From Desulfomonilia bacterium (lineage in GTDB: Bacteria > Desulfobacterota > Desulfomonilia > UBA1062): DNA of 64,000 bases. The notes beneath the pieces were generated by a model. It was not told the DNA's origin and did no database searches. It saw only the letters and a list, made by a program, of their open reading frames with translations. Both the position numbers and the translations under genes were made by a program. This document shows positions 1-64,000 of the stretch, piece by piece; the stretch's first letter is position 1; every line of letters begins with the position of its first letter. The DNA is taken from positions 62,001 to 126,000 of the forward strand of contig DATCTV010000028.1 in the NCBI GenBank assembly GCA_036567785.1, read 5' to 3'.

Positions 1-2
1 CC

Positions 3-440
3 TACGTAAAAGGAGAGACGCCGCGGATAGCAGTTATCTTTGATGGCTTTAAAAGTTTTCTTGACTCATTCGTCGCCTACCTCGTAGCTCTCATATTCAT
101 ATTTCTCTGGAGCCTTCTACTTATAGTACCGGGCATTATAGCTGCAATATCATACTCGATGATGTTCCTGATCATGGCGGAAAATCCGGGGATGGACGGC
201 ATGTCCTCTATAAGAAAGAGCAAGGAGATGATGAACGGTTACAAGTGGAAATACTTCTGCCTCATGTGCAGGTTCATCGGTTGGTTCCTGCTCTGCATCA
301 TCACCTGCGGAATAGCCGGTATATGGGTGGGGCCCTACTGGGTAACCAGCAAGGTGCTCTTCTACGAGGACATCAAAAAGGAAAAGGCCCTGCTGATAAC
401 AGCTCCATCTTCTCAGACAGAACCCTTGATGCCTTCATGA
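3..440 (+). CDS. DUF975-like membrane protein, 3' part
   Basis: The reading frame is open from base 3 and the start lies left of the window, so only the last 145 codons are visible. The protein is very hydrophobic, with two predicted membrane segments near window positions 65-170 and 265-350. The pattern of glycines and of VGPY near the second helix resembles the DUF975 / glycerophosphodiester phosphodiesterase membrane-domain families of unknown function. The stop TGA (438-440) overlaps the ATG of the next gene in an ATGA junction, so the two are translationally coupled. Function unknown; the family call is from the general pattern only. Confidence 0.6.
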   Translation, partial: YVKGETPRIAVIFDGFKSFLDSFVAYLVALIFIFLWSLLLIVPGIIAAISYSMMFLIMAENPGMDGMSSIRKSKEMMNGYKWKYFCLMCRFIGWFLLCIITCGIAGIWVGPYWVTSKVLFYEDIKKEKALLITAPSSQTEPLMPS

Positions 441-1156
441 GGGTTTCCCTCTTCATCCCCTGCACCGTAGATATATTCATGCCGGACATCGGGGCGGCGG
501 TTTTCAGCCTGCTCAAGAGACTGGGATGCGAAGTTGTTTACCATCAGGAACAGACCTGCTGCGGTCAGGCGCATTTCAATGCAGGCCGCAGAAAGGACGC
601 CGCAAAACTCGCCAGACGCTTCATCAGCATATTCGAACACGACGATAACATAGTTTGCCCTTCAGGTTCATGCGTTTACATGGTGAAAAAACATTATCCG
701 GAACTGTTCGGTGGCGACGTCAGGTGGCTCAAGCGGGCAAAAAGGCTTGGAGAGCGGGTATTCGAACTGTCGGAATTCATCGTATCGAGGCTAGGCATCA
801 AAGATACGGACGCCCGGTTTAACGGCAAGGTCGCCTACCATGAATCCTGCCATCTGCTCAGAGGCCTTGGCGTTACCGGATATGCAAAAGAACTAATCTC
901 TCGAGTGAACGGCGCCCAGGTTGTACCTCTTGCCGGGGCCGATTCATGCTGCGGCTTCGGTGGAGAATTTTCGAACAATTACCCTGAAATTTCAGGAGCC
1001 CTGGTAAGTGACAAGGTTAAGAACTTCATCGCATCAGGGGCGGACGTGATCATCCTTTCCGAACCAGGGTGCCTGCTTAATATCATGGGATATCTGCACA
1101 GGCACCACCCGGATAAAAAGGCCATGCACATCGCAAATTTTCTGGCATCTCAGTAG
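437..1156 (+). CDS. lutA: Lactate utilization protein A, CCG-domain Fe-S subunit
   Basis: 239 residues. It carries two CCG domains: C9 with QTCCGQ (C41-C42), and a second ending in SCCGFGG (C171-C172). These cysteines bind Fe-S clusters in the LutA/GlpC/HdrB superfamily. With LutB and LutC it forms the cytoplasmic L-lactate dehydrogenase complex that oxidises lactate to pyruvate in bacteria using lactate as carbon or electron source. The start at 437 gives the normal LutA N-terminus (RVSLFIPC); an upstream ATG at 245 would add residues that are a shadow of the DUF975 frame. LutB begins 8 bases after its stop. Confidence 0.9.
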   Translation: MRVSLFIPCTVDIFMPDIGAAVFSLLKRLGCEVVYHQEQTCCGQAHFNAGRRKDAAKLARRFISIFEHDDNIVCPSGSCVYMVKKHYPELFGGDVRWLKRAKRLGERVFELSEFIVSRLGIKDTDARFNGKVAYHESCHLLRGLGVTGYAKELISRVNGAQVVPLAGADSCCGFGGEFSNNYPEISGALVSDKVKNFIASGADVIILSEPGCLLNIMGYLHRHHPDKKAMHIANFLASQ

Positions 1157-1164
1157 GCGCTGTA

Positions 1165-2577
1165 ATGGTAAAAAGAGCAGGCACCTTTATTGAAACCGCA
1201 AGAAAGGAAATGGCCAATCCTTTGAGCCAGGCCTTTCTCTCAGTTCTGCCTCCGGGATTCGCCGTAATGAAGCAGCTATCAATGTCGAGTTTTCCGGATC
1301 CTGCCGCTGCCATCGAACTGTCCAAGGCAATCAGGCAGGAAACCCTGACAAGGCTGCCGGAGCTTCTTGAAGAATTCGAGGAGAATGCGCTCTCTAACGG
1401 AGCCAGAGTCTTCTGGGCTGGTGACTCGGCTGCCGCGAACGAATACATACTGAACCTGTGCAGAGAAAAGGGCGCAGCATTTGTTACTAAAGGCAAATCC
1501 ATGATCACCGAAGAAACCGGCCTCAACAGCGCACTTGAAGAAGGCGGAATCGAGGTGTTTGAGACAGACCTCGGAGAGTTCATAACCCAGCAGATGGGAA
1601 GGCCGCCTTTTCACATTGTAGGGCCGGCCATCAATATCCCAGCAGCCGAGATAAGCGAAATCTTCCTTGAAAAAGGAATCATCAGCGAGCCTTCAAACGA
1701 CGCTGTGGCTCTGGGCAAGTCTGTCCGGGCATATCTCAGGGACAGGTTCAAGTCCGTAAAAGTGGGTATTACCGGAATCAACATGGCGGTCTCCTCGAGC
1801 GGCGCAATCATCAATGTGGAAAACGAAGGCAACATACGCCTTACCAAGAGCAGCCCGGAAACCCTCGTCGCTGTAATGAGCATTGAAAAAGTGGTGCCGG
1901 ATATGAACGATGCGCTCCATATTCTGAGAATTCTCTGCAGGCACTGCGTGGGGCAGAAGATTTCAGGGTATGTCACAATCGATACCGGACCAGCGAAACA
2001 AAGCGAACTTGACGGGCCGAAAGAGCTGCATATCATAATTCTGGATAACGGCAGATCAGAAATCTACCGCGACAGTCTCACAAGGCAGGCCCTTAAATGC
2101 ATACGCTGCGGTGCATGCCTCAACATCTGCCCGGTATACTCCAAGATCGGGGGCTATCCTTATGGATTCGCATATTCCGGCCCAATGGGGCAGATGCTGA
2201 ACCCGCTCTTTCTCGGGTTCCATAGGACAAAGGACCTGTTCAGCGCATGTACGCTGTGCGGTGCCTGCCGGGATGCATGTCCCGCCGGGATAGACCACCC
2301 CGGGCTGTTTCTGTATTACCGTTCACTTATAGCAGAAAATGCGGATCAGAAAGAAAAAGCGCTTTATGCATCCGCCGCGGCGGCAATGCAGAGCGGACTT
2401 GCCTGGAGGCTCGGGATAAAAACCGCTCGAGCCATTTTAAACAGAAACGCCAGAGACGGCTATGTAAGCAGCATAAGCGGCATAAAGAAGGGCTGGTTTT
2501 CAAACAGGGACCTGCCTGAGATTGCAAAGAAGACTTTCCATGAACTGTGGAAAGAACTTAACAGGAAAGATACATAA
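1165..2577 (+). CDS. lutB: Lactate utilization protein B, LUD domain plus ferredoxin-like Fe-S protein
   Basis: 470 residues, the normal size for LutB. An N-terminal LUD domain is followed by two [4Fe-4S] motifs of the CxxCxxCxxxCP type, starting at C312 (CIRCGACLNICP) and C362 (CTLCGACRDACP), and a helical C-terminal tail. LutB is the electron-transfer subunit of the LutABC L-lactate oxidation complex. It lies between lutA and lutC in the canonical order; its TAA stop overlaps the ATG of lutC by one base (TAATG), which implies coupled translation. No LldP/LctP lactate permease is visible in the window. Confidence 0.93.
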   Translation: MVKRAGTFIETARKEMANPLSQAFLSVLPPGFAVMKQLSMSSFPDPAAAIELSKAIRQETLTRLPELLEEFEENALSNGARVFWAGDSAAANEYILNLCREKGAAFVTKGKSMITEETGLNSALEEGGIEVFETDLGEFITQQMGRPPFHIVGPAINIPAAEISEIFLEKGIISEPSNDAVALGKSVRAYLRDRFKSVKVGITGINMAVSSSGAIINVENEGNIRLTKSSPETLVAVMSIEKVVPDMNDALHILRILCRHCVGQKISGYVTIDTGPAKQSELDGPKELHIIILDNGRSEIYRDSLTRQALKCIRCGACLNICPVYSKIGGYPYGFAYSGPMGQMLNPLFLGFHRTKDLFSACTLCGACRDACPAGIDHPGLFLYYRSLIAENADQKEKALYASAAAAMQSGLAWRLGIKTARAILNRNARDGYVSSISGIKKGWFSNRDLPEIAKKTFHELWKELNRKDT

Positions 2578-3230
2578 TGCAGACGGCAAGAGATAAAATC
2601 TTGAATGCCCTTAAATCAGCGCCGAAGGATGCTGCCGTTCCCAGACCGAAGACACCGTCCCTTAATGAAATGTCCTTAGGTAAAGAGGCTTTGATTGAGC
2701 GCTTTTCAGCTGAACTGGCCTCTCAGGCAGGCATATTGCACAGGGCCTCAGATATAACGGAAACCAGGCATATGCTTTCCGAAATTTCAAATGCTGAAGG
2801 CATCGAGTCTGTAATTGCATCAAATGATGAAATAACAAGGACCCTCGGATTGCCGGAATGGGGTCATTCAACCGGGATCAGAATTTTCTCAGCTGAAAAT
2901 CTTATGGGAAGAGAATCTCTCAAAGAAAAGGCGTTTTCAGCGGATGCAGGCCTCACAGGTGCGGCGTTCGCAGTAGCCGAATCAGGGACCATCGGGATTG
3001 CAGCAGTCACGGGCATGCCGCGCCTTGTTTCCATCGCCCCACCTGTTCATATAGCCGTTATCCCCCTTAACAGGCTTTATCCGACCTATGAAACCGCGAT
3101 AAAAGGCATTGAAACAATGCCGAGCGAGCTTATCCTGATCACGGGGCCAAGCTCAACCGCAGACATACAGGCGACGCCCTTTAAAGGCATGCACGGCCCG
3201 GGCAGGCTTTTTGTGATACTTCTGGGATAA
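2577..3230 (+). CDS. lutC: Lactate utilization protein C, LUD domain
   Basis: 217 residues with the LUD domain fold. The ESGTIGIA stretch and the C-terminal GPSSTADI signature are typical of LutC. It is the third subunit of the LutABC lactate oxidation complex. It overlaps lutB by one base and is the last gene of the operon; the opposite-strand RDD gene ends 24 bases further on, so the two transcription units converge. Confidence 0.92.
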   Translation: MQTARDKILNALKSAPKDAAVPRPKTPSLNEMSLGKEALIERFSAELASQAGILHRASDITETRHMLSEISNAEGIESVIASNDEITRTLGLPEWGHSTGIRIFSAENLMGRESLKEKAFSADAGLTGAAFAVAESGTIGIAAVTGMPRLVSIAPPVHIAVIPLNRLYPTYETAIKGIETMPSELILITGPSSTADIQATPFKGMHGPGRLFVILLG

Positions 3231-3253
3231 TCATTGCCCGGATTTTTAAGACG

Positions 3254-5206
3254 TCATTTCAGATTTGAAGCGGACTTTATCATTTCCTTATCTATATCCG
3301 GTATCGCGATCTCATAATCAAAGGGCATGCTTTTTTCATTAAACGGTCTGAATGAAATGACCTTTCTTTCAGCATCCCATTTCATGGTCAGTCCGGAATA
3401 AGGATCGCCGTATTTCATGGAATTGTCCTTGAGAAACTGTTCGATTTTGTCTGCCGGTACCTTATTCAACCTTATAAGCCTTTTAAGCTGAACGAGCCTG
3501 ATGAGGCCGTCAGCATCATGAAGCCTGAGTTGACAATCGGAATATGCAGACGCGGCAATAGAAGCCAGAATTGTCCCGATGGGATTGTGTATATAATCAC
3601 AACATCTTGTAAGGCTGTTTTCACATCTGCCTTTATTGGCTGGAAAATCCCTGATTTCCATCTCGCTCATTTTACTGTTACATTCATATATTTTGTAATA
3701 ACTCTTTATCGTGGCGTTGTCCTTGAACAGCCAGGTCATTGACCTCTTCCGTTCCTGCGGTGTAGTTTGGACAAGGATGTCCCTAACGGCATTTTCAAAA
3801 AAATCTTCACTTCCGGGATCATTTTCTTCTTTATATGTACTCAACGCATATGCGGGAGAAGCAAGAGCCATATCAAGGTTTGCTTTGACCTCATATTTTA
3901 AGGCCGGCCTCAGCGACCTTTCCTGAAGGTTCAGCGGGGTTATCTTTTCTACTGACTTATTGAGCGTATCAGACATGTCTTTTTCTGTGTCCATAAGCTG
4001 TGAATAAAAATGGATGTCTCTTTTGAGCCAGGTAACGAAAACAAGTTTGGCGATCAACGTGTCGGCCTGCGCAAGCATCGAGCGGTAAAACCGCATATCC
4101 CTTTCAAGCCTTGCAATTGCTTCTTTCTTATCACCTTTCATATAAGAAACAGCAATCGATGAAAGTTTCAGACAATGCATTATTCTCAAGCTTCCAAAGT
4201 TTATTATTGGCGGCAGCATGTTAGGCTTTAAGGTTGTCTGGAAACAGGAATAATCATAGAGTCTGTCATACCTTTTCATTACTGTGGCGTAGCTGTTTCC
4301 GGGCAGCATCTTTTCATAATTTGTGCTGCAATATGTTTTGATGCATTCGTTTTCCAATGGATCACATATGTTATTAATATCTTTTCCCAGCTGTATCTTT
4401 TCGGATTCTTTCAAATTGAGTTCATCAAAGTAATCTCTGTCTTTATGATCATTCAGAGCCTTCCGGTATTTTTCTGCCTGATTCTTCCCTGTTTGATAAG
4501 GATCCTCATTTTCACTTGCCATTATTCCTGTCAGGAAAATGAAGGCGTTCTTATCCTCATTGCACCTGATATTTTCATCAGCCATCCATGCTTTTATTTC
4601 AGGTGAAAGCATATCATCAAAAAATACAGTTTTAACCCCAAACAAGACGACGATTACAAAGGCAAGGCAGGCAAGCGCAAAGACCACCCTGAAAATCTTT
4701 GTCTCTCTTGGCTGTGAAACTGTCGGAAATAAAGTTGTTTCCGAGGTGATTTTTTTATTAACAACAACAGTATCGGCAAGCTTGTCATGCCAGCCCTGTT
4801 TCCTGGAATCGAACGTAATCCATATAAATCCGAGCCCAAGAGGAAAGGCCGAAAGAATATATGCCAGATATCTTATAATCAGTTTTGTGACTGACGGCTT
4901 CAAACCTGTTGATGCATCTACGATCTTCGCTCCGACGATAATCTTTCCCGGAGTTGCAGAAAAAACCGCCCAGCAGAAAACTGATAATATCCCGGCTGGA
5001 ATTACCAACAAAAATATAAAAAGCAGGACGGGATTGCTTATTGGTGATTTTATGAATATACCCGGAAAAATGTTTATACCGGTTACTGCAACAACAATAC
5101 CCAGAATGGAAAATATAAATGAGGCATGAAATACGCAATAATCGAGAAGAGTTGCAACAATCCTCAGCCAGAAACCCCTGTATGATTTTCCGGAATTCTC
5201 TTCCAT
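3254..5206 (-). CDS. RDD-domain membrane protein with large soluble C-terminal part
   Basis: 650 residues from the chosen ATG at 5206, which has a GGAG box five bases upstream; the frame is open to 5269 but the extra 21 residues have no ribosome site. Residues of about 8-160 form an RDD domain: RGFWLRIVATLLDY, a TPGK motif in the second helix pair and QGWHDKLADTVVV at its end. One further membrane helix follows, then about 430 residues of mainly helical soluble sequence. RDD proteins are membrane proteins, some linked to ion exchange, but the function of this long form is unknown. It is divergent from the ACP operon, with a 154-base gap. Confidence 0.75.
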   Translation of the reverse strand: MEENSGKSYRGFWLRIVATLLDYCVFHASFIFSILGIVVAVTGINIFPGIFIKSPISNPVLLFIFLLVIPAGILSVFCWAVFSATPGKIIVGAKIVDASTGLKPSVTKLIIRYLAYILSAFPLGLGFIWITFDSRKQGWHDKLADTVVVNKKITSETTLFPTVSQPRETKIFRVVFALACLAFVIVVLFGVKTVFFDDMLSPEIKAWMADENIRCNEDKNAFIFLTGIMASENEDPYQTGKNQAEKYRKALNDHKDRDYFDELNLKESEKIQLGKDINNICDPLENECIKTYCSTNYEKMLPGNSYATVMKRYDRLYDYSCFQTTLKPNMLPPIINFGSLRIMHCLKLSSIAVSYMKGDKKEAIARLERDMRFYRSMLAQADTLIAKLVFVTWLKRDIHFYSQLMDTEKDMSDTLNKSVEKITPLNLQERSLRPALKYEVKANLDMALASPAYALSTYKEENDPGSEDFFENAVRDILVQTTPQERKRSMTWLFKDNATIKSYYKIYECNSKMSEMEIRDFPANKGRCENSLTRCCDYIHNPIGTILASIAASAYSDCQLRLHDADGLIRLVQLKRLIRLNKVPADKIEQFLKDNSMKYGDPYSGLTMKWDAERKVISFRPFNEKSMPFDYEIAIPDIDKEMIKSASNLK

Positions 5207-5360
5207 AACTCTCCAGGCCTCCATTTCAATAAAATATATCCGATGAATTCCTGATAAACCATATTCCAAAGCGGTACAACTTGAAATAACTTCAGGAAAC
5301 CCTTATCAGTTGCAGATGAATTGCCGATATGTTCCTACATAATCATGTTTAGGAGGAAAC

Positions 5361-5621
5361 ATGCCTTCATCAAGTTCTATAAAAGAAACGGTTATGAATT
5401 TTATTCGCGAGAACTTCATCATGGGACGCAGTGATGTCGTGCTTGATGAAAAAGTTTCATTGATAGATTCCGGCGTTATGGATTCAACCGGAGTGCTGGA
5501 GCTTGTCGAGTTCCTCGAGTCAAAATATTCGATCAAAATAGAGGATGAAGAGCTTGTCCCGGAAAACCTCGAGACGATTGAGAATATAATCGGCTTCCTT
5601 AAGACAAAAGGCGTTCAGTAG
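5361..5621 (+). CDS. Acyl carrier protein
   Basis: 86 residues. The phosphopantetheine attachment site is DSTG with Ser42, in the family context LIDSGVMDSTGVLELV. The small size, acidic helices and absence of the DSL motif of fatty-acid-synthesis ACPs point to a dedicated carrier protein serving the next two genes. A good Shine-Dalgarno (AGGAGG) precedes the ATG. Its TAG stop overlaps the GTG start of the acyl-AMP ligase by one base, so the carrier and its probable loading enzyme are coupled. Confidence 0.9.
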   Translation: MPSSSSIKETVMNFIRENFIMGRSDVVLDEKVSLIDSGVMDSTGVLELVEFLESKYSIKIEDEELVPENLETIENIIGFLKTKGVQ

Positions 5622-7126
5622 TGTTCCTGCTGGTTCACCACCATCTTGAAGTTCAGGCTGACAAACAGCCTGGCAAAACCGCCGTATTTCATGGAGGTGA
5701 AACAGCAACCTATTCGGATATCGAAAAAAAGGCCAACAGGGTCGCCAATTTTCTTATCGAAAACAAAATCAAAACCGGCGACAGGGTCCTGGTCGTCATT
5801 GAAAACTCCATAGAAAACATCGCCGCCTACTACGGCATCCTGAAGGCGGGCGGCATAAGCGTAGAGGTCCATGACCGCTCCGCAAAACCCGAGATCGAGT
5901 ATTATCTGGAAAATTCAGGCGCGAAGTTCTGCCTGCTTTCAAGGGCGACAGCACCAAAGCTTTCAGGAATATCATGCAGAACGATAATCGGGCCTGAGAC
6001 TGAATTTGACAATCCAGGCGGCGAATACATTTTTTCATCCGAAATCGATTCCATGCCTGATACAAGGCCGGCAGCAGATGTGAAACCTGAAAATCTGGCG
6101 GCAATAGTCTACACCTCGGGCAGTACAGGCAAACCAAAGGGCGTCATGCTCACACACGGAAACCTTGTAGCCAACACAAAATCCATAGTGTCATATCTCG
6201 GTCTGACACCTGAAGACAGGGCCATGTCCATACTGCCTTTCTATTATGTCTACGGTAAAACCGTACTCAACACGCATTTCAGATCAGGTGGTTCAATTGT
6301 AATCAACAACCGTTTTGCATTTCCGAATTCTGTAATCGACGAGATGGTGAAAAAGGAAGTAACCCTGTTTGCAGGAGTGCCTTCCACATTCGCCATTCTG
6401 CTCAACCGTTCGATTTTCTCCAAAACGGACATTCCAAGCCTTCGCATTGTGACACAGGCGGGCGGCGCGATGGCACCCGCGCTTATCAGGAGGCTTCTTG
6501 AAGTCCTGAAGCATGCGAGACTCTATGTAATGTACGGCGCGACAGAGGCCTCTGCCCGCATATCATATCTGCCGCCCGAAAGACTTACTGACAAGCTCGG
6601 TTCCATAGGCATCCCGATCCCTGACGTGGAGCTTTCGGTCCGGGATGATCATGGAAATATGGTGGCGCCTTTCATGGAAGGCAACATCTGTGCGAAAGGC
6701 CCCAATATCATGCAGGGCTACTGGAATGACGCCATAGAGACGGCAAAAGCTATCAAAGACTGGGGCCTTGTCACCGGAGACCTGGGCTATATGGATGACG
6801 AGGGTTTTTTCTTCCTGACAGGCAGAAAAAAACAAATGCTGAAAATCGGCGGCGAGCGCGTGTCTCCTAAGGAAATCGAGGACACCATAATCGAATCACC
6901 CGATGTCCATGAGGCAGCCGTAATCGGGAAACCAGATGAACTGCTCGGTGAAGTTCCCGCGGCCTATATCGTGCCGGTAGATGCAAAGACATTCAACCTC
7001 GAGGAGCTTGCCGCGCATGTAAGAAGCAGACTCGCCGCACACAAGCAGCCGAAGGAATGGAACATCATGAAGGGCCTGCCTAAAAAACCTTCGGGAAAGA
7101 TAGACAAGGAGGCTTTAAAGAAATGA
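5621..7126 (+). CDS. AMP-forming acyl/amino acid ligase, probable ACP-loading enzyme
   Basis: 501 residues, ANL superfamily of adenylate-forming enzymes. The P-loop YTSGSTGKPKG lies at about residues 164-174, the YGATE motif (A5) near 305, TGD (A7) near 386, and the C-terminal A10 lysine in PSGKIDKEALK. It should activate a carboxylic acid as acyl-AMP and transfer it to a thiol; with the ACP gene directly upstream the likely acceptor is that ACP. The start is GTG at 5621, overlapping the ACP stop. Substrate cannot be read from sequence. The related AMP ligases of exosortase/PEP-CTERM polysaccharide loci are one possible relative. Confidence 0.88.
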   Translation: MFLLVHHHLEVQADKQPGKTAVFHGGETATYSDIEKKANRVANFLIENKIKTGDRVLVVIENSIENIAAYYGILKAGGISVEVHDRSAKPEIEYYLENSGAKFCLLSRATAPKLSGISCRTIIGPETEFDNPGGEYIFSSEIDSMPDTRPAADVKPENLAAIVYTSGSTGKPKGVMLTHGNLVANTKSIVSYLGLTPEDRAMSILPFYYVYGKTVLNTHFRSGGSIVINNRFAFPNSVIDEMVKKEVTLFAGVPSTFAILLNRSIFSKTDIPSLRIVTQAGGAMAPALIRRLLEVLKHARLYVMYGATEASARISYLPPERLTDKLGSIGIPIPDVELSVRDDHGNMVAPFMEGNICAKGPNIMQGYWNDAIETAKAIKDWGLVTGDLGYMDDEGFFFLTGRKKQMLKIGGERVSPKEIEDTIIESPDVHEAAVIGKPDELLGEVPAAYIVPVDAKTFNLEELAAHVRSRLAAHKQPKEWNIMKGLPKKPSGKIDKEALKK

Positions 7127-8118
7127 ATACATGCTCAAAATGCGTTCTGGGCGATACGTTTCCCGGCATATCGTTTGACGATGCTGGTGTCTGCAACTAC
7201 TGCAGCCATACGCCTCTGCCGACACCTGAAGAAAAGCTGGAGCATTTGAAAAAGTTCGAGCAGCTCCTTGATGAAAACAGAGGCAAGGCGGTTTTCGATG
7301 TCCTATTGGCATATTCCGGCGGCAAGGATTCCACATACACGATGATGGTGCTTGCCGAAAAATACAAAATGAACATCCTGGCATTCACTTTCGACAACGG
7401 CTTTGTTTCTGAACAGGCGAAGAAGAACATCACCCTCATGACAGATAAGCTCGGAGCGACATCGGTCTTCATAAGGCCGCCCTTTCCTCTAATGAAAAAG
7501 GCCTTCGCACTTGCCGCAGACAAGGACATCTACAGCCCGAAAACGCTCGACCGCGCAAGCTCGATATGCACCACATGCATCGGCATGGTCAAGGCGATGA
7601 TTTTAAAGACCGCAATCGCCTACGGCATCCCGCTGGTCGCCTACGGCTGGTCGCCCGGTCAGGCGCCCATATCTTCAGCAATCATGAAGACGAACCCCAG
7701 GCTCCAGCGTATTACCCAGCGAACGGTCAGAGACCCGCTGCTCTCATCAATCGGTCAGGAACTGGGCAAGTATTTTCTGACAGATGAAGACCTGAATGCC
7801 GATGCATCGAGATGGCCAGTCAATATACATCCTCTCGCCTTCATGGACTACAACGAGGACAGAATCGTAGAGATCATAACTGGCATGGGCTGGGTCAAGC
7901 CTCTGGATACAGACCCAAACTCTTCAAACTGCCTGCTGAACGCTCTGGCGAACTACGTCCACCGCAAGCGCTTCAACTTCCATCCTTATGCCTGGGAAAT
8001 AGCGGGTATTGTCCGCTCAGGCCAGATGGACCGCAAAGACGGTATTGAAAAGGTCACGCAGGATGAAGACCTCAATATGGTGAACTACGCGGCAGAGCTG
8101 CTCGGTGTGAAGGTATAG
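7123..8118 (+). CDS. PP-loop ATPase of the N-acetyl sugar amidotransferase (WbpG/PseA-like) type
   Basis: 331 residues. The N-terminus has a paired-cysteine zinc-ribbon-like segment (CSKC and CNYC, separated by PGISFDDAGV), followed by the PP-loop SGGKDS at residues 65-70 and a later CTTC. This order matches WbpG/PseA/WbuX enzymes, which adenylate a sugar N-acetyl group and replace it with an amidine using ammonia. Those normally pair with HisH/HisF-like ammonia-supplying subunits; none is present here. Instead the gene overlaps the acyl-AMP ligase by an ATGA junction. The substrate might therefore be an ACP-bound acyl group, an inference from context only. Confidence 0.82.
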   Translation: MNTCSKCVLGDTFPGISFDDAGVCNYCSHTPLPTPEEKLEHLKKFEQLLDENRGKAVFDVLLAYSGGKDSTYTMMVLAEKYKMNILAFTFDNGFVSEQAKKNITLMTDKLGATSVFIRPPFPLMKKAFALAADKDIYSPKTLDRASSICTTCIGMVKAMILKTAIAYGIPLVAYGWSPGQAPISSAIMKTNPRLQRITQRTVRDPLLSSIGQELGKYFLTDEDLNADASRWPVNIHPLAFMDYNEDRIVEIITGMGWVKPLDTDPNSSNCLLNALANYVHRKRFNFHPYAWEIAGIVRSGQMDRKDGIEKVTQDEDLNMVNYAAELLGVKV

Positions 8119-8175
8119 AATAACTTCAGCTTCACCTCGTACAGTATCTTGCACACCTTTCCTGCTTGATAATGC

Positions 8176-8193
8176 AGATGCTTTCAAGCATCT
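8176..8193 (+). terminator. Inverted repeat downstream of the ACP operon
   Basis: Perfect 8-base arms AGATGCTT / AAGCATCT separated by two bases, followed by TTATT. It lies 57 bases past the stop of the PP-loop gene and before the end of the convergent rubrerythrin gene. It fits a weak intrinsic terminator, although the T-tract is short. Confidence 0.45.
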
Positions 8194-8227
8194 TTATTAC
8201 GTCAGCAAATGTCGGGCTTACACCATC

Positions 8228-8725
8228 TTAATCTACTTTCTTGAACATCTTTCCTTTAGCTCCGCATACCGGACAGGTCTCTGGCGCTTCCTTCTCTGAG
8301 GTATATCCGCATACTGGACATACATAATAGCTGTAAGATTCATTTGTACTTTCCAGATTATCAAGGACCTGCTGATAGAGACGGGCATGAATCTTCTCAA
8401 CTTCATTGGCAAAATTAAAAGACCGCTCCGCTTCTTTATTGCCTTCAGCCTTAGCGGTTTCAATCATACCAGGATACATGCTTTTGAATTCATGAGTTTC
8501 CCCGGCTATTGCCTCCTGCAGATTTTCCTTTGTAGATCGAATTCCTTTTAATGCCCGCAAATGCGCATGGGCATGAACTGTTTCCGCTTCAGCAGCCGCC
8601 CGGAACAATTTTGCCGCCTGTGAGAATCCTTCCTGATCGGCCTTGACCGCAAAAGCCAGATATTTCCGGTTTGCCTGTGATTCTCCGGCGAAAGCCTCTT
8701 TCAAAGCATCTTCTGATTTGGACAT
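8228..8725 (-). CDS. rbr: Rubrerythrin
   Basis: 165 residues. The N-terminal ferritin-like four-helix domain carries diiron ligands in EAFAGESQANRKY and the ExxH pair AEAETVHAHAH; the second half has HEFKSMYPGM and EVEKIHARLY. The C-terminal rubredoxin-like domain has two CPxCG motifs (CPVCGY and CPVCGA). Rubrerythrin reduces hydrogen peroxide in the cytoplasm of anaerobes and microaerophiles. A GGAG ribosome site precedes the ATG. It appears to be a single-gene unit, convergent with the ACP operon. Confidence 0.95.
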   Translation of the reverse strand: MSKSEDALKEAFAGESQANRKYLAFAVKADQEGFSQAAKLFRAAAEAETVHAHAHLRALKGIRSTKENLQEAIAGETHEFKSMYPGMIETAKAEGNKEAERSFNFANEVEKIHARLYQQVLDNLESTNESYSYYVCPVCGYTSEKEAPETCPVCGAKGKMFKKVD

Positions 8726-8952
8726 GATATTCTCCTTTGAATTATTTTTTCTTTTGACCCGTATTCAACACTTATACCATTTTAAAAAAGTCAGGGTTCA
8801 GTCATATTTGCAGACATCACATGTCATGAAGAGATCAATTCTCGAGCTGGTGTGAAGATATCATTTGCATACAATCAAGCTGAAGTCAGTTCCAAAATTC
8901 ATATAAATGTCCGGACAGGGACCTCCCGAGATGACCACGGATATCCGCCTGC

Positions 8953-11748
8953 TTATTTCATGGCGTTCTCAATTATTACCCTGAGCTTGTCTATTTTATA
9001 CGGCTTCTGGATGAAGCCCGAGAGCCCTTTGCCTTCAAAGCGCCTGGTAGCCTCCTCTTCACTGTAACCGCTTGAGAGTACCACCTTGCAGTCAGGCTTC
9101 ATTTTTCTCAAGGCTTCAAATGTTGCTACTCCGTCAAGGTCTGGCATCAGATAGTCAAGCAGCACAATGTCAATTATATCTTTATGCTGCTGGTATATGT
9201 GGAGGGCTTCTTCGCCTCCTTTTGCCACAAGCACTCCGAATCCAAGCTGGTCAAGAAATTCCGAGGTTATATAACGGACATTCTCTTCATCATCAACCAG
9301 CAGGACTGTGCCGGAAACAACTGATTTATCGGAGGAGACACCAGGCATCTCCGCTGTCTCCTCTTTCACCTGGTGTGCAGCGGGAAACAACACTCGGATG
9401 GTTGAGCCTACGCCAGGGGAACTCTGGACAAAGATATTTCCGCCATGATTCCTCAATATGCCGTGGATAGCAGCCAGTCCAAGCCCTCTGCCTGTAAATT
9501 TGGTTGAGAAAAAAGGCTCGAACATCTTCTCCTTTGTCTTCTCATCCATGCCGCAGCCCGTATCAGTAACCTCGAAGAACACATAAACTCCCGGCTTGGG
9601 CTTTTCGTCAAAGACGCTGTTTTTCAGCATTTTCTCATCGTAGCGCATCGCCCCGCTGACAAGGGTTACCGTGCCGTTATTGTCGCCTATCGCTTCCGCT
9701 GCATTCAGAATAAGGTTCATTATAACCTGCTGTACCTGACTCCTGTCCGCCTCGATATACGGCAGGTTCTTGTCGAGCTTTGAAATCATCCTGATATTCC
9801 TTGGTATGGATGATTCGAAAAGAGAAATGTTGTCTTTAACCACACTGCTCAAAGATATTTTCTCCACCACATACTTGCCCTGTCCTGAATATGCCAGCAG
9901 CTGCCTGGTCAGATCGGCTGCCCGGGTACAGGTTTCAATGGCACGCTTGATATTGGAAACAAGCTTTGAATCCTGAGGCAGTCCGAGCATGGTGAGCTCG
10001 AGACTCCCCATGATAACAAGAAGCATGTTGTTGAAATCATGGGCGACTCCACCCGCCAGGATGCCTATGCTCTCAAGCTTCTGCGCCTTGAAAAGCTGCT
10101 TCTGAAGATCAAGTCTCTGGGCTTCCGCCTCCTTGCTGTCGGTTATGTCCTGTCCCTGTGCAATGGCAGCAACAGGTGTCTTTTTATCGCTGTCATAGAT
10201 TGTAGCCGAGTTCCATAAAACCGTGCGGACAGTGCCGTCTGTGCGCGATATGGGAATCTCGACCGCTTCCCATCTTTCGCCGCTGAAGGTTCTTCTGATG
10301 AGGTTCATGTTTTTTTCAGCCTGATCATTAGGAAAGAGGATCTCTATGGATTTTCCTATTACATCAGCCGATTTTCTTCCTGTGAGAGTTTCAGAAGCCT
10401 GGTTGAACCTTGTCACTCTGAATTCTGGGTTCCATACAATTATTGGGGCGTTTGCATAATTGAAGAGGTTTTCAAGATAATCATTAGTCTGCCTGAGGCT
10501 CTCATCAGCCATTTTGCGTCTGAACATTTCCCACATTTTGTTCGCTATTGCGGTAAGGGAATCTACGTCATCCTGAGTGTAGTCGGTTTCCTTGTTTGCA
10601 ACAGCCCCTACGGCAACAATCTTTTTATTGTCAAAAATAGGAACAGCCATAAACCGGGTAATGGGAATATGACCTTCGGGGTGTCCTTTTTTTGTAGGCC
10701 ATGCAGCTTCATAATTGTTGATTATGACGGGCTTTCTCTGCCTCACGCAGTCTCCCCATACCCCTGATTCGGCTATTGGAAAGTGCATGGGTTTATCCAT
10801 GATCGAACATTGAGCCATCGTCTCTTTTGACCACTTATGAATTGTCATTACCAATTCGGCTTCATCCATGAGCCCGATAAATGAAAACCGGCTCTGAGTT
10901 GCCTCAATCGAGGCTTCGATTGTGTAACTCATGATTTCCGATCTGGGATAGCTGTACATCTCCTGCATTTTGAGAAGGTCACGCGTTCTCAGGGTATTCA
11001 GGTTCAAGGATATCTCTGCCCGGCTGCGCTCGGCAATTTCGCTGCTCAGCCTTTTCACAAGTTCATCCCTTTCATTTGCGTCTTCTGTGGCTTTCTTTAT
11101 CAGCATTCTGTTGATCATCGTTATCAAAGAGAAGGTGAGCAGGAAAACCAGGACAGTGGCTGCCAGCATAAGCAATGCAGGGATCAAACCGGATGTGGGA
11201 AGATCATTCCCCCTGTTCATAAAAATCACATTCAATACTCTTAAAAAGGAAACAATAAAGAACCCTAGAAAAACATACGCGGAATTTCGCGTTATCTGGC
11301 GGAATTCCTTGTCAACCTTGAAGGCCAGATAATAAGATATCTGGAGGGAAAGGATCATGCACATTATAAACAGATTAATCGATCTTCCCGTAAAACTCGG
11401 TTTTATAAAGGTGAAATAACCGTGAATTATTATACTCAGGCCCAGAAGAATATAATTTTGGACCTGGGGGATTTTCTTCCCGGCAAAACGTTCCAGCCCG
11501 ATATATATTGCAATGATACCTGATAAAAATAATGGTGCGCCCAAAAAGGTCGCAAAAATATTGTCTGTTACGTGGCCTATAAACATCAGTACCAGGCTTA
11601 TTGTCTGTATGACATAATCGGCCAGCCAGAGATCTATTCCATTGAACCTGTTTCTGTTCTGCAGCCAGAAGGGTAACAGAACCAGGGTGACGATGATATT
11701 ACTCAGTAAATATATGAAGATGACAGTCTTCATGTCGAGTGTCATCAT
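8953..11748 (-). CDS. Hybrid sensor histidine kinase (membrane sensor, GAF, PAS, HisKA, HATPase, REC)
   Basis: 931 residues. About seven hydrophobic helices span residues 5-215. After a short coiled coil come a GAF domain (about 265-415, with SGVWGDCVRQRKPVI), a PAS domain (about 430-545), and a HisKA domain with phospho-acceptor His570 in GGVAHDFNN. The ATPase domain has NLILNAAEAI, DTGCGM and GRGLGLAA. A C-terminal receiver domain has Asp865 in LLDYLMPD and a conserved KPY lysine. The internal receiver suggests a phosphorelay; no separate regulator gene is adjacent, so the partner and signal are unknown. Start at 11748, which has AGGGG upstream. Confidence 0.93.
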   Translation of the reverse strand: MMTLDMKTVIFIYLLSNIIVTLVLLPFWLQNRNRFNGIDLWLADYVIQTISLVLMFIGHVTDNIFATFLGAPLFLSGIIAIYIGLERFAGKKIPQVQNYILLGLSIIIHGYFTFIKPSFTGRSINLFIMCMILSLQISYYLAFKVDKEFRQITRNSAYVFLGFFIVSFLRVLNVIFMNRGNDLPTSGLIPALLMLAATVLVFLLTFSLITMINRMLIKKATEDANERDELVKRLSSEIAERSRAEISLNLNTLRTRDLLKMQEMYSYPRSEIMSYTIEASIEATQSRFSFIGLMDEAELVMTIHKWSKETMAQCSIMDKPMHFPIAESGVWGDCVRQRKPVIINNYEAAWPTKKGHPEGHIPITRFMAVPIFDNKKIVAVGAVANKETDYTQDDVDSLTAIANKMWEMFRRKMADESLRQTNDYLENLFNYANAPIIVWNPEFRVTRFNQASETLTGRKSADVIGKSIEILFPNDQAEKNMNLIRRTFSGERWEAVEIPISRTDGTVRTVLWNSATIYDSDKKTPVAAIAQGQDITDSKEAEAQRLDLQKQLFKAQKLESIGILAGGVAHDFNNMLLVIMGSLELTMLGLPQDSKLVSNIKRAIETCTRAADLTRQLLAYSGQGKYVVEKISLSSVVKDNISLFESSIPRNIRMISKLDKNLPYIEADRSQVQQVIMNLILNAAEAIGDNNGTVTLVSGAMRYDEKMLKNSVFDEKPKPGVYVFFEVTDTGCGMDEKTKEKMFEPFFSTKFTGRGLGLAAIHGILRNHGGNIFVQSSPGVGSTIRVLFPAAHQVKEETAEMPGVSSDKSVVSGTVLLVDDEENVRYITSEFLDQLGFGVLVAKGGEEALHIYQQHKDIIDIVLLDYLMPDLDGVATFEALRKMKPDCKVVLSSGYSEEEATRRFEGKGLSGFIQKPYKIDKLRVIIENAMK

Positions 11749-11944
11749 TTTTCAATACCCCTGTGTTTACCCATTATCGTAAAGCAGAGCTTATGCTTTG
11801 AGCTTGAGCTGCCTTTCAAGTTCATCTTATTCCCTTTTGATTCGGCGGAGATTATGACTTTATCGGCTATTTCCCTGGTATTCTTAATCCCTTTATTGAT
11901 GATCGGGATGTTTTGACCGTGAAAGAGAAGAATAGATAAGCGGC

Positions 11945-11986
11945 AAAAAAGGGGAAAGGCCATTTTACTGACGCTTTCCCCTTTTT
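11945..11986 (-). terminator. Intrinsic terminator after the phospholipase C-like gene
   Basis: Perfect 8-base stem GGGGAAAG / CTTTCCCC with a 15-base loop and runs of A and T on its two outer sides, so it can stop transcription on either strand. It follows the stop of the phospholipase-like gene at 12007 and insulates the kinase gene, which must then use a promoter within 11749-11944. Confidence 0.85.
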
Positions 11987-12006
11987 GATTTACTATGAAA
12001 CTGCTT

Positions 12007-13356
12007 TTACTGGGCTTTTAAAATTGCTTCGATATATGCCCTGCCATAAACAGCAGCCGGAACAAAAAGCTCTCCCAGAAGCCTGTTCATGTTGTCTATG
12101 CACTCCTGTCCTTTTTCGTTCCTTACGGTATCGAGTATCTTATCCGTCCCGGGGATATCATTGAATTCGACTTTCGGGTCATTCACATAATTATCAGGCA
12201 TGCATTTCACCAGCATTTTATCCGTTTCCTTCGCGCGTTTTGCCGAGAGTTTAGAAATACCTTTTCTGATCGAATCATCACCATAAACAACAGTTTTTCT
12301 GTCTTTTATCATTAAGGCAAGCATTTCATTTTCCATGTCATTTCTGTCATAGATATCTCTGATAGCGTATTTCTGATATTTCTCCAGTGCGCCGTGCCTG
12401 TTTGAAACCAGCTGGACCGCATTATTTTTCGCCTGCGGAAAACCTATCATCGCCTTGGTGTTGATCCACAGCATTTTACAGGTGCTGACGCCCGGAAGGA
12501 CTACCGCATGATAAGGCATGCTGAGATCCGACAGATAGTGCATTCCCCATCCCATAAAGCGCCAGCCCCAGTAGTTGTGGCCAGTTTTGAATGCATATTC
12601 GGAGAGGACCTTGCACATATGTATCCTGTACTCGGGGTAGGTCTCTTTCAAGAATCCCGCCAGAGTATAGACTATGCCCGCTTCATTATAAAAGCCCATG
12701 TGGAACGGGGCCTGGCTGCCGTATTCGAGATTAGCGTTTCCGAATGGCTGCCTGCCGAAATTCAGCTTTTTCCCCTGTTCGGTACCGTTGTCTTCAAACA
12801 GGCCGATATCGATCCCGAGATCCGGCTCGTCAGAAGCTGTGCCAAGTACATCCAGAACACTGACCTGTTCCCCCGGAAGGAGGCTTACATACGTCCTGTC
12901 GTCGATGTCTGATAAATCCTTCAGGTAGGTGAGTCCTGAACCTTTGATAATGGCCTTTCCTGCTGAAGAGTCCGCCGCCATAAGTCTTATATAAAGGGTG
13001 TAATAATAGCGGTCGCTTATTCTTATCGCATCGCAAAACCTCTTTATCGCCTCATTCGGATCATTCGAGGCCTTGAATAAAAGGGAATCCGGCAAGGGCC
13101 TGTAGTTCTTAAGATTTTTTCTGTTCCATTCTTCATCAGATTTCAGAAGGTTTTCTAGCCCTTTCCCCTCTGCAACAAGGAAACTCCCAAGCGTCTCAGC
13201 TTTAACCGGTTTTGCGTTTGCAACTTCGGGCATTGACTTGTAAACCGGCATAAGGATCAGTTCATGTTCAGACCAGGCCAATGCAGGGACCGCATAAGCA
13301 GATACCAGTAAAAGGGCGGCGAAAAACACCGGGATAACCCTATCAAATCTCTTCAT
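12007..13356 (-). CDS. Secreted zinc-dependent phospholipase C / P1-nuclease-like protein
   Basis: 449 residues from the ATG at 13356 (GGGAGG eight bases upstream; a GTG at 13362 lies too close to it). A Sec signal peptide covers residues 1-27 and cleavage after PALA would expose Trp28 as the first mature residue. In bacterial zinc phospholipase C and P1-type nucleases an N-terminal Trp is itself a zinc ligand, so this is strong support. A later HYLSDLSMPYHA segment matches the HxxxDxxxPxH zinc motif of the same family. Probably periplasmic or secreted; whether the substrate is a phospholipid or another phosphoester cannot be told. Confidence 0.75.
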   Translation of the reverse strand: MKRFDRVIPVFFAALLLVSAYAVPALAWSEHELILMPVYKSMPEVANAKPVKAETLGSFLVAEGKGLENLLKSDEEWNRKNLKNYRPLPDSLLFKASNDPNEAIKRFCDAIRISDRYYYTLYIRLMAADSSAGKAIIKGSGLTYLKDLSDIDDRTYVSLLPGEQVSVLDVLGTASDEPDLGIDIGLFEDNGTEQGKKLNFGRQPFGNANLEYGSQAPFHMGFYNEAGIVYTLAGFLKETYPEYRIHMCKVLSEYAFKTGHNYWGWRFMGWGMHYLSDLSMPYHAVVLPGVSTCKMLWINTKAMIGFPQAKNNAVQLVSNRHGALEKYQKYAIRDIYDRNDMENEMLALMIKDRKTVVYGDDSIRKGISKLSAKRAKETDKMLVKCMPDNYVNDPKVEFNDIPGTDKILDTVRNEKGQECIDNMNRLLGELFVPAAVYGRAYIEAILKAQ

Positions 13357-13428
13357 TATCACATCCTCCCGTCTCTTTGATTAATGCTTGAATGTATAGG
13401 TATATCTTTTAATAGACGATTTCAGGTC

Positions 13429-14994
13429 TCAGCTGTTCAGTCTTTTATACATCGCTTTGTTCTGTTTGTATATATTCACGAACTCCCTGAAGAGCTTGTC
13501 GTAAACTTTTCTGTTTGCCTGATCCGGTTTAAATTCTTTGCTGTATTCAATAAGGTCCGGGATATCGGAAAACTTTATGAAACCAAGACCTACTGAAGCA
13601 ATGAAAGCGGCTCCACGTGCATTCGCCTGCATCGGGTCTTTGACCTGACGGATCGTTCTGTCAAGCACATCGGCAAAAATCTGGCACCACAGGTCGGATT
13701 TCGCTCCGCCGCCTATAATATTAAGCGGATCGAGCTTTCTTCCCACAAACTTCTCGACATACATATGGCTCCATCTGGTATTGTAGGCCACGCCTTCCAT
13801 TACAGCCCTAAGCATATCATCCTGGGTGGTTGTCTTCGAGACATTGTATATTCCAGCCCTGAGGTTGTTATCATCGACTGGGGTACGCTCGCCGTTAAGC
13901 CAGGGTGTGAATATGAGATTGTTGCTCCCGGGCGGAACGGTTTCTGCGATCTGATTCAAGGCCTCATAACGGTCGATGCCTTCCACGATCCCTTTGAGCC
14001 TGTTCTCATGGAAAATAATATTGTCAAACAGGAAATTCACCGCGCCTCCCGCAATATCCTGCTCGTTTACGCTCTGGTATTTGCCGGGTATGGAAGTTGG
14101 GAATGATGCTATTGAATGAAACATGTCTGTTTTCTTGAAAGGCACTATGCACTGTACCCAGGACGATGTGCCGATATAGATGTGACCTTCATAATCCCTT
14201 ACCGCACCCGAACCGATAAGCGCGCACTGGTGGTCAGGTGACCCCATGACAACAACCGTGTCGCGGTTCAGCCCTATTTCATCGGCAACCCCGGACAATA
14301 CTTTGCCCAGAATGTCGGTTGAGTTTCTCATAGGCGGGAGCTTTTCTCTATCTATTCCGGCCATTCTGATGAGTTCCTCATCATAACGGATATTGTTTAT
14401 ATCCCTGATGTCGGTAACCCAGAAGAGATGCATGGAATCATATGAAGCAGCAAATTCTCCCGTCAGTCTCAGGTTGAGATAATCCTTGCTGGGAAGGAAC
14501 ATGAAGCTATTTTTATATATCTCGGGAAATTCATTTTTAATAAGAAGCACATGCGCAACGTCATCCTTTCCTGAAAGTGACGGGCCTCCGGCTGTCTTTG
14601 GAATCCATTTCATGATTTTCGAAACGCCATAGCCTTCGATGCTGGGAAAACCCTTTGCAAGTTTCTTTATATAAGGGGCTCCGCGTGAATCCATCCAGGT
14701 TATTGAATTCATAAGATGGTGCCCGTTCTTATCAACAGCGACCGTGCTTGAAAACGTACTTGAAACGCAGACCGCCACAACATCGTCTTTCAGAACATGA
14801 CCGCCGCTCATCAGCCTTTTGGAAGCCTTGACAAGCGAAGCCCACCAGTCTTCAGGATCCTGTTCGGCCCCGCCTCCGGGAAGAAAATAGATCGGTGTTT
14901 TTTCATACTCGAAGGCTGCCACATGGCCGTGAACCGAAATCAGGGAAGCCTTGATGCCTGATGTCCCGTGATCGATTGAAAGGACATATTTCAT
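13429..14994 (-). CDS. FGGY-family carbohydrate kinase
   Basis: 521 residues from the ATG at 14994, preceded by AGGAGGG; the open frame to 15036 adds residues without a ribosome site. The N-terminal ATP-binding half begins YVLSIDHGTSG, and the probable catalytic base is Asp254 in MGSPDHQ; the second half has IYIGTSSW and IIGGGAKSD. It resembles xylulokinases and related sugar or polyol kinases, but substrate cannot be fixed. It follows the saccharopine dehydrogenase-like gene by 55 bases on the same strand, so the two may oxidise and phosphorylate one substrate. Confidence 0.85.
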   Translation of the reverse strand: MKYVLSIDHGTSGIKASLISVHGHVAAFEYEKTPIYFLPGGGAEQDPEDWWASLVKASKRLMSGGHVLKDDVVAVCVSSTFSSTVAVDKNGHHLMNSITWMDSRGAPYIKKLAKGFPSIEGYGVSKIMKWIPKTAGGPSLSGKDDVAHVLLIKNEFPEIYKNSFMFLPSKDYLNLRLTGEFAASYDSMHLFWVTDIRDINNIRYDEELIRMAGIDREKLPPMRNSTDILGKVLSGVADEIGLNRDTVVVMGSPDHQCALIGSGAVRDYEGHIYIGTSSWVQCIVPFKKTDMFHSIASFPTSIPGKYQSVNEQDIAGGAVNFLFDNIIFHENRLKGIVEGIDRYEALNQIAETVPPGSNNLIFTPWLNGERTPVDDNNLRAGIYNVSKTTTQDDMLRAVMEGVAYNTRWSHMYVEKFVGRKLDPLNIIGGGAKSDLWCQIFADVLDRTIRQVKDPMQANARGAAFIASVGLGFIKFSDIPDLIEYSKEFKPDQANRKVYDKLFREFVNIYKQNKAMYKRLNS

Positions 14995-15049
14995 AACACC
15001 CTCCTTTGTGAAAAAAGAAAGGGACATGTAATACATGCCCCTTGAAATT

Positions 15050-16267
15050 CTACATATCCAGTGTGGTTATATTCCCTTCTTCATCGACACTCTGTACAAT
15101 TACTCCTCCGAAGGAGTCCCCGCCTTCTTTCTTCTTGTCCAGGTCCATGACCCTGGGTAGCAGTTCAAGAAAATCAGCAGGCTTCATGCATGCCTCCGGG
15201 GGCAATACGCCCTTGTCCTTAATCTTGCCTTCCTGCATCAGAATGGCCCCCATCGCAGCGGGGATACCGGTACCTTCACCAAGAGCCTGACTCTGGGATG
15301 CAAGATGGAAGCGGTACTCCTTGTATTTGCCGTCCTTCTTTCCCTTTACAACAACTGAAGCACACCCCTTTTGCGATCCGAAATTCGTTTCCCTGATGAT
15401 CCTTTCGCGTTCCTTTATGATATAAGCCACGGCAAAATCGTAAGGGGTCAGCTTGACACCCTTAACATCTATGGGTTCCTTGCTGTAAAGACCAAGCCCG
15501 CAAAGATCCCGCGTAAGGTTGTAGTATTCGTTCGGTACAACCGAACCCTTGTTCGTCACCTGTCTGACCTTTAAATAACGTGGCATAGTGACCTGCTCAG
15601 GGTGCGGATAGGGGTATAGCGGGACCTCTCCGAGAATCGGGAATTCAAAGCTCTGCCTCAATGCAATCCCGCTAGGCTCGAAATACTTCACATACTTGAG
15701 TTCGCCGTCGAGAAACATGGGGCAATCTATTGTCATGCAATGAAAACGGTGACCTATGACGCCTTCTCCTTCGAAAGGCTCTCCGCCGTGCGCATGGAAT
15801 ATGTCGATGGACTCGGTCTCGTCGAGCATCTCGTAAGCCAGTTTTCCTATTATATTCGTAGCTCCGGGAGAATTGCCCATTCCGATGAGCGCCAGTATGC
15901 CGGCATCCTTGGCCATTTTATCCCATTCGAGTATCTCCAGGGTGACATCGACATCGTCGCATATATCAATGTAATCTATTTTTTCCTCGATAACCACAGA
16001 AAGGATCTGTTTGACCGTTTTATAGAAAGGACCTACGCAATTAAGCACTATATCGGCGCCCTTTATTGCAGCCCTTATGCTGGCGGAATCGTCTGCGTCG
16101 AACTTCACGGCACTGACCCTGGGCCCTAAGGACGCGGCGATCTCATTTGCCCTTTTCTGGTTTATATCCGCAATTATTATCTCCGAAAAAGTATCCTGTC
16201 TCGCAAGAGTCTTAACAGCAATGGTACCGACTGCACCGCAACCACCTAATACAATAATCTTGGCCAT
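15050..16267 (-). CDS. Saccharopine dehydrogenase-like NAD(P)-binding oxidoreductase
   Basis: 405 residues. The N-terminal Rossmann fold starts IIVLGGCGAVGTIAVKTL, followed by conserved family segments ADIVLNCVGPFYKT and LIGMGNSPGATNI. Family members include saccharopine dehydrogenases, carboxynorspermidine synthases and several uncharacterised oxidoreductases. No lysine or polyamine gene is nearby; the neighbours are an FGGY kinase downstream and a TetR regulator upstream, so a catabolic role with that kinase is more likely. A purine-rich ribosome site (AAAGGGGGC) precedes the ATG. Confidence 0.75.
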   Translation of the reverse strand: MAKIIVLGGCGAVGTIAVKTLARQDTFSEIIIADINQKRANEIAASLGPRVSAVKFDADDSASIRAAIKGADIVLNCVGPFYKTVKQILSVVIEEKIDYIDICDDVDVTLEILEWDKMAKDAGILALIGMGNSPGATNIIGKLAYEMLDETESIDIFHAHGGEPFEGEGVIGHRFHCMTIDCPMFLDGELKYVKYFEPSGIALRQSFEFPILGEVPLYPYPHPEQVTMPRYLKVRQVTNKGSVVPNEYYNLTRDLCGLGLYSKEPIDVKGVKLTPYDFAVAYIIKERERIIRETNFGSQKGCASVVVKGKKDGKYKEYRFHLASQSQALGEGTGIPAAMGAILMQEGKIKDKGVLPPEACMKPADFLELLPRVMDLDKKKEGGDSFGGVIVQSVDEEGNITTLDM

Positions 16268-16298
16268 GGCCTGCCCCCTTTGGTATTGTTGTTATATT

Positions 16299-16318
16299 GT
16301 TAAATTTAACTTAGTTAA
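16299..16318. promoter_or_regulatory. Two overlapping palindromes, probable TetR operator
   Basis: GTTAAATTTAAC (16299-16310) is a perfect 12-base palindrome. TTAACTTAGTTAA (16306-16318) is a perfect 13-base palindrome about a central T. They overlap and sit in the 78-base gap between the end of the TetR gene and the start of the oxidoreductase gene, where an operator for a locally encoded TetR repressor would be expected. Binding is an inference. Confidence 0.5.
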
Positions 16319-16345
16319 TGTAGCATGTCAAAAAAATTCTGGGGC

Positions 16346-16975
16346 CTAGTTAATATTAAGCTTTGAAAGAAACATATCGATAAGACTGTTGTACATATCT
16401 TCAGGGTTTACGGTGGTATAGTTTATTATCCTGCTGTTATAAAGAGAGACCATGCCATGAAGCAGGCTCCACACACCAATAAGATCGACCCGCACGCTTT
16501 CGTCGACTTCCTTTTTTCCGGTGAATGCCGCTATTTCCCTCATAACGAAGTCCACTATCTCCATCGATATCCTGTATTCAACCTCGGAAAGCTTCTCCAG
16601 TGCGGTCCCGACATAATCATTGTATTTCGGAGTCGGGTAAGTGAACATGATATCATAATAGCCGCTGTGTTTTAAACCGAATGCAAGATAAGCCTTGGCA
16701 AGCTGCCTTGCCCGCTCGTCAGGTTCTTTATATCTGAGGATGACATCCTTGAGGATATTATTGAGCATATCGAATCCCCTGATTACCAGGTGGATATATA
16801 TCTCATCCTTGCTTTTATAATAGTTGTAAATGTTCGGGGCTGTCATGCTGAGCCTTGATGCCAGTTTTCTCATTGTGAGGCTTCCATAGCCCTCCAAAAC
16901 AATTATATCCAGGGCCACATCGAGTATACGCCCTTTGACGCCCTCGATTTCCTTGAATTCCCTGGGTTTTTTCAT
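16346..16975 (-). CDS. TetR/AcrR-family transcriptional regulator
   Basis: 209 residues. The N-terminal DNA-binding domain has the TetR helix-turn-helix (LTMRKLASRLSM followed by APNIYNYYKSKDEI), then a variable C-terminal ligand-binding domain. It starts nine bases after the clostripain-like gene and is followed by a palindromic gap and the oxidoreductase/kinase pair. It probably represses that downstream pair, and may also be made with the protease upstream. The ligand is unknown. Confidence 0.9.
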   Translation of the reverse strand: MKKPREFKEIEGVKGRILDVALDIIVLEGYGSLTMRKLASRLSMTAPNIYNYYKSKDEIYIHLVIRGFDMLNNILKDVILRYKEPDERARQLAKAYLAFGLKHSGYYDIMFTYPTPKYNDYVGTALEKLSEVEYRISMEIVDFVMREIAAFTGKKEVDESVRVDLIGVWSLLHGMVSLYNSRIINYTTVNPEDMYNSLIDMFLSKLNIN

Positions 16976-16984
16976 TTCATCCTT

Positions 16985-18526
16985 TTATGGCTTCAGACTG
17001 TCAAGAAGCTCTATATAATCTTTCCAGGGGCTTGCGCCCATTTTCAGCAGATGCCCGTATAAAGCCGGTGAATACTGGTGATAGGCTCCCCATATGTTAT
17101 GGAATATCGTCATTCCGGTTGTATGGGGATAGTTATAATTCCTGGCATAGACAACCATATCGTCATAAACTGACAATGTCTGATTTGCCTTTGCCCTCAC
17201 GTTCGGGGGCAGATTTCCTTCGGAAATAATATTGCTAAGGTAATTGCCGAAATCGATATAATAGAAGTCGTCGTAACTGCTTGCGTAATCCTCCATCATC
17301 GAATAGCTGTTATCCGCCGCCCTGTTATAATATACGGCTTGTGCCTGATTCAAATTGATATCTGCAATGGCATCGCTAGCATAAGAGCCGATAAACGAAT
17401 ACAGGTCAGCCATCCGGGACACATCTATCAGCGATATGGTAAAATCTGTCCTGAGACTGGCTGCCGAACTTCCGGCAAGTACTTTATAAGCCTGATCACA
17501 AACGTTTATCCCGAGATTTTTTTCCGTGATATCCGGATTCGTTGTTATGGATTCCATTCCCTGATACGAAAATAATGCTGCAGGGAACAGTTCTTCTGAA
17601 AATAACATGTAATCAACACTGTCCGATAATTCATACGCCAGTTCCACCCCGCCCATAAGACATGCAAACGGATAGAAAATGCTGATATTTTTTCCAGTCA
17701 GAGACTTGAGATGATTACACAGCAATCCCAGTTCATAATGGGTAAGCGAATCCTTGTCTGTTTCATCAATCCCTATGGCAAGTGTCCCTGTTCTTGTGCT
17801 GTCATCAAATCCTCCGCCATGATTGAATATAGAGTATATGTAGCGCTCGGAAGGATATATTGCGGCAGCCCAGTCAAGGAATGTCTCGTTGTCGTCAACA
17901 GAGCCGGAATTAATCTCGTTTAATGAAACCACCTTATCAGAGGCGAATGCCCCTCCCGAAAGATAGTAGTATCCATCTGAAAATTTAGTATCTCCATTGT
18001 ATGCATCCATCATGACAATGATCTGTATGACATTGTTACTATCCGCAGCCTTGATCTTTTCAAGAGTATTCAGGTATTGGGTGATTATGCCCGACTGCTT
18101 TTCAAATTCATAATCGATGTTGTTGTCGACTGCAAAATGCGCGATCAGTGCCCACTTGTATGGGGTATCATCAATTTTCAGCGTATAGTTCTTTTCAACC
18201 TTATACATGCTGGATTTGAATATCTTGTCTTCCACCTTTACTGTAATCGGATAATCTCCGGCGCCGGACAATACTGTCCCTTTAATGGTACCGTCAGTCC
18301 CCATGGTAACGCCTAAAGGCAATGTGCCGGATGCCAGGGAGAAGGTAAACTTGCCTGACCCCCCCTTGGCCGTAATCTTATAATGATATATTCCGCCGGC
18401 TTTGCCTGGCCTGATAGCATTATCGGTTATCTGAACAGGCAGACATCCGGCCAGCAATGAACATGAAAGAATAAAAACCCCGAGAGCTTTTATTAAAACA
18501 GGTTTGGATGAAAATATTTTTTTCAT
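16985..18526 (-). CDS. Clostripain-type (C11) cysteine peptidase lipoprotein with Ig-like domain
   Basis: 513 residues from the ATG at 18526, which has GGAGG six bases upstream; four extra codons upstream are not needed. The signal sequence ends in the lipobox LLAGC, so the protein is probably an outer-membrane or periplasmic lipoprotein. Residues of about 35-120 look like a putative Ig domain (GGSGKFTFSLASGTLP). The peptidase part has the C11 histidine H236 in NHGGGF and the nucleophile C289 in FACLMGG. Clostripain relatives cleave after Arg or Lys, but specificity here is unknown. The tetR gene begins nine bases downstream. Confidence 0.82.
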   Translation of the reverse strand: MKKIFSSKPVLIKALGVFILSCSLLAGCLPVQITDNAIRPGKAGGIYHYKITAKGGSGKFTFSLASGTLPLGVTMGTDGTIKGTVLSGAGDYPITVKVEDKIFKSSMYKVEKNYTLKIDDTPYKWALIAHFAVDNNIDYEFEKQSGIITQYLNTLEKIKAADSNNVIQIIVMMDAYNGDTKFSDGYYYLSGGAFASDKVVSLNEINSGSVDDNETFLDWAAAIYPSERYIYSIFNHGGGFDDSTRTGTLAIGIDETDKDSLTHYELGLLCNHLKSLTGKNISIFYPFACLMGGVELAYELSDSVDYMLFSEELFPAALFSYQGMESITTNPDITEKNLGINVCDQAYKVLAGSSAASLRTDFTISLIDVSRMADLYSFIGSYASDAIADINLNQAQAVYYNRAADNSYSMMEDYASSYDDFYYIDFGNYLSNIISEGNLPPNVRAKANQTLSVYDDMVVYARNYNYPHTTGMTIFHNIWGAYHQYSPALYGHLLKMGASPWKDYIELLDSLKP

Positions 18527-18638
18527 GTAAACCTCCACACTGCAATATTATATTTCCATACGGTAAAAATATATTTATACTTGAAATAATACAATAAAAT
18601 TTACTGGAAAGCAAAATTAACGAAATTTAGGAACTCTT

Positions 18639-19553
18639 ATGCCCAAAGAAAATACACATATTTTTTTTGCATATGACATCCTTTCCTGTCTTGAAAATAA
18701 AGAGATTGTGAAACTGGTATCGCCGTATATCAATGATTATATTCTCGGAAGTATAACCCCGGATATATTCTTTTACAGCAAATATCCCGAAGTGACAAAC
18801 ATCTCCGAACATATTCATGGCAAAGACGGCATCCCGACCAATGAAATAATTTTCTCCTGCCTGGACAATGCTGAAAATCCGAAGGACATCGCCTTCCTAC
18901 TTGGTTTTGTTACGCACTGCGCCCTGGATATAATCATGCACCCTGCAATCTACTATCTGACAGGCAATTATTATGACAAAGATCCCGCCCTGATGTCCCG
19001 TTCAAGGTATAATCATTCCCTTTTTGAAACAGGACTGGATATAAAAACAGGAAACAGGCTGAGAATTCACAAGCTTCTCAAAAAGTCCTCAATGAAAGGC
19101 CTTATGTTCAGACATATAGTTTCAAACCGTTTTAAAGTTGAAGGTTCACTGCTGGATAAAACTCTTAAAAAACAGCTCTTTTTAAATATGCTGTTTGATT
19201 CGGGCACGGCACATAAAATATTCAGGCCCGCAATCAAGGCAGGCATCTTGGGAGACACTTACATATTGGGACTTTTCTACCGGGAGGCGGCCCACTCATG
19301 GCTAAACATCTCCGATGAATACAAAATAAGGGATATTATCACTGGAGAAAAAAAGGAAGTGACCCTTAAAGGCCTTTTCGTAGATGCCTTTAAAAAGGCT
19401 CAAATTATGATGAATGCAGTCTTCGGCTTTTATAAGCGATCATACTCAATGAAAGAGCTTCAAGAAGCGGTTCCCGGTGAAAATCTCAGCACTGGAAAGC
19501 TCGGAGTATCGATTCTGGACATTGCATATACCTTACATGATGATATCGTCTGA
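18639..19553 (+). CDS. Zinc-dependent phospholipase C-like (PF00882-type) protein
   Basis: 304 residues, no signal peptide. It starts PKENTHIFFAYDIL and has GSITPDIFFY, FVTHCALDIIMHP and RYNHSLFETGLD; the spaced histidines and aspartates match the metal-binding pattern of the bacterial zinc-dependent phospholipase C-like family often annotated as hypothetical. It is presumably cytoplasmic, unlike the exported relative at 12007. Its last 21 bases overlap the end of the convergent coiled-coil gene. Function not established. Confidence 0.6.
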   Translation: MPKENTHIFFAYDILSCLENKEIVKLVSPYINDYILGSITPDIFFYSKYPEVTNISEHIHGKDGIPTNEIIFSCLDNAENPKDIAFLLGFVTHCALDIIMHPAIYYLTGNYYDKDPALMSRSRYNHSLFETGLDIKTGNRLRIHKLLKKSSMKGLMFRHIVSNRFKVEGSLLDKTLKKQLFLNMLFDSGTAHKIFRPAIKAGILGDTYILGLFYREAAHSWLNISDEYKIRDIITGEKKEVTLKGLFVDAFKKAQIMMNAVFGFYKRSYSMKELQEAVPGENLSTGKLGVSILDIAYTLHDDIV

Positions 19554-20255
19554 TGTTTTTTCTTTTTTCAGTTCTTCCAGATGTCGCTTGTAGCTTGCCT
19601 CGAAAAAGTTCTTCTGCCTGATGTGCTCTTTTACATATTCCCTGATTGTAGGGCTCCAGTCGTCAAGATATTCTTTACAGTCACGGCATATGGAATGGAT
19701 GGAATTGAGTTCAAGGATCTTAATCTCCCTCAGAACCAGCATGTTTTTTGACGGTATCACAAGTGCCGTCCATTTATCTTTTAGCACCTGAACCTTTGTT
19801 TCAATCTGATTAATATTATCGTATGCCTCTCTGATGTCAGTTTTTACTGTCTTATTCTTTGCATTTTTCTTTCTGTAAATCATTCCCATAAGGTTATTCA
19901 ACCTGTTCAGGTCTTCGGTGATCTCCTGTTCAGGTTTGGAAAGGTCATCCAGTTCCACGAGAAACTTCGCCTTATCCTCGCTGCTTTTATTGTATTCCTG
20001 CTCGGTCAGATGGCTTTCATCAATACTGGTAATTTCTGAAAGAGCTATGTTACGGTTTTCACATAAATGTACCGTATTATCAGTAATCCAGTAGCATCCA
20101 GTTTTGATCTTTTCCTTGGGGGTGATTACAAGATAATATCCAAAAACCGGTAAGGTATTTATAAAAAAGAAAAGACCGGCAACTGCAAACCCTGTGATTA
20201 TCTTATAGATATGCCGAGATCCTTCTGAAGAGCCTGTATTATCATATCCTGCCAT
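19533..20255 (-). CDS. Membrane-anchored coiled-coil protein, unknown function
   Basis: 240 residues. One membrane segment covers about residues 20-42, followed by a mostly charged helical region (about 70-240) likely to form a coiled coil, with a CRDC pair near 191. I do not recognise the family. The start at 20255 lies inside the 3' end of pheT (58-base overlap) and has no clear ribosome site, so it may be translated by coupling from pheT or start at a non-ATG codon further in. Its 3' end overlaps the convergent gene by 21 bases. Confidence 0.55.
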   Translation of the reverse strand: MAGYDNTGSSEGSRHIYKIITGFAVAGLFFFINTLPVFGYYLVITPKEKIKTGCYWITDNTVHLCENRNIALSEITSIDESHLTEQEYNKSSEDKAKFLVELDDLSKPEQEITEDLNRLNNLMGMIYRKKNAKNKTVKTDIREAYDNINQIETKVQVLKDKWTALVIPSKNMLVLREIKILELNSIHSICRDCKEYLDDWSPTIREYVKEHIRQKNFFEASYKRHLEELKKEKTSDDIIM

Positions 20256-22549
20256 TTGTTTATCTGTTTGTCGTCAAGCGTTTTCTCCAGTGACTGGTAA
20301 GTCACCCTGACAGTTATCCCCTTCTTTCCTGAAGGGAGTTTGTCTCCCGAATATGTATCGATCGGCGTTACGTTTTTCAGTTCCCTTATCTTCAGACCGT
20401 TTATAAGCTGTTCTATCTTTCCATATTCAACATCTTCATCCGCCATAAGAGAAAGATCCCGCCATGTGGCCGGGAACTTCGGGACGGAGGTCATGCCTGT
20501 CCATTTTTTTGACGATAAAGCGGAAAATTCCATTTCAAGGATAAATATATCTTCACTGACGTCCATGGCCTGCAATATCTCTTCTGATACGGCCCCAAGA
20601 TAACCAACTGCATTACCTTCTGAGAAAATGTCTGCCTGCATACCTGCCTTGAAAAAAGCGTGTTCCGAGGGCGCAAGTGAAAGATCATGAATCAATGCCT
20701 CGGCTAACCCCTTGATATCATAGAAATCGACATTCTTCTTCTGTTCAGAAAAGTGCTGGTCGCGGCGGGTTCCGGATATGGCGATTCCGAGCATTTCTTT
20801 TTCCAGGGGAAGCTTATGGCCTTCTTTCGGCAAAAAGCATCTTCCTATCTCGAACAGGCTTATATCTTTATTCTGCAGGTTCTTATTCCTTGCCGCAACG
20901 CCAACCAGTCCAGGGATGAGGGATACACGCATCAGGCTCATATCCTCTGATAAGGGATTTTTCAGCTTGAGCATCCCATCCCCGAAAAATTTCTTCCATA
21001 CAGGTGAAATGAACGAATAGGTGATAATCTCGTTTAAACCCATCGAAGCAAGCCTGACTCTTGTAGATCTGGTCAAGCTGTCATTGAAAACTTCTCCGCC
21101 TGGCCTGAATAAAGGCAATTCAGGTTTTACCCTATCCATGCCATATATTCTAATGAACTCCTCAACAAGATCGATTTCATTCTCGAGGTCATGCCTCAAA
21201 GCCGGAACAATAACTTTCCAGACATCATCTGATCCTTCGATTTTGCAGCCCAGCCTCAAAAATATTTCTTCAACATCGCTGTTTGAAAAGTCCGATATGC
21301 CAAGGACTCTTTCCAGATAATTTCTTCGAAGCTGTATAATCCTGCCCGAAAGGGTCGAATAATTCTTGTCGATTATGCCTTTTGCAACTTTACCGTCTCC
21401 AAGTTCCTGCATAAGCCATGATGCACGGTCAGCAGCAATCGCCTGTATTTCAGGGTCAATTCCCCTCTCAAACCTGTATGAAGCCTCTGTAGATAGCCCT
21501 GATTTTCTTGATGTACGCCTTATGCCTATGGGATCAAAAAATGCGCTCTCCAATGTCACATCCGTCGTATCGTCTTTGACTTCCGAGTTCTCGCCACCCA
21601 TGATACCCGCCAGTGCAACAGGTTTTGAATTGTCGCAAATGAGAAGGTCTTCTTCAGTGAGTGTCCTTTCAACCGAATCCAGCGTGACGAATTTCTCCCC
21701 TGGCTGCGCCCTTCTAACAACAATTCCATGCCCGTCAAGGAACCTGTAGTCAAAGGCATGAAGTGGCTGGCCGTATTCAAGCATCACCAGATTTGTAATA
21801 TCTACTATATTGTTGATCGCCCTTACTCCTGACTGGAACAGTCTTCGTCTCATCCAGAACGGACTTTTTCTGATTTTCACGTCCCTGATCTGCCTGGCGC
21901 AGTATCTCGGACAGCCGTCTTTGGCAATTATCTCAACATTCAGATATTTCTCAACCGGTTCTATATCCTCGTTGATTGTAAAAACAGGGTGCCGGAGCTC
22001 TTTTTTGTATATGGCGGAAAGCTCTCTAGCAACGCCAAGAACGGAAAGGCAGTCTCCCCTGTTTGGGGTCACATTTATCTCAAACAGCCAGTCTTCCAGA
22101 TCGTTGTTTCTTAAAAGGCTTAATCCGGGGTCAAGCCAATCATCAAGTTCCATTATGCCTGTATGATCATCCGTCAGACCTAGCTCTTTTTCCGAGAGCA
22201 GAATCCCGAAAGATTCCTCGCCTCTTATTTTGGCCTTTTTAACCTTGAAGTCTCCGATCGTAGCCCCTTCAGGAGCATAAGCGCTTACGAGACCTGTCCT
22301 CACATTGGGGGCGCCGCATACAACTCTTATCGGATCACCCGATCCCGCATCAACCATGCATATACTCAGTTTATCAGCATTGGGGTGCGGCATAACTTCA
22401 ATTATCTTTGCACTGATTATATCTTCGGGAATGGTTGAATGTTCAAGGCCCTCCACTTCTATACCGCTCATTGTAAGCGCCGATGCCACTTCAGAAGCCG
22501 GTGCATCAATACCTACGAACTCTTTTATCCATTTATAACTTATCTTCAT
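20198..22549 (-). CDS. pheT: Phenylalanyl-tRNA synthetase beta subunit
   Basis: 783 residues, full length for the bacterial type. In order: an N-terminal tRNA-binding (EMAP-like) domain (about 40-150), B3/B4 editing domain, B5 domains, the catalytic-like core and the C-terminal anticodon-binding FDX-ACB domain. It forms the alpha2-beta2 enzyme that charges tRNA-Phe and edits mischarged Tyr. It starts four bases after pheS. In many Proteobacteria pheT is followed by ihfA; here an unrelated coiled-coil gene overlaps its end. Confidence 0.97.
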   Translation of the reverse strand: MKISYKWIKEFVGIDAPASEVASALTMSGIEVEGLEHSTIPEDIISAKIIEVMPHPNADKLSICMVDAGSGDPIRVVCGAPNVRTGLVSAYAPEGATIGDFKVKKAKIRGEESFGILLSEKELGLTDDHTGIMELDDWLDPGLSLLRNNDLEDWLFEINVTPNRGDCLSVLGVARELSAIYKKELRHPVFTINEDIEPVEKYLNVEIIAKDGCPRYCARQIRDVKIRKSPFWMRRRLFQSGVRAINNIVDITNLVMLEYGQPLHAFDYRFLDGHGIVVRRAQPGEKFVTLDSVERTLTEEDLLICDNSKPVALAGIMGGENSEVKDDTTDVTLESAFFDPIGIRRTSRKSGLSTEASYRFERGIDPEIQAIAADRASWLMQELGDGKVAKGIIDKNYSTLSGRIIQLRRNYLERVLGISDFSNSDVEEIFLRLGCKIEGSDDVWKVIVPALRHDLENEIDLVEEFIRIYGMDRVKPELPLFRPGGEVFNDSLTRSTRVRLASMGLNEIITYSFISPVWKKFFGDGMLKLKNPLSEDMSLMRVSLIPGLVGVAARNKNLQNKDISLFEIGRCFLPKEGHKLPLEKEMLGIAISGTRRDQHFSEQKKNVDFYDIKGLAEALIHDLSLAPSEHAFFKAGMQADIFSEGNAVGYLGAVSEEILQAMDVSEDIFILEMEFSALSSKKWTGMTSVPKFPATWRDLSLMADEDVEYGKIEQLINGLKIRELKNVTPIDTYSGDKLPSGKKGITVRVTYQSLEKTLDDKQINKWQDMIIQALQKDLGISIR

Positions 22550-22553
22550 ATTC

Positions 22554-23561
22554 TCATTTCAGGGGAAACTGGTTTAAGAATCTGATGTCATTTTCATAAA
22601 ACGCCCTTATGTCATCAATGCCATAAACCAGCATCGCCACTCTTTCCACTCCGATCCCGAAAGCCAGTCCGGTCACCTTTTCGGCATCGATTCCGACATA
22701 GCTGTAGACATGCGGATTAACCATCCCGCAGCCTAAAATCTCAATCCATCCGGAATTCTTGCAAACCCTGCAGCCTTTTCCCCTGCAAATTATACAGCCC
22801 ATATCCACTTCAGCCGAAGGTTCGGTAAACGGGAAAAAGCTCGGTCTGAACCTCAGAGGAAGCTCTTTTCCGAACATCTCATGAATGAATGAATAAAGAA
22901 CACCTTTGAGGTTGGCGAAGGTAATGCCTTCTTCTACCCAGAGACCTTCAACCTGATGAAACATCGGTGAATGCGAAACGTCGGAATCGCATCTGTAAAC
23001 CTTTCCAGGTGCGATAATCCTCACAGGAAGAGGCTTGGTCTCCATAACCCTTATCTGAACGGAAGAAGTCTGAGTTCTTAACAGAACATCGTCGGTGAAA
23101 TAAAATGTATCCTGCATGTCTCTTGCTGGATGATGGGCCGGGATATTAAGTGCCTCGAAGTTATGGTAATCATCCTCAACCTCAGGCCCGTCTGCAATTG
23201 TAAAACCAAGTCCCAGGAATATATTTTCTATATCTGATTTTACCTTGTTGATTATATGAATGGTACCCTGTCTTGGCCTGCGGCCTGGAAGCGTTATATC
23301 GATGCCCTTAACCTTGACAGAACCAGACTCCTTGATTTTTGAGGCGATCGCCTCTTCCATGTAGCTTTTGAGTTTATTTGAAAGGGCGCCGATTCTCGGC
23401 CTTTCTTCCGCTGAAAGGCCTGACATCTGTCTGAGTATGGATGTAAGCTCTCCCTTTCTTCCCAGATATTTTATCCTCAAATCTTCAAGCTCCTGGGAAG
23501 TTCTGGCAAGCGCGAGGTCGTTAACAAATACCCCGCGCAGTTCTTCGAGCTTTTGTTCCAT
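22554..23561 (-). CDS. pheS: Phenylalanyl-tRNA synthetase alpha subunit
   Basis: 335 residues. An N-terminal coiled coil (about 1-80) that contacts tRNA is followed by the class II catalytic core, with motif 2 in MFHQVEGLWVEEG and motif 3 in GFGIGVERVAML-type sequence (AFGIGVERVAML). It is the catalytic subunit for tRNA-Phe charging. It abuts rplT (0 bases between rplT stop and its ATG) in the standard cluster order. Confidence 0.97.
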   Translation of the reverse strand: MEQKLEELRGVFVNDLALARTSQELEDLRIKYLGRKGELTSILRQMSGLSAEERPRIGALSNKLKSYMEEAIASKIKESGSVKVKGIDITLPGRRPRQGTIHIINKVKSDIENIFLGLGFTIADGPEVEDDYHNFEALNIPAHHPARDMQDTFYFTDDVLLRTQTSSVQIRVMETKPLPVRIIAPGKVYRCDSDVSHSPMFHQVEGLWVEEGITFANLKGVLYSFIHEMFGKELPLRFRPSFFPFTEPSAEVDMGCIICRGKGCRVCKNSGWIEILGCGMVNPHVYSYVGIDAEKVTGLAFGIGVERVAMLVYGIDDIRAFYENDIRFLNQFPLK

Positions 23562-23909
23562 TTATGCCGCTGCTACAGTATTTATAATATATGAAAAACC
23601 CTTGGGGTCGGTTACTGCGATATCTGAAAGAATCTTACGGTCAAGTTCAACACCTGCCGAGTCAAGAGCTGCTATGAATCTGGAGTAATTCTTTCCCTCC
23701 AGTCTGGCTGCAGCATTAATACGGGCAATCCAGAGTCTCCTGAACTCGCGTTTTTTCTGGCGTCTGTCCCTGTATGAATAGGTCATTGCCTTGTGAAGTG
23801 TTTCAATCGTTGCACGCATAAGCTTTCTTCTGCCTCCGACGAATCCTTTGGTCGCCTTACGGAGAGCCCGCTTTTTCCTGTTGCCTACTATTCCGCGTTT
23901 TACTCGCAT
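23562..23909 (-). CDS. rplT: 50S ribosomal protein L20
   Basis: 115 residues, very basic, with the family start [22 protein letters not shown] and the conserved [22 protein letters not shown] region split over the first 65 residues. L20 binds 23S rRNA early in 50S assembly. It lies 11 bases after rpmI. In enterobacteria L20 represses its own operon by binding the mRNA before rpmI; I see no clear mimic of its rRNA site here. Confidence 0.97.
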
Positions 23910-23920
23910 CTTAAACTCCC

Positions 23921-24115
23921 TTATAGATATGGAAGAATTCTTTTCAGTCCGGCCAGATTAGCCGAATCGACTATGGCAGATTTTCCGAGATGACGTTTCT
24001 GTTTCCTGTTTTTTGATGAGAGGAGATGCCTGTGGAATGCCTTTCCTCTTTTCAGTTTACCGCCACCCGTTGCACTGAACCTCTTTGCTGCACTTCTGTT
24101 CGTCTTGATTTTCAT
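23921..24115 (-). CDS. rpmI: 50S ribosomal protein L35
   Basis: 64 residues, basic, with the typical [19 protein letters not shown] start and a KNRKQKRHL core. Component of the large ribosomal subunit. It lies between infC and rplT, 21 bases after infC, as in most bacteria. Confidence 0.97.
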
Positions 24116-24136
24116 CTTTAAAACTCCTTAAGAAAA

Positions 24137-24658
24137 CTATTTGGGGACCACCATCATTACCATGATCCTGCCCTCCAGCATGGGTTCGTTTGCCGGCGTA
24201 CCAAGGTCCGCCACTTCTTCCTTAACCCTTGCCAGAATAGCCAACCCTTTATCTTTATGTATTATTTCCCGGCCTCTGAAAAATATAACCACCTTGACCT
24301 TATTCTTGGCCTCGAGAAACTTTCTTATATGCCTTAACTTGAACTGGTAATCATGTTCATCAGTCTTCGGCCTGAATTTGATCTCCTTGAGAACAACCGA
24401 AGTCTGTTTCTTTTTCGCAATATGCTGACGTTTAGTCTGTTCATATTTATACTTGCCGTAATCCATTATTCGGCAAACAGGCGGTACTGCTTTCGGCGAA
24501 ACCTCAACAAGATCGAGATCGTGACTGTTTGCTCTTTCAAGTGCAATCGGCACTGTCATGATTCCCAGCTGCTCACCATCCGGTGCTATTACTCTTACGC
24601 TGTCGGCAACTATCTTCTCGTTAATTCTTATTGTTTCTTTATCATTATCCTTACTTAT
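24137..24658 (-). CDS. infC: Translation initiation factor IF-3, apparent ATA start
   Basis: 173 residues if started at the ATA at 24658. IF-3 binds the 30S subunit and monitors the start codon and initiator tRNA. The frame holds the full N-domain (RINEKIVADSVRV, EQLGIM, PPVCRIMDYGKYKYE) and the C-domain (EIKFRPKTDEHDY, FRGREI). The first in-frame ATG (24559) would delete RINEK and the first strand of the N-domain. Upstream there is no in-frame ATG, GTG or TTG before a stop, but GGAGG stands five bases before this ATA. Rare starts are known for infC and allow IF-3 to repress itself. It follows thrS by 64 bases. Confidence 0.9.
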   Translation of the reverse strand: MSKDNDKETIRINEKIVADSVRVIAPDGEQLGIMTVPIALERANSHDLDLVEVSPKAVPPVCRIMDYGKYKYEQTKRQHIAKKKQTSVVLKEIKFRPKTDEHDYQFKLRHIRKFLEAKNKVKVVIFFRGREIIHKDKGLAILARVKEEVADLGTPANEPMLEGRIMVMMVVPK

Positions 24659-24722
24659 ACCGGCCTCCCTAAATAAAAAGATGCGATTATGTACCCTAGT
24701 GCTTACATGTTGTCAATACGTA

Positions 24723-26597
24723 TCAGGCAAGCGGATTGGCATTTTTTACCATTTTTATGAATTCGTCGATCGAAGACGGATTCTGCTGGCCCGAACGATC
24801 TCTAACCATGACAATATTTTCCGACTTTTCTTTATCACCGATTACCAGCATGAAGGGAACCTGTGCCAGTCTGGCTTCTCTTATCTTGAAGCCGATCTTC
24901 TCGTTGCGGTCATCAAATTCCACTCTGATATCGGCATCCCTGAGTTTCGCGACAACGTCCCCGGCGTAGTCTGCCTGAGAATCGGTAATATTCATCACAA
25001 CGGCCTGGACAGGTGCTATCCAAACGGGAAAAGCACCGGCATAATGCTCGATCAGCACACCTATGAACCTTTCCATCGACCCGAAAACGACCCGATGAAG
25101 CATAACCGGCCTGTGCTTGCCGCCGTCCGCTCCGATATAATGTATATCGAATTTCTGAGGTAAAGCGAAGTCACATTGGATGGTGGCACACTGCCATTTT
25201 CTTCCTATGGCGTCCTTTATCTTTATATCGATCTTGGGGCCATAGAATGCCCCGTCACCTTCATTGATGTCATATGGCAGTTCTTTTTTATTGAGGGATT
25301 CAACCAGCGCATCTGTTGCCAGCTTCCAGTCTTCATCAGAACCGATGGATTTCTCGGGTCTCGTACTGACTTCCACCTCATATTCGAAACCGAATATGGC
25401 CATGACCTTGTCGACCAGATTTATAACCGAAGTGACTTCCTCAACGATCTGATCAGGCCTGCAGAAAATATGGGCATCGTCCTGCGTGAATTGTCTCACC
25501 CTTAATAGCCCGTGAAGAACACCTGACTTCTCATGCCTTATGACGGAACCGAGTTCAAAGTATCTGAGAGGCAGGTCACGGTAGCTCCTGACTTTCGATT
25601 TATATATCTGTATGTGTGACAGACAGTTCATTGGTTTGATTCCATAGAGCTGACTGTCCACTTCTGAGAAATACATATTCTCTTTGTAGTTGTCCATATG
25701 GCCGGAAATTTCCCAGAGTTTCCCCCTCAGAAGGCTTGGACCGTAAACGATATCGTATCCGTTTTTCAGGTGAAGTCTCTTTTCAAACTCCTCCAGGATG
25801 CTCCTTAATATCCCGCCCTTTGGCATAAAAACGACCATGCCCGGGCCGATGTCATCGCTTATCATGAACAGTTCAAGCTCCCTGCCCAGTCTCCGGTGAT
25901 CGCGTTTTTTAGCCTCTTCAATAAAATTGAGATAATCTTTAAGCGCATCCTTCGAGGCGAATGCCGTTCCGTATATGCGCTGAAGCATCTTGTTTTTTTC
26001 GTCGCCGCGCCAGTATGCGCCTGCAACGGAAAGAAGTTTGAACGCCTTGACATATCCTGTCGAAGGCACATGCGGACCACGGCACAGGTCTACAAAAGAC
26101 CCCTGCTCGTATAGAGAAACTTCGGGATCTGTAATGTCATTCAGGATCTCCACCTTGTACGGTTCACCATTCTTTTCAAAGTAATCCGTTGCATCCTTTC
26201 TTGAAAGAACCTTCCTGATGAAAGGCTGATCGGCCTTGATGAGTTCTGCCATTTTGTTTTCGATCTTTGCAAGATCCTCAACCGAAAACGGTGTATCCCT
26301 GTCAAAGTCATAGTAAAATCCGTCTTCGGTAGACGGTCCTATCGTAGGTCTTGCATCAGGGAACAGCTCCTTTACAGCCTCAGCCATAATATGGGCGCAG
26401 GAATGCCTGATGATATCAAGTCCCTCTTTCGAATCACTTTTTATTGTCTCAACCGTTTCTGTGCCTGTGAGCTCTGTCGAAAGGTCAACTGTTGTGCCGC
26501 CGATCTTTGCAGCAACAACGTCACGTCCCTTTACTAAATCCCTTATGGTCCTGCCAGAAGGAACAGCCCTGCCGTCAAGCATCATGGTTTCAGACAT
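24723..26597 (-). CDS. thrS: Threonyl-tRNA synthetase
   Basis: 624 residues. A TGS domain (about 1-62), the editing domain with [11 protein letters not shown] and the [11 protein letters not shown] segment, the class II core with zinc ligand Cys in PMNCLSH and motif 3 near GSMERFIG, and the C-terminal anticodon-binding domain. It charges tRNA-Thr. It starts the cluster thrS-infC-rpmI-rplT-pheS-pheT; GGAG lies five bases before the ATG. The first strand of the TGS domain is slightly shorter than in E. coli. Confidence 0.97.
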
Positions 26598-26666
26598 ACG
26601 GTCTCCATAAATGAATTATTGTTTGGCATATTTAAACTGATATAATAAAATATACCTGCAAACCCG

Positions 26667-26695
26667 CATATATACTAAAAAAATTGCCTTGTAAA
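26667..26695 (-). promoter_or_regulatory. Candidate promoter of the thrS-pheT operon
   Basis: On the minus strand TTTACA (26690-26695) is followed after 17 bases by TATATG (26667-26672), a fair match to the sigma-70 boxes. It lies 70 bases before the thrS start. Other AT-rich options exist nearby, so confidence is modest. Confidence 0.35.
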
Positions 26696-26717
26696 CTCAC
26701 GATTTGCTGTGCAACAA

Positions 26718-26750
26718 ACCTCTTTTCATCGATGAAAACACCTCTTTTCA
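26718..26750. promoter_or_regulatory. Repeated half-sites between htpX and thrS
   Basis: The 11-base string ACCTCTTTTCA occurs twice (26718-26728 and 26740-26750), 22 bases apart, two helical turns. Between them lies the perfect 16-base palindrome TTTTCATCGATGAAAA (26723-26738). It sits just upstream of the candidate thrS promoter and downstream of the htpX stop. It looks like a multi-site operator; the binding protein is unknown. Confidence 0.4.
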
Positions 26751-26774
26751 GGGTCAACAAACTACCGGACAAGC

Positions 26775-27635
26775 TTATATTTGTTTAAGTGCCTCAATCC
26801 TTTTATCAAGCGGCGGGTGCGTTGCAAAGAGTTCGATGAAGGAACCCTTGCCTGCAATCATAAGAGTATTAAGAGATGGTGCTCTTTTATCAAGCGGCTG
26901 ATAGACCGCCTTCAGTTTCTCAAGAGCAGCTATCATTTTATCCCTTCCTACAAGGTTTGCCGAACCCTTGTCTGCACGATATTCCCTGGTCCTTGAAAAA
27001 CCCGCCACTACTATCGAACCGAGAATGCTGAATATGATGTCGAGCGCTATGGTAAGGACAAATCTTACCAGATAAGCCATTTCCTCCCTTACCCCTAGGC
27101 TTACGAAATAGCTGATTACCCGGGAGAGGAACATGGCGAACGAGTTCACGATGCCTGCAATGAGCGTCATGGTAATCATGTCACCGTTTGCAATGTGGCT
27201 TATCTCATGGGCCAGCACGCCTTCGACCTCGGCACTGTTCATATTGTTGAGAAGTCCTGTCGAAACAGCCACAAGGCTTCTCTTCCTTGTGGGGCCAGTT
27301 GCGAATGCATTCATTTCTGGAGAATCGTAAATCCCGACTTCCGGCATGGGCAGGTTGGCCTGCATGCATAGCCTGCTTACAAGCGCGACCAGCGGATGTC
27401 CGGAATTCGAGTCGATAATCTGAACGCCATAAGCATGCTTTGCAATGAACTTCGACATGGCAAGCGAAATGAACGCACCCGCCATACCCCATATCAGGCA
27501 GAAGACGGCAAGCGCCTGCCAGTTGAGGCCATACCGGCTCAGATAGGGATTTATTCCAAGGATGTTTATTATTATCGAGATGGTGACCATCACCAGGATA
27601 TTAGTCAGGATGAAAAGCATTATTCTCTTGAACAT
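26775..27635 (-). CDS. htpX: Membrane zinc metalloprotease HtpX
   Basis: 286 residues. Two N-terminal membrane helices, the zinc motif HEISH at residues 143-147, a further pair of helices, and the third zinc ligand in REYRAD. The family context PEMNAFATGP is intact. HtpX degrades damaged inner-membrane proteins together with FtsH. A GGGAGG ribosome site stands before the ATG. It seems to be a single-gene unit. Confidence 0.95.
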   Translation of the reverse strand: MFKRIMLFILTNILVMVTISIIINILGINPYLSRYGLNWQALAVFCLIWGMAGAFISLAMSKFIAKHAYGVQIIDSNSGHPLVALVSRLCMQANLPMPEVGIYDSPEMNAFATGPTRKRSLVAVSTGLLNNMNSAEVEGVLAHEISHIANGDMITMTLIAGIVNSFAMFLSRVISYFVSLGVREEMAYLVRFVLTIALDIIFSILGSIVVAGFSRTREYRADKGSANLVGRDKMIAALEKLKAVYQPLDKRAPSLNTLMIAGKGSFIELFATHPPLDKRIEALKQI

Positions 27636-27770
27636 GGATATCCTCCCTTTAAGTATATTATGTGACTATCGGCAAATTTATGGGCGCAAATAAGCAGACG
27701 CAATAATTTTTACAATTTTTGACAGATGAATTATCGCGTATTCATTGCAAAAAAACAGTAAACCCAGACT

Positions 27771-29981
27771 TCAGAAGAAAGAGCCGATATAGAAATAAAC
27801 CGCGTTGTTTCCGCCCTCGGCATGTCCGTATGCCAGATATACAGGCCCTATGATTGAATCGGCGCCAAGGAATACGCTGAACGCTCCACGGAGGTCGTCA
27901 AAGCACATATCCGACTTGCTCATCCACGTATTACCTGCTTCCACGGAACATCCGGCATACAGGTCGTTGTTGAACACCTTCTTTTTAAGAAGCCTGAACG
28001 TATATATAAGCTCGCCCAGAATCAGCTGCTGCCCGTAAAGCTGGTTCTGAACAAGGCCTGAGAGCTCCAGAAACCCGCCCAGAAAGAACAGCTGGTTGAA
28101 ATCTTCCGTGCCGCTCAGCTGCGAATCCCACCTGGCTTTTGCAGAAATAGTACTCCGGCCGAAGGTGACCGGGACCAGACCCATCGTCTCGATCGCATCG
28201 AAGTTTTCATCAGCCCCGAGCCCCTTTCTGCCAGCGGTAAACACCGCGTTAAAATATCCGCCGCTGTGAGGAAATGACGTATTGTCGAGTTGATCGAAGA
28301 CAAGGCTTGCCCTGTAGCCGGCATTGTGGAAACCCACTTCCGGCAGAGACGGGTCCCCGGTCCTGAGCTCCGTATCACTCGATCCTGCAAAAAGGCCGAT
28401 ACGCACTTCCCCGAATTCGGCCATCTGATATCCGATGTCGGCCCCTGCGTATACATTATCGAATTGATATTGGGCAAGGCGGGATGATCCGTCGTATACG
28501 TAATACGGATTGGAATCGTACATTCCATACGGGGCCACAAAAGCTCTCCATGCCTCTGTTTCGAGTGGCTGATAGAATTCGGTGTAGGCTTCACGTATTT
28601 CACCGAACCTGAACCGGTTTTTCCAGTCCGCATTCAGCCTGTTGATATGGGTCATACGGTATTCTAGAAGGATGTCGTATCCGGTATTGCCCTTGAAATC
28701 GTTGGACAGCTTGAACCCGAGGTCTATATTGTACTGTATATGCTCCTTCAGCCTGGGTTCGAGAAGTATTCCCTGTTTACCGTTCTTCTCGATGAGTTTG
28801 AAGTCGATATTCTCAAGGTCCTCCCGTTGATACATCTGGAAGATGGTTTGTGCAAGGACATCAGGGTCTGCTTTCTTTCGCTTTGTCTTGTTAAGCACGT
28901 AGCTGAGATATTTTTTTAACAGGTTTGTGTTGATGATCTGCTTTTTCTGGGCTATTTCGACAAACTCGATCTTGCCGGGACGATGCGATGCCTTGAGCTG
29001 ATTGGAACGAAAGGCTTTGTATTCTTCAGGACTCACCGAGTAGCGCTTCAACTCATCAGACATTGCCAGCGCTGTTTTCCTTCCGATCTGAACAGCTTCC
29101 TCCATCCTGCCGAAGCTCCCAGTCGTGATGTCTCCCAGATCAGGGGTTATCAGGGTGTCACCCTCTCTGAGAGTCCTGATCTGCTGTTCGACGTTGTCGT
29201 TCGTCAGGAAACCTGTCGTCTGGTCCGCGATATTCAGGACATTTCTGATGTTGTCTGCTGTATTCAGCGGAGTGCCGATATTGACGGCTATCACAACATC
29301 GGCACCCATCTGCCGGGCCACGTCAATCGGCAGGTTCCTCGACACGCCTCCGTCAATCAGCTGAATGCCATTTATCACAACAGGTGAAAACGCAACCGGA
29401 ATGGCCATGCTTGCACGCAGGGATATGGCGAGATCACCTTTATTAAGCACAACCATCTTGCCCGTCTCCACATTCGTCGCTACTGCGCTGAAAGGGATCG
29501 GGTAGGCATTGAAATCATCTCCCGCCCCGAGGGTAAGCGCCCTGAGCGTAAGGTCGAGTTTCTTTCCCGATATCAATCCTTTGGGGGCCTGCAAACCTTT
29601 CCTGGAATTTATCGACACGCTTAGTATATAGTTCTCCTGACCTTCCTTCTGGCGATAGGTCTGCATCTGCCTTGGTATCGTATCGCTGAACATTTCATTC
29701 CAGTCCATTCTGGTGGTAAGCTGCTCTATTTCTTCCGATGGCGTCCCAATTGCATACAGACCGCCAACTATCGAGCCCATGCTGGTGCCAGCAATAAAAT
29801 CAATGGGAATGTTCATCTCCTCAAGCACCTGTATTACCCCGACATGAGCGGCCCCTCTGGCTCCTCCCCCGCTCAGCACGAGTCCAACAGTGGGCCTTGA
29901 CCAGGCATCTTCAGTCCCCAACATGCATGCAAGCATTATTATAAATGGAATAAGTCTGGTCTTCCCATTACTGATACGCAT
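27771..29981 (-). CDS. Patatin-like phospholipase with C-terminal outer-membrane barrel
   Basis: 736 residues. A signal peptide covers about residues 1-28. The patatin domain has the oxyanion loop GGGARGAAH, nucleophile Ser67 in GTSMGS and the catalytic Asp210 in LIDGGVS. A POTRA-like linker region (about 320-400) and a BamA/surface-antigen beta barrel (about 400-736), ending in Phe, follow. This is the layout of type Vd secretion proteins such as PlpD, in which the lipase passes the outer membrane through its own barrel. Confirms a Gram-negative envelope. Ribosome site GGGAGG seven bases before the ATG. Confidence 0.9.
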   Translation of the reverse strand: MRISNGKTRLIPFIIMLACMLGTEDAWSRPTVGLVLSGGGARGAAHVGVIQVLEEMNIPIDFIAGTSMGSIVGGLYAIGTPSEEIEQLTTRMDWNEMFSDTIPRQMQTYRQKEGQENYILSVSINSRKGLQAPKGLISGKKLDLTLRALTLGAGDDFNAYPIPFSAVATNVETGKMVVLNKGDLAISLRASMAIPVAFSPVVINGIQLIDGGVSRNLPIDVARQMGADVVIAVNIGTPLNTADNIRNVLNIADQTTGFLTNDNVEQQIRTLREGDTLITPDLGDITTGSFGRMEEAVQIGRKTALAMSDELKRYSVSPEEYKAFRSNQLKASHRPGKIEFVEIAQKKQIINTNLLKKYLSYVLNKTKRKKADPDVLAQTIFQMYQREDLENIDFKLIEKNGKQGILLEPRLKEHIQYNIDLGFKLSNDFKGNTGYDILLEYRMTHINRLNADWKNRFRFGEIREAYTEFYQPLETEAWRAFVAPYGMYDSNPYYVYDGSSRLAQYQFDNVYAGADIGYQMAEFGEVRIGLFAGSSDTELRTGDPSLPEVGFHNAGYRASLVFDQLDNTSFPHSGGYFNAVFTAGRKGLGADENFDAIETMGLVPVTFGRSTISAKARWDSQLSGTEDFNQLFFLGGFLELSGLVQNQLYGQQLILGELIYTFRLLKKKVFNNDLYAGCSVEAGNTWMSKSDMCFDDLRGAFSVFLGADSIIGPVYLAYGHAEGGNNAVYFYIGSFF

Positions 29982-30255
29982 GATTGAACCTCCCTGTTGC
30001 CCTTAAAAATTAAGCCCCGGCCCACTCAAAGAATGGCCTTCAGCTAACGGCCTTATTGCTTTGCCGGCATGCAGAAGCTGCCCTGAAACACACGGTATAA
30101 AAAATAATATACTGAAGAATTATCGAACAGAGAACCCTGCAAAGCAAATGGAATTTTTAAACATTATTGAAATATTGGCTTGATTGATTGTCATCCTGAT
30201 TATAAACTTGGTATTCAGTATTAATTATTTATGATTGACGTATGAGGAGTCTGAT

Positions 30256-32055
30256 ATGAACCATAAAATTCCTGTTCTTTTTTTATCTGCCATTGTCCTG
30301 ATGTTTGCCAGTGCATGTAATGATGGCATCAAGGTCTGGGTCGAACCGTCAACCGAGAGGGTCATGATGAACACGCCTGCCGGGTCAGATTCTCAGGCCT
30401 TCATATATGCTGCAAGAAATGAATACGAATCATTCCAGGTTGTCGTTCGTGGCGGGCTCAAAGGTCTAAAAGATGTCAATGTTGCTGCAACGGATTTAAC
30501 CGGACCGGGAGACGCCTTTATTCCCAAAGAGAATATAACCATGTTCAGGGAATATTACGTGAAGGTGAACAGCCCGTCCTTCCTTGGCGGAGTTGTCGGA
30601 AATCTCAGACTGCCCGGCAACTATCCTGACCCTCTTATACCTTTTTTCGATCCCTATGATTCCGGACACCCGGCAGTAGGAGCCCCTTTTGATATCACAA
30701 GGCTAAAAAACCAGCCGGTGTGGATAGATGTTTATGTCCCTGAAGAAACTCCGGCAGGCTCTTATACCGGAAAGCTTGAGATAACCGCCGCAGGAAAGAA
30801 TCCGGTTTATATCGATTTGAATCTGACGGTCTGGGACTTCAGCATTCCCAGGGAAAGAACAATCGCAACCTCTTACGGGCTGTTACCGGGAAGCGTTCCT
30901 CAATACCATCCACAGGCTTTAACAGCGGAAGCGAAGAATAATTACGAACAGGAATTGCACCGGCACAGGATAGATTCTTTCAGTACTGCGGGAATGCTTG
31001 AGTATCCATTCGTGTTCGGGAGCGACGGACATCTTCTGCCTGTTGACTGGTCTAATTATGATGCAGTCATGGGGCCGAGGCTCGATGGAAGCTTCTATAA
31101 TGACGGGGTTCCTCTATACCGATTCAATGCAGGTTTCTTCTATCCGGGAGGCACCGGCTGGATGGAGACTAGCCTTACCGATGAACAGTACAAGGAGGCC
31201 GCAAAAGAATTCGCAAGGCACCTGAAGGAAAAGGGCTGGATGGACAGGGTCTATATGTATGTCCTCGACGAACCCTTCATCAATGCGAAAAGCTATGATG
31301 TAGTTGCAAATGACATAAAGCTCATCCTCGAAGCGGACCCTGACTGGAAAGGTGCGTTCCTAGTAACGAACTGGTGGGTCAAGGACCTTGAAGATACGAT
31401 AGATATATGGTGCCCCGAGGTCACGAAATACGACGACTGGTTCCTCGGCGCAATCGGCGTTAAATTTGCAGGTCGCGAGCAGTATGCAAAAATGTTGGCA
31501 GACGGCCGCGAGCTCTGGTTCTATGTCTGCCTTGCAACCGTCCCCCCTTATCCGGGATATGACATTGATACGATGATAGGCTATGAGCCCCGCATACTCA
31601 TGTGGGGTTCATGGTATGAGGGTGCGACCGGATTCCTTTACTGGAGCACGATGTACTGGGTAAAAGACGACCCCTGGGGCAAGCTCAAGGACCCGGTTAC
31701 TTTCCCGGTTTCATCACGCAACGGCGACGGGTTCCTGTTCTATCCGGGCGACCATAACGGAACATTATCGCCGGCCGGTTCTCCTCATGGGATATCGATA
31801 AACGGACCTATCACATCCATTCGTCTGAAGCAGACAAGGGACGGGCTTGAAGACTGGGAAATGTTCAAGATGGCGTCATCCGCCGCAGGTGTGGACGCTG
31901 TAAAAGCTTGTGTATCCAGGGCCTACACACAAATGGGCACTGCGCCTGTCCTCGGGCTCTATAATCCGCTGAGTCCTCCGTGGACATATGACGGAAAGGT
32001 GCTGAACGAGGTGAGAAAAGAGGTTGCCGGGATGATTATTAATAACCATCCCTAA
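30256..32055 (+). CDS. GH123/DUF4091-like lipoprotein, probable glycoside hydrolase
   Basis: 599 residues from the ATG at 30256 (GAGGAG upstream); the frame is open 21 bases further left. Lipobox FASAC near residue 22. Then a beta-sandwich (WVEPSTERVM, ARNEYESFQVVVRG) and a TIM-barrel domain of the DUF4091 type with the acidic pair VLDEP typical of GH123 beta-N-acetylgalactosaminidases, and tryptophan-rich segments (TNWWVKD, GFLYWSTMYWVKDDPWG). Probably faces the periplasm or the outside and acts on a glycan. The substrate is not established. Confidence 0.75.
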   Translation: MNHKIPVLFLSAIVLMFASACNDGIKVWVEPSTERVMMNTPAGSDSQAFIYAARNEYESFQVVVRGGLKGLKDVNVAATDLTGPGDAFIPKENITMFREYYVKVNSPSFLGGVVGNLRLPGNYPDPLIPFFDPYDSGHPAVGAPFDITRLKNQPVWIDVYVPEETPAGSYTGKLEITAAGKNPVYIDLNLTVWDFSIPRERTIATSYGLLPGSVPQYHPQALTAEAKNNYEQELHRHRIDSFSTAGMLEYPFVFGSDGHLLPVDWSNYDAVMGPRLDGSFYNDGVPLYRFNAGFFYPGGTGWMETSLTDEQYKEAAKEFARHLKEKGWMDRVYMYVLDEPFINAKSYDVVANDIKLILEADPDWKGAFLVTNWWVKDLEDTIDIWCPEVTKYDDWFLGAIGVKFAGREQYAKMLADGRELWFYVCLATVPPYPGYDIDTMIGYEPRILMWGSWYEGATGFLYWSTMYWVKDDPWGKLKDPVTFPVSSRNGDGFLFYPGDHNGTLSPAGSPHGISINGPITSIRLKQTRDGLEDWEMFKMASSAAGVDAVKACVSRAYTQMGTAPVLGLYNPLSPPWTYDGKVLNEVRKEVAGMIINNHP

Positions 32056-32124
32056 TACCTGGTTGAGCAAAGCTTGTGTAAATGATAATGGTTTAACCAA
32101 CAATTATGTACAAGGAGTGAAGCG

Positions 32125-32403
32125 ATGACAAAAAAATACAAGTCCGGAACTTTTTGTATGGATATTCAGTGCCCGAAACATAAAGAACTCGAATCGCTTA
32201 CCGGCTACGCCTATAGGGAAAAGAAAAAAATTCAGTGCAAGGACTGCAACGCATGGAACTTCTTCCTCTGGCTTGAAAAACATGACTACAGGATCATCAG
32301 CACTCTGAAGGAAATATCCGCCAAAGAGCTTGCAGCACGGATAAAAGGGATCGACCCGGTCAGGGTGCAGGACCTCACGATAGACGAAATACTCTGCCTG
32401 TAA
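32125..32403 (+). CDS. Small Cys-containing protein, unknown function
   Basis: 92 residues. Cysteines at C12, C17 and the CKDC pair could make a small zinc-binding fold in the first half; the second half is helical and charged. AAGGAG stands eight bases before the ATG, which supports translation. It begins 69 bases after the GH123-like gene and 33 bases before the ADP-ribosylglycohydrolase gene on the same strand. I do not recognise the family. Confidence 0.6.
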   Translation: MTKKYKSGTFCMDIQCPKHKELESLTGYAYREKKKIQCKDCNAWNFFLWLEKHDYRIISTLKEISAKELAARIKGIDPVRVQDLTIDEILCL

Positions 32404-32436
32404 ACCATCCTGTAAAGATTAAAACTGAAAGGCAGT

Positions 32437-33216
32437 ATGATCGGGGCCATAGCGGGTGATATCATCGGTTCAGTCTATGAATGGAACAACATAAAAACCA
32501 AGAATTTCGAACTCTTCACCGGCAGAAACTTTTTTACCGATGATTCCGTCCTGACCATAGCCCTGGCCGATTCGATCCTGACAGGCACTCCATATGCGGA
32601 AAATCTGAAAAGGTTCTTCAGGTTGTATCCCGATGCCGGGTATGGAGGCGCTTTCAGGAAATGGGCGCAAGGCAGATTTAACAAACCCTACAACAGCTGG
32701 GGCAACGGAGCCGCAATGCGAATCAGCCCTGTGGGATTTGCCTATGACGTGATCGAAGAAGTATTGCAGAAAGCCAAAGAATTCACCGAGATCACACACA
32801 GTCACCCGGAAGGCATAAAAGGCGGACAGGCGGTTGCAGCAGCGATATTCCTGGCAAGGTCGGGAAAGTCAAAACTTGAAATCAGTGATTATATTGAAAA
32901 TACATTCGGTTACGATTTAAACTTCAGCATAGACGATATCCGTGATTCATATACTTCTGATGTCTCATGCCAGGGCACCGTACCCCAGGCGATTAAGGCG
33001 TTTATCGAGTCAACTGATTTCGAAGATGCCATCCGGACAGCCGTTTCAATAGGCGGCGATACTGATACTATTGCCTGCATCGCAGGTGGCATCGCCCAGG
33101 CGTTTTACAAAGGCGTTCCTGAAACCATACAGTCACATGTTTATGAGATACTTGACGGATATCTAGGTGGAATCACAAAATCATTCATGGAAAAATATGT
33201 CCCGGCGGTTGGATAA
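32437..33216 (+). CDS. ADP-ribosylglycohydrolase family protein (DraG-like)
   Basis: 259 residues. The family start AIAGDIIGS, the metal ligands TDDS (T34-S37), the HSHPEG loop and the C-terminal GGDTDT (D208, D210) of the two-magnesium site are all present, so the enzyme should be active. Family members remove ADP-ribose from protein arginine or from other acceptors. The downstream gene, 10 bases on, encodes a YpsA-like SLOG protein. No ADP-ribosyltransferase gene is visible in the window, so the target is unknown. Confidence 0.88.
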   Translation: MIGAIAGDIIGSVYEWNNIKTKNFELFTGRNFFTDDSVLTIALADSILTGTPYAENLKRFFRLYPDAGYGGAFRKWAQGRFNKPYNSWGNGAAMRISPVGFAYDVIEEVLQKAKEFTEITHSHPEGIKGGQAVAAAIFLARSGKSKLEISDYIENTFGYDLNFSIDDIRDSYTSDVSCQGTVPQAIKAFIESTDFEDAIRTAVSIGGDTDTIACIAGGIAQAFYKGVPETIQSHVYEILDGYLGGITKSFMEKYVPAVG

Positions 33217-33226
33217 AAATCAAATC

Positions 33227-33694
33227 ATGAAGATACTTAAAAAAATCGTTACAGGCGGACAGACAGGTGTTGACCGCGCCGGACTCGATGCCGCAATCGA
33301 AGCAGGCTACCTTATCGGCGGATATTGCCCCAAAGGAAGAATTGCAGAGGACGGCATCATTCCCGATAGATACCCTCTCATCGAAACAGAATCCGCAGAG
33401 TACAAAGTGAGGACCGAACTGAATGTAATAAATTCCGACGGTACACTTATAATTAATAAGGGAGAGCTCACTGGCGGCACCAAAGCAACACACATAAACG
33501 CAGTGGAAAACGGCAAACCATTCCTCATAGTTCAGCTTGAAGAAAATCCCGACCCGGAAATTGCTACCGGGTGGATACGGGCAAACAGGATTGAAGTCCT
33601 GAACATTGCCGGGCCACGAGAGTCAAAGGCCGACATATACAGTGATGCGAGGGATTACCTGAGGAATGTGTTCGAAATCATGGAGGGCCTATGA
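33227..33694 (+). CDS. YpsA-like SLOG/Rossmann protein (putative molybdenum carrier family)
   Basis: 155 residues from the ATG at 33227; a longer frame from 33167 overlaps the previous gene without benefit. It begins LKKIVTGGQTGVDRAGLDAA and continues GGYCPKGR, ERYPL-type (DRYPLIETES) and ELTGGTKATH, the signature of the circularly permuted YpsA-related SLOG family, once annotated as molybdenum carrier. SLOG domains bind nucleotides or nucleotide-derived ligands, and comparative genomics ties several to NAD or ADP-ribose metabolism. It is 10 bases after the ADP-ribosylglycohydrolase and overlaps the next gene (ATGA). Confidence 0.82.
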   Translation: MKILKKIVTGGQTGVDRAGLDAAIEAGYLIGGYCPKGRIAEDGIIPDRYPLIETESAEYKVRTELNVINSDGTLIINKGELTGGTKATHINAVENGKPFLIVQLEENPDPEIATGWIRANRIEVLNIAGPRESKADIYSDARDYLRNVFEIMEGL

Positions 33695-34431
33695 ACAATG
33701 TATCATCTGAAAAAAAGAGTCTCATTATCAATGCACTAAGCCTTGTACTTTTATTCGTATATATTACCTTTGTGGCGCTCGATATTGTGGCTTACGTGCA
33801 CGGCGGTGTATCCGGGGCAACCTTTTATCTGAAGCTCTTTGCATCTTTTCTGTGCACGGCGGTTGCGTGGGCAGGCTTTTCGGCTGAAAAGGAAAAGCAC
33901 GGCGGACTGCTTCGTGCGATAGCATTTACTCTTACATTCCTGGGCGATACTGCGGTGCTTCTCAATACGTATAAGATCATGAGTGACCCGTTTGTCTTTA
34001 AAATAGGCGGGTATCTTTTTGTACCTGCGCTGCTGCTCATCTCAATAAGGAGCGCAAAAGGGTTCGGCTTTTTCTTCGAAGGCGGACGCTTTCAATGGAA
34101 GAAACTCATTTTCCCGCTATGTTTTTATATCCCCTTTGCCGTGCTCCTTGTTTCAGTGGGCGCAGGACTTGCCAAGGTAGGTCTTCTCGGGCTCGGCATC
34201 GTGTACGGGACATGTCTTACGACAGTACTCTGGACAGGGTGGGAGTCTCTGCACAGTGGACTCTTTCCGCACAAAAGCGCCGTCCTCATTGCCGCCGGCT
34301 CGACACTCGTCTTTGTCATGGAACTGATCGGGCTTGTGTATAACCTTCATGTACCGGTTTATTCAGACATCGCGTTCTTTGCTACATGGATATTGTATAC
34401 CCCCGGAATGCTCCTGATTGCACGGAGTTAA
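33691..34431 (+). CDS. Polytopic membrane protein, YhhN/TMEM86-like
   Basis: 246 residues with about eight membrane helices. The FLGDTAVLLN motif in the third helix and the overall layout resemble the YhhN/TMEM86 family, some members of which are lysoplasmalogenases that cleave vinyl-ether phospholipids. The final acidic motif, SD in typical members, appears as MELIG here, so the assignment is tentative. Its ATG overlaps the stop of the SLOG gene, so the two are coupled. Confidence 0.5.
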   Translation: MNNVSSEKKSLIINALSLVLLFVYITFVALDIVAYVHGGVSGATFYLKLFASFLCTAVAWAGFSAEKEKHGGLLRAIAFTLTFLGDTAVLLNTYKIMSDPFVFKIGGYLFVPALLLISIRSAKGFGFFFEGGRFQWKKLIFPLCFYIPFAVLLVSVGAGLAKVGLLGLGIVYGTCLTTVLWTGWESLHSGLFPHKSAVLIAAGSTLVFVMELIGLVYNLHVPVYSDIAFFATWILYTPGMLLIARS

Positions 34432-34691
34432 GTTTCGGAAAAATTTATCATATCAATCATGCAGCAATGTAGATGATTACAGAATAGAAATTGCTGAAAC
34501 CGGCAGGACTTTTTTGTAATACAAGAAACAAATTCCTGAATATAAATTTCAATGTTGTCAACATGGTTACATCATAGTTATTCGTGGGTTACAAAAAGTG
34601 TTTCGAGTTTAATACAATTAAGTTGCCTCAGGGTGAACCATGAGTAAAGGGTTTATATGTGCCTGTAAAGCCGCATTAAAAGAAGTTTTAT
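34432..34691. other. Gene-free stretch with one palindrome
   Basis: Between the YhhN-like gene and tRNA-Val. AT-rich. The only structure I see is the 13-base palindrome ATGTTG-T-CAACAT (34552-34564). No supported ORF. Confidence 0.5.
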
Positions 34692-34766
34692 TGGTAGGCG
34701 CGTAGGGATTTGAACCCTAGACCCCCACCGCGTCAAGGTGGTGCTCTCCCCCTGAGCTACGCGCCT
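34692..34766 (-). tRNA. tRNA-Val(GAC)
   Basis: 75 bases including an encoded CCA. Acceptor stem AGGCGCG pairs with CGCGCCT; the D arm GCTC/GAGC, an anticodon arm CCACC-TTGACGC-GGTGG with anticodon GAC, and the T arm TAGGG-TTCAAAT-CCCTA all fold. The GAC anticodon reads GUC and GUU valine codons. Confidence 0.95.
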
Positions 34767-34779
34767 GCGTGGGTGTTTG

Positions 34780-34807
34780 GTTATCCCGTAAAAAGCAGGT
34801 TTGTCAA
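34780..34807 (-). promoter_or_regulatory. Promoter of tRNA-Val
   Basis: On the minus strand a consensus TTGACA (34802-34807) and GATAAC (34780-34785) are 16 bases apart, 14 bases before the mature tRNA 5' end. The bases around the -35 box, GTTGTTGACAAA, recur before tRNA-Met at 60355. Confidence 0.6.
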
Positions 34808-34933
34808 CAACATTTATCCAAAGAATATTTTTTGCCTGATTCACCCGATTAAGATTGACGTGAGGCCGATTTATCATTATTTCTTAGTGTCGCAAGCAGA
34901 CTTGCGATACTTAAAACAAAGGAAGGAATCGTC

Positions 34934-36052
34934 ATGGTGAAAGTAGGATTTATCGGCTGGAGGGGAATGGTCGGCTCGGTCCTTATGGACAGGATGAAGG
35001 CGGAGAAGGATTTCAAAGGCTATGAGGCATTCTTCGCAACGACATCCCAGACCGGCCAGATGGGGCCCGATGTAGGGCTCGGCGTAAAACCGCTCGTGGA
35101 TGCGTACGACGTCAAAACCCTTGCAACAGCAGATATCCTCGTCACATGCCAGGGCGGCGACTACACCAAAAAGGTCTACCCTGAATTGAGGGCCTCAGGC
35201 TGGAATGGATACTGGATTGATGCTGCTTCGGCGCTCCGCATGAAGGATGATGCGGTTATCATACTTGACCCCGTCAACAGGCATGTAATCGACAAGGCAC
35301 TTGATTCCGGCATCAAGGACTTTATCGGCGGCAACTGCACGGTGAGCCTCATGCTAATGGGCCTGGGCGGACTTTTCAGGGAAAATCTCATAGAGTGGAT
35401 GACCTCAATGACCTATCAGGCGGCATCGGGCGCAGGCGCAAACAACATGCGTGAGCTGGTCGCCCAGATGGCGGCGCTCAGCGATGCATCGAAGGCATTG
35501 CTCGATGATCCGTCATCGGCAGCCCTTGATATAGACCGCAAAATACAGGAAACCCTTGAAAGCGGGGCACTGCCTACGCAGTATTTCGGGGCGCCCCTTG
35601 CGGCAAGCCTTATACCGTGGATAGACTCCGCCGTGGAAAACGGCCAGACCAGGGAAGAGTGGAAAGGATATTCCGAGACCAACAAGATCCTCGGCCTCAC
35701 CAAGCCCATCCCTGTTGACGGCCTTTGCGTGCGAGTGGGTGCAATGCGCTGCCACAGTCAGGCGCTCACCATCAAAATGACAAAGAACCTGCCGCTTGAT
35801 GAAATCATAAGCATCATTGCAGGTCATAACGAATGGGTAAGGGTTATCCCAAACAACAAGCCAGATACGCTTAAATATCTTTCGCCAGCCGCTGTCAGCG
35901 GAAAGCTGGAAGTGCCTGTGGGAAGAATACACAAGCTAAATATCGGCGAAGAATACCTGACTCTGTTCACCTGCGGCGATCAGCTCTTGTGGGGCGCTGC
36001 CGAGCCCATCAGGCGCATGCTGAACATAACGCTCGACTATATCAAGAAGTAA
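34934..36052 (+). CDS. asd: Aspartate-semialdehyde dehydrogenase
   Basis: 372 residues, the long proteobacterial type. The N-terminal NADP fold begins VGFIGWRGMVGS; the catalytic cysteine is C135 in GGNCTVSL, and the catalytic His lies in RVGAMRCHSQA. It makes aspartate semialdehyde from aspartyl phosphate for lysine, diaminopimelate, threonine and methionine synthesis. No aspartokinase or dap gene is adjacent. A hairpin (36058-36088) separates it from the HAD gene. Confidence 0.97.
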   Translation: MVKVGFIGWRGMVGSVLMDRMKAEKDFKGYEAFFATTSQTGQMGPDVGLGVKPLVDAYDVKTLATADILVTCQGGDYTKKVYPELRASGWNGYWIDAASALRMKDDAVIILDPVNRHVIDKALDSGIKDFIGGNCTVSLMLMGLGGLFRENLIEWMTSMTYQAASGAGANNMRELVAQMAALSDASKALLDDPSSAALDIDRKIQETLESGALPTQYFGAPLAASLIPWIDSAVENGQTREEWKGYSETNKILGLTKPIPVDGLCVRVGAMRCHSQALTIKMTKNLPLDEIISIIAGHNEWVRVIPNNKPDTLKYLSPAAVSGKLEVPVGRIHKLNIGEEYLTLFTCGDQLLWGAAEPIRRMLNITLDYIKK

Positions 36053-36057
36053 GAATC

Positions 36058-36088
36058 ATTCCTGGGAGGTGAGCATCCTCCCCGGAAT
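36058..36088 (+). terminator. Hairpin between asd and the HAD gene
   Basis: ATTCC-T-GGGAGG and CCTCCC-C-GGAAT pair around the loop TGAGCAT, an 11-base-pair stem with one internal mismatch, followed by ATCTTTTA. It could be a terminator or attenuator that lowers HAD expression; the T-tract is weak. Confidence 0.5.
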
Positions 36089-36106
36089 ATCTTTTAAAGG
36101 ATTACC

Positions 36107-36676
36107 ATGAAAATTCGCCCGGGAGAAATCGCCTTTGACTTTGACGGTGTGGTCGCTGACACATTCAGGCTTTTTGTAAAGCTTGCATGTACCGAATTCG
36201 GAATCAGCATAGATTATGAATCAATCACGGATTACGAGTTCCTGAACGTGGTGAAGATGGACAGGGCCCTTGCCAACAGGCTCATTGAAATCCTGACAGA
36301 CATCCCGCACGAGCTTGATCTCAGACCCAATGCCGGGGCAGAGGAAACACTTTCGAGGCTTTCTTTATTCGCCCCAGTCATGTTTGTCACGGCAAGACCT
36401 TACGGTCATCCGGTCGAGAAGTGGGTCGAGAAAAACCTTCCGGTGCTGAAAGGCCGAGTCCATGTGGAAGCCACAGGCGATAACACGACCAAGCTTCCGT
36501 TTCTTAAAGAGAATAATATCAAATACTTCATCGACGACAGGCTCGATACATGCAGACAGCTTGCCGGTGAGGGCATAACACCCATACTCTACGACCAGCC
36601 CTGGAACAGAAGCAGCCATGATTTTAAGATTGTAACCGACTGGCATGATATCGCCGGACTGATTGACTGGGAATAA
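36107..36676 (+). CDS. HAD-superfamily phosphatase/hydrolase
   Basis: 189 residues. Motif I is AFDFDGVVADT with the nucleophile and acid/base aspartates; motif II is FVTARPYG; motif IV is YFIDDRLDT. The small helical cap lies between residues 20 and 85. Substrate unknown. It is 54 bases after asd with a hairpin between, ribosome site AAAGGA. Confidence 0.8.
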   Translation: MKIRPGEIAFDFDGVVADTFRLFVKLACTEFGISIDYESITDYEFLNVVKMDRALANRLIEILTDIPHELDLRPNAGAEETLSRLSLFAPVMFVTARPYGHPVEKWVEKNLPVLKGRVHVEATGDNTTKLPFLKENNIKYFIDDRLDTCRQLAGEGITPILYDQPWNRSSHDFKIVTDWHDIAGLIDWE

Positions 36677-36789
36677 TATCAAAGTCAGATCGTCCCCCAT
36701 AAACGACCCGACCTTTAAGCTAACCTTGTTTCCTTTATAACCTTTTTATCGGCATCTCCATGATATGTATAAGCACGGGAATAAAAGAA

Positions 36790-36820
36790 AAGCCCGACGT
36801 CAGAAAAAGCCCGCGGGCTT
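36790..36820 (-). terminator. Terminator-like hairpin after the InlB-repeat lipoprotein
   Basis: AAGCCCG (36790-36796) pairs with CGGGCTT (36814-36820); within it AAGCCCGCGGGCTT is itself a palindrome followed on the minus strand by TTTC. It lies 28 bases past the stop at 36848 and between convergent genes. Confidence 0.6.
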
Positions 36821-36847
36821 CAATATTTTCTAATTTTCATTAATGGT

Positions 36848-38551
36848 CTAGTTTATAAACTCCAGAACTTTCTGCCATGAGGTGATTATATTGTCACCCG
36901 GGTCAATCTCGACAGAACCGTCTGAACTGAAGACAGCATCCCAACCTGAAGAATAGCCCGCCTGTATCATACTCAGAGAGCCTGTTTCCCAAACTCCGGT
37001 ATCAGGGACAATCCTGATCTTTATCGCACCGTTGATATCACCGAGAGTAACAGTGTCAATGCCCTTGCCGTTGAAAATGGCCTCGAACAGATCTGACTTG
37101 GGACTGGATATGCTGATAAGATTCCCGCCAAGTCCCGGTATCCTGATTGATCCTTTCATGCTTATATATTTTGCGTTAGCATCATAAACCGTCGGTTTAT
37201 ATCTTCCGTCCAGCTGGCCGTACAGCATGTCATAGAAATAGTCTTCTCCGTCTATGCTGAACGTTCCGTTGAGCTTGTAGAACCTGTGGTCATAATTCGG
37301 CGCCTGAAATTCACTGTATTCATAGAGCATCAACGGCCCGATAAAATAATTGAGCTTCTTGCCTTCATTGCCGGTAGCGGATGCAGTTACAGTCCAGGTT
37401 TTATATTGAACAGAATGTTTCTCATATATAGCTGAAAGATTGCTGCTTGCCGTTGTTGTAAAAGACTCGAAATAGAGGCCGAACAGGTTGCTGCCCGAAT
37501 CGTAATATGCCTTGCCCGTTCCAGTAAAGATGAGATCGGATGAATTATTCCCCTTATAGGTAATATGCTCACCATTCAAGTTTTGAATGGCATACCCTGA
37601 AGCTGGAATGCCTACAGTCATCTTGACTGTAATTGACGAAGGATTATCCGGGTTGGTGCTGATTTTTCCATTCGGGACAAGATCAAGTTTTACACTTAAA
37701 CCGTTTACCATCAAGGCGAATGATCTTTGATTGCCTGCGATGACATATAACATTTTCCATAATACAGGATCGAGCGGGTTGCTGTAATTTATTGAATTCA
37801 TCAGGGTTATTATCGAATTCATTGAAATCACATCGCTCAGCCACCTCAAATCTTCAAAGGCTATTCCATAAAGTTTTGAATCATCTTCCGTATATGTATA
37901 GTAAGTTCCTGTATTGCTGTCATATTTTTTGTATTGTCCATAGCCTATGCCCGAATATGCGGCATGAAGAACATCCTTCATCTCTTCGAGACCTAGAGTG
38001 CTGGGCTTGATAAAAACTGCGGTTATTGTCTTGTCGGAATCCATTGTTATCCTGAGAGGATTACCCGTAGATGTTACACTGCCCGACCAGTGATCAAAGC
38101 TCCATCCTGAAGCAGGGGTTGCCGTAATTATGACTTCCTGCCCTGTGTCATAAATGCTTAATAAGGGGTTTACCGTAACGCTGCCGTTACCAGTATATGA
38201 TGTCGTCAAAGTGAACTGTTGGATGAATACGGCCGTTACCGACAGATTCCCGCTCACCTTAATTGAAACGGTTTTCTGGGTGCTGCTTATACTGCCTTCC
38301 CAGTGATCGAATCTCCAGCCGCTGTCAGGGGTTGCTGTCAGGACAAGGGTTTCACCCTTCTTATAACCGCCGTCATCGCCTGCTTCGGTATATGTAACCG
38401 TTCCGTTACCGGAAGTTGCTACAGACAGCGTGTATACCACATCTTCGGGTTCAGGAGTTGTACTGTCTCCACCCCCTCCGCCGCCTCCACCGCAGGCGCC
38501 GAAAACAAATATCGACATAGCCAACAAGAAAATAAAAAATGTCTTTTTCAT
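36848..38551 (-). CDS. Lipoprotein with two InlB-type B-repeats
   Basis: 567 residues. The signal peptide ends at a lipobox FGACGGGGGGGG, so a lipid anchor is followed by a poly-glycine linker. Two repeats of about 68 residues follow (near 40-110 and 112-180), each with GNG[ST]VT, TATPxSGWxFDHW and TAVF, the divergent InlB B-repeat. The remaining 380 residues are beta-rich and unrecognised. Such proteins are usually displayed on the cell surface. Probably a single-gene unit. Confidence 0.8.
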   Translation of the reverse strand: MKKTFFIFLLAMSIFVFGACGGGGGGGGDSTTPEPEDVVYTLSVATSGNGTVTYTEAGDDGGYKKGETLVLTATPDSGWRFDHWEGSISSTQKTVSIKVSGNLSVTAVFIQQFTLTTSYTGNGSVTVNPLLSIYDTGQEVIITATPASGWSFDHWSGSVTSTGNPLRITMDSDKTITAVFIKPSTLGLEEMKDVLHAAYSGIGYGQYKKYDSNTGTYYTYTEDDSKLYGIAFEDLRWLSDVISMNSIITLMNSINYSNPLDPVLWKMLYVIAGNQRSFALMVNGLSVKLDLVPNGKISTNPDNPSSITVKMTVGIPASGYAIQNLNGEHITYKGNNSSDLIFTGTGKAYYDSGSNLFGLYFESFTTTASSNLSAIYEKHSVQYKTWTVTASATGNEGKKLNYFIGPLMLYEYSEFQAPNYDHRFYKLNGTFSIDGEDYFYDMLYGQLDGRYKPTVYDANAKYISMKGSIRIPGLGGNLISISSPKSDLFEAIFNGKGIDTVTLGDINGAIKIRIVPDTGVWETGSLSMIQAGYSSGWDAVFSSDGSVEIDPGDNIITSWQKVLEFIN

Positions 38552-38644
38552 TCTTGTAACCTCTCAATTATTGTTTGAAATTTTTTGTAGATCGGTAATT
38601 TATCCAGTTAAACTATTTAAGCATAACTTATGCCATGCATAACC

Positions 38645-38672
38645 ATTTGATATAATTAGGGTCATATCAAAT
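38645..38672. promoter_or_regulatory. Inverted repeat upstream of the InlB-repeat lipoprotein gene
   Basis: Perfect 9-base arms ATTTGATAT and ATATCAAAT separated by ten bases, 94 bases before the lipoprotein start. The spacing suits a dimeric regulator. Binding protein unknown. Confidence 0.4.
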
Positions 38673-38754
38673 CCGGCAATAAAAAAGGAACCGGTTTTCA
38701 CAAGTCGAGGGAAAAGTTTACATGAAAAAAAGGAATTAATGAAAATCATAATAT

Positions 38755-38779
38755 GCGGGCAGAAATAATATCCGCCCGC
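38755..38779 (-). terminator. Hairpin after the YfcC transporter gene
   Basis: GCGGGC (38755-38760) pairs with GCCCGC (38774-38779) around 13 bases, ten bases past the stop at 38789. Downstream is T-rich but has no clean T-tract. Confidence 0.45.
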
Positions 38780-38788
38780 AATATACTG

Positions 38789-40222
38789 CTATGAATAATT
38801 AATTTTCACCGCTATGAGCAGGAATATTATGCTAGTCGTTGCCAGGATGACCTGAAGCGGCAGCATGAACTTGAACCAGTCCTTGTATTTGATTCCGGCC
38901 AGCCCGATAACCACCATAAGCAGAGGATTCGTTGGCCAGAATGCATGCGAGAAACCGTCTCCGAGCTGGAATGCAAGAACCGTGATCTGCCTCGTCAGTC
39001 CCAGCACATCGCCCAGCTGTGACATGATCGGAATGGTCAGCATAGCCTGGCCCGAACCTGAAGAAACAAGGAAGTTCATGAACAGCTGGAAAAGATACAT
39101 GATTACTGCGGATATCTCCCTGCTCATTCCCTGGGTATGCATGGAAACAGTGTACATGATCGTATCCATAATGTTTCCTTCCTCAATGAGCCATCCGATG
39201 GACGAGGCCATGAGTATGAGTATGATCGCAGGCGAAAAGTCGATCAGTCCGTCCTTGAACAGTTTGAACACTTTCTTGAATTCATAACCGGATGCAATTC
39301 CGACACTGAATCCCATGATAAGAAACATGAGGGCTATCAAGGGGAAAGAAAGGTCCTGCAATGATTTGACCGAACTGCAAAGCGCAACGGAAGCAATTAT
39401 ACCGAGAAAACATATCCCCATCCACATAAGTGCCGGTTTGACTTTTCCCTGATGGAGAACGACATCTTCATAGTGCGTAAGCGCCTTGATTTCCATGTCG
39501 GAGCCGTAAACATAGCTTTTAGCAGGGTCATTTTCAATTCTGCGTATGTACCACAGGATATAAAGGGTAACGATTATGATGGTCACGATAAGTATCGGCA
39601 CCCTCAGGAAAAGGCCTGAAAAAAGAGGAATCCCTGCAAGCCCCTGGGCCGTCCCCAGTGTGAACGGGTTGAATGTTGCAGCCGAGAATCCTATGGTGAC
39701 CGAAACGAAAGGTATGGATACGCCCACAATGGAATCCCATTTCATCTGATAAGCAAGGGGGATGAAAATGAGTATCAGTGGAGTAACCTCTTCCAGTATG
39801 CCCATTGTCGAGCCGAGCAGCGCGAACACGGCTACATTGATAAAGATGAAAAGCCTTTTTCTGTCTTTGAATCTCATGACGAGGTCGGATATAAGTCTGG
39901 GAAGAATCCCGCTCTTGTTCATTACAGAAAAGCTTCCTCCGATTATGAAGATAAAGAGGATGAGCACTATGATTCTGGGGCCGTTCTTGCTGCCGAGCAC
40001 AAGAAGAGGCGCAAGTGCTATCTTCCATACTGGAAGAGGCGTCTGATCAATTGTATGATATACCTGCTGTGTCGTACCGTTTACCGTGGTCTTTACGTAA
40101 TCACCGGCAGGTATGACATACGAGCATATACCCGATACCGCAATCAGGATAGCAAGCAGTACAATCGTGGCAAGAAACATCTTGACTTCAAGCAAGGCCT
40201 TTTTTTTGTCTTCCTGTTCCAT
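38789..40222 (-). CDS. YfcC/DcuC-like membrane transporter
   Basis: 477 residues with about 12 membrane helices. The N-terminal VIPAGDY motif and the SVTIGFSAATFNPFTLGTAQ signature match the YfcC family of the short-chain and C4-dicarboxylate/amino acid carrier group. The M20 peptidase gene is 90 bases upstream on the same strand, suggesting uptake of a peptide or amidated acid followed by hydrolysis in the cytoplasm. Substrate unknown. Ribosome site GAGGGTG before the ATG. Confidence 0.85.
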   Translation of the reverse strand: MEQEDKKKALLEVKMFLATIVLLAILIAVSGICSYVIPAGDYVKTTVNGTTQQVYHTIDQTPLPVWKIALAPLLVLGSKNGPRIIVLILFIFIIGGSFSVMNKSGILPRLISDLVMRFKDRKRLFIFINVAVFALLGSTMGILEEVTPLILIFIPLAYQMKWDSIVGVSIPFVSVTIGFSAATFNPFTLGTAQGLAGIPLFSGLFLRVPILIVTIIIVTLYILWYIRRIENDPAKSYVYGSDMEIKALTHYEDVVLHQGKVKPALMWMGICFLGIIASVALCSSVKSLQDLSFPLIALMFLIMGFSVGIASGYEFKKVFKLFKDGLIDFSPAIILILMASSIGWLIEEGNIMDTIMYTVSMHTQGMSREISAVIMYLFQLFMNFLVSSGSGQAMLTIPIMSQLGDVLGLTRQITVLAFQLGDGFSHAFWPTNPLLMVVIGLAGIKYKDWFKFMLPLQVILATTSIIFLLIAVKINYS

Positions 40223-40312
40223 AATTTCACCCTCTCTTTATTCTATTTCAGTTGCCTCTTTCAGAGCGGCAAATACGGTTTCTGTTTGAGGCTTGCCCTG
40301 ACTAATCGGAAA

Positions 40313-41653
40313 TTAAAGCACAAAATCAAGGACCAGTTCCAGCCCCAAATCAAGGCTGAAATGAAGACTTTCAACAGAGACGCGCTCATCATGACCGTGT
40401 GCAAGCGAAATATCATCAACAGGAAGCACCGGGGTAAACCCGTACACGACCATACCTTTAGGCCTGAAGAACACCCCGTCCGTAACACCCGGTATCAGAA
40501 ACGGTACGACCGTTGCATCCGGTTTATGCCTTGCCATGGCCTTTTTTATAAGATGCGCCAATTCGTGATCCACGTCGGATTCCGTCCCCTCTTTCTTATC
40601 AAGGAACTCTATTTCAAACCCTGGACCTATCTCTTTGACTGCCCGGTCACAGAACTCTTCCGCATCATAAGACGGCAGCACCCTGAAATCGAATTCGGCA
40701 ACCGCTTCCGAGGGGATGACATTCGTTTTCTGCCCGGCATGGAATACGGTTGGGCAGACGGTATTGTGAAGCATTGCCCTGAAAGCCGCTGCTGTTCCAG
40801 GGTCTTTGATTGCAAGCCTGATGAGGGTGTCTGATATCAGAGGATTCATCAGCTGCTTTATAGCAGTTCCAAGTACGGCATTCTGGGATGCTGCCATGGT
40901 CTCGATCATTTTTCGTACGCTGGGGGTTACCTTCAAAGGGTATTTCTTGTGTGTAAATTTATTTGTAATTTCTACAAGTCTTTTAACCGGATTGTCTTCT
41001 CTGGGCATGGATGCATGACCGGGGACGCCCCGTGCTGTGACCCTAAGCCAGATATTTCCCTTCTCCGCACTCTGGTATGTGTAAAAAGTTCTTCCCATGA
41101 AATTGATGCCGAAACCGCCGCCTTCGTTCAGCGCCGCCTCGGCATCAAGAAGGTCGTAATGGTGCTTCACCAGCCATTCGCACCCTTTGCTTCCGCCTGT
41201 CTCCTCGTCCGCAGCCGCAAGGAATATGACATCCCGCCTGGTCGACACCTCACCCCTTTTGAGCGCAATCATCACCGCCATCCACAGGGCTACCGAATTC
41301 TTGCAGTCTACCGCGCCCCTGCCCCATATCACGCCGTCCACTTCATCTGCGCCGAAAGGGTCTCTTTGCCATTTGTCAGCTTCCACGCCAACCACATCTA
41401 GATGCGACATCAGCAGAAGCGGCCGTTTTGTCCCGTTCCCCCTGTGCCTTGCTATTATGCTTGCGCGCCCAGGTTCCGACTCGAGTATATTGCAACTGAT
41501 GCCTTCTTTTTCAAACACCTCGGCTACATAGCGGGCAGCTGCAATTTCATTTCCGGGAGGATTTGTCGTGTTTATACGGATTAGATTTTTTAGATGCCTT
41601 ATTATTTCCTCTTTAAGACCCAGTCTGCCGATCAGTTCCATTGCTTCTGCCAT
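40313..41653 (-). CDS. M20-family metallopeptidase/amidohydrolase
   Basis: 446 residues. The two-zinc site is visible as MSHLDVV, GRGAVDCKN and the catalytic Glu in ADEETGG; the dimerisation domain follows, and the last His is in LAHGHDERV. The family covers ArgE/DapE-type deacylases and Xaa dipeptidases. It has no signal peptide, so acts in the cytoplasm. It is in the order peptidase then YfcC transporter, divergent from glpABC. Confidence 0.9.
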   Translation of the reverse strand: MAEAMELIGRLGLKEEIIRHLKNLIRINTTNPPGNEIAAARYVAEVFEKEGISCNILESEPGRASIIARHRGNGTKRPLLLMSHLDVVGVEADKWQRDPFGADEVDGVIWGRGAVDCKNSVALWMAVMIALKRGEVSTRRDVIFLAAADEETGGSKGCEWLVKHHYDLLDAEAALNEGGGFGINFMGRTFYTYQSAEKGNIWLRVTARGVPGHASMPREDNPVKRLVEITNKFTHKKYPLKVTPSVRKMIETMAASQNAVLGTAIKQLMNPLISDTLIRLAIKDPGTAAAFRAMLHNTVCPTVFHAGQKTNVIPSEAVAEFDFRVLPSYDAEEFCDRAVKEIGPGFEIEFLDKKEGTESDVDHELAHLIKKAMARHKPDATVVPFLIPGVTDGVFFRPKGMVVYGFTPVLPVDDISLAHGHDERVSVESLHFSLDLGLELVLDFVL

Positions 41654-41743
41654 AAATGCGCCTTTTTAGAATTGATTTAAAGTCAAGTACACCATATACA
41701 CAAATTAGGGAAACGAACTCAAGATATATAAGCACTTCGCCGA

Positions 41744-41755
41744 CAAGAATTCTTG
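41744..41755. promoter_or_regulatory. Palindrome in the glpA/M20 divergent region
   Basis: CAAGAATTCTTG is a perfect 12-base palindrome about 60 bases before glpA in the 161-base divergent gap. It is a candidate operator for either direction. No regulator gene is adjacent. Confidence 0.35.
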
Positions 41756-41814
41756 ATAACTCGGTCGTATGGCAGGCATTTTCATTGTCTAATCAGGGCT
41801 TGTAAAGGTGGAAT

Positions 41815-43317
41815 ATGACCAAAACAGATGTGATAATAATCGGAGGAGGCGCAACCGGCTGCGGTATAGCCCGGGACCTCGCACTCAGGGGAATACCCCA
41901 TTATCTTATAGAAAAAGACGATTTTGCTGCAGGCGCTACAGGGGCATGCCACGGGCTTCTTCACAGCGGAGGCAGATATGCTGTCAACGATCCTGAAGCG
42001 GCAAAGGAATGCATAGAAGAAAACATGATACTCAGAAAAATAGGCGAGAAATGCGTTGAGATTACGGGCGGCCTGTTTGTAAGGCTCCCCGGAGATTCAA
42101 AACGCTTCAGGGACAGATTCTTGAAAAGCTGTGAAGAAGTCGGCATACCTACCGAAGTGCTTTCCGCATCAAGGGCGCTGGACCTCGTTCCCAATCTTAA
42201 TCCGGTGCTTGAAGAGGCGGTTAAAGTGCCCGACTGCTCAATAGACCCGTTCAGATTGTGCATGCTTAATGCAACAACTTCCCGGCTTAAGGGTGCAACC
42301 ATTCTCACACATCATAAGGTGGTGGATATCATAAAGGAACATGGCAGGTGCGCGGGAGTGAAGGCCGCCGACCAGTTCACAGGCCAGATCAGGGAAATAA
42401 GGGCCAGGGTTATCGTAAATGCGACCGGGGCATGGGGAGACAAGATGGCACAGCTCGGAGGAAGCGACGCCCCGATGACCCTTTCCAAGGGCAGTCTCGT
42501 GATAACGAACCACAGGCTTACAAACATGGTTGTCAACAGGCTGAGGCCCCCCTCGGACGGAGATATCATCGTTCCTAACGAGGCAGTATGTCTTGCCGGA
42601 ACCACATCAATCACGGTAACCGACCCGGACGCGATAGAAGTCGATTCAAGAGAGGTGGACAAGGTTATAAGCGAGGCGCAGGCCATGATCCCCATATTCC
42701 GATCAACTCGCATGATCAGGGCATATACAGGTGTCAGACCTCTGCTGAAGGGTGATAATTCGGACGGAAGAGCGATCTCCAGGGGATTCAAGATCATTGA
42801 CCACAAAAACGGGATGTTCAGCATACTGGGCGGCAAGCTCACTACATACCGCCTGATGGCGGAAAAGCTGACGGACGCTCTCATGGACCACTTCGGGTTG
42901 AATGTGGCATGCGAGACCGCCCAGAAGCCCCTTGACGGACAAGATGAATTGAGCGGATATCCTCTCTCTAAACGCCTCAACAGCCTGAACGGCATTGTCT
43001 GCGAATGCGAACTCGTAAACAGGGAAGATGTGGAAAGGATCGTCAACAGGATCGGAACAAAATACATACGCGACATCCAGCACAGGACGCGCCTGGGCAT
43101 GGGCCCATGCCAGGGAGGTTTCTGCACCTACAGGGCGCTCGGCATCATGCAGGACATGGGCAGGGTAAGCGCAGACGAATCGATGAGGGTATTGAGGGAA
43201 TTTCTCCAGCGCAGGTTCAGGGGAATCAGGCCTGCACTTTGGGGCGACCAGCTGAGAGAGGAGCAGCTTGTCGAAAGCATTTACCTTGGAATCCTAGGCA
43301 TGGGGAGAGAGCAATGA
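41815..43317 (+). CDS. glpA: Anaerobic glycerol-3-phosphate dehydrogenase subunit A
   Basis: 500 residues. The FAD-binding GGGATGCGIARDLALRG start, the DAO oxidoreductase domain with GLLHSGGRYAV, and a C-terminal BFD-like [2Fe-2S] domain with CECE and GPCQGGFC. GlpA oxidises glycerol 3-phosphate to dihydroxyacetone phosphate and passes electrons through GlpB and GlpC to menaquinone in anaerobic respiration. Ribosome site AAAGGTGG before the ATG; overlaps glpB by ATGA. Confidence 0.95.
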   Translation: MTKTDVIIIGGGATGCGIARDLALRGIPHYLIEKDDFAAGATGACHGLLHSGGRYAVNDPEAAKECIEENMILRKIGEKCVEITGGLFVRLPGDSKRFRDRFLKSCEEVGIPTEVLSASRALDLVPNLNPVLEEAVKVPDCSIDPFRLCMLNATTSRLKGATILTHHKVVDIIKEHGRCAGVKAADQFTGQIREIRARVIVNATGAWGDKMAQLGGSDAPMTLSKGSLVITNHRLTNMVVNRLRPPSDGDIIVPNEAVCLAGTTSITVTDPDAIEVDSREVDKVISEAQAMIPIFRSTRMIRAYTGVRPLLKGDNSDGRAISRGFKIIDHKNGMFSILGGKLTTYRLMAEKLTDALMDHFGLNVACETAQKPLDGQDELSGYPLSKRLNSLNGIVCECELVNREDVERIVNRIGTKYIRDIQHRTRLGMGPCQGGFCTYRALGIMQDMGRVSADESMRVLREFLQRRFRGIRPALWGDQLREEQLVESIYLGILGMGREQ

Positions 43318-44513
43318 GCGATATAAACTTCGATGTTGTAATAACTGGCGGGGGCATATCCGGACTTATTGCTGGAATCGAACTTGCCGGATCAGGTGCA
43401 AGTGTAGCAGTTATCTCCAGGGGCGACCCTGCAGTATGCCTTTCGACAGGCTGCATAGACCTTTTAGCCCTTGGGAACGATCCTCTGTCCGCCATAAATG
43501 AGCTTCCCCCGGTACATCCCTACAACCTGGTGCCTCACACCATCATTGAGGAAGCAATTGTTAAGTTCGGCGATATCATGTTTGACGCTGGTCTGCCTTA
43601 TATCGGAAATGTCCATTCGAACAGAAAAATACTAACCCCCATAGGCAATTCAAAAACCACATGCCTTGTCCCGAGGACCATGGAAACAGCGCCTCAGGAT
43701 GAAACCCCCTATGTGCATGTGATCGGCTTCAAGGGCCTTAAGGATTTTTATCCCAGCTATATCACTTCAAACAGATCTAATACGGGTTTTTCAATCTATG
43801 ATGCCGGAGTTGAAAGCACGATGTCCATATCGTCAAGATTTGATGATTCCGGTTTCATTGAAGAGTTCATCAAATGGCTAAGGTCACTTGAAATACCCGA
43901 CGGCAGAATAGCCTTGCCTGCCGTCCTGGGATTGACAGAGCCGCTAAAGGCCATCGAACTTATAACCGAATCCACTGAAAGGCTTGTGTTCGAAATTCCG
44001 ACGCTTCCTCCTTCGATTCCGGGCATGCGTCTCTTCAGGATTCTCAAGAAAGCCCTGCAGTCAAAAGGCGGCGAGATTTTCTGGGGCCTTCCCACTGCAA
44101 GCGTTGAGAAACAGGGAAAGCTGATCGAGGCCCTGACTATTGAAACCCATGCCAGGCACACGAGGCTCAATGCAAAGGCATTCATTCTGGCATCGGGTTC
44201 ATTCGTAAGCGGCGGCCTTTATGCAGACATGAAGGATAAAGTCCAGGAAACCGTTTTTGACCTGCCTGTTTTTGTGCCGGGAACAAGAGACTCGTGGTTC
44301 GGCAATGAATTCTTTACACGCGGTCATGAGATAGAAAAGGCCGGCATTTTAACCGACAGTTCATTCAGGCCTGTAGATGCACCTTATGAAAACCTTTTTG
44401 TCTGCGGAAGTATTCTTGCCCATTCGGAAGTCATGAAAAACGGCTGCGGCCACGGTCTTGGACTGGCTACCGGCCTCGCCGCCGCCAAATCCTGCGAGAG
44501 GTACCTCTCATGA
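43314..44513 (+). CDS. glpB: Anaerobic glycerol-3-phosphate dehydrogenase subunit B
   Basis: 399 residues from the ATG at 43314; a longer frame reaching left into glpA is a shadow. The N-terminus has the dinucleotide-binding GGGISGLIAGIELA, and the C-terminus VCGSILAH and CGHGLGLATGL. GlpB is a flavoprotein linking GlpA to GlpC. Start and stop overlap glpA and glpC through ATGA junctions. Confidence 0.93.
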   Translation: MSDINFDVVITGGGISGLIAGIELAGSGASVAVISRGDPAVCLSTGCIDLLALGNDPLSAINELPPVHPYNLVPHTIIEEAIVKFGDIMFDAGLPYIGNVHSNRKILTPIGNSKTTCLVPRTMETAPQDETPYVHVIGFKGLKDFYPSYITSNRSNTGFSIYDAGVESTMSISSRFDDSGFIEEFIKWLRSLEIPDGRIALPAVLGLTEPLKAIELITESTERLVFEIPTLPPSIPGMRLFRILKKALQSKGGEIFWGLPTASVEKQGKLIEALTIETHARHTRLNAKAFILASGSFVSGGLYADMKDKVQETVFDLPVFVPGTRDSWFGNEFFTRGHEIEKAGILTDSSFRPVDAPYENLFVCGSILAHSEVMKNGCGHGLGLATGLAAAKSCERYLS

Positions 44514-45685
44514 ACTTTGAACACTGCATAAGATGCACCATCTGTGTTGAAAACTGCCCGGTATTCAGGGTCAATCCTGAATTCCCCGGCCCCAAACAGT
44601 CCGGTCCGGATTCGCAGAGGTTCAGGATGACGGGTGAAAAATCAGTGGACAGCTGGGTCAGCCTTTGCTGCCAGTGCAAGAGGTGTGAAGTGGCATGCCC
44701 ATACGGCGTCAATCCAGCAGAAATAATCCTCAATGCCCAGATAAAATATGCCGGGGAGCATATGCGTTCTCCTGTCGCCATAATGTTCGCAAACAATTAT
44801 TACCTCGGGACTCTTGGTTCGCTTGCAGCACCCATTGCCAACAGAATCGCAGCAACAGGGATTGCAAAGAAATTTTTCAATCTTGCAGGCATTTCCACTT
44901 ACATGCCCTTTCCATCGTTCGACTTCATCTCAATGAACAAGGGGAGAAGAAGATTGGGAAAAGGCCAGAGAAAAGTGGTCTTTTTCTATGGGTGTTTCCT
45001 TAACTTCAACAGGCCCGACATAGGAAAAAAGATCCGAGACATGCTTATTTCAATGGACCTTGAAGTTGTGATGCCCTCGCAGGTCTGCTGCGGACTGCCC
45101 GCGCTGGGAAACGGCCAGATAGACCTGGCCAGAAAATTCGCATCGAAAAATGCCGCGGTCTTTGGTGAATACATAAACAAAGGCTATGACCTCATCTACT
45201 CCTGCACATCCTGCGGCCTCACGCTCACCCATGACTATCCTGGCATACTAGGCATAGCATCAGGCAAAAAGATTGCGGAAAACAGCTATAATGTAAACGA
45301 ATATATCTTAAGGCTCATTGAGGAAAACCACATCGCACCTGAATTCAGAGAGGTGAGAAGGAAAATAGCCTATCACGTGCCCTGCCACCTGAGAGCGCTG
45401 GGAATAGGCTATCCCGCGGTAAGGCTTTTCTCAAAGATACCCGGGCTCGACTTCAAGGTCCTTGATGATAACTGCTGCGGACTTTCCGGAAGTTACGGGT
45501 TTAAAAAGAAGAATCAGGCTACCGCACTGAAGATTGGGGCACAGGCTGCCGCCGCTGTAAAAAAGTCAAATCCCGAAGCAGTGGTGGCTGATTGCGGCGC
45601 ATGCAGGATGCAGCTGTCTTATATGTCAGGCATTCCCGCCCTTGACCCGAGTGAAATAATAACCGAATCTCTTGTCATAAAATAA
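44510..45685 (+). CDS. glpC: Anaerobic glycerol-3-phosphate dehydrogenase subunit C
   Basis: 391 residues. Two [4Fe-4S] motifs near the N-terminus (CIRCTICVENCP and CCQCKRCEVACP) and two CCG domains with QVCCGLP and DNCCGLSG. GlpC is the membrane-associated subunit that hands electrons to the quinone pool. Last gene of the operon. glpF, glpK and glpR are not in the window. Confidence 0.94.
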   Translation: MNFEHCIRCTICVENCPVFRVNPEFPGPKQSGPDSQRFRMTGEKSVDSWVSLCCQCKRCEVACPYGVNPAEIILNAQIKYAGEHMRSPVAIMFANNYYLGTLGSLAAPIANRIAATGIAKKFFNLAGISTYMPFPSFDFISMNKGRRRLGKGQRKVVFFYGCFLNFNRPDIGKKIRDMLISMDLEVVMPSQVCCGLPALGNGQIDLARKFASKNAAVFGEYINKGYDLIYSCTSCGLTLTHDYPGILGIASGKKIAENSYNVNEYILRLIEENHIAPEFREVRRKIAYHVPCHLRALGIGYPAVRLFSKIPGLDFKVLDDNCCGLSGSYGFKKKNQATALKIGAQAAAAVKKSNPEAVVADCGACRMQLSYMSGIPALDPSEIITESLVIK

Positions 45686-45741
45686 CTGCCGGGATTATAA
45701 TATCCAACCAGACAGCAATATTACCCTATGGGGAGGACAGT

Positions 45742-46068
45742 ATGAAAAAGCTGGTTATTCTTTTTATAATGATCATTTCATTAGCCGTGATCCCATCAAA
45801 ATCCGATGCTGCAAGCTCCCTGCAGGTCGTTGCTGAAGACGCACTCTGGGGGTGCCTGATAGGCACTCTTGTCGGCACCGCAACCCTTGCATTTCATTTG
45901 GATGACGCAGGAGACCATCTTGAAAACATCGCTTACGGAGCGGCTATCGGCCTCTTTGCAGGTGTCGGATTCGGGGCATATGAGTTGCGTCCGCTTTTTC
46001 AGGCATACAGGGACCCAGCAAACAAGGATACCGTATACGGTTTCAAAATATATATGCCCTTGAAATAA
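45742..46068 (+). CDS. Small exported glycine-rich membrane protein
   Basis: 108 residues. A clear signal peptide (about 1-23, cleavage near SDA-A) is followed by two small glycine-spaced hydrophobic stretches (GCLIGTLVGTATLAF and AYGAAIGLFAGVGFGA) like glycine-zipper helices. GGGGAGGA precedes the ATG. It lies 56 bases after glpC and may be a separate unit. No family recognised. Confidence 0.6.
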   Translation: MKKLVILFIMIISLAVIPSKSDAASSLQVVAEDALWGCLIGTLVGTATLAFHLDDAGDHLENIAYGAAIGLFAGVGFGAYELRPLFQAYRDPANKDTVYGFKIYMPLK

Positions 46069-46125
46069 CAGCTTTATTGATGCTATTTCAGTAATTGTAA
46101 TATATTTCTTAATTATTCAGAATAA

Positions 46126-46141
46126 GGGCAATTTATTGCCC
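46126..46141. promoter_or_regulatory. Near-palindrome upstream of the GH36 gene
   Basis: GGGCAAT-TT-ATTGCCC, perfect 7-base arms around two bases, in the 234-base gap before the GH36 lipoprotein gene and 58 bases after the small exported protein gene. It may be an operator or part of a weak terminator. Confidence 0.35.
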
Positions 46142-46302
46142 AGAAGGATTCAATGATATGTTATCTTCAGTTAATACCAATACCTGATATCAATCTTAAC
46201 CATTTAATATTCTGTTATTTATTCAAGCCCTTAAATGCTCTGTCCATACGGCATAAAATTTGCTATTAAACTCATTAATAATATTTAGTTGGGGGAGGTT
46301 TT

Positions 46303-49300
46303 ATGATCAGGTCGCCAAAATGGTTAAAGCTGTTTGTTATTTTCCTAGTTATGTCATGTTTCATTTCAGTTTCATGCAAACCTAAACCAGGGACACCGAC
46401 TGCCCCGCAGGATGCCCAGGAATGGATAGAGAAGTGGTTTTCAAAAGGTACACAATATATACCCTTCTCGTTCAATTACAAAGAAACATCGACATCTGTT
46501 AATACCAAATTCAGCACATGGACCCAGACCGCCACTTCACAGAAACTGGACGAGAACAGGGTTAAATGGGTCCGTACATTTACGGATCCCAATACAGGAC
46601 TTGAGGCCCGTTGTGAAGCAATCCAGTACCTTGATTATCCGGCCGTTGAATGGGTTATATATTTTACCAACACGGGCACATCTGACTCATGGCATATTTC
46701 AAACCTGTTACCGGCAAATTTCGTGTTTGAATCCGATGATCCTACCTTGTGCAATGTTTTTTATTCATACGGAATAATGGACATTGTGGCCCCATGGGAT
46801 CAGCATAAGAGCCCTGCCAAAACTGCTAAAGAAGAATTCATGCTTGTTCAAGACCAGGTGGCAACCCTGAAACCAATAACACTTTCATCAATAAACGGAA
46901 GGTCCTCATGCGGATACCTGCCGTTCTTCAATATTGAAAATACCGACGGCAAGGGTTCCATCATGGCCATCGGATGGTCTGGAGACTGGACTGTAAACAT
47001 GTCACTTTTAAGCAGCGGCATACTGGTCAAGTCCGAACTTCCTGGTGCTGATTTCCAGCTTCAGCCCGGTGAAACCGTTCGCACATCTTCTTTCCTGAGG
47101 ATGTTTTATGATGATACGGACAGCATGAGGGGACACAACAAATTCCGCAAGCTCATGCTCAAATATTTCACACCGAAGGTCAACGGTAATCTTCCCGAAC
47201 CTATTGTTGCAGCTTCAGCCCATGGAAAGTACGGGTTTGCCGATACGACACAGAGCAACCTCATCAGGATGATTAATTCCATCAGCTCGGCAAATGTCCC
47301 TATAAACACGTTCTGGGTAGATGCAGGGTGGTATGAAATGCAAAGGGATTTCGGAACCAATGATGACTTCATATGCCTGAAAGGCGACTGGGCAGCAGAT
47401 GCATCACGGTTTCCTCTGGGCCTCAAGCCTGTATCTGATGCGGCACACGCAAAGGGCTACAAATTCCTTCTCTGGTTCGAACCTGAAAGGGTTTCAAAAT
47501 ATGCGAATGTACTGACAGATCACCCGGAATGGATAATGCCTGCCGTAGGTGTTGACGACTATGTAAACAAGGTGCTCAACCTGGGTAATCCCCTGGCTCT
47601 TGACTGGGTAATTTCGACATTTGCAGGGCTTATCGACGGTTACGGCGTAGATATATACCGCCAGGACATGAATGCCTATGCCATTGCCATGAGCTGGGAC
47701 CAGGAAGATGCTGCCAGCTCAACCCCGAAGGATTTCTATAACTTCATCAAGAATACGACCTTCGGTTCACAGGATGTTGGCGCATGGACAACCGAATCTT
47801 CCAAGGTCATCAACCTCGCGATGGATTTCAACGGTGACGGCAAGGATGAACTGGCGAGGATCTCAAAAGAAGGAGGGAAAGCAATAGCAAGGATATACAG
47901 AGCTACATCCACCGGTTTTGAAACATCTGCCCTCACATCGGTAGAAGTGTGCGACTGGGCACCTAACGGTGTTGATGCAGTATTCACACCAATGGATATC
48001 AATGGTGATTCAAAGGCTGATCTTTTTTATAAATACATGGATGGAAATGGCAAAACCCAGGCTCAGGTATTAATTTCGAATGGAACTGCATTCGCAACAA
48101 GGAACACCAGGATCGACATCGGAGGCTGGTCGATTGAAGGTTCAATGGTCAAGGACTTCCCGTGCGACATCAACGGCGATGGAAGGGATGACCTGGTAAG
48201 GGTGTTCAGTTATGACGGCGGAAAAATGGGAATTGACACATTGCTGGCGAACACTTCCGGCAACTTTACAAGAGACGGCGCAGCAGCGATGTATTCTGTA
48301 GGCAACTACAATTCAAACGGCGCCCCTGTAACAGTGATGGTCATGGATGTCGGGACATACGGAACCAGCGCCAATGGATTACCTGACAACAGGGATGACC
48401 TCGTAAGGATATATAAAGATGCAAACGGCAAGGCAATATCGGATATCCTGTTCTCGAACGGCAGTGTCTTCACGAGGTATTCTGGCAGGGGGGTGCAGGA
48501 TCTGGGAGACTGGGCCGTTGCAGGTGTTGATACAATATCTCTCGGAATGAAGGTAAACGCCGGCCAGGCATTCGACCTTGTACGCCTTTGGAAAGACCCC
48601 AAGGGCTTTGCGGAAGCAGATATCCTCTATTCTGACGGCATAGCCTTCGGACGCATCCCTGAAAACAAGATGACCGACATAGGCATATGGAACAGCGAAT
48701 ACGTGCCTTTCGATTTAAACGGCGATGGCAAGGACGAAATACTCACCCTTACTCAGGACAGCGGCAGGACGGTTGCCGGGATTCTCTCATACGGACATAT
48801 ACTTGTACCGGCATTGAGCAGGTACGGGATATCGGAACTCAAGCACATTGCAGGACTGTATCAATACTGGGATAATCTGAGGGCGACCCGTCCCGGTCTT
48901 CTGATCGACAACTGCGCATCAGGCGGAGGAAGACTTGACTATGAAGCCCTTAGGCGCAGTGTGGCACTATGGCGTTCAGATCAGGGTGAGTGGAATGCTG
49001 AAGCAAACCAGAATGAGACCCTCGGACTCAGTTATTGGCTCCCACTGACAGGAAGGGGGGCTGTAAGCACCGATCCCTACAGCATGCGCAGTGGTTTCGG
49101 CTGGTGTACATCATATGCCGTAGACTGGGAAACCAGCTCGATTGCATCAGCTGCTGCAGCGGCAATCTCCAGCCTGAAAGACCTTCAGATCCTTGCATCA
49201 GGCGATTTCTACCCGTTGGCGGTGCCCGAAGACGTCACAGCAACCAATACAATTCTTGCATGGCAGTATGACATGCCAGAGTTGAATAAAGGAATGGTCC

Positions 49301-49524
49301 AGGTATTCCGCAGGGCAGACTGCACCCAGACTTCCGTAAAACTCAAGCTGAGCGGAATAGACAGCTATTTCTGGTCATTCGCAAAATACAAAGTCAGTAT
49401 TTATTCCGATAACAAACCGGCTGTTGTAAAGACATACACAGGTTATAATCTCGCCAACTCCGGCCTTACAGTAAGTATAGCTTCAAAACCCGGATCTGCG
49501 ATAGTGATATACGAAAAACTTTAA
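46303..49524 (+). CDS. GH36 alpha-galactosidase-like lipoprotein with FG-GAP repeats inserted in the barrel
   Basis: 1073 residues. Lipobox SVSC near residue 24, so probably a surface or periplasmic lipoprotein. Residues of about 45-290 are the GH36 N-terminal beta-sandwich. The TIM barrel starts near 295 and has VDAGWYE, LWFEPERV and the nucleophile D455 in YRQDMN. At about 488 the barrel is broken by some 360 residues of FG-GAP/VCBS-like repeats with calcium-type loops (DFNGDGKDE at 508, DLNGDGKDE at 804). The barrel resumes near 848 with CASGGGR (871-877) and the acid/base D893 in WRSDQ. Usual GH36 enzymes have about 40 residues there. It should hydrolyse alpha-galactosides. Confidence 0.85.
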   Translation: MIRSPKWLKLFVIFLVMSCFISVSCKPKPGTPTAPQDAQEWIEKWFSKGTQYIPFSFNYKETSTSVNTKFSTWTQTATSQKLDENRVKWVRTFTDPNTGLEARCEAIQYLDYPAVEWVIYFTNTGTSDSWHISNLLPANFVFESDDPTLCNVFYSYGIMDIVAPWDQHKSPAKTAKEEFMLVQDQVATLKPITLSSINGRSSCGYLPFFNIENTDGKGSIMAIGWSGDWTVNMSLLSSGILVKSELPGADFQLQPGETVRTSSFLRMFYDDTDSMRGHNKFRKLMLKYFTPKVNGNLPEPIVAASAHGKYGFADTTQSNLIRMINSISSANVPINTFWVDAGWYEMQRDFGTNDDFICLKGDWAADASRFPLGLKPVSDAAHAKGYKFLLWFEPERVSKYANVLTDHPEWIMPAVGVDDYVNKVLNLGNPLALDWVISTFAGLIDGYGVDIYRQDMNAYAIAMSWDQEDAASSTPKDFYNFIKNTTFGSQDVGAWTTESSKVINLAMDFNGDGKDELARISKEGGKAIARIYRATSTGFETSALTSVEVCDWAPNGVDAVFTPMDINGDSKADLFYKYMDGNGKTQAQVLISNGTAFATRNTRIDIGGWSIEGSMVKDFPCDINGDGRDDLVRVFSYDGGKMGIDTLLANTSGNFTRDGAAAMYSVGNYNSNGAPVTVMVMDVGTYGTSANGLPDNRDDLVRIYKDANGKAISDILFSNGSVFTRYSGRGVQDLGDWAVAGVDTISLGMKVNAGQAFDLVRLWKDPKGFAEADILYSDGIAFGRIPENKMTDIGIWNSEYVPFDLNGDGKDEILTLTQDSGRTVAGILSYGHILVPALSRYGISELKHIAGLYQYWDNLRATRPGLLIDNCASGGGRLDYEALRRSVALWRSDQGEWNAEANQNETLGLSYWLPLTGRGAVSTDPYSMRSGFGWCTSYAVDWETSSIASAAAAAISSLKDLQILASGDFYPLAVPEDVTATNTILAWQYDMPELNKGMVQVFRRADCTQTSVKLKLSGIDSYFWSFAKYKVSIYSDNKPAVVKTYTGYNLANSGLTVSIASKPGSAIVIYEKL

Positions 49525-49550
49525 TAGAGTTTCACCATTGATGAATCATG

Positions 49551-49586
49551 AAAAGCCGGTGGTGGCATCCTTACCGCCGGCTTTTT
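49551..49586. terminator. Bidirectional terminator between GH36 and the glycosyltransferase gene
   Basis: AAAAGCCGGTGGT pairs with ACCGCCGGCTTTT around GGCATCCTT, one G-T pair, with A-rich and T-rich flanks. It serves the two convergent genes ending at 49524 and 49609. Confidence 0.85.
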
Positions 49587-49608
49587 CATTCCTTATTCAG
49601 AATATGGA

Positions 49609-50964
49609 TTACTGGCCGCCGCGCGCTTTCAGCGCAACCTTTAAGGTCTGGAACAATATTGCAATATCGAGCCACAGCGAGCGGTATTTGAGGTAATAAA
49701 GGTCATATTTCATCTTCTCTCTGGCATCTTCTACGGAATCGCCGTAAGGATAGTTTATTTGCGCCCAGCCTGTCACGCCGGGTTTCGTATAGAGCCTCAT
49801 CTCATAAAACGGTATCACCTGCTGTAGCTGGTCGATGAAATAGCGTCTTTCCGGTCTTGGTCCGACAAAGCTCATATCTCCTATCAGAACATTGAGAAAC
49901 TGGGGAAGTTCGTCAATTCTTGTCTTCCTGATAATATTGCCTACACGCGTCACCCTGGGATCTTTTTCTGATGCCCATTGAGGGCCATCGTTTTCCGCAT
50001 CGGTTCTCATTGAACGGAATTTAAAGACCTTGAATTCTCTGCCGTTAAGACCAACCCTTTCCTGTTTATAAAAAACGGGGCCGGGTGAATCTATTTTTAT
50101 CGCTATAGCGGTTATTATCATGAACGGAGATGCTATTACAGTACCCACAAGGGCAAAGAAAAAGTCGAACAGCCTTTTTAATATATCTTCCGATTTCATG
50201 CTTGCAAAACCTTTTGCGAATATCAGGGAACCAGGCCTTACATCCTCGATCATGATCTTCCCCAGCAGTTCCTCGTAGAACTTAGGGGCGTCTTCTATCT
50301 CGCATGATGTAAGTTTTATCCTCAAGAGGTCATGAAGCGGCAGCGCCCCTCTCATGTCATCAAAAGCAACTACCAGCTTGTCAGGATCGATACCCCTAAT
50401 AATGTTCCACAGTTCATCGACATCACCCAGCCAGGGTATGTCCATCTCGGTGTTCTCCTTGCCGACGTAACCTTCGAACTTAACCGACCTTCCTGAAAGC
50501 CTTATCTCGTCGACAAGAAACTTTGCATTTCTTCCATTTCCAAGGAGAACAACCCTGGTATCCGCCAGCCGGGAATCCCTGATTGCAATGTAGATAACCC
50601 TGATTAATAAACTGAAGCCCATTGAGAAAAAGAGCGACATCAGAAATATTGAACGGCTGAGTTCGATCTGGGGAATTATATAATAGGCAAGAGACAATAT
50701 TATGAGCGACATCCCTCCGCCGATCAACACCGTTGAAACCAGTTCGGAATGACGCCTCCACCATTTCCAGTCGTAAAAATCCTGGAAATAGTAACAAAAA
50801 ACAGTAATCAACATGAAAGCAAAAGCCTTCAGGCTTAACAGCGGGTCAGGAAGATAGAAGAAAGGGAGTCTTATCTCAATCCATTTTGAAAGGAAGACAG
50901 CACCCATTGCAGCTGCCATATCCAGCAGAACCAATATATATACTGAAATCGTCCTGGTTTTCAT
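49609..50964 (-). CDS. Polyprenyl glycosylphosphotransferase for exopolysaccharide
   Basis: 451 residues. Four N-terminal membrane helices, a CoA-binding-like Rossmann domain (VVLLGNGRNA) and a C-terminal bacterial sugar transferase domain with a fifth membrane helix, KFRSMRTDAE, DELPQFLNVL and GPRPER. It transfers a sugar phosphate to undecaprenyl phosphate as the first step of repeat-unit assembly at the inner membrane. The C-terminal YGDSVEDAREKMKYDLYYLK stretch resembles the sugar transferases of PEP-CTERM/exosortase loci. No other polysaccharide gene is beside it. Confidence 0.9.
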   Translation of the reverse strand: MKTRTISVYILVLLDMAAAMGAVFLSKWIEIRLPFFYLPDPLLSLKAFAFMLITVFCYYFQDFYDWKWWRRHSELVSTVLIGGGMSLIILSLAYYIIPQIELSRSIFLMSLFFSMGFSLLIRVIYIAIRDSRLADTRVVLLGNGRNAKFLVDEIRLSGRSVKFEGYVGKENTEMDIPWLGDVDELWNIIRGIDPDKLVVAFDDMRGALPLHDLLRIKLTSCEIEDAPKFYEELLGKIMIEDVRPGSLIFAKGFASMKSEDILKRLFDFFFALVGTVIASPFMIITAIAIKIDSPGPVFYKQERVGLNGREFKVFKFRSMRTDAENDGPQWASEKDPRVTRVGNIIRKTRIDELPQFLNVLIGDMSFVGPRPERRYFIDQLQQVIPFYEMRLYTKPGVTGWAQINYPYGDSVEDAREKMKYDLYYLKYRSLWLDIAILFQTLKVALKARGGQ

Positions 50965-51171
50965 TTACCGCACCATTTATTTTTTTACTCTCCGGCCGCC
51001 GATGAAATGTCAAACTCAAAGTATAGAGCAAGTGACATTTCACATGTATATATATTCGGATTCGGAATCGAAAACCATAAGAGAAAACATGATTAATCAA
51101 TATTTAATCTTTTGCATCTATTGAACGGCCGAATTTATTGAGCACGGCAGCCGGCAATAAGATACAGCAGG

Positions 51172-51232
51172 AAAAAGCCCGGGACAATAATAATCATTGT
51201 TCCTCAGGTACGGCTGTCAGGACATCCCGGGC
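51172..51232 (-). terminator. Terminator of the YugP-type peptidase gene
   Basis: GCCCGGGA (51177-51184) pairs with TCCCGGGC (51225-51232) around a long loop; on the minus strand the stem is followed by five T. It lies eight bases past the stop at 51241. The rest of 50965-51240 shows no gene. Confidence 0.7.
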
Positions 51233-51240
51233 AATACCTG

Positions 51241-51933
51241 TCAATCATCACTGCCGCCTAGCAATCCGGCCCGTATCAGGAAATATAAAAGCTGAAGGAC
51301 CGCCGTAACAGCCGCAGCTACATATGTCATTGCCGCCGCATTAAGAACCTTCTTCGCGCCGCTTACTTCCTGATCGGCAAGTATGCCCGAAGCAGGCAAT
51401 GCCTGAAGGGCCCTTGAAGATGCATTGAATTCCACAGGCAGTGTCACGACCTGAAAGAGCACGACAGCTGTAAAAAACATTATTCCCATAAGGATCATGC
51501 TCTGGGATCTGAACAGAAGTCCGAACATGAGCAGAAACCATGAAAGGTTTGACCCGATGCTTGCCATAGGGACAATGGCACTTCTCAGCTTCATGGGTGC
51601 ATATCCCTGTGCATGCTGAATGGCATGGCCCGCTTCATGGGCGGCGACACCCACACTTGCAAGCGAATATCCGCTGTAAACATTCTCTGAGAGCCTCAAG
51701 ACCTTTTTTGACGGGTCATAGTGATCGCTCAGAAAACCCCGGCTGAGCTCTATACCGACATCATGAATACCTGCTGCTCTCAGAATGCTCTGAGCCGCCT
51801 GCGCACCTGTTATGCCCCTTATCGTGGGAATCTTTGAATATTTAGCATATGCAGCCTTAACCATGAAACTGGCATAAAGGCTCAGAAGCAACCCGGGCAG
51901 CCACATTACCATATACAGCGGATCGAAAATCAT
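51241..51933 (-). CDS. Membrane zinc metallopeptidase (YugP-type)
   Basis: 230 residues from the ATG at 51933, which follows GGAGGC; an upstream frame to 51975 has no ribosome site. An N-terminal membrane helix is followed by HEAGH (99-103) and two or three C-terminal helices. This is the YugP/PF04298 metallopeptidase family of unknown substrate. It is divergent from the TPR lipoprotein gene, with a 141-base gap between starts. Confidence 0.88.
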   Translation of the reverse strand: MIFDPLYMVMWLPGLLLSLYASFMVKAAYAKYSKIPTIRGITGAQAAQSILRAAGIHDVGIELSRGFLSDHYDPSKKVLRLSENVYSGYSLASVGVAAHEAGHAIQHAQGYAPMKLRSAIVPMASIGSNLSWFLLMFGLLFRSQSMILMGIMFFTAVVLFQVVTLPVEFNASSRALQALPASGILADQEVSGAKKVLNAAAMTYVAAAVTAVLQLLYFLIRAGLLGGSDD

Positions 51934-52074
51934 TTTTTGCCTCCAGATTATTGTCTTATTCAAATAGTGTCTCAAAACCCTGAAATCAAGTATCCATTTC
52001 TTTGCTATTGTTCAAGCTTCAATCTGCCGATATTTCCTATTAGACATGTTCGGGAAACAACCTTCGGAGGATTT

Positions 52075-54345
52075 ATGAGAAAACTGTTTATTATGAGTTT
52101 ATTTTTAATCATCCTTCTGTCTCAATCTGCATGCAGCAAAAGCCCTGATGAAAAAAGGGCCGATTATCTTATGAGTGCGGATAAATATGCGGCGCAGGAT
52201 AAATATGCCGAAGCTGCAATTCAATATCAGAATGCATTAAAGATAGCCCCGGATGATGCAACCACGCTTATAAAACTCGGTGAGCTTCAGATGATCCTGC
52301 AAAGGCACGGGGACGCCTTCAGTTCATTTATGAAAGCCTCCAGGATTGATCCGAAGAATATCAAGGCGCATTCCAATCTCGCGACAATTTACCTTCTTGC
52401 CAGAAAATATGATGAGGCGTCAAAAGAGGCAACCATAGTACTCGGTCTGAATCCGTCAGATATACATGCAAAGGAGATTCTTGCACAGAGTCTCTTCCTG
52501 TCGGGGAAGAAGGATGAAGCCCTTACCCTGTTGAATAACCTGATCGCGAAGGACGAGGCGGGTGAGGGCATGTTTATCGATGCGGTCCAGATCCTTTATG
52601 AAATGGGCAATATGGATGATGCACTCAAGCTTATCGATGCAGGCTTGAAGAAATTCCCTTCGTCGGCCGGGATAAGAATGGTTTCATGCCAGGTATATCT
52701 GGCAAAAAATAAGCCCGATATCGCATTAAAAATGGCGGAGGATGCATACAGCATATCAAAAGAAGATATAAATTCCGGCCTTTTCCTTGCCGGCTTTGCA
52801 GCAAAGAACAACATGCCTGAAAGATTTGCAAGCGTCATGGCCGATATGAAGAAAAAATACCCTGATGACTATAGAATCTATCAGCTCCTGGCTGAGGAAG
52901 CAGGCAGAAACAAAAACATAGACAATGCGATCAAATTTGCTGACAAGGCCCTTGAATTGAATTACTCGGAACAGAATGCAATTCTTCTTTCCGAACTTTA
53001 CGTGCAAAAGGGCAATATCGATTCTGCAATCGACACTCTCAACAAGGCGGTCACAAAATTTCCTTCATCCGTTTCATTAAAGATTGTTCTCGCACGTCAG
53101 CTTCTCGTCAAAAACGATGCCGACAAAGCGCTTCAGATAATTGATCCACTTGTTAAATCCATGCCGGAAAATCCTGATATCGCAATACTTGCAGCAAGAA
53201 TTTACATGATGAGAGGAGAGCAGGAAAAAGCGCGTTCGTTCATCGAGTTCGCGCTGAAAGACAAAAAGGACGATCCGAAGCTTCATGCAATGCTCGCCTC
53301 CATATATTTCAAAAGTGCCGAATACAGGAGAGCCCTTTCCGAGGTCGAGATCACACACAAGGAAGGCTCTTCTTCCGTGGAACTGCTCAATATAGGCGTC
53401 ATCTCCGCACTCAATCTGGACCAGCCCGATAAAGCCCTTAAATTCATTCAGATGCTGAAGAAGGCCGCTCCATCAGATTGGGCCACGACATATTCCGAAA
53501 TAACATACTTCCTTTACAAAAAGGACAGCGCTTCCGCTTTCAGGCTTGCAGAAAAGGCAATCAGGACATGGCCCGATAAAATGGAGGCACTAACGATCTA
53601 TGCCCAGACCGGCTCTGATACCATAGGCCCGGCCGCCACAATCCAGGGAATAAGCTCGATATGCGCCAAGTCAAAATCCTCGAACTGCATGCTTGTGCTA
53701 TCAGTCCTGTATGAAAAGGCTGGAATGAGAAACGATGCGCTGGCTAAGATAAAAGGCGCCATCTCACAGGAACCGGGCAGGGATGACCTGTACTATGCAC
53801 TTGCGGATTTCTACACCCGTAACGACATGACCGACCTTGCGATTGCGGAATTCAAGGACCTCCTTATAAAAAAACCCGACGACATGAAATCTGCTACCAT
53901 GCTTGCCATACTCCTTAATGACAGCGGTGATATTGTGAACGCGGAAAAAACCTATTCTTACATCCTGGATAAGGACCCTTCAAACAGAATTGCGGCAAAC
54001 AACCTGGCATGGATACTCGCTGAACGAGGCAGAAAAACCGACCTTGACAAGGCAATGGACCTTGCAACAAAGGCTAAGAGGTCAGCCCCCGGAAATCCAT
54101 CCATAGCCGACACCCTGGGCTATGTTTATCTTAAGAAGGACATGGTGAACAATGCTAAAGTCCAGTTCCTGATTGCACTGGATAAAAACCCCGATGATCC
54201 TGCATTCAACTACCATATGGCTATGGCGCTCACAAAAGAGGGCAAGAAAAAGGAAGCGGCTTTATATCTGAAAACCGCGCTCAAAACAAAGTCATTCAAC
54301 GAGAGGAAAGACGCCGAAAATCTGCTGAAACAGATTGGCGGTTAA
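52075..54345 (+). CDS. TPR-repeat lipoprotein, PEP-CTERM-system (PrsT)-like
   Basis: 756 residues from the ATG at 52075 (GGAGG five bases upstream). A lipobox near residue 20 (QSACSK) is followed by about 20 tetratricopeptide repeats over the whole length, starting at DKYAEAAIQYQNAL and ending near residue 745. Length, lipobox and repeat layout match the TPR lipoprotein found with exosortase/PEP-CTERM systems, but TPR proteins are hard to assign and no exosortase is in the window. Convergent with rsmE, one base between their ends. Confidence 0.7.
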   Translation: MRKLFIMSLFLIILLSQSACSKSPDEKRADYLMSADKYAAQDKYAEAAIQYQNALKIAPDDATTLIKLGELQMILQRHGDAFSSFMKASRIDPKNIKAHSNLATIYLLARKYDEASKEATIVLGLNPSDIHAKEILAQSLFLSGKKDEALTLLNNLIAKDEAGEGMFIDAVQILYEMGNMDDALKLIDAGLKKFPSSAGIRMVSCQVYLAKNKPDIALKMAEDAYSISKEDINSGLFLAGFAAKNNMPERFASVMADMKKKYPDDYRIYQLLAEEAGRNKNIDNAIKFADKALELNYSEQNAILLSELYVQKGNIDSAIDTLNKAVTKFPSSVSLKIVLARQLLVKNDADKALQIIDPLVKSMPENPDIAILAARIYMMRGEQEKARSFIEFALKDKKDDPKLHAMLASIYFKSAEYRRALSEVEITHKEGSSSVELLNIGVISALNLDQPDKALKFIQMLKKAAPSDWATTYSEITYFLYKKDSASAFRLAEKAIRTWPDKMEALTIYAQTGSDTIGPAATIQGISSICAKSKSSNCMLVLSVLYEKAGMRNDALAKIKGAISQEPGRDDLYYALADFYTRNDMTDLAIAEFKDLLIKKPDDMKSATMLAILLNDSGDIVNAEKTYSYILDKDPSNRIAANNLAWILAERGRKTDLDKAMDLATKAKRSAPGNPSIADTLGYVYLKKDMVNNAKVQFLIALDKNPDDPAFNYHMAMALTKEGKKKEAALYLKTALKTKSFNERKDAENLLKQIGG

Positions 54346-54346
54346 G

Positions 54347-55033
54347 TCAGATGCAGAGGATCGAGGCGGCTGCGACTGCGGCCGCAAGGGTTCTCAATGT
54401 AGTTTTTCCCATGTTTACGGGAATAAAGCCGCTTTTATAAAACAACCCCGTTTCCTGTTCAGTAAAACCGCCTTCAGGTCCTACTGCAAAGCACATCTCT
54501 TCATCTTTGATATCCAGAATGCCTTTTGTACCGTCCATCGACGCATAGTATCTGTTCATGTATCTGCTCACGGCCGATTTTACGAATTCAGGAAGTTTAA
54601 CCGGCGGTTCGAGCACGGGAACTGTCCTTCGCTGCGATTGTTTGACGGCCTCCTTAATTATGTCTTCCCACCTTTTCAGTTTTGCCTGGCTTACCGCCCT
54701 TATATTGGATCTTTCGGCAACAAGCGGACAGATGCTGCTTGCACCCAGTTCCGCAGCGAGTCTGATCGCATCGTCCATTTCCCTTATGTCGATAAGCGAT
54801 ATCCCGAGGTGCAGCCGCGCCCTTCCCCTGTCGCAAAGTTCGTCTTTCTCAACTACTTCAAGCCTGATTTCATTCTTCGAGATGCCTGTAATTCTCGCCC
54901 TGAATCCATCCGTTCCCTGCCGGATAAGAATCTCGTCGCCCGGACGCTTTCTCAGAGGACCTGCAATATGCATTGCATCCTTGTCCGAAATCAGCGCTTC
55001 ATCTCCTGAAATCCGGGCAAAGAATCTGGGCAT
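54347..55033 (-). CDS. rsmE: 16S rRNA m3U1498 methyltransferase
   Basis: 228 residues. The N-terminal PUA-like domain (about 1-70) precedes the SPOUT methyltransferase domain with the knot motifs CFAVGPEGGFT and TLRTLAAAVAA. It methylates U1498 in the decoding site of 16S rRNA using S-adenosylmethionine. It is 12 bases after the GalT-like gene at the end of the glucan operon. Confidence 0.93.
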   Translation of the reverse strand: MPRFFARISGDEALISDKDAMHIAGPLRKRPGDEILIRQGTDGFRARITGISKNEIRLEVVEKDELCDRGRARLHLGISLIDIREMDDAIRLAAELGASSICPLVAERSNIRAVSQAKLKRWEDIIKEAVKQSQRRTVPVLEPPVKLPEFVKSAVSRYMNRYYASMDGTKGILDIKDEEMCFAVGPEGGFTEQETGLFYKSGFIPVNMGKTTLRTLAAAVAAASILCI

Positions 55034-55045
55034 TTCAGGAGATCC

Positions 55046-56041
55046 TCATATGGACATTTCCTTGAGGTAGGCTGCGGCCTTTTCAGGAGGGGTCGAGTTG
55101 ATAAACAGGTCCGACCCCCACTCGAAACCGGTGAGCGGCATCAGCCTGGGCAGTATTTCCATATGCCAGTGGTAATATGAGGCGCATTCCATTGAGAACG
55201 GTGACGTATGTATTCCATAGTTGTAAGGGGGCATGCCGAGCGCTCTGTCTATTCTCTTCATGACATCTATGAATATCATGGACATTTCCTTTATCTCACC
55301 CGGCTCGACGTCTTCGAATCTGGATATATGCCTCTTGGGCAATATCCAGGTCTCGAACGGAACCCTGGGCGCGAACGGTTCAAATGCGATAAAATCCCTT
55401 GTCTCCGAAACGAGCCTTACACCCTGCTGCAGTTCCTGCCTGATGATATCGCAGAAGATGCATCGTTCCTTATATTCATAATGCTTTTCGGCGCCTTCAA
55501 TTTCTTCAAGAACACCCCTGGGAATAATGGGAAGCCCCATAAGCAGCGAATACTGATGTTCGAGCGTAGCCCCTGCATTGGAACCGGAATTTTTATAGAT
55601 AAGCGCATATCTCAGACGGCGGTCCCGCTTTAAATCAACAAGCCTGTCGCGGTATGCCCAGAAGAGATTTTCCATCTCAGGCTGCTCCATTTCCGACTGC
55701 CTTATTCCGTGCCTGGGGGTTTCTATTATGACCTCGTTAGCCCCTATCCCCGATATCTTGTCATAAAGTCCCTCACCCATTCGTTTCAGGTCTTCCTCTA
55801 CGACAAGCACCGGACTTCTGTTGGGGACCACCCTTAGCCTCCAGTCCGGGCTGTTTGGTAATGATCCGAAAGGCCTGTTTGCAAGAATCTCAGGCGGGCA
55901 CATATGTTCATTGCCGGGACAGAACGGACAGGAAAGACTGTCTTTGAGAGCCTGTTCAGGGATGATACCGGGCGTTCTCGTCGCCGAGTCGGTAATTATC
56001 ACCCACCTGTCTATTATAGGATCTTTTCTCAATTCTGACAT
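55046..56041 (-). CDS. GalT-like hexose-1-phosphate uridylyltransferase lacking the nucleophilic His
   Basis: 331 residues, the usual size. The zinc cysteines CPFCPGN, the NAGATLEH segment and the second-half His cluster YYHWHMEILP are present. The active-site loop, HPHSQ-like in this family, reads HQYSL: His162 stays, but the nucleophilic His is Tyr164 and the Gln is Leu166. The normal enzyme swaps UMP between glucose and galactose 1-phosphates through a His-UMP adduct, so this protein may be inactive, altered in reaction, or regulatory. It overlaps the GH57 gene upstream by 13 bases. Confidence 0.8.
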   Translation of the reverse strand: MSELRKDPIIDRWVIITDSATRTPGIIPEQALKDSLSCPFCPGNEHMCPPEILANRPFGSLPNSPDWRLRVVPNRSPVLVVEEDLKRMGEGLYDKISGIGANEVIIETPRHGIRQSEMEQPEMENLFWAYRDRLVDLKRDRRLRYALIYKNSGSNAGATLEHQYSLLMGLPIIPRGVLEEIEGAEKHYEYKERCIFCDIIRQELQQGVRLVSETRDFIAFEPFAPRVPFETWILPKRHISRFEDVEPGEIKEMSMIFIDVMKRIDRALGMPPYNYGIHTSPFSMECASYYHWHMEILPRLMPLTGFEWGSDLFINSTPPEKAAAYLKEMSI

Positions 56042-58086
56042 ATTTCACCCATGTTAATTGCAAGCCAGGGAATGCCGCCCTTGATGCGTCTTATAAAATA
56101 CATGCACCAGCCCTGAAAGGTCTTTTCAAAACCGGATTCGCTCTGAGATGCGCATTCTATGGGAAGCAGAACGATTTCCCACACGGAATCGGATTCAATG
56201 CATACCGAAAGATTTCTGCCCGCATCATTGAAAACCATCCTTCTCCCGGTGAAAATCCCCCTTTCGTCTATCTCTCCCACATCCTTTATGGCCGGTTTGT
56301 CCGGCATCATGATATTCATTTCGACCGCCAGGAACATATCATCGTCAATCTCCCCTGAAATGCTCTGTTCAAGCAGAATCGAACCTTCGGGGTCAAAGGT
56401 TATCGTTTTTGTTATATCCAGTCCTTCATCATTTGCCGAAAGCATGACCTTGAGCACATCGCCTTCTCCGGACATGCCGTCAAGCCTGAAGGGCCTCAAG
56501 GTATCCGGGAAGCCTTCAGGCTTCAGGCCTTGCAGGAGGCTTTCCGTGTCCGGCCTGCCATTGATGACATGCGTTATGAAAGAGTTCCTCGAATAGCTGT
56601 CATAAACCAGGAGGCTTTTAAGCTCATCGGAAGAGACAAACGCAATATCATGAATTGAAAGCGGCTTGTTTCCGCTGTCATGACTGCTCTGGGTCCCCGA
56701 TGAGCTCAATATCTTGTTGTGGTAAATCTCTTCGTGTCTCATCATTACATTTGTAATGCATCTTTCACCGGGCTTGTATTCCAATCCGAAGACAGAGCCG
56801 TTTTCATCGGGCGAGATGATGCAGTTGATGCGCCTGCCAGAAACAAGGATCTCATCATTTCCGTCAATGTCATAATCGTAATTTTCGACGATATAGGGTT
56901 TGTCTTTAAGCCTTTTTTCATCGACTATCTTCTCCGCCTTGAGAAGATTTTCATAAATGGCTTCTCTCAATATATCGAGATATACTCCGCCGAAAAGGCC
57001 ATGCCAGTAGCCGCAGTTGCACTGCGCCATGAAAAGATGCCTCAGGGCCGTTTCATCGGAACCGTATTCCCTGACAAGCCTGCTGATCCTGAGCATCTTT
57101 TTGTGCATTCTGTTGCTTTCGGGATACTTTGCCAGAAAATTGTCCCAGGTGCCGCCTCTTAAAAAGCCCCTTTTCGCGTTCCAGTCCCAGGAGTTTTTCG
57201 CGTCCCTGACAAGGCTTCCGTAAAGCCTTCCCTGCTCCGGGAACAGGCTCCATTCCATCATCTCCTGGTAAGACGCAGTCGGGAGATAGATAAGTCCCTT
57301 GGGTTGGTGGTTTTCAAGTACGCTCTTCAGCGTTACAATCTCTACGTCTTCACACCTGCTCATAGCCTCCATGAACCGTTCGAGCCACTTGTCCTCATAT
57401 ACCCACTTGAGCGTACCCGGCCACATCCCGAACTTCTCGCCGTCATCCCCGTAAGTGACGACCTCGACCCCCCTGTCCCTTAGTTCCAGAAGGTAATCTA
57501 TTATCACCCGGGGCTCCTTGAACGGGATCAGATACCTGAGGTTCATGTCTATCGGAAACACCTTCAGCGATGCCCCTTCCCTTTCCGTGATATAATATCC
57601 GTGAACGTCATCGGGCCTGAGCCCTGCGGCAAGGAAGTGTGTATCATCGAGTAGCGTATAGTCTATCCCCGAGCCTGATATCTTCAGGGGAAGAGACGGG
57701 TCCCACACCCTTTCCGTGCACCATATCCCGGATGGCTTCATACCGAATTTCTTAAGGAAAAACTCGCAGCACATCATGATCTGCCTTACTGCATCATCTG
57801 CCGGAATGGCCGGAAGTATGGGCTCATAGAATCCGCCACCCATCAGCTCCACCTGACCTGTTGAGATAAGAGCGCCCAGCAGATTGTAAAATTCAGGCCT
57901 TTTTTTCTCAAACCACTCAAGCAGCGGTCCCGTGAAATGAAGTGTGGCTCTGATGTCGGGATATTTCTTCAGATATTCAAGGAATGGCAGATAGCAGTCT
58001 CTTGCCCCCTGTTCGAACACTTTCGGATAATTGCCCACAGGTTGATGAGAATGGATGCAAAAAGCCAGTTTTATCTTCTCAGACAT
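56029..58086 (-). CDS. GH57 4-alpha-glucanotransferase/alpha-amylase with C-terminal DUF1925/1926-like domain
   Basis: 685 residues from the ATG at 58086 (GGAAG upstream); the longer frame to 58158 lies in the neighbour. Nucleophile E125 in CTERVWDPS and acid/base D215 in GDDGEKFG sit at nearly the same positions as E123 and D214 of the Thermococcus 4-alpha-glucanotransferase, whose C-terminal beta domains it also shares (about 330-685). HSHQP near the start is a substrate-binding motif. It should act on maltodextrins or glycogen in the cytoplasm. It overlaps the upstream GH57 gene by eight bases. Confidence 0.88.
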   Translation of the reverse strand: MSEKIKLAFCIHSHQPVGNYPKVFEQGARDCYLPFLEYLKKYPDIRATLHFTGPLLEWFEKKRPEFYNLLGALISTGQVELMGGGFYEPILPAIPADDAVRQIMMCCEFFLKKFGMKPSGIWCTERVWDPSLPLKISGSGIDYTLLDDTHFLAAGLRPDDVHGYYITEREGASLKVFPIDMNLRYLIPFKEPRVIIDYLLELRDRGVEVVTYGDDGEKFGMWPGTLKWVYEDKWLERFMEAMSRCEDVEIVTLKSVLENHQPKGLIYLPTASYQEMMEWSLFPEQGRLYGSLVRDAKNSWDWNAKRGFLRGGTWDNFLAKYPESNRMHKKMLRISRLVREYGSDETALRHLFMAQCNCGYWHGLFGGVYLDILREAIYENLLKAEKIVDEKRLKDKPYIVENYDYDIDGNDEILVSGRRINCIISPDENGSVFGLEYKPGERCITNVMMRHEEIYHNKILSSSGTQSSHDSGNKPLSIHDIAFVSSDELKSLLVYDSYSRNSFITHVINGRPDTESLLQGLKPEGFPDTLRPFRLDGMSGEGDVLKVMLSANDEGLDITKTITFDPEGSILLEQSISGEIDDDMFLAVEMNIMMPDKPAIKDVGEIDERGIFTGRRMVFNDAGRNLSVCIESDSVWEIVLLPIECASQSESGFEKTFQGWCMYFIRRIKGGIPWLAINMGEICQN

Positions 58087-60190
58087 ACCACATCTTCCTT
58101 TCGAAATCCTCTCCGGGAACTTCCAGGGCAAGAAGTCCGGATGAAGGATGTCTTTCAATCTCGATACCCGATTCCATAAGGATAAAATAAAACCTTATCT
58201 TATCATGGGGCTTAAGACCGAGCGCGCTGAAGCTTATTCCCAGTTCGATGCTGTCCCCCACCGCCATTTTGCCTGTTTCCCCCCCGGTGATTCCGGTGAC
58301 GCCTTCAGTCTGAAGGGTCATCCTCCTTTCCGCCAGGTTCAGAATTACATTTACCGGCTTATCGAGGACGAAGCATATCTTCACAAGCGCATTTATTGGC
58401 AGTGCCGCTGTTTCCAGTTTGAAATAGAGGTGCTGCTCGTCGAATCCGTATAGGATCTTATGTATGTAACCGGAATGCCTGTACATGCTGGAAGACTCTG
58501 GCCTTGTCAGATAAACGCCCGCCTTGCGCCATTCATAGAAGTGTGTGACGAATCCGTCTATGACCGGCCTGACAAATCCGGACGGCTCTTTCTGAGGCGA
58601 GATGTCATAGGGCGTTATTATGCTCTTGAAAAGATATGAGGGCGGGACGTCGCCATGCAGTTCATAGCAGTTCCTGAGGTGAAGCCTGAAGAGCCTGTCG
58701 AAATCGCCCTTGTTGAGAATCGTGAATTCGTCGCCGAACCACCAGAACCAGTCGCTGCCTTCGGCTATATAAATCTCTTCCCATGAAAGCTTATGGGCGT
58801 CTTTACCCTTTGATTCGACATACTTCCTTGTCTTTGAAAGATATTCCCAGGCCTTGCGGTCTTCTTCATGCCCTATCCAGATGGAAAAGTTGTGGTTTAT
58901 CCATGAGCCGGTGAACAGGTTTTCCAGAGTCTGCCTGTCAGGGTTTGCTGCAAGATAGGATGAAAACGTATCCGTTACGATATTCTGAGACCCGCTGAGC
59001 CCCTGATACAGTTCCCTCAGAAAGCCTTCACCCCCGTCCGGATAGTATTCCCACGGGTTTTCACCGTCCAGAATAACAGACACGAACGGATTGAACGGAT
59101 AGGTCCTCGCACCCTTTCTTATGTCTTCAAGATGCGAAATAAAGTTGGCAGCCGCCGTGCTTGAAGCGTTTTTAGAATATACGAATCCTATCATGTCCGA
59201 AAGGTCCCTGTCCCTGAAGAACATATCTACCGATGATGAGCCTTGTACGACCTTGTAGGGCCTGAATAGCTTCACGCCTGTCCTTTGCTCCCTCAGGCTC
59301 AGGAAGAGGATGTCTTCGTCGGTTGCAGCCCATTTTATACCGTAGCGGGAGAGTATCTCCATCATTTCCGGGCACACGGAGCCTTCCGGCGGCCACAACC
59401 CGTCAGGGCTGTCGCCGAAAACCTTTTTATATAAATCAATCGATTTTTCTATCTGCGCATCGAGGTCTTCGGGGTGGGAGAACCCCTCTTCGGGAAGCCT
59501 CGTTTCCATGCACCTGTGCGCATATCCGACATTCATCAAGAGTGGGCTTATCGGGTGATAGAAAGGAGACGTCGTTATTTCAATCTGCCCCCTGTCTCTG
59601 GCGTCCCTGTAAAGCGGAATTATCTTTGCGAGCATCTTCATGTGGAAATCGAGTACGTATTTCTTGTCGTATTCCCCGAATTGCCTGCCCTTTTTGATGA
59701 GCTCGGCGATGCCCGGGTCCTTCCTTCCGGTGAATCCTATCCACGTAAGGTTGAACAGTACCTGCAGATCCATTATGTCCTGGTTGCTGAAATCTCTGGC
59801 AAATTCGTCAGTCTTTTTCCCGGCCTTTTTCCTAAGCAGTTCCTCATACCTGCTGAAAGGGGTAATCATGGTTGCCTGATTGCAGGAGAAAAACCTTTGA
59901 AGTATCTGCTTCTTCTCATCCGGGGAAAGTTCGGCGGGCTTTCTTCCTGAAAGCACGAAGTCTATATCGGTCTGGTTGTTTTCAGTGTAGTCCAGAAGTT
60001 GTGATATCAGCGACGGTACCAGATTGAACGTGCATTTCACATCCGGGAAATCATCGAGCACGGAAATCATGTCGTAATATCCCCTGACGGCATGAAGCCT
60101 CACCCAGGGCATAAGGAAAGACCCGGTAAGCGGATCCCTGTAATACGGCTGGTGCATGTGCCAAAGGAATCCGACAGTAATCTTGTTCAT
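58079..60190 (-). CDS. GH57 alpha-amylase/amylopullulanase-like enzyme
   Basis: 703 residues. The first GH57 motif is WHMHQP (10-15), the nucleophile is E269 in LWPPEGSV, and the acid/base is D375 in LDGENPWEYY, where family acids lie. The last 170 residues form a beta-rich domain. No signal peptide, so a cytoplasmic alpha-glucan hydrolase or branching-type enzyme. It is the first gene of the four-gene operon GH57-GH57-galT-like-rsmE. tRNA-Met lies 55 bases upstream on the same strand. Confidence 0.88.
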   Translation of the reverse strand: MNKITVGFLWHMHQPYYRDPLTGSFLMPWVRLHAVRGYYDMISVLDDFPDVKCTFNLVPSLISQLLDYTENNQTDIDFVLSGRKPAELSPDEKKQILQRFFSCNQATMITPFSRYEELLRKKAGKKTDEFARDFSNQDIMDLQVLFNLTWIGFTGRKDPGIAELIKKGRQFGEYDKKYVLDFHMKMLAKIIPLYRDARDRGQIEITTSPFYHPISPLLMNVGYAHRCMETRLPEEGFSHPEDLDAQIEKSIDLYKKVFGDSPDGLWPPEGSVCPEMMEILSRYGIKWAATDEDILFLSLREQRTGVKLFRPYKVVQGSSSVDMFFRDRDLSDMIGFVYSKNASSTAAANFISHLEDIRKGARTYPFNPFVSVILDGENPWEYYPDGGEGFLRELYQGLSGSQNIVTDTFSSYLAANPDRQTLENLFTGSWINHNFSIWIGHEEDRKAWEYLSKTRKYVESKGKDAHKLSWEEIYIAEGSDWFWWFGDEFTILNKGDFDRLFRLHLRNCYELHGDVPPSYLFKSIITPYDISPQKEPSGFVRPVIDGFVTHFYEWRKAGVYLTRPESSSMYRHSGYIHKILYGFDEQHLYFKLETAALPINALVKICFVLDKPVNVILNLAERRMTLQTEGVTGITGGETGKMAVGDSIELGISFSALGLKPHDKIRFYFILMESGIEIERHPSSGLLALEVPGEDFERKMWYV

Positions 60191-60245
60191 TACTTACTCC
60201 TGATAGCGAAAAATCAATCTTATGATAATCCCGAGGTCAATTGAG

Positions 60246-60321
60246 TGGTAGCGGCGAAGGGATTTGAACCCCTGACCCGGCGCGTATGAGACGCCTGCTC
60301 TACCAACTGAGCTACGCCGCC
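60246..60321 (-). tRNA. tRNA-Met(CAU)
   Basis: 76 bases including encoded CCA. Acceptor GGCGGCG with CGCCGCT (one G-U pair at 1-72), D arm GCTC/GAGC, anticodon arm GGCGT-CTCATAC-GCGCC with CAT, T arm AGGGG-TTCAAAT-CCCTT. The 1-72 pair and lack of the three G-C anticodon pairs rule out the initiator. An Ile tRNA with lysidine at CAU cannot be excluded, but the body looks like elongator Met. Confidence 0.9.
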
Positions 60322-60331
60322 ACGAAGACCC

Positions 60332-60360
60332 CTTCTACTTAAGTCGTCTTTTTTTGTCAA
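60332..60360 (-). promoter_or_regulatory. Promoter of tRNA-Met
   Basis: On the minus strand TTGACA (60355-60360), 17 bases, then TAGAAG (60332-60337), which is 4/6 to the -10 consensus. The -35 context GTTGTTGACAAA is identical to that of tRNA-Val. Confidence 0.55.
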
Positions 60361-60488
60361 CAACTTTAGCCTTGTTTTGAGATACTGGAAAGAAGGATGT
60401 AGAGCGCACTCAAAGCATATCTGAGAATATAAAAAACTTACCTTGGCAATCAATTTTAGGAACACAGGCCAGGCCAATCAGGTCAATC

Positions 60489-63400
60489 CGGTTCATCCCC
60501 GCGTGTGCGGGGAACATATCTTGACACCCTTGCCAATGATCGTTTTGTCCGGTTCATCCCCGCGTGTGCGGGGAACATTTGATTGGCAAGGTCATAACCC
60601 AGAAGCTCGTCGGTTCATCCCCGCGTGTGCGGGGAACATATCTGGATCATCAATCCACTCATCAACAATTTCGGTTCATCCCCGCGTGTGCGGGGAACAT
60701 ATCACAGTAACGCCCGGAGGATCCAATGCACGCGGTTCATCCCCGCGTGTGCGGGGAACATTTACCCGCAAATTACAGAGCATTCCCGGCGAACGGTTCA
60801 TCCCCGCGTGTGCGGGGAACATAAATTAACAATCCCGAAGAAGTTTTAGTTCAACGGTTCATCCCCGCGTGTGCGGGGAACATAATGCCCCTGAGAATTC
60901 ATGTTTATCGTGGCACGGTTCATCCCCGCGTGTGCGGGGAACATTTTTAAAATCGGCGTCCGTGACATTGCGGAAACGGTTCATCCCCGCGTGTGCGGGG
61001 AACATATTTTTTCAAGGCATTATCGGTAGCGGGAACTCGGTTCATCCCCGCGTGTGCGGGGAACATTAATGGTACCAGTATTTACGATTCAGGAAATACC
61101 GGTTCATCCCCGCGTGTGCGGGGAACATGATATACAGCATTGCCCTGAATTAGCGCCAGGCGGTTCATCCCCGCGTGTGCGGGGAACATGATTACAGGCT
61201 CACTTATGGCATCTTTAACAACGGTTCATCCCCGCGTGTGCGGGGAACATGCATTGAATGTAAACCATTCATGCGGCCTGGGCGGTTCATCCCCGCGTGT
61301 GCGGGGAACATTCCTGATCCGAATGCCCCCTGCGGAAACGGAGCGGTTCATCCCCGCGTGTGCGGGGAACATGCAGGCAACAAGCTCTTATAATTCTATG
61401 GCAACGGTTCATCCCCGCGTGTGCGGGGAACATCATTGCGAGCTGAATATATATCTCGTTCTTGTCGGTTCATCCCCGCGTGTGCGGGGAACATATCGGG
61501 ATCGCCATTCTGGCCGAATTTCCAATCGGTTCATCCCCGCGTGTGCGGGGAACATATGTCACGGACGCCGATTTTAAAAAGAAATATCGGTTCATCCCCG
61601 CGTGTGCGGGGAACATTCCCAGGGTATCTTTAACATCCTCCATCCTGGCGGTTCATCCCCGCGTGTGCGGGGAACATGCCAGGGTCAATGTATTTAACCG
61701 CGGCAATTTCGGTTCATCCCCGCGTGTGCGGGGAACATTCAACAGGGACACCGGATGATGTGAACAACCGCGGTTCATCCCCGCGTGTGCGGGGAACATG
61801 TCACGATTAAAGGAATGATTATCAGGACAGCCGGTTCATCCCCGCGTGTGCGGGGAACATAAAGAAACGCTCACAATCAGGGTTACCTATGGCGGTTCAT
61901 CCCCGCGTGTGCGGGGAACATGACGCCAAGGCCGTGCCGTTTCCGCTGTCTGTCGGTTCATCCCCGCGTGTGCGGGGAACATACAGATACCGGAATCAGT
62001 ATTTATGATTCTGGCGGTTCATCCCCGCGTGTGCGGGGAACATCAATTGAGCCAGATAGCTGCCGGGAGGAATATCGGTTCATCCCCGCGTGTGCGGGGA
62101 ACATATAGAGAGCGACCTGTTTGCTGCGGCTGATGCCGGTTCATCCCCGCGTGTGCGGGGAACATATTGTGCAGGATTCTCATATCCGTTTTGATACCGG
62201 TTCATCCCCGCGTGTGCGGGGAACATGTCAATTCGGTATCCATATCCGTACTATCAATCGGTTCATCCCCGCGTGTGCGGGGAACATCCAAGGAAGAATG
62301 TCTCGATCTGCCGGATAAACGGTTCATCCCCGCGTGTGCGGGGAACATTGTCTGGCGATTAAGGCCCACTGTGACAGTGGCGGTTCATCCCCGCGTGTGC
62401 GGGGAACATTCATAGCCTATGGAAACAGATTCTATGCTGCCCGGTTCATCCCCGCGTGTGCGGGGAACATATGGCATATCCAGCAGCTCCGGCCAGGGCC
62501 ACCGGTTCATCCCCGCGTGTGCGGGGAACATGGTGCTGTATCGTGATGGGTTTGACTACAGGCTGGTTCATCCCCGCGTGTGCGGGGAACATAAAAGTCT
62601 GGATGAGCACGGAGCATTTGGTCTCGGTTCATCCCCGCGTGTGCGGGGAACATTCTATCCTGTAGGATTCAAAATCCGAGATGACCGGTTCATCCCCGCG
62701 TGTGCGGGGAACATTAGGAGCTGTCGCTTTCGAGTACGAGAGGGGTCGGTTCATCCCCGCGTGTGCGGGGAACATGCTGATCTGGACTGGATATTACAGC
62801 CTAACAACGGTTCATCCCCGCGTGTGCGGGGAACATCCGGGGCCGATGCGCCTATACTGGCGGCCGGCCGGTTCATCCCCGCGTGTGCGGGGAACATTTG
62901 ATTGGTTGGCAGTTAATTTCCGTTTATCTCGGTTCATCCCCGCGTGTGCGGGGAACATAAAACCATATAACATTACTGATTTTTCCCTGCCGGTTCATCC
63001 CCGCGTGTGCGGGGAACATTTCCCAGCGCGCATATTCGTTGCCATCAATTTCGGTTCATCCCCGCGTGTGCGGGGAACATTGCTTTACTATCAAGGAAAA
63101 TGCCGCCTGGGCCGGTTCATCCCCGCGTGTGCGGGGAACATGGACATATTCGGTCGTGTAGGTATCAATGCCGCGGTTCATCCCCGCGTGTGCGGGGAAC
63201 ATGAGGTCGGCGATATGATACATTCCATCCTTAGCGGTTCATCCCCGCGTGTGCGGGGAACATGAATACTGTGAACGTCAAAGGCGAGGTGTTCTGGGTT
63301 CATCCCCGCGTGTGCGGGGAACATGTCTGCATTTGCTGCAGCAGCCTTAGCGTTTTCGGTTCATCCCCGCGTGTGCGGGGAACATGTATGTGACTGGCTC

Positions 63401-64000
63401 GCCAGCCAGTTCCTTTACGGTTCATCCCCGCGTGTGCGGGGAACATTGGTGATTACTACATCAATCATTTTGTATCTCCGGTTCATCCCCGCGTGTGCGG
63501 GGAACATCAGAGGCAGAAGACATTTCCGATAACGCTCTGCGGTTCATCCCCGCGTGTGCGGGGAACATCATCCGACTGCTAGGCAGGGTGGCCCCCTCGT
63601 CGGTTCATCCCCGCGTGTGCGGGGAACATATCCATTTCCTCTGCGCTGGCGAGCGCAATGACGGTTCATCCCCGCGTGTGCGGGGAACATGTATGCCCGC
63701 ATAATGCTCACAGGCACGACCGTCGGTTCATCCCCGCGTGTGCGGGGAACATTGTTATCTATCCACCAACGGGCCGAGGAATTTCGGTTCATCCCCGCGT
63801 GTGCGGGGAACATCCTCACGTGGGTATGATGGGACGTGGCGAAGGCGGTTCATCCCCGCGTGTGCGGGGAACATACAAGAAAAACGGCAAGCGCCTGGAG
63901 TTCGACCGGTTCATCCCCGCGTGTGCGGGGAACATGCAGCCATTTCATTGGCTATATTCTGAAATATCGGTTCATCCCCGCGTGTGCGGGGAACATCAGA
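60489..64000 (-). CRISPR. Type I-E CRISPR array, 58 repeats, open at the right edge
   Basis: 58 repeats of 29 bases start at 60489 and end at 63996, then four bases of a further spacer. Each repeat begins CGGTTCATCCCC and ends GCGGGGAACAT on the plus strand, with hairpin arms CCCCGC/GCGGGG. The reverse complement ends GGGGATGAACCG, the transcribed form of type I-E repeats, so crRNA is made from the minus strand, the leader lies right of 64000 and 60489 is the old end. Of 57 complete spacers 55 are 32 bases and two are 33 (61067-61099, 63691-63723). Only the first plus-strand base varies, at 62564 (T) and 63296 (G). No cas gene is in the window. Confidence 0.98.

Follow-up and report, generated by a model that had tools for sequence, protein, structure and literature searches.

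The right end of the window (the whole stretch analyzed here, 64,000 nucleotides long, corresponding to positions 62001-126000 of contig C28 in the source genome G000, a 3.96-Mb draft in 64 contigs) is occupied by a CRISPR array. Its part inside the window comprises 57 complete spacers between 58 perfect repeats. The array extends beyond the window end, and in the genome it reaches 116 repeats and 115 spacers. The repeat has 29 nt (on the minus strand, ATGTTCCCCGCACACGCGGGGATGAACCG) and the spacers 32 nt, which are the sizes expected for type I-E; the unit length is 61 nt in 113 of the 115 units and 62 nt in the remaining 2. Read on the minus strand, the repeat forms a hairpin (-14.3 kcal/mol, z -3.2). 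The layout of the cas genes and the orientation of the repeat indicate that the array is read on the minus strand and that its new end lies at the right. We numbered the spacers from the leader-distal end. The features of the window used below are the following:

60489..64000, going on past the window, minus strand: type I-E CRISPR array, with the leader side and the cas operon beyond the right end
60945..60976, minus strand: spacer 8, in crRNA sense TTTCCGCAATGTCACGGACGCCGATTTTAAAA
61006..61037, minus strand: spacer 9, 21-nt opposite-strand overlap with spacer 99 (contig positions 128498-128529) at the PAM-proximal ends
61434..61465, minus strand: spacer 16, 14-nt opposite-strand overlap with spacer 62 (contig positions 126241-126272) at the PAM-distal ends
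61556..61587, minus strand: spacer 18, in crRNA sense ATATTTCTTTTTAAAATCGGCGTCCGTGACAT
62288..62319, minus strand: spacer 30, same site as spacer 63 (contig positions 126302-126333) with one synonymous difference

The cas locus and its relatives

Past the array, the minus-strand genes follow in the order 140-aa ORF, cas2, cas1, a BRO-N gene, a frame in the position of cas6e, cas5, cas7, cse2, cse1, and cas3. This is a type I-E set, with Pfam matches for cas3, cse1, cse2, cas7, cas5, cas1, and cas2, while the putative cas6e, a frame of 227 aa, is assigned by its position. The BRO-N gene (phage antirepressor-like; L024:9054-9884, contig positions 131353-132183, minus strand), placed between the cas6e position and cas1, has no relative in the I-E loci of the four other genomes compared. 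The 140-aa ORF (L024:7361-7783, contig positions 129660-130082, minus strand), between cas2 and the array, has no Pfam match and is conserved with about 52% identity at the equivalent place in the relatives G020 and G021, which also keep the arrangement of cas1, cas2, ORF, and array.

The type I-E systems of G020, G021, and G047 resemble that of the source genome in their repeat class and in the layout of cas1, cas2, and array. Cas1 and Cas2 (L024/L025 compared with L187 and L190) have 84-89% identity to the proteins of G020 and G021, whereas Cas3, Cas7, and Cas5 have only about 27-36% identity to those of the same two genomes and 43-62% to those of G047, which belongs to another family. A shuffling of the modules for adaptation and for interference thus seems to have taken place.

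Redundant spacers and their PAMs

The spacers at 60945-60976 and 61556-61587 both begin with 24 bases that are exact reverse complements of each other (TTTTAAAATCGGCGTCCGTGACAT in the former), as originally predicted; in crRNA sense, these are the last 24 bases of both spacers 8 and 18. The prediction also held that such a match cannot be due to chance, and the numbers bear this out: about 1e-9 matches of at least 24 nt are expected among 57 spacers, the runner-up among the spacers of the window has 10 nt, and shuffled spacers give 9-11 nt. The overlap reaches the ends of both spacers (24/24 bases), for which the expectation over the whole array is about 2e-10. Within the genome, and allowing for up to 3 mismatches, the 24-mer is confined to these two spacers, which are separated by nine others. 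Merged, they make the 40 bases ATATTTCTTTTTAAAATCGGCGTCCGTGACATTGCGGAAA, which would be continuous in the invader. The exact overlap, far above chance, supports the view that one stretch of an invader was sampled twice in opposite orientations. The overlap lies at the PAM-distal ends of the protospacers and, given that the array is read on the minus strand (from the cas genes and the repeat orientation), each PAM falls outside a different end of the 40-mer, in agreement with the predicted geometry.

The earlier view of this locus covered half of the array. Among all 115 spacers we found five redundant pairs (8/18, 9/99, 16/62, 30/63, and 69/86), and the four further pairs all involve spacers past the window end. 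Three are opposite-strand pairs, 8/18 (24 nt), 9/99 (21 nt), and 16/62 (14 nt), and two come from the same site, 69/86 being identical and 30/63 having a single synonymous difference. In the all-array comparison shuffled spacers score 10-11, and terminal overlaps as long as that of 16/62 (at least 14 nt) are expected by chance 1.6e-4 times. Merged, the spacers of 9/99 span 43 bases and those of 16/62 span 50. The members of the pairs are 10, 17, 33, 46, and 90 spacer positions apart, so the pairs did not arise from one burst of acquisition.

Two side observations concern other spacers. The other strand of spacers 10 (61067-61099) and 25 (61983-62014) encodes in both cases a GxSIYDSG peptide, with a DNA identity of 21/27, and the two may represent homologous sites in related invaders. 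The nine newest spacers (107-115, contig positions 128986-129505) have a mean G+C of 30%, against 48% in the remainder, as if a different, A+T-rich invader had become common.

The arrays of the relatives (94, 79, 33, and 22 spacers, at least two of the four being cut by contig ends) differ from the source array in that they have no opposite-strand overlap. Together they hold one redundant pair only, spacers 32 and 67 of the G020 array (L185, contig C22 of that genome), which come from the same site with two bases different; this is the same kind of recapture from variant invaders. The excess of redundant pairs in the source array over these four arrays is a weak difference (p 0.07-0.09).

Because the members of pair 9/99 overlap at their PAM-proximal ends, each spacer reveals the PAM of the other: AAG for spacer 99 and CAG for spacer 9. 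That CAG might be an escape mutant of the PAM of spacer 9 was considered and rejected, as CAG is among the PAMs that support interference in E. coli (PMC6568314). For E. coli, the last base of the repeat was reported to be donated by the PAM (Swarts et al. 2012, PMC3338789), and a base that is mostly G would be expected if the PAM supplied it here too. It is G before 111 of the 115 spacers; the other four bases, in crRNA sense, are A at 62564, C at 63296, and C and A at contig positions 127981 and 129262, adjoining spacers 34, 46, 90, and 111, respectively. They probably mark captures from non-G PAMs.

Through the overlap of pair 9/99, crRNAs of the array also have partial targets within it. 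At spacer 9, the crRNA of spacer 99 encounters an AAG and 22 contiguous PAM-proximal matches, one of them in the repeat (24/32 overall), and the crRNA of spacer 9 encounters a CAG and 22 contiguous matches at spacer 99. Among the other crRNAs, none has such a site with at least 9 contiguous matches in its own array. Experiments in E. coli have shown that Cascade still bound, and priming still occurred, at a protospacer with mismatches in positions 25-32, where no interference was detected; with mismatches in positions 19-32, binding alone was left (PMC5904413). The 22-base site of 9/99 falls between these two cases. Overlapping spacers might in this way bring Cascade to the array itself, where it would bind or even prime, and recapture would be limited as a result; we regard this reading as improbable. 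Pair 8/18 is safe from self-targeting because the seed ends of both spacers lie outside the overlap. Pair 9/99, which matches itself, offers a natural test of the extent to which a type I-E host can tolerate pairing of crRNA with its own DNA.

The search for invaders

The targets of 8/18 were sought in several collections. The 24-mer has no exact match in viral contigs, the best hit of the merged 40-mer among phages has an E-value of 0.2, which we judged to be at chance level, and the target was not found in 41 other genomes of the class. A codon-degenerate search with NVTDADFK and a longer form of it gave no match in viral contigs, nor did the peptide FRNVTDADFKKKY match phages. In genome contigs, the same degenerate search returned two bacterial genes sharing only the short motif, a HydG/ThiH-like radical-SAM protein and a chaperonin as read from their sequences; we judged them coincidental and rejected them as invaders. 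More generally, of the spacers compared with phages, which were nearly all of them, none has a match at E 0.1, spacers 1-30 (8 and 18 included) and 69 have none in plasmids, and degenerate patterns for 69/86, 16/62, and 9/99, in one reading frame each, have none in viral contigs. When all spacers were compared with 24 genomes of the order, only spacer 51 (63569-63600) had matches outside the array: 26-29 of its 32 bases match an element of the relatives G020 and G021 that lies twice just outside a CRISPR array and once next to a phage-like gene. In its own genome, spacer 51 has no match outside the array.

In pair 30/63, the other strand of both spacers encodes KEECLDLPDK, and the two differ only in the choice of one synonymous Lys codon (AAA/AAG). 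At least 120 viral contigs were matched in a codon-degenerate search for this peptide, and in the best 40 of these the recurring context was TKEECLDLPD(K/M)xYxxRxVxLT or near it. The protein of one of the viral records (L165) is SNF2-related (Pfam, 1e-25) and matches the PHROG 62 DNA helicase (8e-116). Judged by its conserved motif, the class of the target gene is clear, a phage SNF2-type helicase. The best DNA match to the site among the helicase-bearing viral records listed has 28 of 32 bases, so that these records are not the actual invader, and no convincing match to other spacers was found in them. AAG adjoins the site in the viral contigs, but that search required AAG. A synonymous codon difference within a conserved helicase motif points to separate captures of one site, and spacers 30 and 63 would most simply have been taken on separate occasions from variant phages.

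Origin of the redundant pairs

The best explanation for pair 8/18, to which we give a probability of roughly 0.8, is that two separate captures took overlapping protospacers from one 40-bp stretch, presumably of a phage, by random sampling of both strands. Spacer 8, the older of the two if the new end is indeed at the right as inferred from the layout, would have been captured first; nine further acquisitions would have followed before spacer 18 was taken from the other strand. Each protospacer would have an AAG-like PAM at a different outer end of the 40-mer, which would then be flanked by AAG on one side and by CTT on the other. The original prediction spoke of primed or repeated acquisition; the repeated part stands, given the five redundant pairs across the array, while the primed part is possible but not needed for the counts. 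When 115 captures were simulated as random draws from either strand of a pool carrying AAG-like PAMs, such overlaps would arise with no special mechanism at an effective target size of about 40 kb (about 26-105 kb). Estimated directly, the pool is about 40 kb when the three opposite-strand pairs are used and 26-105 kb, depending on PAM strictness, when the two same-site pairs are used. The simulation and the direct estimates concur on a phage-sized pool, approximately the genome of one phage or those of a few relatives, and this size is an effective minimum because hot, non-uniformly used prespacers could inflate recaptures. For a pool of 40-120 kb, 1-3 same-strand shifted overlaps are expected and the array has none, a small deficit. 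The redundancy is what would be expected if a small number of related viruses kept returning and were sampled repeatedly in the ordinary way.

Under priming, the crRNA of spacer 8 would have met a returning, possibly escaped phage, and Cascade-Cas3 would have steered the capture of spacer 18 beside the priming site. The required cas genes are present, relative to protospacer 8 the PAM of 18 is in a downstream position on the target strand, as reported for E. coli, where those primed spacers that lie downstream of the priming site have the opposite orientation (PMC6282206), and pair 16/62 has the same geometry as 8/18. However, the geometry of 9/99 differs from this downstream, opposite-strand rule, nine spacers intervene between 8 and 18 (and nine or more in every opposite-strand pair), and protospacers overlapping the priming site would be a special case. 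Moreover, the spacers gained together in one E. coli type I-E clone all targeted a single strand (PMC3338789). As the one-strand and opposite-orientation reports diverge, geometry alone cannot settle the matter. Priming may have contributed but is not needed, because plain two-strand sampling fits the counts, and we consider it unlikely as the origin of the pair.

It is still less probable, and indeed very unlikely, that the two spacers come from different copies of the sequence, either in an inverted repeat of the invader or in a conserved stretch common to two invaders. Pair 30/63 does show the sampling of variant phages at one conserved site, but the 24 bases shared by 8 and 18 are identical even at positions that would be silent in the open reading frames, and each of the three opposite-strand pairs would require such a repeat. 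If two variants of a single phage lineage had the site in common, this would be a version of the separate-captures explanation rather than a rival to it. That the similarity was made by duplication within the array, by capture of the array's own DNA, or by misassembly is hardly credible, even though the genome is a draft of 64 contigs and a rearrangement could account for the identical pair 69/86. Beyond the overlap, the remaining 8 bases of spacer 18 do not belong to the repeat, which shows that this spacer was not copied from the position of spacer 8 in the array; the neighbours of redundant spacers are unrelated, and recombination between repeats makes neither opposite orientations nor synonymous variants.

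With separate captures by two-strand sampling as the preferred reading, pair 8/18 is valuable as one of five recaptures that jointly size the invader pool, and as a pointer to the self-matching pair 9/99. Recapture counting gives the size of this pool (an effective 40 kb or so) without any virus in hand. Since opposite-sense overlaps record sequence outside each other's protospacer, the array alone yields sequence of the invader and, in 9/99, its PAM as well.

The system closely resembles the type I-E of E. coli (Swarts et al. 2012, PMC3338789; PMC6282206), with the same cas set, 29-nt repeats, and 32-nt spacers, a last repeat base that is mostly G, as if derived from the PAM, sampling of both strands, and an AAG PAM, seen here beside one protospacer. 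It differs in that co-acquired spacers of an E. coli clone were on one strand, whereas the opposite-strand captures of one site are here 10 to 90 spacers apart. Pair 8/18 is real, but ordinary type I-E behaviour in kind, because overlapping spacers from both strands had already been assembled into an invader contig in 2012: in an archaeon, such spacers, two of them in opposite orientation, rebuilt a contig of the invading plasmid (PMC3468723, Fig. 3). The same authors described overlapping spacers as rare in natural Sulfolobus arrays. While the archaeon, with a CCN-PAM system, gained hundreds of spacers in a single laboratory challenge, the array described here is a natural one of type I-E, built over time.
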